In this document: positions 1-47,822 of the stretch, one piece after another
Numbering within the stretch: the stretch's first letter is position 1
Layout: every line of letters starts with the position of its first letter
Assembly: GCA_003244045.1 (NCBI GenBank)
Contig: QHBU01000046.1
Coordinates: 1 to 47,822, forward strand
Length of the DNA stretch: 47,822 bases
From: Candidatus Aeolococcus gillhamiae
Lineage (GTDB): Bacteria; Chloroflexota; Dormibacteria; Aeolococcales; Aeolococcaceae
Direction of reading: 5' to 3'
Translations under genes and position numbers: made by a program
The notes under the pieces: model-generated
What the model was told of the DNA's origin: nothing
The model's input: the letters and a program-made list of their open reading frames with translations, nothing else
Database searches by the model: none

Positions 1-935
1 CCGTCGACGTCGCGGGCCAGCAGCGGGTCCCACTCCCGCGCCCAGATGACCTTGACGACGTTCCAGCCGGCGCCGCGGAACACCGACTCGAGCTCCTGGA
101 TAATCTTGCCGTTGCCGCGAACCGGACCGTCGAGTCGCTGCAGATTGCAGCTGACCACGAAGATGAGGTTGTCGAGCTGTTCGCGCGCGGCCAGCGACAG
201 CGCCGCCGTCGACTCCGGCTCGTCCATCTCGCCGTCGCCGAGGAAGGCCCACACGCGCGACTCGCTGGTGTCGGCGATCTTGCGCTGGTACAGGTAGCGG
301 TTGAAACGTGCCTGGTAGATGGCGTTGAGAGGGCCAAGCCCCATCGAGACTGTGGGGAACTCCCAGAAGTCGGGCATCAATCGCGGGTGCGGGTACGAGC
401 TGAGCCCCTTGCCGCCGCTCTCGTGGCGGAAGTTGTCGAGGTGTTCCTCGGTCAGGCGACCCTCGAGAAACGCGCGCGAGTACATGCCCGGCGCCGCGTG
501 TCCCTGGTAGTAGATCTGGTCACCGGCGCGGCCGTCGTCCTTGCCACGGAAGAAGTGGTTGAACCCGACCTCGTACAGGGACGCCGACGAGGCGTAGGTG
601 CTGAGGTGGCCGCCGATGCCGTCGCTGCGTTTGTTGGCACGGGTCACCATCACCGCGGCGTTCCAGCGGACGATACGCCGGATGCGCCGTTCCATCTCCT
701 CGTCGCCGGGGAACCACGGTTCCTCCTCGGGCGGGATGGTGTTGATATAGGGCGTGGAAACCATCGCCGGAACGCCGACGTTTAGGCTGCGGGCACGCTC
801 AGTGAGCTTGCCGATCACGAAGCGCGCGCGCGACACCCCCTCGGTGGCGACCAGGGTGTCCAGCGACTCCAGCCACTCGGAGGTCTCGGCCGGGTCACTG
901 TCGGGAAGCTGGTGCAGGAAGGCGTCGAAGGTCAT
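1..935 (-). CDS. aceE: Pyruvate dehydrogenase E1 component, homodimeric type (5' part; runs off the window)
   Basis: Thiamine-diphosphate E1 subunit that decarboxylates pyruvate and passes the acetyl group to the E2 lipoyl domain. The first 311 residues are present; the rest lies beyond base 1. The thiamine-diphosphate/Mg motif [10 protein letters not shown] sits at about residues 233-242, followed by the conserved [15 protein letters not shown] stretch; [21 protein letters not shown] near residue 110 and the [20 protein letters not shown] stretch after it are also typical of AceE. The ATG at 933-935 begins [12 protein letters not shown] and has no Shine-Dalgarno; a TACGCT hexamer lies 8 bases upstream. 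It is followed on the same strand, in the opposite genomic direction, by pepN with only a short gap. The family call is very secure. Confidence 0.96.
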
Positions 936-943
936 GTCACACC

Positions 944-949
944 AGCGTA
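944..949 (-). promoter_or_regulatory. Putative -10 element (TACGCT) of aceE, leaderless type
   Basis: TACGCT on the minus strand, 8 bases before the ATG of aceE. It matches the TANNNT signature seen before many start codons here. No purine-rich ribosome site lies between it and the ATG, so a transcript starting at or next to the ATG is inferred. Confidence 0.55.
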
Positions 950-1002
950 CCGCTCAGCGCGAAGGGGAACTCCGTTCCCCCCTCGGGCACCCCCAGCAAG
1001 GA

Positions 1003-3567
1003 CTATGTCCGGGCTCCCACCTCGGCTTCCGATGCGTGGTCCGCAGCCTGGGCGCGCTGCAGGCGCAGGGTCTGGTCGCGGCTCTCCACGACGAGACGCC
1101 GGCCCGACTCCTTCAGCTCACCACCCTCCAGCAGCCGGTCGGCGGCAGCCACGACGGCATCGTCCACCCGGTACACCGGGTACATGCCTGCGGTGAAGAA
1201 CTCAGCTTCCTCCGAGCTCCTCTCGCGCCAGTACCGGGGCACCGTCTCGACCCACCGGTCGAGGAAGTCCGCGAAAAGATCCTGCTGGTCGCGCTCCTGG
1301 AGGCCGCGAATGAGCGCCTTCTGGGTGGCCAGAGGGGTCTCGGGGTCGATGAGCCGCTCCCAGGCCGCCTCCTTGGCGGCGGCGTCAGGGCGGGCGGCGC
1401 ACGCGGCGGCGGCCTTACGCAGGCCGACGTCTGTCTTGTCGCGCGCGGACTCGGCGTTGATCACCTCCTCGTCGACCCGCCCAGCGGCGGCCAGGCGGCG
1501 GATCAGGAACCAGCGAAGGTCCTGGTCGACGACCACGCCCGGGGGCAGTTCGCTGCCCTCGAGCAGCCCGGCGGCGGCATCGAGCTGTCCGTCGGTGTCC
1601 GACGTGGTCACGGTGACGCGCAGCGCGGTGAGCTGATGCGGCGTGCCGGGCGACGCCGCCTCCAGGATGCGACTGCTCGTGTCGTGCAGGCGCGCGCGCA
1701 GCGCGGGGCGGTTGCTGGGGTGGCTGTAGAGCTCCACGGCGCCAACCGCCTGGCCGAGGATGTCGTCGACGATGGTCGGCACTCGCTCGTTGGGCGCGTG
1801 GCGTGCCACCAAGTCGATGTAGCGGCTCGCCGGCAGCTCCCCGTCGCGGGTCATGTCCCACACAGCCGCCCAGATCAGCGACCGCGCCAGCGCGTCGTCG
1901 AGGTCGCTGAGGTGGTCCATGACGGTCTGCGTCGACACGTCGTCGAGCCGGATCTTGGCGAACGTCAGGTCGCCGTCGTTGAGCAGCAGCAGCGCCGGCC
2001 GCGCGCGCCGGCGGAGCGCCTCGAGCTCGGTGCGCTCACCGGCGACGTCGAGCTCGAGCCGTTCGGTGCGCACGAGGCGGCCGTCGTCGTCGAGGTCGTA
2101 GAGACCGACCCCGACGCGATGTGAACGCAGCGTCGGGAACTTCGGGTTGGCGGCGGACTGCACGATGGTGCAGCTCTCGATCATGCCGTCACTGGTGGTG
2201 ACGACCTCCGCCTGCAGAACGTTCATGCCCGCGGTCTGGAGCCATTCGCGGCTCCAGGCGGCCAGGTCACGCCCGGAGTGGCGTTCGAGCGGGGCGAGGA
2301 AATCCTTGAGGGATGCGTTGGCCCACTGATGCTCGGCGAAGTAGTCGCGCACCCCGCCGAAGAAGGCGTCCTCTCCAACCCATGCCACCAGCTGGCGGAG
2401 CACGGACGCTCCTTTCGCGTAGCTGATGCCGTCGAAGTTGAGACGACCTGTGCTGACGTCGGGGACGTCGGCGGCGATCGGATGGGTGGTGGGCAGTTGG
2501 TCCTGCAGGGCGGCCCACGACTTGTCGCCGTTGGCAAAGTCGACCCACGCGCTGGTGTACTTGGTTGCCTCCGCCTGGGCGTCGTTGCCCATGTACGTCG
2601 CGAAGCTCTCGTTCAGCCAGAGGTCGTCCCACCAGCGCATGGTCACCAGGTCGCCGAACCACATGTGCGCCATCTCGTGGAGGATCGTCCCGGCCCGCCA
2701 GGCCAGGACCGTCGCCGGCACCGGCCCGCGGTAGATCGTGCTCTCCTCGTTGAACGTGACACAGGCGACGTTCTCCATCGCGCCGGCGTTGAACTCGGGG
2801 ACGAAGAGCTGGTCGTACTTGGACCCGAACGGGTACGACATCTTGAATCGGCTGGCGAAGTGGGTCAGCCCCTGCTTGGTGATCTCGAAGATCTCCGCGT
2901 CGTCGAGATAGCGGCGGAGTGACTGGCGGCAGTACAGGTTGAGCTCCACACCCTCGTGCGAATCGGTCACCCGCGCGTAGGGTCCGGCGACGATGGCCAC
3001 TAGGTAGGTCGACATCACCGGTGACTCACGGAAGACCGTCGTGGTCGACGCGCCCGCCGCCTCGGCGCGGTCCACCGGGGCGTTGCTGACCAGCGTCCAC
3101 TCCGACGGCGCCGCGACGCTCAGGGTGAAGGTCGCTTTGAGGTCGGGCTGGTCGAAGCAGGCGAAAACGCGGTGAGCCTCGAACGGCTCGCACTGGGTGT
3201 ACAGGTAGACGTTGCCGTCGGCCGGGTCGACGACGCGGTGCAGGCCCATGCCGGTGTGCGAGTACCGGCAGTCAGCGACCACCCGCAGCGTGTTCTCCGA
3301 CTGCAGCCCCGTCAGGGCGATGCGATTCTTGGCGAAGGCAGCGACGTCGACATCACGGCCGTTGAGGACGATCCCCTGAACGCCGGCGGCGTCCAGGTTG
3401 AGGAACGTGGAGGAGCCGTCGCGCGCGGAGAAGGTCACCTCGGAGGTGCTCAGGAAGGTCGGTTGAGCGGGCTCGCCTGTGAGGTCGAGCCAGATGTCGT
3501 AGTGCAGGCCGGAGATCAGGCTGACGCGCTGCTCGGCCTCGGAGCGCAGAAGATCGTCAGGAGTCAC
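1003..3567 (-). CDS. pepN: Aminopeptidase N, M1 zinc metallopeptidase
   Basis: Cytoplasmic zinc aminopeptidase of 854 residues that removes N-terminal residues from peptides. The N-terminal beta domain is followed by the exopeptidase motif GAMEN (262-266), the zinc motif HEMAH (H297, E298, H301) and the third ligand E320 in LNESFATY. The C-terminal half is the helical ERAP1_C-like domain. No signal peptide is visible. Length fits the actinobacterial M1 branch. The start is GTG at 3565-3567, which gives MTPDDLLRSEAEQRV and has TAGGCT 6 bases upstream rather than a ribosome site. It lies between metB (stop at 3609) and aceE. Function is secure at family level; substrate range is unknown. Confidence 0.96.
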   Translation of the reverse strand: MTPDDLLRSEAEQRVSLISGLHYDIWLDLTGEPAQPTFLSTSEVTFSARDGSSTFLNLDAAGVQGIVLNGRDVDVAAFAKNRIALTGLQSENTLRVVADCRYSHTGMGLHRVVDPADGNVYLYTQCEPFEAHRVFACFDQPDLKATFTLSVAAPSEWTLVSNAPVDRAEAAGASTTTVFRESPVMSTYLVAIVAGPYARVTDSHEGVELNLYCRQSLRRYLDDAEIFEITKQGLTHFASRFKMSYPFGSKYDQLFVPEFNAGAMENVACVTFNEESTIYRGPVPATVLAWRAGTILHEMAHMWFGDLVTMRWWDDLWLNESFATYMGNDAQAEATKYTSAWVDFANGDKSWAALQDQLPTTHPIAADVPDVSTGRLNFDGISYAKGASVLRQLVAWVGEDAFFGGVRDYFAEHQWANASLKDFLAPLERHSGRDLAAWSREWLQTAGMNVLQAEVVTTSDGMIESCTIVQSAANPKFPTLRSHRVGVGLYDLDDDGRLVRTERLELDVAGERTELEALRRRARPALLLLNDGDLTFAKIRLDDVSTQTVMDHLSDLDDALARSLIWAAVWDMTRDGELPASRYIDLVARHAPNERVPTIVDDILGQAVGAVELYSHPSNRPALRARLHDTSSRILEAASPGTPHQLTALRVTVTTSDTDGQLDAAAGLLEGSELPPGVVVDQDLRWFLIRRLAAAGRVDEEVINAESARDKTDVGLRKAAAACAARPDAAAKEAAWERLIDPETPLATQKALIRGLQERDQQDLFADFLDRWVETVPRYWRERSSEEAEFFTAGMYPVYRVDDAVVAAADRLLEGGELKESGRRLVVESRDQTLRLQRAQAADHASEAEVGART

Positions 3568-3573
3568 CGCCCT

Positions 3574-3579
3574 AGCCTA
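3574..3579 (-). promoter_or_regulatory. Putative -10 element (TAGGCT) of pepN, leaderless type
   Basis: TAGGCT on the minus strand, 6 bases before the GTG start of pepN, with no Shine-Dalgarno between. Confidence 0.55.
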
Positions 3580-3608
3580 TCGTCCCGGCGCTCGCCCGTG
3601 CCGGGGCC

Positions 3609-4769
3609 TCAACCGGCCTGTTGCAACGCCTGGCTGAGATCGGCGAGGAGATCGTCGAGGTCCTCGATCCCCACCGAGAGACGGAGCAGGCTGTCCCCGA
3701 GCCCGATGCGATGGCGCTCGTCGACGGGCACGGAGACGTGGGTCATCAATCCGGGGTGCTCGGCGAGGGACTCCACCGCGCCGAGGGATTCGGCCAGGGT
3801 GAACAGGCGCAGCGCTTCGAGCACGCGCACCGCGGCGGCCTCGTCAGCGAGCTCGAACGACACCATGCCGCCGAAGACGCCGCCCATCTGGCGCGCGGCC
3901 ACCTCGTGCTGCGGATGTGACGCCAGCCCGGGATGATGGACTGCCCGCACCGCCGGGTGGGCCTCCAGGTACCGCGCCACCGCGAGCGCGTTGTCGCTAT
4001 GACGCTGGACCCGCAGCGCCAGCGTCTTCAGGCCCCGGAGGAGCAGCCAGCAGTCGAACGGCGAGGGCACCCCGCCGGCGGCGTTCTGGTGGAAGCGCAG
4101 CCGCTGCGCGAGGTCGTCATCGCCGGTGACCAGGCAGCCACCGAGCACGTCGCTGTGACCGCCGAGGTACTTGGTGGAGCTGTGCATGACGATGTCGGCG
4201 CCGAGCTCCAGCGGGCGCTGGATGTACGGGCTCGCGAAGGTGCTGTCGACGGCCAGGTGGACCCCGTGGCGGTGCGCCTCCTCCGCCGCGGCGGCGATGT
4301 CGACGATGCGCAGCAACGGGTTGGTGGGGCTTTCGATCCAGACCAGCCGGGTGCGGTCGGTGATGGCGGCCTCGATCGCGCCGGGCACGGTGGCGTCGAC
4401 GGCCGTGAACGAGACCCCGTAGCGACGCATCACCTTGTCGAACAACCGATACGTGCCGCCGTACGCGTCCTCCATGTACACCACGTGGTCGCCGGGATCG
4501 AGCAGCAGCAGGGCGGTGGTTGTCGCCGCCAGGCCCGACGCGAACGCGAGGCCATGACGACCGCTTTCCAGCGACGCCAGGCAGGTCTCCAGCTGCTCGC
4601 GCGTGGGATTGTTGCTGCGCGCGTACTCGTAGCCGCCGTGGCGTCCGATGCCCTCCTGCGCGAACGTGGTCGCGAGGTGGATCGGCTGCACGACAGCGCC
4701 GGTGGCGGGGTCAGGCCCCTGGCCCACGTGGATGGCCCGGGTCGCGAATCCCGGTCGTCGCATGTTCAT
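3609..4769 (-). CDS. metB: Cystathionine gamma-synthase / gamma-lyase (PLP, Cys/Met metabolism)
   Basis: PLP enzyme of the Cys/Met metabolism family, 386 residues, with the PLP lysine K200 in SSTKYLGGHSD and the family motifs YARSNNPTRE and ESPTNPLLRI. It directly follows cbs, with one base between the cbs stop and this ATG. That pairing supports a role as cystathionine gamma-lyase completing homocysteine-to-cysteine trans-sulfuration, but the family does not separate lyase from synthase by sequence alone. Two ATG codons (4767-4769 and 4761-4763) are possible; the first is chosen because it is closest to the cbs stop. Confidence 0.93.
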   Translation of the reverse strand: MNMRRPGFATRAIHVGQGPDPATGAVVQPIHLATTFAQEGIGRHGGYEYARSNNPTREQLETCLASLESGRHGLAFASGLAATTTALLLLDPGDHVVYMEDAYGGTYRLFDKVMRRYGVSFTAVDATVPGAIEAAITDRTRLVWIESPTNPLLRIVDIAAAAEEAHRHGVHLAVDSTFASPYIQRPLELGADIVMHSSTKYLGGHSDVLGGCLVTGDDDLAQRLRFHQNAAGGVPSPFDCWLLLRGLKTLALRVQRHSDNALAVARYLEAHPAVRAVHHPGLASHPQHEVAARQMGGVFGGMVSFELADEAAAVRVLEALRLFTLAESLGAVESLAEHPGLMTHVSVPVDERHRIGLGDSLLRLSVGIEDLDDLLADLSQALQQAG

Positions 4770-4770
4770 C

Positions 4771-6138
4771 TCAGCGGTGGTGGGCGACGTACTCGAGAAG
4801 GTCGGCGCGGGTGATCACCCCCACCGGGCGATCGGCGTCGATGATGGTCACCGCGGCCTCGCCGGAGAGGAGTGGCGCAAAGGCCTCGTCCAGGGGCGCG
4901 TCGGCAGCCACCGACGTGAACGGAGGATCCATGGCCGCGGACACCGAGGCGGTCACCACTGCAGGGTCACGGTAGACGCGGTCGAGCAGGGTGCGTTCGG
5001 CGATGCTCCCGACCACTGTGGTGTCGCCATCGCCGCCGTCGACGACCGGCAGCTGGGAGATGTTGTAGAGCTGCATCAGGTCGATGGCCTCACCCACCGA
5101 CTTGCCGGCCTGCACGGCGACGAGCGACGGCACCCTTCCGTCGGCGGCGTGCGAGGCGAGGACCTCGCGCACCCGCGCGGGGCCGAGGCGATCGAGGAAT
5201 CCGTTCTGGCGCATCCACTCATCGGAGAAGTACTTGCTCAGGTAGTTGCGCCCGGTGTCGGGAAGGAGCACCACGATGACGCCGTCCGGATCTGTGTCTG
5301 CGGCCACCACCAGCGCCGCGTGCAGCGCCATGCCCGCCGACCCGCCCACCAGGATCCCCTCCTCACGCGCCAGCCGTCGCGCGGCCACAAACGCCTCGCG
5401 GTCCGTGACCTGGATGATGCGGTCGACGATGGCCGGGTCGAACGTTCCCGGCCAGAAGTCCTCGCCGACGCCCTCGATCTTGTAGGGGGCGATCGGTCCG
5501 GAGAAGATCGATCCCTCAGGATCCGCTCCGACCACCTGGATCGCCGGGTTCTGCTCCTTGAGGAAGCGGCCGGTGCCGCTGATCGTCCCGCCGGTGCCCA
5601 CCCCGGCGACGAAGACGCTGATCCGTCCCTCGGTCTGGCGCCACAGCTCGGGACCGGTGGTCTGGTAGTGCGCCTCCGGGTTCTTGGCGTTGAAGTACTG
5701 GTTGGGCTGGAAGGCGCCGGGGATCTCGCGCGACAGGCGGTCTGCAACCGAGTAGTACGACTGCGGTGAGTCGCGGTCCACGTTGGTGGGGCAGACCACC
5801 ACGTCGGCGCCATACGCCTTGAGCAGGCTGATCTTCTCCGCCGACATCTTGTCGGGCATGACGAAGATCATCTTGTAGCCCTTGATCGCTGCCACCATGG
5901 CCAGGCCGTGGCCGGTGTTTCCCGAGGTGGGCTCGACGATGGTGCCCCCCGGGCGGAGCTGCCCGCTGCGCTCGGCCTCCTCGACCATCCCCAAGGCGAT
6001 GCGATCCTTGACGCTGCCTCCGGGGTTGAGCTGCTCGAGCTTGGCGAGCACGGTGGCAGCGACTCCCCGGGTCAGAGCGCGCAGCCGCACCAGGGGCGTG
6101 TTGCCAACCAGGTCGAGGATGCTCTCCGAGTACTCCAC
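4771..6138 (-). CDS. cbs: Cystathionine beta-synthase with C-terminal CBS domain pair
   Basis: Condenses homocysteine with serine (or performs the O-acetylserine equivalent) to form cystathionine. The 455 residues comprise a fold-type II PLP domain with the Schiff-base lysine K44 in GGSVKDRIALG, the TSGNTGHG phosphate loop and GTGGTISGTGRF, followed by two CBS motifs from about residue 335 to the end that may sense an adenosyl ligand. It forms a two-gene unit with metB. The start GTG at 6136-6138 gives MEYSESILDLVGNTPLVRL, the usual family N-terminus, and TAGAAT lies 7 bases upstream without a ribosome site. Confidence 0.96.
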   Translation of the reverse strand: MEYSESILDLVGNTPLVRLRALTRGVAATVLAKLEQLNPGGSVKDRIALGMVEEAERSGQLRPGGTIVEPTSGNTGHGLAMVAAIKGYKMIFVMPDKMSAEKISLLKAYGADVVVCPTNVDRDSPQSYYSVADRLSREIPGAFQPNQYFNAKNPEAHYQTTGPELWRQTEGRISVFVAGVGTGGTISGTGRFLKEQNPAIQVVGADPEGSIFSGPIAPYKIEGVGEDFWPGTFDPAIVDRIIQVTDREAFVAARRLAREEGILVGGSAGMALHAALVVAADTDPDGVIVVLLPDTGRNYLSKYFSDEWMRQNGFLDRLGPARVREVLASHAADGRVPSLVAVQAGKSVGEAIDLMQLYNISQLPVVDGGDGDTTVVGSIAERTLLDRVYRDPAVVTASVSAAMDPPFTSVAADAPLDEAFAPLLSGEAAVTIIDADRPVGVITRADLLEYVAHHR

Positions 6139-6145
6139 CGCCGCG

Positions 6146-6151
6146 ATTCTA
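6146..6151 (-). promoter_or_regulatory. Putative -10 element (TAGAAT) of cbs-metB, leaderless type
   Basis: TAGAAT on the minus strand, 7 bases before the GTG start of cbs; no Shine-Dalgarno between. It would serve the cbs-metB pair. Confidence 0.6.
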
Positions 6152-6177
6152 GGCGTGTCACCGGTTGCGTCCGGCGG

Positions 6178-8358
6178 CTACTCGGCGGCGGCGCTGGCCA
6201 GCAGGTAGGCGCTGTCGATGTAGTCGTGCACCATCCGCGTCGCCGTGAAGCGCGGGCCGTTGGTGCGCAGGGAGCGCTTGATGCGGCGAACCCAGTCGTG
6301 CGGGACGCCGTCACTGCCACGCGTGTAGAAGAGCGGCGCCACCTCGTGCTCGAGCAGGTCGTACAGCGCGGCCGCGTCGCGCGAGTCCTGCACGTGGTTG
6401 TCGTACACCGCGTCGCCGGAGATGGCCCAGCCATTGGCGCCGTCATAGGCCTCCGTCCACCAGCCGTCGAGGACCGAGAGGTTGAGCCCCCCGTTGAGCA
6501 CCGACTTCATGCCGCTGGTGCCGCTCGCCTCGAGCGGCGGCCGGGGAAGGTTGACCCAGAGATCGCACCCCGCCACCAGCTGGGACGCGATACCGAGGTC
6601 GTAATTGTCCAGAAATGCCACTCTCTCAGCCGCGTGGGCGAGCTCTTTGAACGTGAACACCCCCTGCGCCGAGCGCTTCCCCTCCTCGTCGTTGGGGTGC
6701 GCCTTGCCGGCGAGGATGAGCTGCATCGGCCGCTCCAGGTTGGAGATCAGCTGCGCCACCCGGTGCGGCTCCAGGGTGATCAGGTAGAGGCGCTTGTAGG
6801 TGGCCAGGCGGCGCGCGAAGCCAATGGTCAGCGAGTCGGCGCTGAAGCCGCGTTCGGCGGCGGCCACCATCTCGCGCTCCTCGCTGCGCGCCAGCCGCGT
6901 GGCGACGCTGCGATCGCGCACGTACTCGACGAACTCGCCGCGCAGCCGGCAGCGAAGCGCCCAGAGCTCCTCGTCGGGGATGTTGTCGACGGGCGCCCAC
7001 GTCTGCGGATCGGCGGCGCGGGTCACCCAGCCGGGCTCGAGGTGGCGGTCGAGCAGGGCGCGCATCGGCGCTACCATCCAGGTGGTCAGGTGGACTCCGT
7101 TGGTGACGTGCCCGATCGGCACGGTGTCGACCGGCCGCTCCGGGAACAGTGGCTGCCACATCTGCCGCGCCACCTCGCCGTGGCGGCGGCTCACACCGTT
7201 GGCGGCGCGGCTCATCTTGATCCCGAGCGGGGTCATCACGAACGGCTCATGGAGGTTCTCTGGGCGCGTGCGCCCCAGCTGGAGAAAGCTGTCGAAATCC
7301 ATGCCGATCTCGCCCGGGAAGTCACCCATGACCTCAGCGATCTCGGCGACGTCGTAGCCCTCGTTGCCGGCCGCCACCGGCGTGTGCGTGGTGAAGACGG
7401 TGCGCTCACGCGCTGCCGCGAAGGCCGTGTACCGGTCGGCTCCGGCGGCGATGTCGCGCCGGGCGAGCTCCAGCGGCGCCAGGGCGGCGTGGCCCTCGTT
7501 GAGGTGCACGATCGCGGGGTCCATCCCCATGGCGTCGAGCACGCGCATCGACCCGATGCCGAGCAGCGCGTACTGCGCGAGCCTGATGCCACGGTCGCTT
7601 TCGTACAGCCGCGCGGTGATCCAGCGATCGATCCGGGAGTTCTCGGGGCGGTCGGCGTCGAGCAGGAAGAGCGGGACGCGTCCCACCTGGACGCGCCACA
7701 CCTGCACCACGAGCTGCCTGCCGCGCAGCGGCACGCTGACCGTCAGCGGCTCAGCCGCAGAGTTACGGACAAGAGCGGCAGGAACACGATCCGGGTCGAG
7801 CGGCATCCAGTACTCGTGCTGGTAGCCGGTGCGGTCCATGCGCTGGATGAAGTAGCCCTGGCGGTAGAGGAGACCCACCGCGACCATGGGGACCGCCAGG
7901 TCGCTGGCCTCCTTGAGGATGTCGCCCGCGAGAACGCCGAGCCCGCCGGCATAGATCGGCAGCGACGTGTGCACGGCGAACTCTGCGCAAAGAAAGGCCA
8001 CCGGGTGCGCCGCGGATGCCCGGCCCTGCATCGGCGGCCGGGCCCGGTCGGCCTCGATGGTCGCCAGGACGGCGTCGGCCTGGCCCATAAGCTGCGCGTC
8101 GGACGCGACCCGCTCGAGCGTGGCCGCCGACGACTCGAGCAGGAGGCGCACGGGATTGCAGTTGGCGCGCTCCCAGCGGACGGGGTCGATTGCGGCGAAG
8201 AGCTCGCGGCCCCCCGGCGTCCAGGACCAGAGGTAGTTGTAGGCGATGCGCGCGAACGGGGCCATCGGTTGGGGCAGGCGCGCGGCGAGATCCTCGGCAG
8301 CACGCACCAGGTCGTAGCTGCCGTCGAGCAGGCCCGGCGCCGCGGCCGTCTCGGTCAT
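6178..8358 (-). CDS. glgP: Glycogen / alpha-glucan phosphorylase (GT35, DUF3417 type)
   Basis: Cytoplasmic enzyme that releases glucose-1-phosphate from alpha-1,4-glucans. At 726 residues it is shorter than the E. coli enzyme and fits the short bacterial/archaeal branch with an N-terminal DUF3417 segment (AYNYLWSWTPGGRELF near residue 30). The PLP lysine is K618 in EASGTSGMKSVLNGG, and HLNEGHAAL and FTTHTPVAAGNEG are substrate-site motifs. The ATG at 8356-8358 has TACCAT 9 bases upstream and no ribosome site. It lies between cbs and rpe on the same strand, each apparently with its own promoter. It would supply sugar phosphate to the pentose phosphate operon further along. Confidence 0.95.
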   Translation of the reverse strand: MTETAAAPGLLDGSYDLVRAAEDLAARLPQPMAPFARIAYNYLWSWTPGGRELFAAIDPVRWERANCNPVRLLLESSAATLERVASDAQLMGQADAVLATIEADRARPPMQGRASAAHPVAFLCAEFAVHTSLPIYAGGLGVLAGDILKEASDLAVPMVAVGLLYRQGYFIQRMDRTGYQHEYWMPLDPDRVPAALVRNSAAEPLTVSVPLRGRQLVVQVWRVQVGRVPLFLLDADRPENSRIDRWITARLYESDRGIRLAQYALLGIGSMRVLDAMGMDPAIVHLNEGHAALAPLELARRDIAAGADRYTAFAAARERTVFTTHTPVAAGNEGYDVAEIAEVMGDFPGEIGMDFDSFLQLGRTRPENLHEPFVMTPLGIKMSRAANGVSRRHGEVARQMWQPLFPERPVDTVPIGHVTNGVHLTTWMVAPMRALLDRHLEPGWVTRAADPQTWAPVDNIPDEELWALRCRLRGEFVEYVRDRSVATRLARSEEREMVAAAERGFSADSLTIGFARRLATYKRLYLITLEPHRVAQLISNLERPMQLILAGKAHPNDEEGKRSAQGVFTFKELAHAAERVAFLDNYDLGIASQLVAGCDLWVNLPRPPLEASGTSGMKSVLNGGLNLSVLDGWWTEAYDGANGWAISGDAVYDNHVQDSRDAAALYDLLEHEVAPLFYTRGSDGVPHDWVRRIKRSLRTNGPRFTATRMVHDYIDSAYLLASAAAE

Positions 8359-8367
8359 TGCCGCGCG

Positions 8368-8373
8368 ATGGTA
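8368..8373 (-). promoter_or_regulatory. Putative -10 element (TACCAT) of glgP, leaderless type
   Basis: TACCAT on the minus strand, 9 bases before the ATG of glgP, without a Shine-Dalgarno. Confidence 0.55.
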
Positions 8374-8403
8374 CCGTCCGGTGGGAGCGCCGGCCGGGGA
8401 TGA

Positions 8404-9099
8404 TCAGCGGGGCGGCAGCGTCGCCGTGATCGCTCTGACGCCGGCCGCAGGCCCCTCGGCATGGCCGAACACCGCGGTTCCGGCGACGAGCACCGTGGCG
8501 CCGGCAGCGGCGCAGGCGGCGGCGTTGGAGGCCTCGACGCCTCCGTCCACCTCCACTTCCGTGGAGAGTCCCCGGCGATCGATCTCGCTGCGAAGCTCGG
8601 CGACCTTTTCCAAGGTGTGCGGGATGAGCTTCTGCCCCCCGAAACCCGGGTTGATGGTCATCACCAGGGCGAGGTCGCAGAGGTCGAGGACGTCGTGGAG
8701 CGTTCTCACCGGCGTGCTGGGATTGATGGCCGCGCCGGCGCGGCAGTCCAGCGCCCGGATCGATGACAGTGTCCGGTGGAGGTGCGGAGACACCTCCTGG
8801 TGGACGGTGATGCCGTCCGCGCCCGCCGAGGCGAACGTCTCGAGGTGCCTCTCCGGTTCGCGGATCATGAGGTGAAGCTCGAGCGGGAGGTCAGTCTCGC
8901 GTCGCAATGCGCGCACGGTGTCGGTGCCGAACGTGAAGTTGGGCACGAAGCTCCCGTCCATGACGTCGACGTGCAGGCGATTCACCCCACTCCCTTCAAG
9001 TGCGTGAACTGCGTCAGCCAGATGGGCGAAGTCGGCGGCGAGCAAGCTGGGAGCGATGCACAGCGCGTCGGAGCAGGCTCGCCAGTTCGGACGGGGCAC
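8404..9099 (-). CDS. rpe: Ribulose-phosphate 3-epimerase
   Basis: TIM-barrel epimerase interconverting ribulose-5-phosphate and xylulose-5-phosphate, 231 residues. Visible motifs are IAPSLLAADFAHL, LHVDVMDGSFVPNFTFG (metal-binding His and Asp), LELHLMIREPE, MTINPGFGGQKL and VEVDGGV. The start is GTG at 9097-9099, which adds about 13 residues before the conserved SLLAADF; TAGGCT sits 6 bases upstream and no ribosome site is seen. It is one of the few pentose phosphate genes here outside the tkt-pgl operon, and it is divergent from the histidine kinase gene. Confidence 0.95.
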   Translation of the reverse strand: MPRPNWRACSDALCIAPSLLAADFAHLADAVHALEGSGVNRLHVDVMDGSFVPNFTFGTDTVRALRRETDLPLELHLMIREPERHLETFASAGADGITVHQEVSPHLHRTLSSIRALDCRAGAAINPSTPVRTLHDVLDLCDLALVMTINPGFGGQKLIPHTLEKVAELRSEIDRRGLSTEVEVDGGVEASNAAACAAAGATVLVAGTAVFGHAEGPAAGVRAITATLPPR

Positions 9100-9105
9100 A
9101 TTTCC

Positions 9106-9111
9106 AGCCTA
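9106..9111 (-). promoter_or_regulatory. Putative -10 element (TAGGCT) of rpe, leaderless type
   Basis: TAGGCT on the minus strand, 6 bases before the GTG of rpe; no Shine-Dalgarno between. Confidence 0.55.
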
Positions 9112-9223
9112 CCCCATGATGGGCGCCTGCCACGGAACGGCCGCGTTCAAAGTGTGACTGATCGGTAGCGTACAGAATGGAAACGGCCCCGTCGCATAAA
9201 GTTAGTGTCCTGATGGTGGGAAG

Positions 9224-10465
9224 GTGACCTCTCGGCCGGTGGCGGCGGGCCTCGATGTGGAGCGCGCGCTCGGCGGTGCTGTCAGCGAGCTGGCGGCCGC
9301 GCTGCGTGGTGACGCGCGCCCAGCAGACGGCGGAGCGTCGCTGGCGGGGACCCTTGCCGAGCACGCCCTGACCGAATCGGTGCGCGGCTGCGCGGTGTGC
9401 GTCATCGATGGCACAGAGGCAGTGAGAGTGGTCGGGGTGGCGGGCCGCACCGGTGTCCTGACGGCGGGGTCGGTCTGGGAGTTGGCCGCCTCGCCCGTGC
9501 TCGAGGTTCTTGCCGGCGGTGAGAGGCTTCACCGCGTCGAACCGTCGGCCAGCGCGCTCGGGCAGGCACTGGGGGTGGCGGAAAGCGGGGAGTTGGTGGG
9601 GGCGGCCCTGCGGGTCGACGAGGATGACGCTGAGGGGCCGAGGCCGGTGGGTGCGTTGCTGCTGGTGCGTGACCGGCCTGCACCGCTGGCGGACGACGAG
9701 TCCGCGTTCATCGAGGACTACACGTCGCTGGCAGCGCTGGCCCTGCACAGCTCACGGCACACGGGCAGCCAGGTGGCGTCCGAGGCGATGCTCTCCTTCC
9801 TCAACTTGGTGGTCCACGACCTCCGCGCACCGCTCACGGTCCTCTCGGGGTACGTCGACCTGCTCCGCGCCGGAACCTTCGGCGAAGGCCCCAAGGCATG
9901 GGAGAAGCCGCTGGAGATGATCGCCGCCAAGGTCGGCGAAACCCATCGGCTCGTCGACGACATCCTGCTTGCCGCGCGTCTCGAGAGCGGCGCCGTGCCG
10001 CTCAGCATCGAGACACTCGACCTCAACGACGTGATCGCGCGGGCCGCTGTGCGCAGTGAGGCTCGCGCCGGGCTGGCCGCGGCGACGATCGAGACCAAGC
10101 GCAGCCCGCAGTCTGTGCTCGCGTCGGCCGACAGGTTTCAGGTGGATCGCATCGTCGACAACCTGATCAACAACGCCATCAACTACGGGGGCCACTCCCC
10201 GTGGATCCGACTGTCCGTCGATGACGCTCAGCCGCCCGCGATCCGCGTTGAGGACCGAGGCGTGGGCATCAGCCCCGAGCTTCATTCGCGCATCTTCGAT
10301 CGGTTCTTCCGGGTCGATAATCGGATCCCCGGTACCGGGTTCGGCCTGCACGTCGGTCGAGTCCTTGCTGAGGCATGCGGGGGATCCCTGCGCGTCGAGC
10401 GCAGCGTCCCCGGCGAGGGCAGCGTGTTCCGCCTCGACCTGCCCACCGCCGCCGCGCCGAACTGA
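9224..10465 (+). CDS. Soluble sensor histidine kinase with N-terminal GAF-like domain
   Basis: 413-residue kinase without transmembrane segments, so cytoplasmic sensing is likely. Residues about 30-175 look like a GAF domain (low motif support). The HisKA H-box FLNLVVHDLRAPLTVLSG carries the phospho-acceptor H198, followed by the N-box DNLINNAINYGG, G1 EDRGVGISPE, F-box IFDRFFRVDN and G2 GTGFGLHVGRV. No response regulator gene is adjacent, so it is an orphan here. The start is GTG at 9224 with a weak GGTGGG upstream. Signal and partner are unknown. Confidence 0.9.
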   Translation: MTSRPVAAGLDVERALGGAVSELAAALRGDARPADGGASLAGTLAEHALTESVRGCAVCVIDGTEAVRVVGVAGRTGVLTAGSVWELAASPVLEVLAGGERLHRVEPSASALGQALGVAESGELVGAALRVDEDDAEGPRPVGALLLVRDRPAPLADDESAFIEDYTSLAALALHSSRHTGSQVASEAMLSFLNLVVHDLRAPLTVLSGYVDLLRAGTFGEGPKAWEKPLEMIAAKVGETHRLVDDILLAARLESGAVPLSIETLDLNDVIARAAVRSEARAGLAAATIETKRSPQSVLASADRFQVDRIVDNLINNAINYGGHSPWIRLSVDDAQPPAIRVEDRGVGISPELHSRIFDRFFRVDNRIPGTGFGLHVGRVLAEACGGSLRVERSVPGEGSVFRLDLPTAAAPN

Positions 10466-10473
10466 CGCGCTCG

Positions 10474-10495
10474 ATGCGCTTCGGTACGAGCGCAT
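10474..10495 (+). terminator. Hairpin after the histidine kinase gene
   Basis: Inverted repeat ATGCGCT / AGCGCAT with an 8-base loop, 8 bases after the stop. There is no T-run, so it is only a weak candidate terminator. Confidence 0.25.
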
Positions 10496-10539
10496 AGCAT
10501 CGACGAGAGACGGTCAGGCCCATGTCGGCCGTTCGTGCT

Positions 10540-10552
10540 GTTGTTCAACAAC
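10540..10552. promoter_or_regulatory. 13-bp palindrome before the hemerythrin-domain gene
   Basis: GTTGTTCAACAAC is a perfect dyad ending just before the GGGAGG ribosome site of the next gene. It could be an operator; nothing else supports this. Confidence 0.2.
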
Positions 10553-10565
10553 GGGAGGCTCACCC

Positions 10566-11168
10566 ATGCCGGCTCAGGACGGAATCGCGTTCCTGCGCGA
10601 GGATCATCGTGCGGTCAAGAAGCTCTTCAAGGAGTTCTCCGCCACCGGCGATCGCGCGTATGCGCAGCGCCGCCGGCTTGCGGACAGGATCATCACCGAG
10701 CTGTCCATCCACGCGGGCATCGAGGAGAACGTGCTGTATCCCCGCGCGCGTGTCGCGGTCCCCAAGTCGAACGATGATGTGCTCGAAGCTCTCGAAGAGC
10801 ATCACGTCGTCAAGACCATCCTTGCCGAGCTCGAGAAGATGCAGCCCAGCGACGAGCGCTTCGCCCCCAAGATGAAGGTGCTCATCGAGAACGTCAAGCA
10901 CCACATCGATGAGGAGGAGAGCGAGCTCTTCCCCAAGCTGCGCAAGGCGTTCTCCCGTGAGGATCTGATCGTGATGGGTGAGGACATGCGCGCCGCCAAG
11001 CGCGTGATGCCCACTCGCCCGCATCCGACCGCTCCCGACGAGCCTCCCGGCAGCATCACGGCGGCCGTGGTCTCGGCGCCGGTGGATGCGGCGCGCAAGA
11101 CCGTCGGTGCCGCGGTCCGGCGCGGGCGCAAGGCGGTCGCCGGCGTGGTGGACGGATCGGGTCGGTGA
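10566..11168 (+). CDS. Hemerythrin / HHE cation-binding domain protein
   Basis: 200-residue protein with a four-helix HHE domain in residues about 1-140: EDHRAVKKLFKEF, HAGIEENVLYPR, EEHHVVKTIL and HHIDEEESELFPKL provide the His/Glu residues that bind a di-iron centre. Such proteins sense or buffer oxygen, NO or iron; the specific role is unknown. The C-terminal 60 residues are Ala/Arg/Pro-rich. The start is the ATG at 10566 with GGGAGG eight bases upstream; a longer reading frame opens earlier but lacks domain support. A PHP-domain gene follows after 12 bases. Confidence 0.88.
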   Translation: MPAQDGIAFLREDHRAVKKLFKEFSATGDRAYAQRRRLADRIITELSIHAGIEENVLYPRARVAVPKSNDDVLEALEEHHVVKTILAELEKMQPSDERFAPKMKVLIENVKHHIDEEESELFPKLRKAFSREDLIVMGEDMRAAKRVMPTRPHPTAPDEPPGSITAAVVSAPVDAARKTVGAAVRRGRKAVAGVVDGSGR

Positions 11169-11180
11169 GCCGGCGCGAGG

Positions 11181-12278
11181 GTGCGCGCGTCGCCTGACCC
11201 GCGCCCACCGGGTTCTGCACCGGGCAACGCGGACCTCTCGGAGTTGCTCGCCCGTGCTGCGGACGAGCAGGAGGAGGGCAGCCAGCGTCAGCGGGCAATG
11301 CGCCGTGCATCCCGCGCCGCACTCGGCTGGGACGTACCTGCAGCCGATGTGGTCGCTGCCGGACTGCCTCTGACGACCCTCGCGCGGGTCGGCCCGTGGC
11401 TCGCGCAATTCATTGGCGACTGGGTGGCCGCGGGCACCACCGCGCCGCCGGCGCCACCGCTGCGAAGCGGTTTCATGGCCCGTGCCGACGCGCTGCGCAT
11501 CGTCGCCGGCGGCCAGGGCTGGTCATCCGCAGTCCGCTGTGACCTGCAGATGCACACGCTGAGCAGCGACGGCCACGCCTCACTGGAGGCCATGGCGCGA
11601 CGATGCCTAGAGCTCGGCTACAGCCACATGGCCGTGACCGACCACTCCGAGGGCCTGCGCATCGCGCATGGTATGGACGCGACCACGCGCGCAGCGCAGG
11701 CGACTGAGGTGCGCGACCTCAACGCTCTGCTCGCCGCCGAGGGACACCCGTTCCGCGTCCTGCACGGCCTCGAGATGAACGTGGACCCGGAGGGCGGTGG
11801 AGACACCGACCCGGACGTCCTTGCCGGGCTCGACATCGTGCTCGGCGCCTTTCATTCCAAGCTGCGCCTGCCCGAGGACCAGACCGATCGCTACATCCGC
11901 GCGCTGCACAACCCCACTGTCGACGTGCTCGCGCACCCGCGGGGACGCATGTACGACCGTCGCCTCGGTCTCACAGCTCGGTGGGACGAGGTGTTCGAGG
12001 CCGCCGCAGAGCTCGGCGTCGCGCTCGAGGTGGACGCCTACCCGGACCGGCAGGACCTCGACGTCGAACTGCTGCGGCTGGCCGCCCGGCACGAGGTGTG
12101 GGTCGCGGTCGACACCGACGCGCACCATCCCGTCGACCTCGACGCAATGCCGCTGGGAATCGCCGCCCTCATCGTGGCGGGCATTCCGCGCGAGCGGGTC
12201 ATCAACACGCTGGCTCATGACGCGCTCGTCGAGTGGGTCGCCGCCCGGCGCGCCCGCGCCCGCGCGCGAGCGCGCTAG
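11181..12278 (+). CDS. PHP-domain metal-dependent phosphoesterase (PolX C-terminal-like)
   Basis: 365 residues. The C-terminal two-thirds is a PHP domain with DLQMHTLSSDGHAS, MAVTDHSEGLRI, VLHGLEMNVDPEG, VLAHPRGRMYDRR and VAVDTDAHHP, the His/Asp residues that bind a trinuclear metal site. The first about 110 residues resemble the helical segment preceding PHP in PolX-type polymerases, but no polymerase domain is present. Activity is probably phosphatase or nuclease; substrate unknown. The GTG start at 11181 is the first available and is poorly supported; a later start is possible. It ends in an Ala/Arg-rich tail and converges on the DUF72 gene. Confidence 0.85.
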   Translation: MRASPDPRPPGSAPGNADLSELLARAADEQEEGSQRQRAMRRASRAALGWDVPAADVVAAGLPLTTLARVGPWLAQFIGDWVAAGTTAPPAPPLRSGFMARADALRIVAGGQGWSSAVRCDLQMHTLSSDGHASLEAMARRCLELGYSHMAVTDHSEGLRIAHGMDATTRAAQATEVRDLNALLAAEGHPFRVLHGLEMNVDPEGGGDTDPDVLAGLDIVLGAFHSKLRLPEDQTDRYIRALHNPTVDVLAHPRGRMYDRRLGLTARWDEVFEAAAELGVALEVDAYPDRQDLDVELLRLAARHEVWVAVDTDAHHPVDLDAMPLGIAALIVAGIPRERVINTLAHDALVEWVAARRARARARAR

Positions 12279-12289
12279 TCAGCGGCGGC

Positions 12290-13066
12290 TCAGCCGACCG
12301 GAGCCTCATCCAGGCTGGGCACGCGCGTCGGCCTCAGCCCGGCGCGCGCAGCGTGGCGCGCGAAACGTACCGCGTCTCGCACCGCGCACCCCTGCGGGTC
12401 GTTGTTGAAGAACGTGTAGACCTCCTCCTCCGGGCTCCAGAGGTCGGCGATGCGCGCCGCCCACCTGCGCAGCGAGGCGTCGCCGTAGCACGGCCAGGGC
12501 GTCGCGCGACCCTCGTGAAGGCGCACGAATCCCCAGGACGCAGTGCGCCACATCGGCTGCTGCGGACGCCCGCGGCGATCGGTGAGGCAGAGCGCCGCGT
12601 CATGGTCACGCAGGCAGGCCGCGACCTCCCCGGTGTACCAGCTGGCATGGCGGAACTCGACGGCGATGCGGCAGCGTTCCGGAAAGCAGGCGAGCGCGGC
12701 GTCGAGGCGTGCGACGTCGCAGCGCATCGTTGGGGGCAGCTGGAGCAGCAAGGGACCCGTCTTGGCGGCCAGCGGGGCGGCACGTTCAAGAAAGAGTCGC
12801 ACCGGGTCCTCGGGCTCGCGGAGCCGGCGGATGTGGGTCAGGTAACGGCTCAGCTTGAGCACGAACCGGAAATCCGCCGGCGTCTCCTCACCCCACCTCT
12901 GGAAGGTCTCCGCAGCGGGCAGGTTGTAGAAGGTGTTGTTCACCTCCACGCAGGCGAACCGATCGGCATAGTGCGCCAGCCAGGCGCGTTGTGGGAGACC
13001 GCGGGGATAGAAGCGTCCGCGCCACGACGCGTACTGCCATCCCGAGGTGCCGACGATCAGAGGCAC
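12290..13066 (-). CDS. DUF72 (YecE-like) family protein
   Basis: 258-residue TIM-barrel-like protein of the DUF72 family: it begins with PLIVGTSGWQYASWRGRFYP, followed by FACVEVNNTFYNLP, FRFVLKLSRYLTH, IAVEFRHASWY and VYTFFNNDPQGCAV. The biochemical role is not established for the family; a nuclease or repair role has been proposed. The start is GTG at 13064-13066, set by GGAGG five bases upstream. The gene converges on the PHP-domain gene with 11 bases between stops. Confidence 0.92.
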   Translation of the reverse strand: MPLIVGTSGWQYASWRGRFYPRGLPQRAWLAHYADRFACVEVNNTFYNLPAAETFQRWGEETPADFRFVLKLSRYLTHIRRLREPEDPVRLFLERAAPLAAKTGPLLLQLPPTMRCDVARLDAALACFPERCRIAVEFRHASWYTGEVAACLRDHDAALCLTDRRGRPQQPMWRTASWGFVRLHEGRATPWPCYGDASLRRWAARIADLWSPEEEVYTFFNNDPQGCAVRDAVRFARHAARAGLRPTRVPSLDEAPVG

Positions 13067-13110
13067 CGCATCCTCCCCGGGTGGCTCGGTTGTGCCACGC
13101 GTCGCTCAGC

Positions 13111-13263
13111 TCAGGCGCGCAGCCTGCCCAGGACGCCGACGATGAGAGCCACGATGGCGATGATCAGGAGCACATGGATGGCGAAGCCGGCGACGTGCAC
13201 GATCACCACCCCGATCAGCCAGAGGATCACCAGTACTGCCACCACGGCCACCAGGATCGCCAC
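13111..13263 (-). CDS. Small hydrophobic membrane protein, lmo0937-like
   Basis: 50-residue protein, almost all hydrophobic, with two membrane segments (VAILVAVVAVLVILWLIGVV and AIHVLLIIAIVALIVGVL). The size and the FAIHVLLIIAIVALI pattern match the lmo0937-type small membrane family, whose role is unknown though often stress-linked. The GTG start at 13261-13263 is chosen because GGAGG lies six bases upstream; the reading frame extends to 13329 but would add an unlikely basic stretch. It is divergent from pspA, which fits an envelope-stress setting. Confidence 0.75.
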   Translation of the reverse strand: MAILVAVVAVLVILWLIGVVIVHVAGFAIHVLLIIAIVALIVGVLGRLRA

Positions 13264-13360
13264 TGTCAACCTCCGCACCGTTCGGCTCCCCCGGGCATGA
13301 TGGCAGGCCGTACCGGCCGCGGGCCGCACCGTGCGCGGTGCTTCGCCTGGCTCACCGCAC

Positions 13361-13366
13361 TAGAAT
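13361..13366 (+). promoter_or_regulatory. Putative -10 element (TAGAAT) of pspA
   Basis: TAGAAT 46 bases before the pspA ATG. Unlike the leaderless genes, pspA also has AGGAGG at 13399-13404, so a leadered transcript is expected. Confidence 0.5.
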
Positions 13367-13412
13367 CGGGCCGCCGGCAACTCGCGCGACTCCAGGCCAG
13401 GAGGCACATCTC

Positions 13413-14438
13413 ATGAGCGTTTTCCGACGCTTCAGCAACATCTTCCAGCAGAAGAGCAGCGCAGCTCTCGACCGCCTGGAGGATCCGTCCCAGGCGATCG
13501 ACCTGTCGTACCAGCAGTTGCTCGAGCAGCAGCAGCGATTGCGCACCGCATTGGTGGAGGCGACCAGCGGCCAGAAGCGCCTGGAGAATCAGGCGGCCGA
13601 GATGGACAAGCGGATCGCGCAGCTCAACGGTGCGGCGCAGCAGGCCATGCAATCGGGCAAGGAGGACCTCGCCACCCAGGCGCTGACCCAAGCGGAAGTG
13701 CTCGGCCAGCAGCGTCAGCAGCTGAACCCGCAGATCCAGTCGATTGCGGCGCAGGTTGCCAAGCTCCAGCAAGGCATCCAGCGCTACCAAGCCAGGGTGC
13801 AGGCATTCGCGAGCCAGCGAGAGACGCTCAAAGCGTCGTATGAGGCGTCGAAGGCGACCAGCGCCGCCGGCGACACGCTCGCCGGGATTGGCGAGCACAC
13901 ATCTGACACGGCGATGATGATGCAGCGCGCGCAGGACAAGATCGCACGGTCACAGGCGCATGCGGACGCGGTCGACTCCCTGTTGGACAGCGGCGTGCTC
14001 GACGCCCCACTTCTGTCCGGAGGCGGAACGGCTCTCGACGACCAGATCACAGCGACGGTCGTGGAGAGCAACGTGCAAGCGAAGCTGGCGGCCATGAAGG
14101 CACAGCTCGGGCTTGCCGCACCGGCGGTCAGCGCAGCACTCCCGGAGGGGAGCATCGTGGTGCGCATCCACGGTGAGGAGCAGTACCGCATTGCCACCTC
14201 TGCTCGCCTACACCTCGACACCTACGACCAGCGGTTGGTCGCCGCCGTCCGCTCCGGTGACGACGCTGCATTTCACTCCGCTCTCGCCGACGCCACCGCC
14301 TTTGTCAAGTCCACGGGAACGCAGCTGTCACACGAGGACCTCTCCACGAGCGACATCATCCTGCCCAGTGCGGACATGTCCCTCGACGAGGTGAAGACGT
14401 TGCTGCAGCAGGAGAACCTGCTCGGCGAACCGGCCTGA
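13413..14438 (+). CDS. pspA: PspA/IM30 (Vipp1) family protein, ESCRT-III-like
   Basis: Membrane-stress effector that polymerises on the inner leaflet. It begins MSVFRRFSNIFQQKSSAALDR, the amphipathic PspA N-terminus, then a long coiled coil (residues about 25-215) rich in Gln/Glu/Ala with QLLEQQQRLRTALVEATSGQ. At 341 residues it is over 100 longer than the classic PspA; the extra C-terminal part (about 240-341) includes EGSIVVRIHGEEQYRI and is not the usual ending. The ATG at 13413 follows AGGAGG by eight bases. It converges on two small unknown genes. Confidence 0.88.
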   Translation: MSVFRRFSNIFQQKSSAALDRLEDPSQAIDLSYQQLLEQQQRLRTALVEATSGQKRLENQAAEMDKRIAQLNGAAQQAMQSGKEDLATQALTQAEVLGQQRQQLNPQIQSIAAQVAKLQQGIQRYQARVQAFASQRETLKASYEASKATSAAGDTLAGIGEHTSDTAMMMQRAQDKIARSQAHADAVDSLLDSGVLDAPLLSGGGTALDDQITATVVESNVQAKLAAMKAQLGLAAPAVSAALPEGSIVVRIHGEEQYRIATSARLHLDTYDQRLVAAVRSGDDAAFHSALADATAFVKSTGTQLSHEDLSTSDIILPSADMSLDEVKTLLQQENLLGEPA

Positions 14439-14451
14439 CCGCGGGGCCGGC
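14431..14451. terminator. Short inverted repeat between convergent genes
   Basis: CCGGCC / GGCCGG with a 9-base loop, spanning the pspA stop and abutting the stop of the opposite gene. It could act for both strands, but there is no T-run. Confidence 0.3.
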
Positions 14452-14853
14452 TCAGCTCGTCATCGAGCGCAGCGCGGTCACCGCCGCGTTCCGTGTGCGC
14501 GCAGCCTGGGCGGCGCTGGTGAGCAGCGCTGCCGTCCAGCCGGCCACGTCCATCTCTCCAGACGTCGGCAGGCCGCCACCGACGCCATGGACCGCGTGGC
14601 TCTGATGACAGATCACCCGCTGCTGCGCAAGCTCGGCGACGAAGGTGTCGTCGCCGAGCTGGACGGTCACCCTGCGCGCCAGCCGGCGGTTCTTGAACAT
14701 GCTGTGGTCGTGCTCGACGGTGGTGTTGTCAGGGAGGGCGTCGGTCAGGGCCGTGCACATCACCCGAAAGAAGACGGCAGCGTCCCGGGCATCCGATTGG
14801 AGGGATGCCGCCAGGGCGCTGAAGTCGGTTTCGGACGCAGCGTCATCGCTCAC
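14452..14853 (-). CDS. Conserved-looking hypothetical protein (133 residues)
   Basis: No family is recognised. The protein begins MSDDAASETDFSALAASLQS, has an acidic N-terminus and a mixed central part (NTTVEHDHSMFKNRRLARRV, then VQLGDDTFVAEL), and ends with an Ala-rich helix AALLTSAAQAARTRNAA. It has no membrane segment or signal peptide. The GTG start at 14851-14853 overlaps the stop of the upstream gene by four bases (GTGA), which supports translational coupling. The same strand remains open further upstream, but that reading overlaps the other small gene out of frame. It converges on pspA, so a role with PspA is possible but inferred only. Confidence 0.65.
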   Translation of the reverse strand: MSDDAASETDFSALAASLQSDARDAAVFFRVMCTALTDALPDNTTVEHDHSMFKNRRLARRVTVQLGDDTFVAELAQQRVICHQSHAVHGVGGGLPTSGEMDVAGWTAALLTSAAQAARTRNAAVTALRSMTS

Positions 14854-15113
14854 CGTTTCCTGCCTGATGATCGGGGTGCTGCGCGCGCCTTTGACCGCGC
14901 AGTCGCCGCGCTTTTCCTGCGCGGGCGCGCGGCGTGGGGCTTCGACCCCGCGGAACCACCCGCCGGGTCGGTGCGAGGCGGGGTGCTCGTCGCCCGTTCG
15001 GGGCGCTCGAGCTCGGTTGCGACAGCCTCGAGCACTCGACCCAGCCCGGCTGCGACCGAGGTGACACTGGCCGCCGCGGCCCGCAGAACCGCCGGGATCC
15101 CGCCGTCGTTCAC
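14850..15113 (-). CDS. Small hypothetical protein with basic histone-like tail (87 residues)
   Basis: Not recognised. Residues 1-40 (MNDGGIPAVLRAAAASVTSV...) look helical and Ala/Val-rich; residues 41-87 form a Pro/Arg/Lys/Ala-rich tail ending SSGRKR, which resembles nucleic-acid-binding tails. It overlaps the following gene by GTGA. Its GTG start at 15111-15113 has TACGGT exactly 6 bases upstream, the same leaderless promoter form as neighbouring housekeeping genes; this is the best reason to accept the gene. Confidence 0.6.
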   Translation of the reverse strand: MNDGGIPAVLRAAAASVTSVAAGLGRVLEAVATELERPERATSTPPRTDPAGGSAGSKPHAARPRRKSAATARSKARAAPRSSGRKR

Positions 15114-15119
15114 TCTCCC

Positions 15120-15125
15120 ACCGTA
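15120..15125 (-). promoter_or_regulatory. Putative -10 element (TACGGT) of the two small genes opposite pspA
   Basis: TACGGT on the minus strand, 6 bases before a GTG start. GGGAGA between the two could also serve as a weak ribosome site. Confidence 0.45.
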
Positions 15126-15174
15126 GCAGCAGAGGTGTCGCCACGGAAGTCCGCAATTGGCGACCGCCGCGGCG

Positions 15175-15891
15175 TCAGCCGATGGAACGAGCGGCGGCGG
15201 CGTCCAGGAACCAGACGAGCTCGCCGTTGTCCGGCCGTACCCGAGCGGCCGGTACGGTGCCGTCGATCACGCCCCGCAGCGCGTCCGCTTTGGGGGCGCC
15301 GGTCACCACGAACGCGACGCTCGCCGCGGCGTTGAGCGCGGGCAGTGTCAGTGTCAGGCGCTCGTACGGAGGATAGGTGGCCCGGCTCGGCGTCGCCCAG
15401 GTGTCTGCGACGCTCAGAGCGGCGGTGCCGGGGAAGAGAGAGGCGGTGTGGCCGTCGGAACCGAGCCCGAGGAGGACCACGTCGAGACGCGGTGGGCGCC
15501 CGCACTCCTCCTCGAGCAGCCGCGCGTAGTCGGCCGCGACAGCCTGGAGGTCGGGCCGCTCAGCCTCCATGCGGTGCACGTGTTCGCTGGGGACGGGCAC
15601 CTTGGACAGCAGGGTGTCGACGACCAGCCGGTAGTTGCTCTGCCCATCGTCCGGTGGCACCGCGCGTTCGTCGCCCCAGTACACATGCCAGTGCTGCCAG
15701 TCGATGCTGGTGCGAAACGTAGACGATGCCAGCGCCTCGTACAGGAAGTGCGGGGTGTTCCCGCCGGTGACGGCGATTCGGAACCTCTCCACGTCGCGAC
15801 ACAGTCGCGCGATCCAGCCGGCCGCCTCGGCGGCCACCGCGATCGGGTCGGTGAGGACCCGGACTTCTCCGGGCAGCTCACCGCTGCTCAT
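15175..15891 (-). CDS. pgl: 6-phosphogluconolactonase
   Basis: Hydrolyses 6-phosphogluconolactone in the oxidative pentose phosphate branch; 238 residues of the DevB/NagB-like fold. Visible motifs are FRIAVTGGNTPHFLYEAL, VYWGDERAVPPDDGQSNY, VVLLGLGSDGHTASLFPG and AFVVTGAPKADALRGVI. The start is the ATG at 15889-15891, which overlaps the opcA stop as ATGA; the frame is open further upstream, but only inside opcA. It is the last gene of the tkt-tal/pgi-gnd-zwf-opcA-pgl operon. Confidence 0.95.
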   Translation of the reverse strand: MSSGELPGEVRVLTDPIAVAAEAAGWIARLCRDVERFRIAVTGGNTPHFLYEALASSTFRTSIDWQHWHVYWGDERAVPPDDGQSNYRLVVDTLLSKVPVPSEHVHRMEAERPDLQAVAADYARLLEEECGRPPRLDVVLLGLGSDGHTASLFPGTAALSVADTWATPSRATYPPYERLTLTLPALNAAASVAFVVTGAPKADALRGVIDGTVPAARVRPDNGELVWFLDAAAARSIG

Positions 15892-16955
15892 CCCTGTTCT
15901 GCGGAGAGCGACCCCGCACTGTGCAGCGCGGCGCGGTACACCGTGTCCTCCCCGCTGCCCTCGAGCAGGCGGCCGACGAGGTCGATCGTGTCCAGCTCCG
16001 CGAAGGGCACAGCCCGCTCGGCGGTGAGCCCACCGTCCACGTCGATGACGGTGTGCAGCGCCGCGTCGCGACGCTCGAGCGTCACCAGTGCCTCGTGGCC
16101 GCCGGCGCGGCAGTGTACGGCGATGCGCACGATGTCGTGGGCGCTGACATCTTCGTCGTGGCGTGAGGCGGCGATCACGCGGGGACCGTCCGACGACGTC
16201 GGCCAGTCGAGCCTGCTGGCCAGCCAGCCGGCGACCAGCCAGGTCTGCGCGGAGATCCGGCCGCCGCTGCACTCCACGTCGACGCGGGTGATGCCGCGCA
16301 CGAACCGCCGCATCTCCTCGCCGTCGAACGACTCGGCGAGGAGCTGCCGCCAGATCCGGGTGCGCTCCCAGGCGACGTCGCAGAGCGAGATGGCGTCGCC
16401 AACCGCCTCCAGCTCGTCGGAGAGCATGCGCAGCGTTCCCCTGTGATCCTCGTACTCCCCACTGTCGATGATCAGCCGCTCGCAGATCGCCACGGCGTCC
16501 TGGCCGAATGCCTGGTGCAGCGGTGGCGCGCCGACGAGCCAGACGTACACCGGGATGTCGGGAACGAGCAGCGGCGTCACCACGCTCGCCATGTGGTACG
16601 CGGCCTGCCCGCCGACATGAAGACGGACCTGCTCGGCACACACCTGGCCCTCGTCGACAGCTGAGCACTGCAGCGACAGGTCGGCCTCCATCTGGTCGGG
16701 GCCTTCCGGGTCGGCGAGGATGATGATCGCGCGGGCGGGATGCCTGGCCCCGAGACGGCCCACCGCCTGGGTGGCCAGGTCGGCGCTATCGACGTCGATG
16801 CACGCGGCCACGAGGTTGAGCACCGAGAGCCGCACCACGCCGCCCTCGATGCCGCCGCTGCGGAGCATCTCCCGGTGCATGTCGGCGAGCACTCGGTTCA
16901 CCGCGTGCAACCCGCTGGCATGCGTGACCTGCAGCGGCGCACCGACGGAGGTCAT
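15888..16955 (-). CDS. opcA: Glucose-6-phosphate dehydrogenase assembly protein OpcA
   Basis: 355 residues. OpcA binds and activates or assembles G6PDH in actinobacteria and cyanobacteria and is usually next to zwf, as here. Features include LSVLNLVAACIDVDSADLAT, GARHPARAIIILADPEG, VTPLLVPDIPVYVWLVG and LIIDSGEYEDHRGTLRML. The ATG at 16953-16955 lies one base after the zwf stop, and the stop overlaps pgl by four bases. A longer upstream reading in this frame runs through zwf and is discarded. Its neighbours make the call strong. Confidence 0.92.
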   Translation of the reverse strand: MTSVGAPLQVTHASGLHAVNRVLADMHREMLRSGGIEGGVVRLSVLNLVAACIDVDSADLATQAVGRLGARHPARAIIILADPEGPDQMEADLSLQCSAVDEGQVCAEQVRLHVGGQAAYHMASVVTPLLVPDIPVYVWLVGAPPLHQAFGQDAVAICERLIIDSGEYEDHRGTLRMLSDELEAVGDAISLCDVAWERTRIWRQLLAESFDGEEMRRFVRGITRVDVECSGGRISAQTWLVAGWLASRLDWPTSSDGPRVIAASRHDEDVSAHDIVRIAVHCRAGGHEALVTLERRDAALHTVIDVDGGLTAERAVPFAELDTIDLVGRLLEGSGEDTVYRAALHSAGSLSAEQG

Positions 16956-16956
16956 C

Positions 16957-19501
<2,545 letters not shown>

Positions 19502-19505
<4 letters not shown>

Positions 19506-22339
19506 CGCGCTCCGGTGGCGGCGTGGATCACCGAGTCGGTGAGCCGGCTCAGACCGACCGCGAGGTCGCCGCCGATGTGCAGGCGGATGACGCGGCGCGC
19601 ATGGTCACGCAGGGATTGCAGGTCACCCTCGGCCTGCGCCTGCTTGAGGATCGAGAAGGTGAAGGGCTGGTCGGGGATGGGGACGTCGACGGCATCGTCC
19701 GCGGTGATCTGGATGTAGAGGCCCGTGCCAGGACCGCCCTTGTGCAGCTGTCCAGTGCTGTGCAGGAACCGTGGTCCGAAGCCCAGCGTGGTGGCGACGC
19801 GATGCTCGTCGCGGATGGCCACTCGCAGACGCTGCAGAGCCGCCTCGTTCTCCGCGTTCGGCGTCACGTATGCCATCAGCGCCACGTAGTCGCCGGGGCG
19901 CACAGCCGAGAGGAATTCCGTCAGCGTGCCGTCGATGTCCCCTCGTCCCGGGGCACCGAACACGGCGATTCCGTCATCGCTAGCGGTCGCCGACTCGTCG
20001 GTGAAGGTGCCACTCTTCACGTACTGCTCGAGCACGCGCTTGGTGTTGTCCTTCGACTCCTGGACGTTGGGCTCGTCGAACGGATCGATCTCCAGTGCAG
20101 CGCCCGCCACGGCGGTGGCGAACTCCCAGGCAAAGAATTCGGCGGCGAGGTCGAGCAGGTCGTCGAGCTGCATAGTGATCTGGGGGATTCCCGCGCTGCG
20201 CAGCGCGCCCACCTCGGCGTCGAACTCGGGGTGGTCGTCGCGAAGCCGCAGCACGGTGAGGATGCGGTCGTCCCCGTAGACACCGGGCTGTCCGATGGGC
20301 TCGTCGCCGATGGGGATCAGCCCCTTGCCCTCCTTGCCCGTGCTCTCAGCGATCAGCTGCTCGGCCCACAGTGAGAAGGCGGCGATGCGCGGCGGTGCCA
20401 GGATGGTGACCTTGTCGCGGCCGCTTCGCTTGAGGAGCCCGAGGACAGTGCCGAGGGCCAGCCCGGGGCTGAGGTCGGCGGGGGTCCCGGGATGGGACTG
20501 CAGCCGCATCCGGTCGGCACGGTCGAGGAACGCCTCCACGTCGATCCCGATGATTGCCGCCGGTACCAGCCCGAAGTAGCTGAGCGCGGAGTAGCGACCA
20601 CCGATGTCGGCGGGGTTCTCGAAGACATGGCGGAACTTTCGCTCGGCAGCGGTGCCGGCGAGAGCCGACCCGGGGTCGGTGATGCAGATGAAGTGCTGGC
20701 CCGCGTTCAGGACTCCAGCGGTTGTCAGCCACTGCCAGAAATGCGCGAGGTGGCTGAGCGTTTCCAGGGTGGTGCCCGACTTCGACGCCACGATGAACAT
20801 CGTGGTGCGAGGATCCAATCGCTCCGTGAGCTCCGCGATGGTGGCTGGATCGGTGGTGTCGAGCACGTGCAGCTCGGGCTGGCCGGCAGCGCTGCCGAAG
20901 GATGTGCGCAGCACTTCGGGGCACAGACTGCTGCCGCCCATGCCGAGCAGCACACAGTTGCGGAATCCCGCCTGCTGCACCTCCGCGGTCAACCCGATCA
21001 GCCGGGGCAACTCGCCGCGCATGGTGTCGATGACGTCGAGCCAGCCCAGCCGGTTCTCGATGATCTTGGCGTGGGCCGCATCGCCCGTCTTCCAGAGGTC
21101 GGGGTCGCGATCCCAGACCCGGCGCGCCACCTCGCGTGGAGCATCGGTGTGCAGCGCGCCGAGCACCGCGTCAGTGCTGGTGGCCAGGTCGAGGTACTGG
21201 CGGCTCCCGTAGCCGCCGCGCATGGCGTCGACCTTCTCGGCGATGCCGCGGATGAGCTCATCGTACGAGTCGGCGAACGACGTGACGCCGGCGTCGAGGA
21301 GGTCGGCGGTGACCTTCTCCATGTCGATGCCCACCTCGGCGAGCTGCTCCATGACCCGCTTGGCGCCCGCGTAGTCCCGGTTGACCGTGTTGCCGTCGAC
21401 GATGCCATGGTCGCGGAAGGCGGTGATCGTCGACGGCGGCATGGTGTCCACTGTGTCCGGTCCCACCAGGGCTTCCGCGTACACGACGTCGCGATACTTG
21501 GGGTTCTTGGCGCTGGTGCTGGCCCACAGCGGTCGCTGCACCGGGCCCCCGGCCTCGGCGAGGGGAGCGAACTCGGGGCCGCGAAAGTAGCTCTCGAACT
21601 TCTCGTACGCGAGCACGGCGTTGGCGATGGCGGCCTTGCCGAGCAGGTCCTCGAGCGTGGCGTTGCCCGGGTCAGCGGCGAGCTTCTCCTCGATGAGCTT
21701 GTCAACGGCGGTGTCGACGCGGCTCACGAAGAAGGACGCCACTGAATGGACGTCGAGCGACCGCCCCTCTTCCTGTCTGGCCTTGAATGCATTGATGTAC
21801 GCGTTGATGACGTTGTCGTACGACTCCAGGGCGAAGATGAGCGTGACGTTGATGTTCACCCCCGCCGTCAGCGCACTCTGGATGGCCGGCACGCCCTCGG
21901 TGGTGGCGGGGATCTTGACCATCACGTTGGGGCGGTCCACACGCTTGTTGAACTCCTTCGCGTAGGTGACGCTGCGTTCGGTGCTGTGCGCCGCCTCCGG
22001 TGGCACCTCGAGGCTGACGTAGCCGTCCGCCCCTTTGGTGCGGTCGTGCACCGGTCGGAGGATGTCGGCGGCGCGCTGGATGTCGGTCACCGCCAGCCCC
22101 ATGAAGATCTCTTCGGGGTCGTCGACGCCGGCGGCGAGGAGCTCGCGGATCTGGTCGTCGTACTGGGTGCCCTCGGCGATCGCCTTCTGGAAGATGGTCG
22201 GATTGCTGGTCATCCCAGTGACGTTGTCCTCGGCGATCATGCGCTCGAGCTCGCCACCGGTCAGCAGGTCGCGGCTGATGTAGTCGAGCCAGATCGACTG
22301 ACCCTGGCCGGCGAGCTGCTGGAGCGGGTTGGCCGCCAT
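19502..22339 (-). CDS. tal-pgi: Bifunctional transaldolase / glucose-6-phosphate isomerase fusion
   Basis: 945-residue fusion. Residues 1-370 are transaldolase (DNVTGMTSNPTIFQKAI; Schiff-base K142 in VMVKIPATTEGV). Residues about 375-945 are phosphoglucose isomerase (SIS fold: VLLGMGGSSLCPEVLR, MFIVASKSGTTLETLSHL, DEPNVQESKDNTKRVLE). The fusion couples fructose-6-phosphate from the non-oxidative branch to glucose-6-phosphate, the zwf substrate. The ATG shares one base with the tkt stop (TGATG), and the stop overlaps gnd. No frameshift is seen. Confidence 0.96.
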
Positions 22340-24225
22340 CAGTGCGCCTCTTTGACCAGCGATCGCGCCGCCGCAACGATGGCATCGGCGTCGATGCCGG
22401 CGGCCGCCATCAGCTCGGCCGGGGTGCCGGATCGCGGGAGGCCGCGCACGGCGAGATGGACGACGTGGCGTGGATGGGTCTCGGCGGCGAGCGCCTCGAG
22501 CACGGCGCTGGCGATGCCGCCCTCCGGGTAGTGGTCCTCCACGATGACGATCCGGCCGGCGGTCGCAGCCGACGCTTCACCGACCGTGCGCGCGTCGACC
22601 GGCTTGATCGAGTAGAGATCGATGACCCGGCAGTGCACGCCGTCTGCGGCGAGCCGCTCGGCGGCGGCGAGGCAGTTGTGCACCGTGACCCCTGCACCGA
22701 TCAGCGTCACCGCATCCTCGTCGCTGCTGCGCAGCACCTTCGACCGCCCGATCTCGAACTCCTCGTCGTTGTCGTATAGCGTCGGGTAGGCACCGCGGGT
22801 GGTGCGCATGTACAGGATGCCGTCGGTGCTCGCCATGTGCAGCACCAGCTTTGCCGTGGAGACGGGGTCGCTGGGGTACAGGACGATCGAGCTGTGCACA
22901 GCGCGCATGGCGGCGATGTCCTCGAGGGCCATCTGCGAGGGGCCGTCGGCCCCGATCTCGCTGCCGGCGTGCGATCCGACCAGCCGGATGTTGGCTCCGG
23001 AAACGCCCGCCATGCGGATGAAGTCATAGGCGCGGCTGAAGAAGGCCGCAAATGTCGACGCGAACGGAACCAGCCGGCGCACGCTCATGCCCACGGCCGA
23101 GGCCACCAGCTGCTGCTCGGCGATGAACATCTCGAAGAAGCGCTCCGGGTAGGCCTTCTGGAACTCCTCGGAGTACGTCGAGTTGCTCACCTCACCGTCG
23201 AGCGCGACCACGTCGGCGCGCGCCCCGAGGGCCGCCAGCGCGTCTCCGTACGCCTTGCGGGTGGCCACCTTGTCGTCCTTCGAGTACCTGGGGAGGTTGA
23301 TGGTGACGCCGCCCCCGCGACGCACCGCCGACTCGCCCGGCTCGGGCAGCGGCGAGTCCACGTGCAGGTCGCGGATGCCTCCGAGCTCGGCGATGGCGCG
23401 CTCAGCCATGTCCTCCGGGAGGGGCTTGCCGTGCCAGTTGTCCTTGTTCTCGATCTCGCTGAACCCCTTGCCCTTGATGGTGCGGGCCAGCACGACCGTC
23501 GGGCGCTCGCGTTCCGCACGCGCGGTCGCCAGCGCCTCGTCGATCTGCTCGATGTCGTGGCCGTCGATGACCAGGGCGCGACAGCCGAATGCCTCGACGC
23601 GCCGCGCGTACGTCGCCATGTTCCACTCGAACTCTGTGGGTCCGCGCTGGCCGAGGCGGTTGACGTCGACGATGGCGGTGAAGTTGTTGAGGCTGTAATG
23701 ACCGGCCTTGTCGAGGCCCTCCCAGATGGAGCCCTCGGCGATCTCGGAGTCACCGCAGACGGTCCACACATGGAATGGCAGCCGGTCGACCGCGCGCCCC
23801 GCCAGGGCGACTCCGACCGCGATCGGCAGGCCCTGGCCGAGCGAGCCGGTAGCGACGTCGACCCACGGAAGGACGGGTGTAGGGTGACCCTGGAGGCGCG
23901 ACCCATGGGTGCGGTAGGTCATCAGCTCGGCGTCGTCGATGGCCCCGCACGCCTTGAACAGGGCATAGATGAGGGGCGACGCGTGTCCCTTGGAGAAGAT
24001 GAGGTGGTCGTTGTTGTCGAGGGTGGGGTTCTTCCAGTCGTAGCGGAGGTGACGGGCGATCAGCACGGCGAGGAGGTCACTCGCCGACATGCTCGAGCTG
24101 GGGTGCCCCGATCCGGCCTTGGTGCTGGCCCGGATCCCATCAACGCGCAGCTGCTGACCGAGATCGCGCAGGAACGCGAGATCCTCAGCAGTCAGAGACT
24201 TCTCGAGACTGCCAGTCATCGCCAT
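22339..24225 (-). CDS. tkt: Transketolase
   Basis: Thiamine-diphosphate enzyme moving two-carbon units between sugar phosphates; 628 residues. TKAGSGHPSSSMSASD, the TPP motif VCGDSEIAEGSIWEG (GDSE at 158-161), and FASTFAAFFSRAYDFIRM plus VGSHAGSEIGADGPSQMALE in the Pyr domain are clear. The ATG at 24223-24225 is chosen because CCGGAGG ends seven bases before it; the frame is open 50 codons further upstream, into the dyad region. First gene of the operon and the only one with a real ribosome site. Confidence 0.96.
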   Translation of the reverse strand: MAMTGSLEKSLTAEDLAFLRDLGQQLRVDGIRASTKAGSGHPSSSMSASDLLAVLIARHLRYDWKNPTLDNNDHLIFSKGHASPLIYALFKACGAIDDAELMTYRTHGSRLQGHPTPVLPWVDVATGSLGQGLPIAVGVALAGRAVDRLPFHVWTVCGDSEIAEGSIWEGLDKAGHYSLNNFTAIVDVNRLGQRGPTEFEWNMATYARRVEAFGCRALVIDGHDIEQIDEALATARAERERPTVVLARTIKGKGFSEIENKDNWHGKPLPEDMAERAIAELGGIRDLHVDSPLPEPGESAVRRGGGVTINLPRYSKDDKVATRKAYGDALAALGARADVVALDGEVSNSTYSEEFQKAYPERFFEMFIAEQQLVASAVGMSVRRLVPFASTFAAFFSRAYDFIRMAGVSGANIRLVGSHAGSEIGADGPSQMALEDIAAMRAVHSSIVLYPSDPVSTAKLVLHMASTDGILYMRTTRGAYPTLYDNDEEFEIGRSKVLRSSDEDAVTLIGAGVTVHNCLAAAERLAADGVHCRVIDLYSIKPVDARTVGEASAATAGRIVIVEDHYPEGGIASAVLEALAAETHPRHVVHLAVRGLPRSGTPAELMAAAGIDADAIVAAARSLVKEAH

Positions 24226-24281
24226 GTCACGACCTCCGGGGTTGCTTCCTGATCCGTTCCTACTCATCATGCCGCGCCAGC

Positions 24282-24307
24282 GCTGACCGCCGCAGGCGGC
24301 GGTCAGC
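24282..24307. promoter_or_regulatory. Perfect 12-bp inverted repeat upstream of the pentose phosphate operon
   Basis: GCTGACCGCCGC / GCGGCGGTCAGC separated by AG, 57 bases before the tkt ATG in the region divergent from tRNA-Arg. It may be an operator for the operon or a hairpin in a longer leader. The binding protein is unknown. Confidence 0.45.
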
Positions 24308-24335
24308 ATGCCCGGGGGAGCCGCCTGGCCTCGTG

Positions 24336-24341
24336 TAAACT
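24336..24341 (+). promoter_or_regulatory. Putative -10 element (TAAACT) of tRNA-Arg
   Basis: TAAACT 26 bases before the tRNA 5' end, of the same TANNNT form as the other promoters here. Confidence 0.4.
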
Positions 24342-24367
24342 CGGAGGCCGCTCGAAAGTCGGGCCGC

Positions 24368-24445
24368 GCGCCCATAGCTCAGTCCGGATAGAGCGTCTGA
24401 CTACGGATCAGAAGGCCAGGGGTTCAAATCCTCTTGGGCGCGCCA
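24368..24445 (+). tRNA. tRNA-Arg (anticodon ACG)
   Basis: Full cloverleaf: acceptor GCGCCCA / TGGGCGC, D-arm GCTC...GAGC, anticodon stem TCTGA / TCAGA with loop CTACGGA (anticodon ACG), T-arm AGGGG / CCTCT (one G-T pair) with TTCAAAT loop. The discriminator is G and CCA is encoded at 24443-24445. It ends four bases before the stop of the opposite-strand gene. Confidence 0.95.
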
Positions 24446-24449
24446 CCTC

Positions 24450-25223
24450 TCAGCGGAGGAACTGGAAGGGGTCCTCGGCTGTCGTTCGGGCCCGCCGTCT
24501 ACGCAGGAGCACGGTGCCCGCGATGGCCGCGGTGATCACCAGGATCGCGGCGATCCCCACCAGCAGCGCAGCCGGTGGGCCGGAGCCGCGGCCGTTGCCC
24601 GCGGCGAGTGGCGTGGCGGCCGAGCCGGGGCTGGCGGTGGGCGCCGGGGTCGGGAGCGCGGTTGGCGTGTCCGTGGGTAGCGGGGTGTCGCTCGGCGTCG
24701 GCGTCGAGGTCGGGGCCGGGGGTGGGGTCGGGGTCGGGACCGGGGTGGGCGTCGGTGGCACGGTGACGGTGAACTGCTGGCCCGGCAACACCCTGCCCGT
24801 GTTGCTGTTCTTGACGATGGCATTGCCTCTGCTCGACGGCTCCTTGAGCGCGGCGCTGGGGAAGTGATCGCCCCCTGTGGCGCCGCTTGGCACGGTTCCG
24901 CTCACGGTGCCCTGGCACTTCCCGCTGGCTTGTCTGGCAGTCACCGGCGTCGTGCCGATCGGCGTCGTGGCGCTGTCGTCCCAGTAGAGGACGATGGTCA
25001 GGTTGGTGGGGTCCGGTGAGTTGCTGGCACAGTCGGCGTAGTTCCACGTGTACTTGTATTTCACCGTGCTTCCCGGCGCGCCGGACGCCGCACCGCCGGC
25101 GGCACGCAGCAGGGTGGGGGAGGCGCCGGCCGACGCGCCGATCGCAGGCAGCGCGACCACCGCGGTGGCGACCAGGGCGGCCATCATGGCCATGGCTTTC
25201 ATCGCCGCACGAACCGTGGACAT
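24450..25223 (-). CDS. Secreted, C-terminally membrane-anchored proline/threonine-rich protein
   Basis: 257 residues. An N-terminal signal peptide (hydrophobic AMAMMAALVATAVVALPAIG, then ASA) is followed by an extracellular domain of about 110 residues with YKYTWNYADCASNSPDPTNL and a second Cys in SGKCQGTV, which could form a disulfide. A Pro/Thr-rich wall-spanning linker (about 150-205) follows, then a hydrophobic segment LLVGIAAILVITAAIAGTVL and RRRR tail. There is no LPXTG motif, so anchoring is by the membrane segment. Ligand and family are unknown. The ATG at 25221-25223 has TACTCT 7 bases upstream; longer upstream readings lack a signal peptide. Confidence 0.75.
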   Translation of the reverse strand: MSTVRAAMKAMAMMAALVATAVVALPAIGASAGASPTLLRAAGGAASGAPGSTVKYKYTWNYADCASNSPDPTNLTIVLYWDDSATTPIGTTPVTARQASGKCQGTVSGTVPSGATGGDHFPSAALKEPSSRGNAIVKNSNTGRVLPGQQFTVTVPPTPTPVPTPTPPPAPTSTPTPSDTPLPTDTPTALPTPAPTASPGSAATPLAAGNGRGSGPPAALLVGIAAILVITAAIAGTVLLRRRRARTTAEDPFQFLR

Positions 25224-25230
25224 GACGCTG

Positions 25231-25236
25231 AGAGTA
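25231..25236 (-). promoter_or_regulatory. Putative -10 element (TACTCT) of the proline-rich surface protein gene
   Basis: TACTCT on the minus strand, 7 bases before the ATG; no Shine-Dalgarno. It lies 26 bases from the divergent promoter of the BON gene. Confidence 0.5.
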
Positions 25237-25262
25237 CCCCGGACCAGGCTGTTCTCATCGCC

Positions 25263-25268
25263 TAGACT
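25263..25268 (+). promoter_or_regulatory. Putative -10 element (TAGACT) of the BON-ligase pair, leaderless type
   Basis: TAGACT 9 bases before the ATG of the BON-domain gene; no Shine-Dalgarno. Confidence 0.55.
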
Positions 25269-25277
25269 CCGTGCGCG

Positions 25278-25691
25278 ATGAAGGGCCTGGGACGGATCAC
25301 TGCTGCCCTCGGTGCCGGCGTGGCGGGTCTGGGTGCCGCGGTCTTCCTGCACCCGCGCTCGGGGGCACGCAATCGCAAGGCCGCGGCCGGGGTGGCGCGA
25401 CGCCAGTCGGCGAACGTGGCCACCATGGTCGGCGACTCGGTGGCGAATCCGGGCCGCGGCGGTCGCCGGGAGGTGCAACTGGTGGAGAGGGTTCGCGCCG
25501 AGCTGGACGTTCGGCACCCTGACGCCGCCGCCGGACTGCACGTCAGCGCGCGCAAGTCGACGGTCACCCTGCGCGGCGAGGTCATCCACCTCGACGACAT
25601 CGACGCCTTCGAGGCAACCGCGCGGTCGGTGGCCGGCGTCAGCGACGTCAACAACCTCCTCCGCCTCGCCGCGCCCGCCTCCGCGGGGTGA
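25278..25691 (+). CDS. BON-domain protein
   Basis: 137 residues. A short hydrophobic N-terminus (AALGAGVAGLGAAVFLHP) could be a membrane anchor. Residues about 67-133 form a BON domain (VERVRAELDVRHP, LHVSARKSTVTLRGEVIHLD, VAGVSDVNNLLRL), a small fold that usually binds membranes or ligands. The stop overlaps the DNA ligase start (GTGA), so the two are coupled, although no functional link between BON and ligase is established. No catalytic motif is seen. Confidence 0.82.
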   Translation: MKGLGRITAALGAGVAGLGAAVFLHPRSGARNRKAAAGVARRQSANVATMVGDSVANPGRGGRREVQLVERVRAELDVRHPDAAAGLHVSARKSTVTLRGEVIHLDDIDAFEATARSVAGVSDVNNLLRLAAPASAG

Positions 25692-26725
25692 CGCTGCCAA
25701 TCACGCCGCCGCTGGAGCCGATGCTTGCCCGCGCGGCGGAGCAGATCCCGTCGGGCCCCGGTTGGCGGTACGAACCCAAGTGGGACGGCTTTCGCGCCAT
25801 CGTGTTCCGCGACGGCGACGACGTGCACGTCGGTAGCCGCAAGGGCCAGCCCTTGCTCCGCTACTTCCCCGAGATTCTCGACCCGTTGCGGCACGCCATG
25901 CCCGAACGGGCTGTCGTGGACGGCGAGATCATCATCGCCACCCCGCGCGGGCTCGACTTCGATGCCCTGCAGATGCGGCTGCACCCGGCCGCTTCAAGGG
26001 TGGCGAGGCTGGCGGCCGAGACTCCGGCCACGGTGATCCTCTTCGACCTCCTCGCCGACGGCTCGGGCGACCTGCGCGGCAGCCCGCTGGTGACCCGGCG
26101 CGAGCTTCTCCTCGGAGCCATCTCCGGCAATGCGCGCGTGGCGTTGACCCCGCAGACTGCCGACTTCGAGGAGGGGAAGGACTGGTTCACCCGCTACGAG
26201 GGCGCTGGGCTCGACGGCCTGATCGCCAAACCAGAGGACAGCACCTATCGCAGCGGCGAGCGAGGCTGGACCAAGATCAAGCACCTGCGCACGGTCGACT
26301 GTGTCGTGGGCGGGTATCGCATGGAGGTGAAAGGGCGAGGAGTGGGGTCGCTTCTCCTCGGCCTCTACGACGGCGACGGCGTGCTCCACCACGTCGGCCA
26401 CACCTCCTCGTTCTCCGCCACGGAGAAGCGCGAGCTCGTCGGCACGCTCGAGCCGCTGGTGGGTGGGGACAGCTTCGGCCACGGGCGCACCCCGGGAGCG
26501 CCCAGCCGGTGGACCAAGGACAAGGATGCCGACTGGACGCCGCTGCGCCCGACCCTGGTCTGCGAGGTTTCCTTCGACCATCTCCAGGGGCGGCGCTTCC
26601 GCCACGCCGCTCGATTCCTGCGCTGGCGCGAGGACCGCGACCCCGCGACCTGCACGTACGACCAACTGACCGCCGCCGACGCCTTTCATCTCAGCGAGAT
26701 CGTCCACCTCCCCGACGCCGGATAG
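25688..26725 (+). CDS. ligC: ATP-dependent DNA ligase (LigC/LigD-ligase-domain type)
   Basis: 345 residues: nucleotidyltransferase domain followed by an OB-fold, without polymerase or nuclease domains. Motif I is EPKWDGFRAI with AMP-accepting K31; VVDGEIII (motif III), DGLIAKPEDSTYRSGERGW and WTKIKHLR (motifs IV-V) and the C-terminal VCEVSFDHLQGRRFRH are visible. Such stand-alone ligases act in base-excision repair or accessory nick sealing. No Ku or LigD polymerase gene is near. The GTG start at 25688 overlaps the BON stop. The gene symbol is by analogy. Confidence 0.9.
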   Translation: MTLPITPPLEPMLARAAEQIPSGPGWRYEPKWDGFRAIVFRDGDDVHVGSRKGQPLLRYFPEILDPLRHAMPERAVVDGEIIIATPRGLDFDALQMRLHPAASRVARLAAETPATVILFDLLADGSGDLRGSPLVTRRELLLGAISGNARVALTPQTADFEEGKDWFTRYEGAGLDGLIAKPEDSTYRSGERGWTKIKHLRTVDCVVGGYRMEVKGRGVGSLLLGLYDGDGVLHHVGHTSSFSATEKRELVGTLEPLVGGDSFGHGRTPGAPSRWTKDKDADWTPLRPTLVCEVSFDHLQGRRFRHAARFLRWREDRDPATCTYDQLTAADAFHLSEIVHLPDAG

Positions 26726-26737
26726 GTACACGCCGCC

Positions 26738-26743
26738 TAGCAT
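26738..26743 (+). promoter_or_regulatory. Putative -10 element (TAGCAT) of topoisomerase IB, leaderless type
   Basis: TAGCAT 6 bases before the GTG start; no Shine-Dalgarno. Confidence 0.5.
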
Positions 26744-26749
26744 CGCCTG

Positions 26750-27829
26750 GTGCCTCGCCGTGTTCGTGTCCTTGACAGCGACCCCGTCGCCACCGCTCGC
26801 GCGGCGGGGCTGCGCTATGTCAACGACGGTTCCCCCGGGATACGCCGTCAGCCCAAGCCGCGTGGAGGGTTCCGCTACGTCGGCGTCGACGGCCGGGCCA
26901 TCACGAGGGCGACGGAGATCCAGCGCATCGCTCACATCGCCATCCCGCCGGCGTGGACCGACGTCTGGATCTCCCCGGCCGCCAACGGGCACATCCAGGC
27001 CACCGGTCGTGACGCGCGGAAGCGCAAGCAGTACCGCTACCACAAGAGGTGGCGCGAAGCGCGCGACGCCACCAAGTACGAGCGCACCATTGCCTTCGGC
27101 GAGGTGTTGCCGCGGATTCGGGTGCGCGTCGACAAGGATCTGCGTGGCTCCGAGCTCAGCCGCGAGCGCGTCCTGGCCACCATCGTGCGCCTGCTCGACT
27201 CGACGTACATCCGCGTCGGCAATGAGGAGTACGCACGCGAGAACCGCTCCTTCGGGCTGACCACCATGCGCGACCACCACGTCGAGGTGGAGGGCTCCAA
27301 GCTGCGCTTCCAGTTCCGTGGCAAGAGCGGCAAGCAGCACACCGTCGCGATCGCCGACCGGAGGGTCGCGCGCGTGGTCAGCCGCCTCCAGGATCTTCCC
27401 GGTCAGCAGCTGTTCCAGTGGCAGGACGACGATGGCGAGCTGCACGGCGTCGAGTCGGACGACGTCAACGCGTACATCCGCGAAGCGTCCGGCGAGGACT
27501 TCACCGCCAAGGACTTCCGCACCTGGGGCGGGACAGTGCTGGCCGCGTGGGCACTCCAGGAGCTGGGCGAGTACGCCTCGCAGACGCAGGCCAAGCGGCA
27601 CGTGGTCGAAGCCGTCGAGTCCGTCGCGCGCCATCTCGGCAACACCCCTGCCGTCTGCCGGCGCTGCTACGTCCATCCCGAGGTGATCAGCGCGCACCTC
27701 GACGGGGCTCTCCTGGCCAACCTGGAACGTCGCGCCGAGGAGACCCTCGCCCAGTCTCTCGACGACCTCTCTGGTCGTGAGGCCGCCGTGCTCGCCTTCC
27801 TGCGCCGGAGGATCGCCGAGGCAGCCTGA
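26750..27829 (+). CDS. DNA topoisomerase IB (poxvirus-like)
   Basis: 359 residues. Relaxes supercoils through a 3'-phosphotyrosine intermediate. The N-terminal domain includes RYVNDGSPGIRRQPKPRGGF and IPPAWTDVWI; the catalytic domain has RVGNEEYARENRSFGLTTMR, FRGKSGKQH, EDFTAKDFRTWGGT and the nucleophile Y307 in RRCYVHPEVI. Length is usual for bacterial IB enzymes. The GTG start at 26750 is chosen for its TAGCAT at the leaderless distance and for matching the family N-terminus. Confidence 0.94.
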   Translation: MPRRVRVLDSDPVATARAAGLRYVNDGSPGIRRQPKPRGGFRYVGVDGRAITRATEIQRIAHIAIPPAWTDVWISPAANGHIQATGRDARKRKQYRYHKRWREARDATKYERTIAFGEVLPRIRVRVDKDLRGSELSRERVLATIVRLLDSTYIRVGNEEYARENRSFGLTTMRDHHVEVEGSKLRFQFRGKSGKQHTVAIADRRVARVVSRLQDLPGQQLFQWQDDDGELHGVESDDVNAYIREASGEDFTAKDFRTWGGTVLAAWALQELGEYASQTQAKRHVVEAVESVARHLGNTPAVCRRCYVHPEVISAHLDGALLANLERRAEETLAQSLDDLSGREAAVLAFLRRRIAEAA

Positions 27830-27836
27830 TGCGGGA

Positions 27837-27842
27837 TACAGT
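27837..27842 (+). promoter_or_regulatory. Putative -10 element (TACAGT) of the kynA-kynU pair, leaderless type
   Basis: TACAGT 8 bases before the ATG of kynA; it lies immediately after the topoisomerase stop. Confidence 0.55.
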
Positions 27843-27850
27843 GGCGGGCG

Positions 27851-28630
27851 ATGGGCGTGCCCACCGACTACGCCACGTACCTGCGGATCGATGAGCTGCT
27901 CGACCTGCAGCAGCCGCTCAGCGACGGCGCCCACGACGAGATGCTGTTCATCGTCGTCCACCAGGTGTACGAGCTGTGGTTCAAGCTCATCCTGCACGAG
28001 CTGGACGCCGCCGCCGTCGCCCTCGACGACGCCCGTGCGCACGCCGCGCTGCGCCCCATGCACCGCGCGGTGGCGGTGGAGCAGCTGCTCATCGACCAGC
28101 TGCACGTGCTCGAGAGCATGAGCCCCGACGGCTTCATGCGCTTCCGCGACCCACTCGCGCCGGCGTCGGGGTTCCAGTCAACGCAGTTCCGTGAGATCGA
28201 GGCGCTCTCCGGCGCCGGCGATGCCCGCCACCTCGACGCTGCCGGACGCGACGAGATCCATCGCGCCCAACTCAGCGAACGGCTCGGCGGCCGCACGCTG
28301 TACACGGCGCTGGGCATGTCGATGCGCGCCGCCGGCTTCGACGCTCCCGACGGGGATCACGCCGACGCACGGGCGCGCCGGATGAGCGCTCTCGCATCGC
28401 TGTACCGCGATCATGACGATGCCCCCCGGGCGGTGCTGCACGAGCTCTGTGAGGCATTCGTGGACCATGACGAGACAATCGCGCGCTGGCGTCACCACCA
28501 CGCCCTGATGGCCGCCCGAGAGATCGGCAGCAGGACGGGATCGGGCGGCAGCCTCGGCGTCGCCTACCTCCAGTCAACGCTGGACCGGCGGTTCTTTCCC
28601 GAGCTGTGGGAGGTGCGCAACCAGCTGTGA
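27851..28630 (+). CDS. kynA: Tryptophan 2,3-dioxygenase
   Basis: Heme enzyme opening the indole ring of tryptophan to N-formylkynurenine; 259 residues. The start PTDYATYLRIDELLDLQQPLS is typical; substrate-site residues are in LFIVVHQVYELWFKLILHEL, and the proximal heme histidine lies in the HHHALMAAREIGSRTGSGGS stretch. The stop overlaps the kynureninase start (GTGA). TACAGT lies 8 bases before the ATG. Confidence 0.95.
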   Translation: MGVPTDYATYLRIDELLDLQQPLSDGAHDEMLFIVVHQVYELWFKLILHELDAAAVALDDARAHAALRPMHRAVAVEQLLIDQLHVLESMSPDGFMRFRDPLAPASGFQSTQFREIEALSGAGDARHLDAAGRDEIHRAQLSERLGGRTLYTALGMSMRAAGFDAPDGDHADARARRMSALASLYRDHDDAPRAVLHELCEAFVDHDETIARWRHHHALMAAREIGSRTGSGGSLGVAYLQSTLDRRFFPELWEVRNQL

Positions 28631-29865
28631 TCTCCGCTGTCGACCGCGCCACCTGCGCCGCCCGCGATGCTGTGGATCCGCTCGCGTCGGTTCGTGAGCA
28701 GTTCGTCCTCCCGGATGACCTCATCTACCTCGACGGCAACTCGCTCGGGGCACTGCCGGTCCGCACCCCGGCTCGCCTGGCGGCTCTCGTCGAGGAGGAG
28801 TGGGGCCGGGGACTGGTGCACAGCTGGTCAGATGCCGGCTGGATCGAGGCCCCCGCCCGGGTGGGGGCCAAGCTGGCTCGCCTGATCGGCGCCGGCAGCG
28901 ACGAGGTGGTCGTCGCCGAGAGCACCTCGGTGTGCCTCTTCAAGCTGGTGTGCGCCGCACTCGCGATGCAGCCCGACCGCTCCGTGGTGCTCACCGAGGA
29001 GGAGAATTTCCACACCGACGTGTACGTGGCCGCCGCTGCGGCACAACTGTGCGGTGCCACGGTCGAGGTGCAGCCCCGTGCACGCCTCCTCGACGCGCTG
29101 GACGACCGGGTCGCCGTGCTGGTGCTCACCCACGTCGATTACCGCACCGGGTACATGCACGACATGCGCGCGCTCAGCGCCGCCGCGCACGACGCCGGCG
29201 CGCTGGCGCTGTGGGATCTTTGCCACAGCGTCGCGGCGGTGCCGTTGCAGGTGAACGCCGACGGCGCCGACATGGCGGTGGGCTGCGGCTACAAGTACCT
29301 CAACGGCGGCCCGGGCGCCCCGGCGTTGCTGCACGTACGCGCCGGCCTGCACGGGGCGCTGCGCAATCCTGTGCCGGGGTGGCTCGGCCACGCCGAGCCC
29401 TTCGCCTTCGAGCTCGCGTTCCGACCTGCCTCCGGCCTGCGCTCGATGATCACCGGTTCTCCGCACATCCTCCAGCTGACCGCGCTCGAGTCAGCCGTGG
29501 ACCTGTGGCTCGAGGTCGACATGGCGGCCGCGCGCGCCAAGTCGGTCGCGCTCACGGAGCTGTTCATCGAGCTGGTCGAGGAGCGCTGCGCACGGATGGG
29601 TTTCGAACTTGCCTCGCCACGCGACGCCGCCCGTCGCGGCTCGCAGGTCGCCCTCCGCCATCCCGACGGGTACGGAGTCGTGCGTGCCCTCGCCGAGCGC
29701 GGGGTGGTCGGGGACTTCCGCGCTCCCGACATCTGCAGGTTCGGGCTGGCGCCACTGTACGTGCGCTACGTGGACGTGTGGGATGCCGTCGACCACCTAC
29801 ACCAGGTGGTGGCCGAGGGCGCCCACCTGGACCCCCGTTTCGCGGAGCGCGCGGCGATCACCTGA
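28627..29865 (+). CDS. kynU: Kynureninase
   Basis: PLP enzyme cleaving kynurenine to anthranilate and alanine; 412 residues. Visible are YLDGNSLGALPVRTP, LTHVDYRTGYMHDM, LWDLCHSVAAVPL and the PLP lysine K223 in GCGYKYLNGGPGAPA. The GTG at 28627 (overlapping the kynA stop) is preferred over a GTG seven codons earlier that lies inside kynA. Kynurenine formamidase, the intermediate step, is not in the window. Confidence 0.94.
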   Translation: MISAVDRATCAARDAVDPLASVREQFVLPDDLIYLDGNSLGALPVRTPARLAALVEEEWGRGLVHSWSDAGWIEAPARVGAKLARLIGAGSDEVVVAESTSVCLFKLVCAALAMQPDRSVVLTEEENFHTDVYVAAAAAQLCGATVEVQPRARLLDALDDRVAVLVLTHVDYRTGYMHDMRALSAAAHDAGALALWDLCHSVAAVPLQVNADGADMAVGCGYKYLNGGPGAPALLHVRAGLHGALRNPVPGWLGHAEPFAFELAFRPASGLRSMITGSPHILQLTALESAVDLWLEVDMAAARAKSVALTELFIELVEERCARMGFELASPRDAARRGSQVALRHPDGYGVVRALAERGVVGDFRAPDICRFGLAPLYVRYVDVWDAVDHLHQVVAEGAHLDPRFAERAAIT

Positions 29866-29915
29866 CGCCGCGTCCGATCAGCCCTGTGCTGTTCCGAGGT
29901 GGCTGACACAGGATC

Positions 29916-31808
29916 GTGACCCGCGCATCAGAGGGTCCGTGGACAGCCCCTGCCACCGTGTCCCAAGGCACCGTGTGCGCGTGCCCAGCAGCACAGGAAG
30001 ACAACACCACGATGGGGACCCGCCAACAGGGCGATCGCGACGCTCAGATCCGCAGAAGCAGGGAATGGGACCGACGTCCCGGCCTGGCCCGTGCGGTGCG
30101 CATCACTGTCTTTGCTGCGCCGGTGGCCGCCTCGTTCGGCGTCGCGGCGCTGCTGACACACGTCTTGCCGCGCGCCGACAGCGCGGCCACCACCGTCCTC
30201 TGGATCGGCGTCATCGCCGCCGCTTCGCTGGTCACCCTGGTGGCGTTCGAGCGTGCGGCGCGCCGTCTTCTCCCGCTGGCTGCGCTGCTCAACCTGTCGC
30301 TCATCTTCCCGGACAAGGCGCCCGCGCGCTTTGCAGTGGCGCGGCGCACCGGCCGTCCCCGCGACCTCCAGGAGAGCCTCCACCGCGCCCACGAGACCGG
30401 CCACGACGACGACGTCCGCAGGATGCAGACGATCATCGAGCTGGTGCTCGCGCTCTCGGTGCACGACAAGGCATCCCGGGGGCACTCAGAGCGCGTTCGC
30501 GTGTTCACCGATCTCCTCGCCGACGAGCTGAAGGTGCCCGACAGCGGCCGCAACCGCCTCCGCTGGGCCGCTTTGCTCCACGACATCGGCAAGCTCGAGG
30601 TCCCGGCGACGATCCTCAACAAGCCGGGCACGCCCGACGAGGCGGAGTGGGCGGCACTGCACCGTCATCCGGAGGAGGGCGCGCGCCTGGTCGCGCCGCT
30701 CCTGCCGTGGCTCGGCGAGTGGGGCGCCGCTGTTGAGCAGCACCACGAGCGTTTCGACGGCACCGGCTATCCCCATCAGCTCAAGGGTCATGAGATCTCG
30801 CTCGCTGCCCGGATCGTGGCGGTCGCGGACGCCTACGAGGTGATGACCGCTCCCCGGCCGTACAAGCGGCCCATGAGCGTGTCCGCAGCCCGCCAGGAGC
30901 TGGTTCGAGTGGCCGGCACGCAGCTCGACCCGGTGATCGTCCGCGCGTTCCTGAACGTGTCGGTGGGGCGTCTGTGGCGGACCATCGGCTTTGGCGCGTG
31001 GATCGCGCAGGTGCCTCAGCTCGGACGCATCTTCAGCTTCGGCGGGTTCACCGGCTCGGGCATGGGGATGGGCATCGTCACCGCGACGACCGCAACGGTC
31101 TTCGCCGTCACTGGCGTGGTCGGGACGCCGCCCGGCCCGGGCCTCGCCGGCCCCACCTCACGCGCGGTCGCCGCCGCGCCGTCGCGCACCCCCGGTCAGA
31201 CTCCGAAGCCCACGGCCACATCGCGCCCTGCTACGGCCGCCCCCACCGCGCCGCCAACGACGACCGCGCAGACTGCGGCGCCGACCGCCACCAGCGCGCC
31301 CGTCGCCGGTTCGACAACCGCCGCGACCCCGCCGCCGACCGCCGTCGCCACCGCAAGGCCCACGGCCACACCCGCCCCGAATCCGACTCCAACCCCGACG
31401 CCCACTCCGCCCCCGACGCCCAAGCCGACACCAACCCCGACTCCGACCCCGAAGCCCACTCCGGATCCCTGGAGCTGCGCGGGATGTAGCAACACCGCCC
31501 CCAGCTGCACCAGCTACTGCAAAGGCGACAACAACAAGAATTGCCTCACCTTCTGCCTCGGGAACAACAACAAGTCGTGCACGTCGCACTGCTTTGGCGA
31601 CAACAACAAGTCGTGCCTCTCATACTGTCAGGGCAACAACAACAACAGCTGCCGGATGAACTGCCGCAGCATGATCGTTCCAGCCGCCGCCCTGTTGCAG
31701 GAGAACCGTGCTCAAACCTCGCGGTGGCGGGTCCTCTGCCAAGCGGACACCATGCTGAAGATGACGATCCCCACCACCAGCGCGATGGTGATCCGACCGC
31801 TGTACTGA
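29916..31808 (+). CDS. Membrane HD-GYP protein with extracellular Pro/Thr stalk and Cys/Asn 12-residue repeats
   Basis: 630 residues. Membrane segments lie at about 61-82 and 92-111, then a cytoplasmic HD-GYP domain: HDKASRGHSERVR, the HD pair H222-D223 in LLHDIGKLEVP, and HHERFDGTGYP (276-286), then VAVADAYEVMTAPRPYK. HD-GYP proteins hydrolyse cyclic-di-GMP. A third segment (about 383-404) puts the rest outside: a Pro/Thr/Ala linker (about 410-518), then C-x3-C-x-G-[DN]-N-N-[KN] repeats (530-577). The last about 45 residues (from MIVPAAALL) are antisense to the DedA gene and look unrelated. The GTG start is uncertain; an ATG at 30012 would shorten the N-terminus by 32 residues. Confidence 0.82.
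   Translation: MTRASEGPWTAPATVSQGTVCACPAAQEDNTTMGTRQQGDRDAQIRRSREWDRRPGLARAVRITVFAAPVAASFGVAALLTHVLPRADSAATTVLWIGVIAAASLVTLVAFERAARRLLPLAALLNLSLIFPDKAPARFAVARRTGRPRDLQESLHRAHETGHDDDVRRMQTIIELVLALSVHDKASRGHSERVRVFTDLLADELKVPDSGRNRLRWAALLHDIGKLEVPATILNKPGTPDEAEWAALHRHPEEGARLVAPLLPWLGEWGAAVEQHHERFDGTGYPHQLKGHEISLAARIVAVADAYEVMTAPRPYKRPMSVSAARQELVRVAGTQLDPVIVRAFLNVSVGRLWRTIGFGAWIAQVPQLGRIFSFGGFTGSGMGMGIVTATTATVFAVTGVVGTPPGPGLAGPTSRAVAAAPSRTPGQTPKPTATSRPATAAPTAPPTTTAQTAAPTATSAPVAGSTTAATPPPTAVATARPTATPAPNPTPTPTPTPPPTPKPTPTPTPTPKPTPDPWSCAGCSNTAPSCTSYCKGDNNKNCLTFCLGNNNKSCTSHCFGDNNKSCLSYCQGNNNNSCRMNCRSMIVPAAALLQENRAQTSRWRVLCQADTMLKMTIPTTSAMVIRPLY
31503..31670 (+). repeat. Tandem 36-bp repeat encoding Cys/Asn 12-residue units
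   Basis: Four full 36-base units (31503, 31539, 31575, 31611) and a partial fifth (31647-31670). Each encodes x-C-x3-C-x-G-[DN]-N-N-[KN]: SCTSYCKGDNNK, NCLTFCLGNNNK, SCTSHCFGDNNK, SCLSYCQGNNNN, then SCRMNC. The DNA of the units differs at many third positions while the Cys, Gly and Asn are kept, which suggests selection on the protein. Confidence 0.9.
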
Positions 31809-32443
31809 CCGACGGCGTCGGCGACGTTCTCGGCGGGCTTGCCGATGACGAAGCCCAGCGAGACCCATAGGGAGATGAAGAGAAGGGTGCCCACGAAATC
31901 GGCGGCCAGGAACCGCCAGATGTTGATGCGGGCATCACCGGCGCCGAAATAGAGAAGGTCGTTGGGAACGGGCAGGAAGTACGCGAAGAGGATCGTCCAG
32001 AGGCCCCAGCGCGCGAAGAATCGCTCGGCTCGACGTGCCCTGCGGTGCCACCGTGGATCGTGTTTCTCGAGGTAGGCGACCAGCGGGCGACCGTACCGCC
32101 GCCCCGCCCAGTAGTAGAAGGGATCGGTGAGCATGGTGTACGGGATCGGTGCCAGCAGCACCGCCCACAAGGGCAGGCGACCGCTGGACGCGAATGCGCC
32201 TGCGATGATCAGCGAGATCGTGCTGCCGCGGAGCAGCTCGGCGTACAGCGGCTTGGTGAACTGCAGCGCCACCCCAAGGGGGATCCCGGCGTAGTAGTAA
32301 ATCGACTTGACGAAGATGGGCCCGAGGCAGAGCACGTCGCGCAGCCCCGCGGTGGCGAACAGCCTCTGTCGGGCGTCCTCGTCGACGTCGCCGCTCACCG
32401 ACGGCGCCGACAGGTCGCCATCCTCGGGCTGCATGCCGGTCAC
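31712..32443 (-). CDS. DedA / SNARE-associated (VTT) family membrane protein
   Basis: 243 residues with a central VTT domain: GSTISLIIAGAFASSGRLPL, a re-entrant-like YFLPVPNDLLYFGAGDARIN and several membrane helices, ending with VGIVIFSMVSAWQRTRHREV. DedA proteins are implicated in lipid scrambling and membrane homeostasis. The preferred start is GTG at 32441-32443, because it overlaps the EamA stop as GTGA; an ATG at 32432-32434 is the alternative. Its last about 97 bases are overlapped from the other strand by the HD-GYP gene. Confidence 0.82.
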   Translation of the reverse strand: MTGMQPEDGDLSAPSVSGDVDEDARQRLFATAGLRDVLCLGPIFVKSIYYYAGIPLGVALQFTKPLYAELLRGSTISLIIAGAFASSGRLPLWAVLLAPIPYTMLTDPFYYWAGRRYGRPLVAYLEKHDPRWHRRARRAERFFARWGLWTILFAYFLPVPNDLLYFGAGDARINIWRFLAADFVGTLLFISLWVSLGFVIGKPAENVADAVGQYSGRITIALVVGIVIFSMVSAWQRTRHREV

Positions 32444-33399
32444 ACCGCGTCTGCCCCGGGAACATCGGGGCGTGCCCTTGCGGCGGCCGGGGGTTGGGTG
32501 AGGATGACGGCCACGGCAACCACGATGAGGGCAGCCGCCAACAATGTCTGCCCGGTGATGCGCTCGCCGAGGAAAGCCCACCCGAGAAGCACCGCGACCA
32601 GCGGGTTGACGTAGGCGTACGTGGCCACCGCTGTGGTCGGCACCTTGGTGAGCAGCCAGACGTAGGCGCTGAACGCCACCAGCGAGCCGAAGACGATCAG
32701 GTAGAGCACCGACAGCCACGACGCCAGGCTCACCTGGCCGAGGTGCAGCGCAGACCCCTCCCCAGTGAGCATTCCGACCACGAGCAGGAGCGCCCCGCCA
32801 CACAGCATCTCCATGCCGGTCGCCACCAGGGCGCGCTTGGGCACCGGGCCGCGCGTGGCGTACAGGGAACCGATCGCCCAGCTCAATGGCGAGGCCAGTA
32901 CCAGCAGCATGTGGCCGAGGTCGCCGCCACCGCCGGCACCTGGCCGGAGCAGCACAGCGGTCCCCAGCAACCCGATGACGATGCCGCCCACCGCGATCCT
33001 GCCGAGGCGGCGGCCCAGCGCGACCGCTCCGAAGAGGGCGATGAAAAGAGGGACGGTCGCGACCTCGAGCGCCACCACCCCGGAGGGGACGTACTGCTCA
33101 CCGAAGGCGACCCCGCCGTTGCCGCCGAGCAGCAGGAGCCCGCCAGTGATCGCCGTGGCGCGCCACTGCCGCCACCCGATCGGATCCCGTGCCGCGCCGC
33201 GCATGCGGCTCGTGACGGCGAGCAACGCTGCGCCCGCGATGAGAAAGCGCACGCCGGACATGAGCAGCGGCGGCAGCGTCTCGACCGCGACCTTGATGAA
33301 GAAGTAGGTCGACCCCCAGATGATGTAGACCGCGGCGAAGGCGGCGACCACCCCGCCGCCGACCCGCTGCAGAACGGGAGGCCGCACCAGCGTGGTCAT
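32440..33399 (-). CDS. EamA-family (DMT) transporter
   Basis: 319 residues with about ten membrane helices in two EamA halves. The first begins VAAFAAVYIIWGSTYFFIKV, and the second shows ASPLSWAIGSLYATRGPVPK and TYAYVNPLVAVLLGWAFLGE. Substrate (amino acid, metabolite or toxin efflux) cannot be read. The ATG at 33397-33399 has TAGGGT 8 bases upstream; no ribosome site. It is translationally coupled to the DedA gene. Confidence 0.92.
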   Translation of the reverse strand: MTTLVRPPVLQRVGGGVVAAFAAVYIIWGSTYFFIKVAVETLPPLLMSGVRFLIAGAALLAVTSRMRGAARDPIGWRQWRATAITGGLLLLGGNGGVAFGEQYVPSGVVALEVATVPLFIALFGAVALGRRLGRIAVGGIVIGLLGTAVLLRPGAGGGGDLGHMLLVLASPLSWAIGSLYATRGPVPKRALVATGMEMLCGGALLLVVGMLTGEGSALHLGQVSLASWLSVLYLIVFGSLVAFSAYVWLLTKVPTTAVATYAYVNPLVAVLLGWAFLGERITGQTLLAAALIVVAVAVILTQPPAAARARPDVPGADAV

Positions 33400-33407
33400 C
33401 GCCGATC

Positions 33408-33413
33408 ACCCTA
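33408..33413 (-). promoter_or_regulatory. Putative -10 element (TAGGGT) of the EamA-DedA pair, leaderless type
   Basis: TAGGGT on the minus strand, 8 bases before the EamA ATG, without a Shine-Dalgarno. Confidence 0.55.
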
Positions 33414-33452
33414 CGGCATCAGCCTCGAGGGACGCGGCAGCGCGCCTCCCCC

Positions 33453-33458
33453 TACCAT
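33453..33458 (+). promoter_or_regulatory. Putative -10 element (TACCAT) of the aldehyde dehydrogenase gene
   Basis: TACCAT 20 bases before the ATG, followed by AGGAGG at 33466-33471. This is a leadered counterpart to the leaderless promoters and shows that the two signals separate cleanly. Confidence 0.5.
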
Positions 33459-33478
33459 GATCGCGAGGAGGACAGCAG

Positions 33479-34897
33479 ATGGCCGTTGAACTGCAGCAGA
33501 TGCACTCCGTCAACCCCGCGACGGAGGAGCACATCGCCACATACCCGGTGCATTCCGAGAGCGATGTGGACGCCATCCTCGACGCCGCGGTGGCTCGGCA
33601 GCCCTCCTGGCGCACCACTCCCATCGCCGACCGGTGTGCGCTGCTGTCCAGAGTCGGTGAGCTGCTCCGCGAGCGCCGCGACGCGCTCGCCGGCCTCATC
33701 ACCGCCGAGATGGGCAAGACCATTGGCGAAGCGCGCGCGGAGGTCGAGAAGTGTGCTTTCACCTGCGACTGGTTCGCCGCGCATTCCCCGGAGTTCCTCG
33801 CCGATCAGCCATTTCCGAGTGACAGCCCGCGCAGCTTCGTCGCCTTCGAACCGCTCGGCACCGTCCTGGCGGGGATGCCGTGGAACTTCCCTCTGTGGCA
33901 GGTCTTCCGCTTCGCCGCGCCGGGGCTGTGCGCCGGCAACTGTGCCGTCCTCAAGCATGCGTCCAATGTCAGCGGCTGCGCGCTCGCCATCGCTGAGCTC
34001 TTCACGGACGCCGGTTTCCCGCGCGGAGTCTTCGCGGTGGTGCTCATCCCCAACGACCGCGTCGCGGCTGTCATCGAGGACCCGCGCATTGCGGCGGTGA
34101 CGCTCACCGGAAGCACCGCGGCGGGACGCAGCGTCGGTGCCGCAGCGGGGCGGAGTCTCAAGCCGGCGGTCCTCGAGCTCGGCGGCTCCGATGCGTTCAT
34201 CGTCCTCGAGGACGCCGACCTCGCCGCGGCCGCGGCCACCGCCGCCAAAGCGCGCTTCCAGAATGCCGGGCAGAGCTGCATCGCCGCCAAGAGGTTCATC
34301 GTCGTCGAGAGCGTGGCCGCGGACTTCGAAGAGCTGCTCGTGGAGCAGGCACTCGCGGTCGTGGTGGGCGACCCGCTGCGCGACTCGGTGACCATGGGAC
34401 CGCTGGCGCGGGGTGACCTGCGTGCGGTCCTGGAGCACCAGCTGCGCGAGTCGGAAGCCGCCGGCGCGACGCTCCGCTGCGGCGGGGGCCGGCCGGAGGG
34501 CCGCGGCTACTTCATCACCCCGGCCGTCCTCACCGGTTGCACGATCGACATGCCCGCGTTCCGTGAGGAGACGTTCGGCCCCCTCGCGGCGGTGATGCGC
34601 GTCGGCTCGGCGGACGAGGCGCTCGCCGTGGCCAACACCTCCGATTTCGGCCTCGGAGGGAACATCTGGACACGCGACGAGGAGCGTGGCGTGGCGCTGG
34701 CGCGGCGCCTGGACAGCGGTGGCGTGTTTGTCAACGGGATGACCCACTCCGATCCGCGCATCCCGTTCGGTGGCGTCAAGGACAGTGGCTACGGGAGGGA
34801 GCTGTCGAGCTTCGGCATTCGCGAGTTCGTCAACGTCAAGACGATCTGGCGGCCGGGCCCCGAGGCCTCGACGGCCGGCAATACGCCGGCAGAGTGA
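33479..34897 (+). CDS. gabD: Aldehyde dehydrogenase, succinate-semialdehyde dehydrogenase-like
   Basis: 472 residues. NAD(P)-dependent oxidation of an aldehyde, probably succinate semialdehyde. It contains AEMGKTIGEARAEVEKC, MPWNFPLWQVFRFAAP, LTGSTAAGRSVG, general base E233 in LELGGSDAF, nucleophile C267 in NAGQSCIAAKRF, and VNGMTHSDPRIPFGGVKDSG at the C-terminus. Length and motif set resemble the short GabD/Sad group. The ATG at 33479 follows AGGAGG by seven bases. The substrate is inferred from family resemblance only. Confidence 0.88.
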   Translation: MAVELQQMHSVNPATEEHIATYPVHSESDVDAILDAAVARQPSWRTTPIADRCALLSRVGELLRERRDALAGLITAEMGKTIGEARAEVEKCAFTCDWFAAHSPEFLADQPFPSDSPRSFVAFEPLGTVLAGMPWNFPLWQVFRFAAPGLCAGNCAVLKHASNVSGCALAIAELFTDAGFPRGVFAVVLIPNDRVAAVIEDPRIAAVTLTGSTAAGRSVGAAAGRSLKPAVLELGGSDAFIVLEDADLAAAAATAAKARFQNAGQSCIAAKRFIVVESVAADFEELLVEQALAVVVGDPLRDSVTMGPLARGDLRAVLEHQLRESEAAGATLRCGGGRPEGRGYFITPAVLTGCTIDMPAFREETFGPLAAVMRVGSADEALAVANTSDFGLGGNIWTRDEERGVALARRLDSGGVFVNGMTHSDPRIPFGGVKDSGYGRELSSFGIREFVNVKTIWRPGPEASTAGNTPAE

Positions 34898-34971
34898 AGC
34901 AGAACCGGGACTGTCACATATCCTTTGCGTAGGCGCGCTCTCTTCCGGGCAGCGCAGGCCCAGATTCAGGC

Positions 34972-35985
34972 ATGACAGCAGACAGTCCCGCTTCCCGCCA
35001 ACGACGCCCCGTTCGCCGACTCGCGGCCACCGGACTGGTGGTGCTGCTCGCCGTGCTCTCAGCGATTGGCACCATCAACCTCCTACCTGTGGGTGGCGGC
35101 ATCGCCGTCGAAGGACCGCTGGCTGTGCACCGCACCGCCCAGACGGCCTCCCCGCCCGATGGTGAGCTGCCCAACGATGCGCTGCTCCCGCCTGGAGCTC
35201 CGTCGCCGGTCACGCTCTCGGTCCCGGCTGGCCCCCATCTGGCGGTGCCGATCCTCTACTACCACTACATCCGTACCATCCAGCCGACGGCCCAGAACCT
35301 GCTGAGCTTCAACCTCTCCATCCCGCCTACGCTCTTCGCTGAGCAGATGGCCCTTCTCCAGGTCGAGGGCGCGCATCCGATCACCCTGGCCACGCTGATG
35401 GAGGCGCTCGCCGGCAAGCGCGGCCTGCCGGCGCGCCCGGTGGTACTGACGTTCGACGACGGCTACGCCGACTTCGCCACGGTGGTGCAGCCGGTGCTGG
35501 CGCGGTACGGTTTCGTGGCCACGGATTTCGTGGTCAGCGGCTTCGTCAACAAGCCGCGGTACATGAGCGCTGCGCAGATTCTCAAAATGGAGGCCGCGGG
35601 TATGGTGGTCGGCTCGCACACCGTGCACCACGTCGACCTTGCCGCCGTCCCGCTGTCCGCCGCGTGGCTCGAGATCGCCAATGGCAAGAATGCGCTCGAA
35701 AAGCTGCTCGGTCATCCCGTGTTGGACTTCGCCTACCCGTATGGTGGCTTCAACGCCGTGGTCGCGCAGCTGGTGCAGCAGGCGGGGTTCCGCGAGGCCG
35801 TCACCACCATGAACGGCAACGAGCAGTCACTCAACGGGCGCTACGAGCTTCACCGCACCGGGATGGGCGGTGCGCCGAGCCTGGCGACGTTCGCGCAGGC
35901 AGCGGGTGTGCCCCTGCCGTCGCCGGTGCAGCTCGCCTCTATCTCCGTCCTGGCAACGTCTCCGTCAGCGCCGCGCAGCGAGTGA
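34972..35985 (+). CDS. Membrane-anchored polysaccharide deacetylase (NodB-like)
   Basis: 337 residues. An N-terminal signal-anchor (LAATGLVVLLAVLSAIGTINL) precedes an extracytoplasmic NodB deacetylase domain: YYHYIRTIQPT, VLTFDDGYADFATVVQPVL (metal and catalytic Asp pair), VVGSHTVHHVDLA (metal His) and FAYPYGGFNAVVAQL. It would remove N- or O-acetyl groups from a cell-wall or exopolysaccharide. The ATG at 34972 has no good ribosome site. It converges on the small Cys-motif gene. Confidence 0.92.
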   Translation: MTADSPASRQRRPVRRLAATGLVVLLAVLSAIGTINLLPVGGGIAVEGPLAVHRTAQTASPPDGELPNDALLPPGAPSPVTLSVPAGPHLAVPILYYHYIRTIQPTAQNLLSFNLSIPPTLFAEQMALLQVEGAHPITLATLMEALAGKRGLPARPVVLTFDDGYADFATVVQPVLARYGFVATDFVVSGFVNKPRYMSAAQILKMEAAGMVVGSHTVHHVDLAAVPLSAAWLEIANGKNALEKLLGHPVLDFAYPYGGFNAVVAQLVQQAGFREAVTTMNGNEQSLNGRYELHRTGMGGAPSLATFAQAAGVPLPSPVQLASISVLATSPSAPRSE

Positions 35986-35995
35986 GGCCACGCCC

Positions 35996-36184
35996 TCACT
36001 CCGGCGCCGAGCGTTCGGGCTCGCCACCGGTATGGCCGCTGCAGCGGAGCACCGGAAGCGCTGGGTAGCGGGCAAATCTCGGGTCGACCTCGGACAGGCG
36101 ACACATCCAGAACTGTGAGCGGGCCCCGCGGATGACGCGGGCACGCTCACAACTCGCGCAGAGCCCGGGCGGTGTTGCGGACAT
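35996..36184 (-). CDS. Small protein with zinc-finger-like cysteines (62 residues)
   Basis: MSATPPGLCASCERARVIRG starts the protein, followed by SQFWMCRLSEVDPRFARYPALPVL and CSGHTG. The spacing C-x2-C...C...C and the D-x-RF-x-x-YP-x-LPV-x-x-C ending match small unannotated proteins I recall from several high-GC bacteria. A single Zn site is likely; the role is unknown. It overlaps the end of the HAD phosphatase gene by 38 bases on the same strand, suggesting co-transcription. The short frame is supported by motif content rather than by a ribosome site. Confidence 0.7.
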   Translation of the reverse strand: MSATPPGLCASCERARVIRGARSQFWMCRLSEVDPRFARYPALPVLRCSGHTGGEPERSAPE

Positions 36185-36965
36185 GACCGTGGGCGCGGCG
36201 CACGGCCGGACCCGAAAGAGTGGCCACGCGAGCCGGCACGCGGCTCAGCCGGCCAGGGCTGGGCCGCAGCGAGATGCGCTGGAAGCGTTCGATCGGCCAA
36301 CCGAGTCGTTGGGCGTGGGCGGTGAGCGCGCGATCGCCGTTGACGCAGACCGGGTGACCGACCGACTCCAGCATGGGCAGGTCACTGGCAAAGCTGTCCC
36401 CGTACGCATGTGAGAGGGCGAGGTCCACGTGGTGGGCGGCGGCCAGCTCGCGGACCGCGTCGGCCTTGCCGGTTCCGTGGCAGAGCCGCAGGATGCGGCC
36501 GGTGTAGCGGCCGTCGCGGAGCTCGGCCACGGTGCCTGCCACACCGTCGACGCCGATGATCGACCCCAGCACGCTGATGAACTGCGCCGGTGACGACGAC
36601 ACCAGGAACACGAGGTCACCGCGCTCGCGATGCCAGGCGATGCGGGCGCGCGCCTCGGCGTGGACGCGTGGCAGGACGTGCAGCGGGACCTCACGGCGGG
36701 CGAAGTCCATCAGTTCCTCTGCCTTGACGCCGGCCACGAGCGCGCCGGCACCGCGCACCGCATCGCGTATCTGCGCCTCGTCGAAGCCGGACACGCTGAA
36801 ACGGGCCTGGACCACAAGCGAATGAAGCATGGCGCGGGTGGGCATGAATCCGGCGCGCCGCATGGGACGCGCCACAGCAAGCAGCGACGATCCGCGCAAC
36901 AGCGTGCGGTCGACGTCGAAGAAGGCGGCTGCCCGACGGGTGGATCGGTCCTGCTCGGCTACCAT
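36147..36965 (-). CDS. HAD-superfamily hydrolase, SerB-like (HAD-IB)
   Basis: 272 residues. The HAD motifs are AAAFFDVDRTLLRGSSLLAV (nucleophile Asp in DVDRT), FLVSSSPAQF (motif II), and SHAYGDSFASDLPMLESVG (motif IV), with GKADAVREL between. This is the HAD-IB group containing phosphoserine phosphatases and CicA-like proteins. The ATG at 36963-36965 is chosen because the DVDRT motif then sits about 20 residues in; a longer frame upstream (to 37253) overlaps the methyltransferase and is rejected. Confidence 0.88.
   Translation of the reverse strand: MVAEQDRSTRRAAAFFDVDRTLLRGSSLLAVARPMRRAGFMPTRAMLHSLVVQARFSVSGFDEAQIRDAVRGAGALVAGVKAEELMDFARREVPLHVLPRVHAEARARIAWHRERGDLVFLVSSSPAQFISVLGSIIGVDGVAGTVAELRDGRYTGRILRLCHGTGKADAVRELAAAHHVDLALSHAYGDSFASDLPMLESVGHPVCVNGDRALTAHAQRLGWPIERFQRISLRPSPGRLSRVPARVATLSGPAVRRAHGHVRNTARALREL
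36960..36965 (+). promoter_or_regulatory. Putative -10 element (TACCAT) of the PrmC-like gene, leaderless type
   Basis: TACCAT 7 bases before the ATG at 36973. The same bases contain the start codon of the divergent HAD gene, so the promoter overlaps the neighbour's first codon. Confidence 0.5.
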
Positions 36966-36972
36966 GCGCGCA

Positions 36973-37896
36973 ATGTCCAGGGTTGCGAGCCGCGGCGCGG
37001 TCTCTGCGCAGTCCAGTGTACGGGCCACCGGCGCTGAACTGCTCTCGCGCGCGCAGATGCGCATCGCAAAATCGCGCAACATTGAGCACTGGCAAGCGGG
37101 TCTGGCGCGCTGGGATGCGGAGGTGCTGCTCGCCCATGTCCTGGGCGTCGACGCGGAGGATGACGAGGTCCTGCGCGACAGCGCTGTGTCGCCCTCGCAG
37201 CAGCGTCGCTTCGACGCCATGGTGCAGCGCCGTCTGACGGGCGAGCCGGTCAACTACATCACCGGGCACTTCCGTTTCGCCGGGCTCGACCTGGTGGTGC
37301 GCCCCGGCGTGTTCTCGCCGCGGGCGTCGAGCGAGCTGGCGGTGGACCTTGCTGTTGCTCGCCTGCGCCGGCGTCGGGGACGGCGCATCGCGGTCGACGT
37401 GGCCACCGGGAACGGCGCCATCGCGCTGGCGATTGGCGCGGCGGTGACGGCGGCCGAGGTGTGGGGTATCGACATCTCGGCGGAGGCGGCGCGCCTCGGA
37501 CGTCTCAATGCACGACGCCTGGACCTTGACAACGTGCACTTCGCGACCGGCGACATGCTGGCCGGGTTGCCTGCAGCGCTCCGCGGCGCGGTCCAGGTGC
37601 TCACCATCCATCCGCCCTACGTCGCGCGCGACGAGGTGCGAACGTTGCCGGTGGAGATTCGCCGCTTCGAGCCTCGCCACACCCTCACCGATGGTTCGGA
37701 CGACGGACTCGGGCTGGTCCGGCGACTCGCGGACGACGCTCCCGGCTGGCTGCGCCCCGGCGGCCATGTGCTCGTGGAGATCGCTCCATACCTCGCCAGG
37801 GAGACCGCGACAGCGCTGCGACGCGGTGGCCTGCGCGATGTCCGTTCCCATCGCGACAGCCTCGGGGTCACGCGCGTGGTGATCGGGCAGTTGTGA
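36973..37896 (+). CDS. PrmC/HemK-like methyltransferase with HPPY in place of NPPY
   Basis: 307 residues. The N-terminal helical domain (GAELLSRAQMRIAKSRNIEH, RWDAEVLLAHVLGVD) and RRLTGEPVNYITGHFRFAGL are PrmC-like. The SAM-binding domain has VDVATGNGAIALAIGAAV. PrmC uses NPPY to bind the glutamine of release factors; here the aligned residues are HPPY (H213) in LTIHPPYVARDEV. The substrate may therefore differ. The ATG at 36973 is preferred over 36964 because of its leaderless-type TACCAT. It ends in a GTGA overlap with the esterase gene. Confidence 0.8.
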   Translation: MSRVASRGAVSAQSSVRATGAELLSRAQMRIAKSRNIEHWQAGLARWDAEVLLAHVLGVDAEDDEVLRDSAVSPSQQRRFDAMVQRRLTGEPVNYITGHFRFAGLDLVVRPGVFSPRASSELAVDLAVARLRRRRGRRIAVDVATGNGAIALAIGAAVTAAEVWGIDISAEAARLGRLNARRLDLDNVHFATGDMLAGLPAALRGAVQVLTIHPPYVARDEVRTLPVEIRRFEPRHTLTDGSDDGLGLVRRLADDAPGWLRPGGHVLVEIAPYLARETATALRRGGLRDVRSHRDSLGVTRVVIGQL

Positions 37897-38942
37897 ACGA
37901 GTCTGCGTCGCCTGCTGTCGGACCGCCGTGGCACCGTCCGCTGCGCGGTCGGCTCGACGAGCTGGCCATCGACAGCGTGGCTCTGCGTGGCAATCCCCTC
38001 AACGACCCCAGCGTGCGACCGCTGTGGGTGTACTCGCCTCCCGGAGAAGTGACGAGCATCGAGCTTCCGGTGATTTACCTGATCCAGGGCTTCACCGGCC
38101 AGCTCGACATGTGGCGCAATCGCAGCAGCCAACGGCTCACCGCGATCGAGCTCATCGACGAGCTGTTCAGCGATCCGAGCGTGCCGCCGTGTCGCGTCGC
38201 CATGATCGACTGCTGGACGTCGCTGGGGGGAAGCCAGTTCCTCGACTCGCCTGCGACCGGTCGGTATCACACGTACCTCTGCGAGGAGGCGATCCCCTTC
38301 GTTGATGCCCACTATTCCACGCGCGCGCATCGTGATCACCGGGCGATCAGCGGCAAGTCGAGCGGCGGTTACGGCGCGATGATCACCCCGATGTTGCGGC
38401 CGGACCTGTTCGGGGGCCTGGCGTCGCATGCCGGCGATGCTCTCTTCGAGCTGTGCTATTGGCGCGATGTGCCGGAGGTGGTGCGCGCCCTGCGCGAGCA
38501 GTACGGCGGCTCTTACGAGGGATTCTTCGCCGACCTGCGAGGCCGAATGCCGTGGAGCAGGAAGGAGGACGGCGTGCTGCTCAACATGTGGGCCATGGCC
38601 GCCGCGTACTCGGCGGATGATGACGGCACGGTCAGGCTTCCCTTTGACGCATCGACCGGGCAGATGATCCCCGAGGTGTGGGAACGCTGGCTGGCGTGGG
38701 ATCCGGTGCGCATGGTGCCGCGCTACGCCGACGCTCTGCGCTCGTTGGCGGCGATCTACATCGACGCAGGGACGCGCGACGAGTTCTTCCTCGACCTCGG
38801 CGCCACCGCCTTTCGCAACGCACTGGGCGAGATCGGCATAGCTGAAATGCACTTCGAGCTCTTCGACGCCGGCCACATGTCCATCGAGTATCGCTACCCG
38901 GTGGCCATGCGCTACCTCGCGGAGCGCATCAGCGGCTCCTGA
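37893..38942 (+). CDS. Alpha/beta-hydrolase, esterase D / enterochelin-esterase-like
   Basis: 349 residues. The nucleophile is S156 in ISGKSSGGYGAM; ELPVIYLIQGFTGQLDMW and the terminal FDAGHMSIEYRYP carrying the catalytic His are typical of the esterase D fold. No signal peptide is seen, so it is probably cytoplasmic. Substrate unknown. The GTG start overlaps the PrmC-like stop by four bases, linking expression of the two. Confidence 0.87.
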   Translation: MNESASPAVGPPWHRPLRGRLDELAIDSVALRGNPLNDPSVRPLWVYSPPGEVTSIELPVIYLIQGFTGQLDMWRNRSSQRLTAIELIDELFSDPSVPPCRVAMIDCWTSLGGSQFLDSPATGRYHTYLCEEAIPFVDAHYSTRAHRDHRAISGKSSGGYGAMITPMLRPDLFGGLASHAGDALFELCYWRDVPEVVRALREQYGGSYEGFFADLRGRMPWSRKEDGVLLNMWAMAAAYSADDDGTVRLPFDASTGQMIPEVWERWLAWDPVRMVPRYADALRSLAAIYIDAGTRDEFFLDLGATAFRNALGEIGIAEMHFELFDAGHMSIEYRYPVAMRYLAERISGS

Positions 38943-38945
38943 GGG

Positions 38946-39383
38946 TCAGCGCCGGGCCGGGACCCCGTACTCGGCGGGCACCGGTTGCTCGGCGCCGCGA
39001 GCCGGTCCGCTCGGCACCCGAACGATGGCTGGCGTGACCTCGGTGTCCGGCGGCGAGGGCTGTTCCGGCGGGGATCCGGGTCCGCGGCGGTCGTCGGGCC
39101 CGTCGTCTTTGTCGCGCTCGTCTGAGCTGGCGGCCGTGAGGTAGAAGGCCGACAGCGATCCCAGAAATACCGACAGCACAAGGGCCATGGGGATGGTCAG
39201 GGCAAGGTCCACCTTGCCCTGGACGCCGATGAACGCGAGGACGACAAAGGTGACCACAAGCGTGGATGCGGGCACGACCCACACCCAGAGCGTGCGGCCT
39301 TCGCGATCGGCACCGAGCTTGCGCTCCAACGTTCGCAGCGCCGGCGGAAGCCAGCCGAAGACGCCGCGCCGCGGTTCGTTCAC
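38946..39383 (-). CDS. Two-helix membrane protein of unknown function
   Basis: 145 residues. Membrane segments lie at about 32-54 (LWVWVVPASTLVVTFVVLAF) and 61-84 (IPMALVLSVFLGSLSAFYLT); a charged, Pro-rich C-terminal tail (SSDERDKDDGPDDRRGPG...) follows. No known family is recognised. The GTG start at 39381-39383 is chosen for the TACGAT 6 bases upstream; the longer frame to 39482 is less likely. It converges tightly on the esterase gene. Confidence 0.7.
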   Translation of the reverse strand: MNEPRRGVFGWLPPALRTLERKLGADREGRTLWVWVVPASTLVVTFVVLAFIGVQGKVDLALTIPMALVLSVFLGSLSAFYLTAASSDERDKDDGPDDRRGPGSPPEQPSPPDTEVTPAIVRVPSGPARGAEQPVPAEYGVPARR

Positions 39384-39389
39384 GCCGTC

Positions 39390-39395
39390 ATCGTA
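39390..39395 (-). promoter_or_regulatory. Putative -10 element (TACGAT) of the two-helix membrane protein gene
   Basis: TACGAT on the minus strand, 6 bases before the GTG start; no Shine-Dalgarno. Confidence 0.5.
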
Positions 39396-39502
39396 ACGGC
39401 GCGTTGACACAGAGGCGAGGGGAGGCCCGGGCTGGTGCTGGGCCCGGGAGGCTGGCGGAGGCCACCGCCACGGGCGAACCACGGCACCTTGCGATACTGA
39501 TC

Positions 39503-39928
39503 ATGATGGCGCTGGTGGAGACGCAAACCGAACGGCATCTGCTTCGCGCGCGGGACTTCATCGATGCGCATTACCGTGAACCGATCAACGTGGCCATCGT
39601 TGCGCGCGCCGCGCATCGATCCCCCGCGCACTTCACGCGCCAGTTCCGTAACGCCTTTGGGGAAACACCGCACTAGTATCTGCTGACGCGACGGATGGAG
39701 CGCGCCGCAGCGCTGCTGCGCAACACCGACTACAACGTTGCGCAGGTCTGCGTTACGGTCGGGTTGTCGAGTGTTGGCTCGTTCACTACGGCCTTTCGCC
39801 GCTCGTTTGGGGAGAGCCCGACGCACTATCGCGAGCATTTCCCGTCACCCTTTGCGCAGGCGATGATGCCGACCTGTATCTACGAGGCGGTGAGCCGCCC
39901 GCGATCGAGCAGGAATCGAGAAGACTGA
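39503..39928 (+). pseudogene. AraC-family regulator interrupted by an in-frame amber codon
   Basis: The frame from ATG 39503 encodes a bare AraC DNA-binding domain. First half: ARDFIDAHYREPINVAIVAR, then FTRQFRNAFGETPH. A TAG follows at 39674-39676, then the same frame continues YLLTRRMERAAALLRNTDYN and FTTAFRRSFGESPTHYREHF to a stop at 39926-39928. Intact relatives have Gln at this position (TPHQYLLTRRM), so CAG to TAG is a single change. Read through, it is 141 residues. It lies directly upstream of a VOC gene, a common regulator/target arrangement. Either a true nonsense mutation, a sequencing error or amber suppression would explain it. Confidence 0.85.
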
Positions 39929-39990
39929 GGCCACTAGGGTCGCTAGGATGAACTCGTAGGTGAGCCACCTCGGCGCGCCGCCACAGAGGG

Positions 39991-40410
39991 ATGAATACTA
40001 TGTCTGTACAGGTAAGCCACGCCACACTCTGGGTCCGGAACCACGATGAGGCGCTCGCGTTCTTTGACAAATTGGGGTTCGCGGTGCGTGAAGACGTCAA
40101 GAACGGCGACTACCGCTGGCTCGCGGTGACTTCGTTCAGCCAGCCGGATCTTGCGATCGTGTTGGCGGTCCCCGGGCATCCAATGGACGAAGAGACAGCC
40201 GCGCATGTCAAGTCCGCGGTTGCCAAGGGCATGTTGAGCTCGATCGTCCTTTCAACGGATGACTGCTTCGCGACGTACGAGGACCTGAAGGCGAAGGGAA
40301 TTGAATTCACGCGTCCCGCCGCCGAGCGCCCGTACGGTGTCGACGCAGCGTTCCGCGACCCGTCGGGCAACGAGTTCCGCCTGCTGCAAGCCGCTGGGGC
40401 TCCGGCATAG
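39991..40410 (+). CDS. VOC-superfamily (glyoxalase/bleomycin-resistance-like) protein
   Basis: 139 residues in two beta-alpha-beta-beta-beta halves: VSHATLWVRNHDEALAFFDK and LGFAVREDVKNGDYRWLAVT, then STDDCFATYEDLKAKGIEFT and FRDPSGNEFRLLQA with the usual metal Glu at the end. The family includes glyoxalase I, dioxygenases and resistance proteins; substrate unknown. It follows the broken AraC gene by 62 bases and was probably its target. Confidence 0.88.
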   Translation: MNTMSVQVSHATLWVRNHDEALAFFDKLGFAVREDVKNGDYRWLAVTSFSQPDLAIVLAVPGHPMDEETAAHVKSAVAKGMLSSIVLSTDDCFATYEDLKAKGIEFTRPAAERPYGVDAAFRDPSGNEFRLLQAAGAPA

Positions 40411-40465
40411 CGTGCACGGGAGGCCGTCTCCGTGCGCAACCGGAAGCTAAATCAGAACCGGTGCG

Positions 40466-40894
40466 CTAGCGACCCACCTGTGGCGAGCGTTCGACGCCGT
40501 CGATGAGCTGACCCAGGAGCCGGATGAGTGTCGGATAGTCGTCTGCAGGCAGCGCGGTAGCAACTGCTTCCCGAACGGTCGCGACGCGCGCCCCCGCGTC
40601 CGCATGCGCTGACAGCCCGGCCGGGGTCAACGCCAGCGCTCCGTCCCGACCGTCGACCACGAACTCGCGGTCGCGCAGTTGATCCACGGCACTCGCGGCC
40701 CCCGCGAAATTGTCGAGCGCGCGGAGGATCTCAGCCTCCGGCCGAGGAGCACGCGCCAGCGATTCCAGCACCTGCCACTGCCGTCGGGTGATGGCCAACC
40801 CAGCGAGCGCGTCCTCGAACGCCTGCCTGAGGCAAGCGTCCGCTCGCTTGAGCCACCAACCGATGGGGCGTCGCTCCGCCTGCTGCTCGATCAC
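40466..40894 (-). CDS. MarR-family transcriptional regulator
   Basis: 142 residues. Winged helix-turn-helix: ALAGLAITRRQWQVLESLAR, then ILRALDNFAGAASAVDQLRD, a wing with REFVVDGRDGALALTPAGLS, and flanking helices for dimerisation. The ligand is unknown. The GTG start at 40892-40894 has GGAGG only three bases upstream, and TATCAC 8 bases upstream, so translation initiation is uncertain. It converges on the VOC gene. Confidence 0.85.
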   Translation of the reverse strand: MIEQQAERRPIGWWLKRADACLRQAFEDALAGLAITRRQWQVLESLARAPRPEAEILRALDNFAGAASAVDQLRDREFVVDGRDGALALTPAGLSAHADAGARVATVREAVATALPADDYPTLIRLLGQLIDGVERSPQVGR

Positions 40895-41073
40895 GAGCCT
40901 CCGTGATACCTGATGCGCTCACCACAATACAGGTGGCACGCGAACCGCTACACAGGGCCAGACAATCGACGCGGGGCGTGCCGAGCTGAGGCCGCCTGCT
41001 GCGCTATGCGATCATCGCGGCCCCCGCCGCTCGGCGTGGCCCCCGTCAGCGCAGTCACAGAGGAGATTGCACC

Positions 41074-41580
41074 GTGCATCGTCTACCCATCGCCCCAGGG
41101 GCCTTCCTCGCGGGAGCCGCCGTTCTCGCGCTCAGCTCGTGCGGTTCCTCGAGCACCCCCTCGTCGGGAGCGGCGACAGCCGTATCGACAGCGACGCCGA
41201 CTTCGGCGGCCGCCAACGGCGGGTCGTCCTTCTGCGTCCAAGCCGCCGCGGCGGTCGCACAGCTGTCGCACACCAGCGCAGGGTTCACCCACGTCAGTCC
41301 TGGTGCCACGCCGGACGTCACCTCTCTGAAGCAACTCTTCGCCACCGCTGCCAGCGCGATCGACGCGCTGGACAGCTCGGCCCCGAGCGAGATCGCGTCC
41401 GCGTTCCACAGCCTGCGCGCCGCCTACGACACGGCCACCGCGAAGGTGCAATCAGCCACGACCATCCAGGGCGTCTCCGCGGCCCTATCCGGCATCAGTG
41501 CGGCGTCCGTCTCCACGGCGGGCACGCAGATCACAGACTACCTGAAGAACTCCTGTGGGATAGCGAAGCCCACCCCGTGA
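41074..41580 (+). CDS. Putative lipoprotein of unknown function
   Basis: 168 residues. Lipobox ALSSCG with the lipidation cysteine at residue about 23 after a hydrophobic stretch; a Ser/Thr/Ala-rich linker and a helical Ala-rich domain with two further cysteines (SSFCVQAAAAVAQLS and KNSCGIAKPTP) that could pair. No family is recognised. The GTG start at 41074 has GAGGAG eight bases upstream. It ends eight bases before the tRNA-Thr-like repeat and so sits at the edge of the accessory segment. Confidence 0.75.
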   Translation: MHRLPIAPGAFLAGAAVLALSSCGSSSTPSSGAATAVSTATPTSAAANGGSSFCVQAAAAVAQLSHTSAGFTHVSPGATPDVTSLKQLFATAASAIDALDSSAPSEIASAFHSLRAAYDTATAKVQSATTIQGVSAALSGISAASVSTAGTQITDYLKNSCGIAKPTP

Positions 41581-41587
41581 GGTAGCG

Positions 41588-41618
41588 GGAGCCGACGGTC
41601 AGGATTGAACTGACGACC
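41588..41618 (-). repeat. Partial copy of tRNA-Thr 3' half (candidate distal attachment site)
   Basis: Thirty-one bases identical to 43990-44020, covering the first two bases of CCA, the acceptor 3' strand, T-arm and variable loop. The D-arm and anticodon arm are absent, so it is not a functional tRNA. Confidence 0.85.
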
Positions 41619-41791
41619 AACCGGAAGGCACGCGGTCCGGTCACGAAACTTGGCCGCCCCGAGTAACCATTCGCTGCCGACGTCGTTGGCTGACGAGGCG
41701 GCCCGAAGCGTCTTTCTCGTTCAAGGCTAGGGCCCCTTTGTGTCGACGGCAGCGGTGCCCGTTCACACGGCAAGCTTCGCCCAGCAGTGAA

Positions 41792-42055
41792 CTACGCTTC
41801 GACGAGCATCACCAGGGATTCAGGCACCACGCCGTCATACGCCATTGCGTCGGCCATCGGCTGCGTCTGCATCGCGGCCCTGAGGGCATCCAGGTCTGCA
41901 ACGTCCATGAGCACCGCAACCCGGGTCGGGTTCTCCGGGTCGACGAACGTCCGGATGTTGGTGACGCCGAGGGGTCCGAAGACCTCTTCGCGCTTCGGAG
42001 AGGCAAGCCAGTGCTTGGTGTCCTTCACATCGTGATGGCCGATGACGGTTGGCAT
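41792..42055 (-). CDS. Small alpha/beta-barrel-like hypothetical protein (87 residues)
   Basis: MPTVIGHHDVKDTKHWLASP begins the protein; FGPLGVTNIRTFVDPENPTR and VAVLMDVADLDALRAAMQ follow, ending in VVPESLVMLVEA. The beta-alpha-beta pattern and the 'DP.NP.RV...MDVADLDAL' segment fit small ferredoxin-like dimeric barrel proteins seen in high-GC bacteria; no activity is known. ATG at 42053-42055 has GGAGA seven bases upstream. It lies inside the tRNA-Thr-bounded segment and appears intact. Confidence 0.75.
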   Translation of the reverse strand: MPTVIGHHDVKDTKHWLASPKREEVFGPLGVTNIRTFVDPENPTRVAVLMDVADLDALRAAMQTQPMADAMAYDGVVPESLVMLVEA

Positions 42056-42313
42056 AGATGTTCTCCGCTGCGTCCTGAGCCCGGCCATATCGCCGGGCTG
42101 GTGCGCGGATGGTATCCCCTCGCACCTGCTGTCGTCCGGCGCGCCCGACCACTGCCCGACTGCGGGGAGCCGGTTTCAACAACCTGGTCGATCGGAATAC
42201 GCCACGTGGCGGAGCTCAGTAAGCGATTGCCTATGGCGCAACTGCCTCTTCTCTGGCAGTCCACTCGAGAGACAAGGTGGCGGTGCTCTGTGCCCGGCCT
42301 CACCGCGTGCTCA

Positions 42314-42319
42314 TAAGAT
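42314..42319 (+). promoter_or_regulatory. Putative -10 element (TAAGAT), leaderless type
   Basis: TAAGAT 6 bases before the ATG of the following 99-residue gene; no Shine-Dalgarno. Confidence 0.5.
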
Positions 42320-42325
42320 CCCCAC

Positions 42326-42625
42326 ATGCACGCTGTGGTGAACCATCTCCACTTCAACGTCGTGATCGACCCGGCGTTATTCGTCAAAGCCCGCAACGAT
42401 CTTGAGCCGCAGATGCGGACGATTGACAAGTTCGAGAGTTTTTTCGTTGTCCAGACATCGGACAAAGACGCCTTCCTCGTGATCGTGGCCGAAAACGCGG
42501 AGACTCTCGATCAGATTGCGACCCAATTCGGCTCGCCCTGGATGCGGGCGAATGTCCTCCCTCTCCTGGCTCGTCCGCCCGAGCGTCACATCGGACCGGT
42601 TGTCACATCCACGCAGTACCCATAG
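42326..42625 (+). CDS. Small hypothetical protein, dimeric alpha/beta-barrel (ABM-like) pattern (99 residues)
   Basis: MHAVVNHLHFNVVIDPALFV starts, then FESFFVVQTSDKDAFLVIVA and the C-terminal half ETLDQIATQFGSPWMRANVL, VTSTQYP. The pattern of a short strand, helix and two strands resembles antibiotic-biosynthesis-monooxygenase-type proteins, without recognisable catalytic residues. Base composition looks less GC-rich than neighbours. The TAAGAT hexamer at the leaderless distance supports this start. Confidence 0.7.
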   Translation: MHAVVNHLHFNVVIDPALFVKARNDLEPQMRTIDKFESFFVVQTSDKDAFLVIVAENAETLDQIATQFGSPWMRANVLPLLARPPERHIGPVVTSTQYP

Positions 42626-43146
42626 CTGCAGCCATCACTACCCGGTCGCGGTACCGACCCGCCTCGCCAACCTGGTCAATGGTTGGGCCATCCCCGGTCG
42701 GAGTCAGCTGCACGTCGTGTCCGCACCATCCCGCCGGGGGGGCCTTACGGATCCGCGCGGCGGGCGCGCGGCTTTCCTTGGCCAGGCGCGCCGGAAGCGA
42801 GAAGACCGACCCGCTGGGGTCAACTCACGACGCCGCCTCCGCCCCGTCGTTGGCCGACCGGTTATGCATGCTGATCGTAGGATCCTCCTGCGGCGCCGGG
42901 GCGGCGCACCATCCACGGAGGGGCTTTTCGCGGTCATCTACGACCCCGCAATGGATCTGCCGATGGCCACCGCGACGCTCGGCGCCCATCGTGCCCGCGG
43001 CCCTTTTCATCTTCTCCTGGCTCGCGCCCGACGTAGGTACACATAGTGTCACCAATCAGGTGTGTATTTCGGCGCCGGCAAGTAGCCCACGCCCGGCTGC
43101 TCGGGACGTGGCGCGTCGCCGAGCATGGTCCGGCCGTGGGCCGAGC
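42626..43146. other. Intergenic stretch without a convincing gene
   Basis: About 520 bases inside the tRNA-Thr-bounded segment. Several frames are open, but none shows family motifs, a plausible start or biased composition. It is probably decayed sequence. Confidence 0.6.
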
Positions 43147-43683
43147 CTACGACGTCTTGGCCAGGACCATCACCGAAACGGGGTCCGCGGCCGGCATCGG
43201 CGGCACCGCTGTGCTCCACACGAGCACGGCGTTGTACACGCCGGGTGGCAGCGGGGGAGGCCCGGTCGCGGAGCAGGGTGGGATCCGTGACTCGGATCCA
43301 CCCGCTTGGAGGCAACCCGGATACGTGGTCGCAACGGAGACTGCCAGCCTGGTGGTGCCGTGCGGAATCACGTAGGCACCGGCGGCGCACTTTGCCGGCC
43401 ATGCAACGGATGGCGGGGAGTTGCCGATCGTCAGTACGACGGTGAACTCAGGTTTGCAGCCGCGCGGATTGAGGTCGAATGCACCGCCCGGATTCGAGAT
43501 CACGAGCGCGCCGGGGATAGGCGAGCCGCCCATCGCCTGCGTTGTGGTGAGCTGGATCGCGTCCGATAGTCGGTTCGGAGGCGCGATCCGCACATTCCGA
43601 ACCGGGGCCGGGCTCGCCCCTCATGCGCCCACTCCGGCGACTAGGCAGACTGTAAGAGCGAGCCGGCGGAGCCTCGTTCTCAT
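43147..43683 (-). pseudogene. Secreted protein gene with an in-frame TGA just after the signal peptide
   Basis: From the ATG at 43681-43683 the frame encodes a signal peptide (MRTRLRRLALTVCLVAGVGA), then TGA at 43621-43623, then continues in the same frame for 158 codons: GASPAPVRNVRIAPPNRLSD, GALVISNPGGAFDLNPRGCK, CKPEFTVVLTIGNSPPS, then PPLPPGVYNAVLVWSTAVPP. The mature part is a beta-rich, Pro-rich domain with four Cys. The two halves sit in one frame with nothing between but the stop, so one nonsense change explains it. The family is not recognised. It lies inside the decayed segment. Confidence 0.75.
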
Positions 43684-43829
43684 GACCACGATTGTGCACC
43701 CTGGGGTGGGCGGGTTCTGACGCACCAACTGCCTGGGCGAAGGCCGCGCGACAGCCGTTGGTAGCCGCCTGACGCGGGCCAACTCGCGCGGCTGTGTCCG
43801 AAACGTGCTCAACGATGGGTTATGAGGTT

Positions 43830-44015
43830 GTGAACAGTCGCATCACCTTCGGTGCCGAGCTGCGCTACGCAATGCACGTGCGCGGGTTGTCCCTGACCGA
43901 CGTCGCCCGCCACTCGGGCGTGGCGATGGGCGCTGACACCCGTTGTACAGGGGTAGCAGTCGCTGCATTTGAATACAAAATCAGCAACTGGAGCCGACGG
44001 TCAGGATTGAACTGA
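43830..44015 (+). pseudogene. Truncated XRE-like helix-turn-helix gene next to the attachment site
   Basis: From GTG 43830 the frame reads MNSRITFGAELRYAMHVRGL and then SLTDVARHSGVAMG, the first two helices and turn of an XRE-type HTH. After about residue 33 the homology-like sequence stops, and the frame continues through unrelated, AT-rich sequence into the tRNA. The second half of the domain is missing. Such proteins commonly accompany integrases, so this may be the residue of an element regulator. Confidence 0.6.
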
Positions 44016-44063
44016 CGACCTACCGCTTACGAGGCGGTTGCTCTACCACTGAGCTACGTCGGC
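43989..44063 (-). tRNA. tRNA-Thr (anticodon CGT)
   Basis: Full cloverleaf on the minus strand: acceptor GCCGACG / CGTCGGC, D-arm GCTC...GAGC, anticodon stem ACCGC / GCGGT with loop CTCGTAA (anticodon CGT), T-arm TCAG / CTGA core with TTCAATC loop. Discriminator U, and CCA is encoded at 43989-43991. Its 3' half is repeated at 41588-41618. Confidence 0.95.
43990..44020 (-). repeat. 31-bp direct repeat within tRNA-Thr (proximal attachment site)
   Basis: The copy belonging to the intact tRNA; identical to 41588-41618, with divergence on both sides (T against G at the left edge, T against A at the right edge). Confidence 0.85.
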
Positions 44064-44095
44064 GTGGACGCCCGGCGGCACGCCGAACAACGCAT

Positions 44096-44101
44096 ATGGT
44101 A
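44096..44101 (-). promoter_or_regulatory. Putative -10 element (TACCAT) of tRNA-Thr
   Basis: TACCAT on the minus strand, 32 bases before the tRNA 5' end, just downstream of the SMP-30 gene stop. Confidence 0.4.
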
Positions 44102-44112
44102 CCGGCGGCTGG

Positions 44113-45015
44113 CTAAGGAAGCCCGGCGTGGGGGACGCTGACCTCGGTGGTGATCAACACCGCCTCCCGGGCTTCACGCCGGTTGTTCTCGAAGTAGTCA
44201 GGCGCGCAGCAGAGCAGCAGCGTGGTTCCCGACTCCCCCCCGAGAGCGCACGCGAAGACGCCGAGGCCTCCGGGAGGCTTGACTTCATAGACGATCTCGC
44301 CGCCCTGGGCGACTCGGATGCAGCGGCCGCCGATGCCGTCGGCAACCCAAATGCGGTTCTCCGCGTCGAGGGTGCACCCGTCAGGCGCGACCCGGAGCTG
44401 ACCCAGGGTGGTCATCGCGTCACCGAGCTCCACCTCGGGACCGAGCTGTGCCCACACCGCGCGCTCCTGCAGCGAGCCGTCGTCGGCGACGTGGAAGGAG
44501 GTGTAGCGATTGCCCAGGGTTTCGCCGACGATCAGGGTGCGGCCGTCCGGGGTGATGACCGTACCGTTGGGAAAGATCAGGTCCCTTGCCGCGATGGTCA
44601 GGCTGCCGTCGGGGTCGACCCGTTTCAGCGAGGTGGTCACGGGGTCGTCGAAGGCGTAGAGGTCGAAGCCGAAGTCACCGACCCAGGCGCGGCCCTGGTG
44701 GTCGACGACGAGGTCGTTGAGCAGACCCGTGCACACTGCTGACAGGTCAGCGTGGACGGTCATCGTGCCGTCGGGATCGCGACGCAGCAGCCTGTGGTCG
44801 CGCATCGACGCCACCAGCAGCGACCCGTCGGGGAGCCAGCCGAGCCCCGAGGGCTGGCCCTCCACATGGACCACCTCCGTCTCCGCCCCGTCCGGCGTGA
44901 CGCTGAACACGGCATGGCGGTACATGTCCGACACCCACCACTTGCCGTCGCGCCAGCGCGGCCCCTCGAAGTAGGCGCCGCCTTCGGCGAGCGTCCTGAA
45001 CGCGCGATCGGGCAC
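44113..45015 (-). CDS. SMP-30/gluconolactonase/LRE-like protein
   Basis: 300-residue six-bladed beta-propeller. Metal-site residues are in AYFEGPRWRDGKWWVSDMY (Glu), LLNDLVVDHQGRAWVGDFGF (Asn), IFPNGTVITPDGRTLIVGET (Asn) and WVADGIGGRCIRV (Asp). The family hydrolyses sugar lactones, lactones of xenobiotics or organophosphates; the substrate here is unknown and it is not in the pentose operon. The GTG at 45013-45015 has TACAGT 6 bases upstream. It is divergent from leuS. Confidence 0.9.
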   Translation of the reverse strand: MPDRAFRTLAEGGAYFEGPRWRDGKWWVSDMYRHAVFSVTPDGAETEVVHVEGQPSGLGWLPDGSLLVASMRDHRLLRRDPDGTMTVHADLSAVCTGLLNDLVVDHQGRAWVGDFGFDLYAFDDPVTTSLKRVDPDGSLTIAARDLIFPNGTVITPDGRTLIVGETLGNRYTSFHVADDGSLQERAVWAQLGPEVELGDAMTTLGQLRVAPDGCTLDAENRIWVADGIGGRCIRVAQGGEIVYEVKPPGGLGVFACALGGESGTTLLLCCAPDYFENNRREAREAVLITTEVSVPHAGLP

Positions 45016-45021
45016 GTTTGG

Positions 45022-45027
45022 ACTGTA
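45022..45027 (-). promoter_or_regulatory. Putative -10 element (TACAGT) of the SMP-30 gene, leaderless type
   Basis: TACAGT on the minus strand, 6 bases before the GTG. Only 17 bases separate it from the divergent leuS hexamer. Confidence 0.55.
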
Positions 45028-45044
45028 GCGGGCCGGGGCTCGGC

Positions 45045-45050
45045 TACCCT
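45045..45050 (+). promoter_or_regulatory. Putative -10 element (TACCCT) of leuS, leaderless type
   Basis: TACCCT 10 bases before the ATG of leuS; no Shine-Dalgarno. Confidence 0.5.
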
Positions 45051-45060
45051 TGCCATTGAC

Positions 45061-47499
<2,439 letters not shown>

Positions 47500-47583
47500 A
47501 GCTCAGAAGGAGCGCGAGCGGCCCGGATCGACATAATCCGACACCTTCATGAGCATTCCGCCAGCGGGCCCGACGGTCCACGG

Positions 47584-47822
47584 ATGACGCCGACCGTCGG
47601 AATCGCGGACGAGACGGGTGACGGCGAGCGGCGCGTTGCCGCCAGCCCCGCGAGCGTGCGTGCGCTGGTCGCGGCCGAGCACGCCGTTGTGGTGCAGAGC
47701 AACGCGGGTGCCGCCGCGGGCTGGCCAGACGAGGAATACACCGCGGTCGGCGCGACGATCGCCGCCTCCACCGCCGAGGTTCTGAAGGAGGCTTCGGTAC
47801 TGCTCTGCGTGCGCGGCAGCGG
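47584..47822 (+). CDS. pntA: NAD(P) transhydrogenase alpha-subunit / alanine dehydrogenase N-terminal part (runs off the window)
   Basis: The first 79 residues of an AlaDH/PNT N-terminal domain. VGIADETGDGERRVAASPAS matches the start of PntA (RVAASP for RVAATP), and VVVQSNAGAAAGWPDEEYTA plus VLKEASVLLCVRGSG follow the family pattern. PntA with PntB transfers hydride between NADH and NADP; the remaining subunits would lie beyond the window. The domain is shared with alanine dehydrogenase, so the pntA assignment is by resemblance. The ATG at 47584 has no clear ribosome site. Confidence 0.75.
   Translation, partial: MTPTVGIADETGDGERRVAASPASVRALVAAEHAVVVQSNAGAAAGWPDEEYTAVGATIAASTAEVLKEASVLLCVRGS

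Follow-up and report, generated by a model that had tools for sequence, protein, structure and literature searches.

Islands that target tRNA genes insert at the 3' end of the tRNA, are flanked by direct repeats, carry their integrase next to the tRNA along with variable cargo, and leave remnants after integrase loss. One example of tRNA-targeted islands is provided by the pheV-tRNA islands of E. coli (PMC11537424).

Here we describe a locus of this kind in the window, by which we mean the whole stretch of 47,822 nucleotides that was analysed. With a probability of roughly 0.9, the segment 41588-44020 represents what is left of an integrative island that was inserted at a tRNA gene, is bounded by attachment (att) repeats and has had its integrase deleted. 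Like the tRNA-targeted tyrosine-recombinase islands, the window carries repeats of a tRNA 3' end, and two of its relatives carry an integrase adjoining the tRNA. Unlike typical tRNA islands, the remnant is very small (2.4 kb left), belongs to an uncultured member of the Dormibacterota, and lost its integrase while both edges of the integrase module remain. In the papers searched, the pairing of "Dormibacterota" with "integrase" returned passing mentions only.

The relatives' integrase (319 aa) resembles the Xer recombinases, matching the NCBIfam models XerA_Arch, XerC and XerD (XerA E 2e-44, XerC 4e-34, XerD 4e-31) as well as Pfam Phage_integrase, but it falls below the cut-offs of all the Xer equivalogs (XerA 152 bits versus 220). 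In contrast to the housekeeping dif recombinase, it adjoins tRNA genes and is accompanied by a convergent HTH gene. Tyrosine integrases of mycobacteriophages share 28% identity with it over 92-94% of its length. Unlike in mycobacteriophages, no phage structural genes were noticed on the G001 and G003 contigs that carry the module, where the cargo consists of hsdM, a glyoxalase-like gene and genes without assigned function.

Results

An earlier note on this DNA had claimed an exact repeat of the 3' half of tRNA-Thr at 41588-41618, with the segment lying on the 3' side of the intact tRNA, and our searches confirmed both points. The two copies are identical over 31 bp, and the repeat can be extended to 41588-41623 versus 43990-44025 with 35/36 positions identical and a spacing of 2402 (repeat search). 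This is the longest exact repeat within 39500-46500; chance repeats in 200 first-order Markov resamples of that interval reached at most 17 bp, with a mean of 13. The distal copy corresponds to tRNA positions 39-74, which run from the variable-loop side through the T arm and the acceptor 3' strand to CC. Direct repeats of the tRNA 3' end are present at both ends of the segment, and tRNA-Thr(CGT) itself is still intact after the insertion by ARAGORN and Rfam (Table 1).

No further copy of the tRNA-Thr(CGT) core was found in 38000-41580, nor elsewhere in the window's own genome in a search allowing up to 1 mismatch over 19 bp. A search of the flank and of G001, G002 and G003 for degenerate extra copies of the tRNA gave nothing above background. 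Within the DNA examined around ~20 other tRNA genes, the only similar copy was a 13-bp match at chance level, and the window's other tRNA gene, tRNA-Arg(ACG) at 24368-24445, has no repeat copy. When DNA unique to 41588-41780 was sought in all 32 family genomes, the tRNA core alone was matched. All of the compared genomes are draft MAGs.

Table 1. Coordinates of features at the tRNA-Thr(CGT) locus and of related features in other genomes (window positions unless a contig or locus is named).
Feature	Position	Strand	Evidence or remarks
tRNA-Thr(CGT), integration target	43989-44063	minus	ARAGORN; Rfam RF00005 72.5 bits
tRNA-side attachment copy, equal to tRNA 3' end	43990-44020		repeat search
Distal attachment copy, 31 bp of tRNA 3' end, exact; putative displaced original tRNA end	41588-41618	minus	repeat search; same core at three G003 contig ends
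tRNA-proximal edge of integrase module	43926-43989	minus	blastn to G001:C26 4438-4373 and to G003:C21
Deletion junction, ~1.34 kb missing versus G001 L013 4438-5781	43924-43926		alignment
N-terminal remnant (~35 codons) of HTH gene	43818-43924	plus	85% nt to G001, 84% to G003; 83% aa over 35 residues
YciI-like gene, 98 aa	41792-42088	minus	sub-threshold PF03795; 100% aa / 98.0% nt to G001:C278
Intact gene, 99 aa, no assigned function	42326-42625	plus	relatives 48-51% aa in three family genomes
Secreted-protein pseudogene	43147-43683	minus	signal-peptide-like start; in-frame TGA at codon 21, frame open afterwards
~57-bp repeat	43012-43068	plus	nhmmer E 1.7e-16
~57-bp repeat pairs	L013 5947-6009 + 6275-6337; L033 1618-1679 + 1925-1986; L118 5940-5981 + 6258-6320		
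Xer-like integrase with convergent small HTH gene	G001:C26, G003:C21, G002:C27, G008:C54, G000:C194, G017:C3, G016:C52, G020:C179		

A tyrosine integrase lies directly 3' of this tRNA in G001, a genome of the same genus, and, by contig overlap, in G003. The contig G001:C26 (8087 bp) carries, in order, tRNA-Thr(CGT) at 4299-4373, a tyrosine recombinase at 4654-5478 (Pfam Phage_integrase, E 6e-31), a convergent HTH gene at 5498-5884 and then hsdM, which reaches the contig end, so that the contig stops inside the gene. The same module is found on G003:C21 (4163 bp), where the integrase is 92% aa identical and the HTH 73%. In G003, one 25-mer covering the repeat, GCGACGGAGCCGACGGTCAGGATTG, forms the end of the integrase contig C21, the end of C38, a bare chromosomal flank homologous to window 36011-39395, and the start of the tRNA contig C89. 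To find the core next to the integrase module in one contig and next to the bare flank in another is the pattern expected of an attachment core, and it would reflect either mixed occupied and empty alleles or an unresolved repeat. C38 ends in the core ~150-170 bp past the conserved flank, which fits an empty allele or an unresolved repeat alike. In G002, tRNA-Thr(CGT) is present without a second copy and without an adjoining integrase, and other genes occupy the site.

Between G001 and G003, the integrase has a dS of 0.52 and a dN/dS of 0.08, values that indicate purifying selection on the gene, and LeuRS, which is encoded near the tRNA, has a dS of 0.61. Since the integrase dS is close to that of LeuRS, the module appears to have diverged in these two genomes for about as long as the chromosome. 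This suggests that the module is a long-standing resident in G001 and G003 that was lost in the window's lineage.

In the segment itself no integrase was recognised, as the earlier note had said, although the gene is present beside the tRNA in both G001 and G003. The window aligns to the G001 module in two pieces: the sequence from 43926 onward through the tRNA matches L013 4438 and lower, and 43818-43924 matches L013 5888-5781. In G001, the ~1.34 kb missing between them contains the complete integrase gene and the greater part of the HTH gene. The tRNA-proximal edge is 92-93% identical by blastn over stretches that include part of the tRNA. On the other side of the junction the HTH remnant, whose counterpart in relatives is convergent to the integrase, is fused to noncoding sequence, giving a chimeric ORF (43794-44015) that ends inside the att core. 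Both sides of the relatives' integrase gene are retained and the gene is deleted, which supports the reading that a tyrosine recombinase integrated here and that its gene was then lost. The further suggestion that most of an element had been deleted stands for the ~1.34 kb that included the integrase, but "most of an element" goes beyond this evidence.

The junction sequence, ...GGGCGTGGCGATGGGCGCTGACACC..., has few bases in common with each parental end. Because the shared sequence is very short, the junction points to a short-homology deletion rather than to a k-mer assembly join. An assembly error, in which the organism has the integrase but the contig dropped it at a strain-variable site, is very unlikely. 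The window's own genome is a draft MAG of 302 contigs (84% complete, 5.9% contamination) and the G003 contigs do break at the core, both of which would suit such an artefact, but the parental ends at 43924/43926 share too few bases for a k-mer join, and no close copy of the module integrase was found on other contigs of the same genome, where the best integrase of this type is 56% identical and has an in-frame TAG. With the deletion retained as the preferred reading, this lack of a close integrase copy makes the loss of self-mobility likely, and excision of the remnant as a circle is predicted to be negative.

The repeat could also have arisen through a partial duplication of tRNA-Thr by ordinary recombination, the copy at 41588 being a stray fragment that never bounded a mobile element. 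A segment without an integrase gene agrees with such an origin, as does our failure to find a complete element with both att copies in any single relative. However, both edges of the integrase module are kept beside the tRNA in the window, in G003 this core is found next to an integrase module as well as next to bare flank, and the copy covers the 3' end of the tRNA, which is the usual integrase core. We consider a stray duplication extremely improbable.

The remnant still holds some cargo. The two broken genes claimed for the segment are indeed broken, as the HTH gene breaks off after ~35 codons and the secreted-protein gene contains an in-frame TGA; the latter gave no family match. The description of the segment as gene-poor is roughly right, although two small genes with conserved relatives, the YciI-like gene and the 99-aa gene, look intact. 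The block similar to G001:C278 spans 41777-42173 (97.2%). Compared with the G001 copy, the YciI-like gene has a dS of 0.09, against 0.69 for LeuRS, and its nucleotide identity of 98.0% stands against a genus background of ~80%. These values show that the gene was acquired recently by horizontal transfer. G001:C278 overlaps the end of G001:C19 by 44 bp, and C19 carries tRNA-Arg(TCT) together with an integrase of 64% identity whose frame is interrupted by a TGA; judging from this overlap, the G001 copy of the YciI-like gene probably sits in a sister island. A prophage reading was rejected, as PHROGs gave no confident match in the segment and phage structural or replication genes were not found there.

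Over 41619-42990, in the middle of the segment, there is no DNA in common with the elements of G001 or G003; this stretch is assigned to the element by its position between the att copies. Support for the middle of the segment as element DNA comes from the ~57-bp repeat, with core ACACACAGTTNCACCAAACAGGTGTGTGT. A family-wide pattern scan found this repeat in one genus (g1) only, in a handful of places with none in G002, and most copies lie beside tRNA-linked integrases. Outward-facing pairs occur at G001:C26 and G003:C21, with a further pair at G003:C115; single copies occur beside integrases at G003:C100 and G000:C194, and another single copy lies at G001:C285. At three loci the outward-facing inverted pairs flank a GC-rich (76-79%) spacer, with ~250-280 bp from one copy to the other. 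No exact match to the pattern was found in 2.9 million viral contigs. The repeat matched no Rfam family and did not fold unusually as single-stranded DNA, so a structured RNA was rejected.

In G003, a cargo block of ~2 kb occurs in two 81%-identical copies (L033 12-1966 and L118 7918-5940). The start of G003:C21 overlaps the end of G003:C115 by 25 bp, and given this overlap the two copies may be tandem within one element.

Beyond the distal copy and outside the repeat, the block 39396-41587 has no counterpart at this position in G003 or G002. It carries AraC-like, glyoxalase, winged-helix-like and lipoprotein genes, and the part with the AraC-like and glyoxalase genes (39468-40415) has 86% identity to G002:C28:24235-25182, which lies elsewhere in that genome. 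An exact empty site was not found by way of the lipoprotein gene (41074-41580), whose relatives are 34-53% aa identical and, at L063 and L064, do not lie beside tRNA-Thr. Since this block is also lineage-specific, more than one event shaped the site.

It is conceivable, though we think it unlikely, that the locus combines two histories: the module beside the tRNA would be long established, the 41588 copy would stem from another element that used this tRNA, and several insertions and deletions would have made the segment a composite. Besides the extra lineage-specific block, the content of the site varies across all four genomes of the genus, the divergence of the integrase module is similar to that of LeuRS, and a different integrase (~33% identity) lies ~0.45 kb 3' of tRNA-Thr(CGT) in G013. 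Against this, the agreement of 35/36 across the 36-bp core is compatible with a recent common origin of the two copies, and the G003 contig ends place this very core beside this integrase module. Such a composite overlaps with the single att-bounded island that we favor, as it alters which integrase made the repeat and not the integrase origin itself.

Within this Dormibacterota family, the short Xer-like integrase and the small convergent HTH gene are seen repeatedly as a two-gene module, in several cases immediately 3' of a tRNA gene. The order of tRNA, integrase and convergent HTH gene is also seen at tRNA-Pro(TGG) in G002, tRNA-Gly(TCC) in G000 and tRNA-Thr(GGT) in G008, and integrase-HTH neighbours were identified by position in G017, G016 and G020. 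Additionally, related integrases (41-64%) lie near other tRNA genes, namely Arg(TCT), Arg(ACG), Gly and Ala. The window's own genome has a related integrase with an in-frame TAG at G000:C148:27611-28417 (L036 7609-8415), adjoining tRNA-Arg(TCT); this locus is probably a second inactivated island.

Discussion

We propose that a short Xer-type tyrosine recombinase, encoded beside its attachment site, would have inserted the island at the 3' end of tRNA-Thr(CGT). The tRNA would have been restored by the core that came in with the island, and the displaced original tRNA end would have stayed at the far side. We infer that an integrase of the relatives' type made this insertion and was paired with the copy at 41588. 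A later deletion, apparently between very short shared sequences, would have removed the integrase gene together with most of its convergent HTH neighbour, presumably in the window's lineage after the insertion, and a stop codon broke a cargo gene. What was left would be an att-bounded piece that is predicted to be no longer able to excise alone.

The segment is an ordinary kind of genomic fossil, here well documented, and its mechanism is textbook. With both edges of the deletion visible, it illustrates how a tRNA island becomes immobile when its integrase is removed while its attachment repeats stay readable. More speculatively, the Dormibacterota may possess a family of minimal tRNA-targeted elements, whose core is a short Xer-like recombinase with a small convergent HTH protein and which recur at the tRNA genes for Thr, Pro and Gly, with the ~57-bp repeat as a functional part and the window as a fossil; we hold this idea as doubtful at present. 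If it were true, the ~57-bp repeat would be a recombination site, a regulatory site or the end of a mobile cassette. In addition, the locus points to tRNA-Thr(CGT), beside leuS, as a hotspot of turnover in the Dormibacterota, a phylum with few descriptions of mobile elements.
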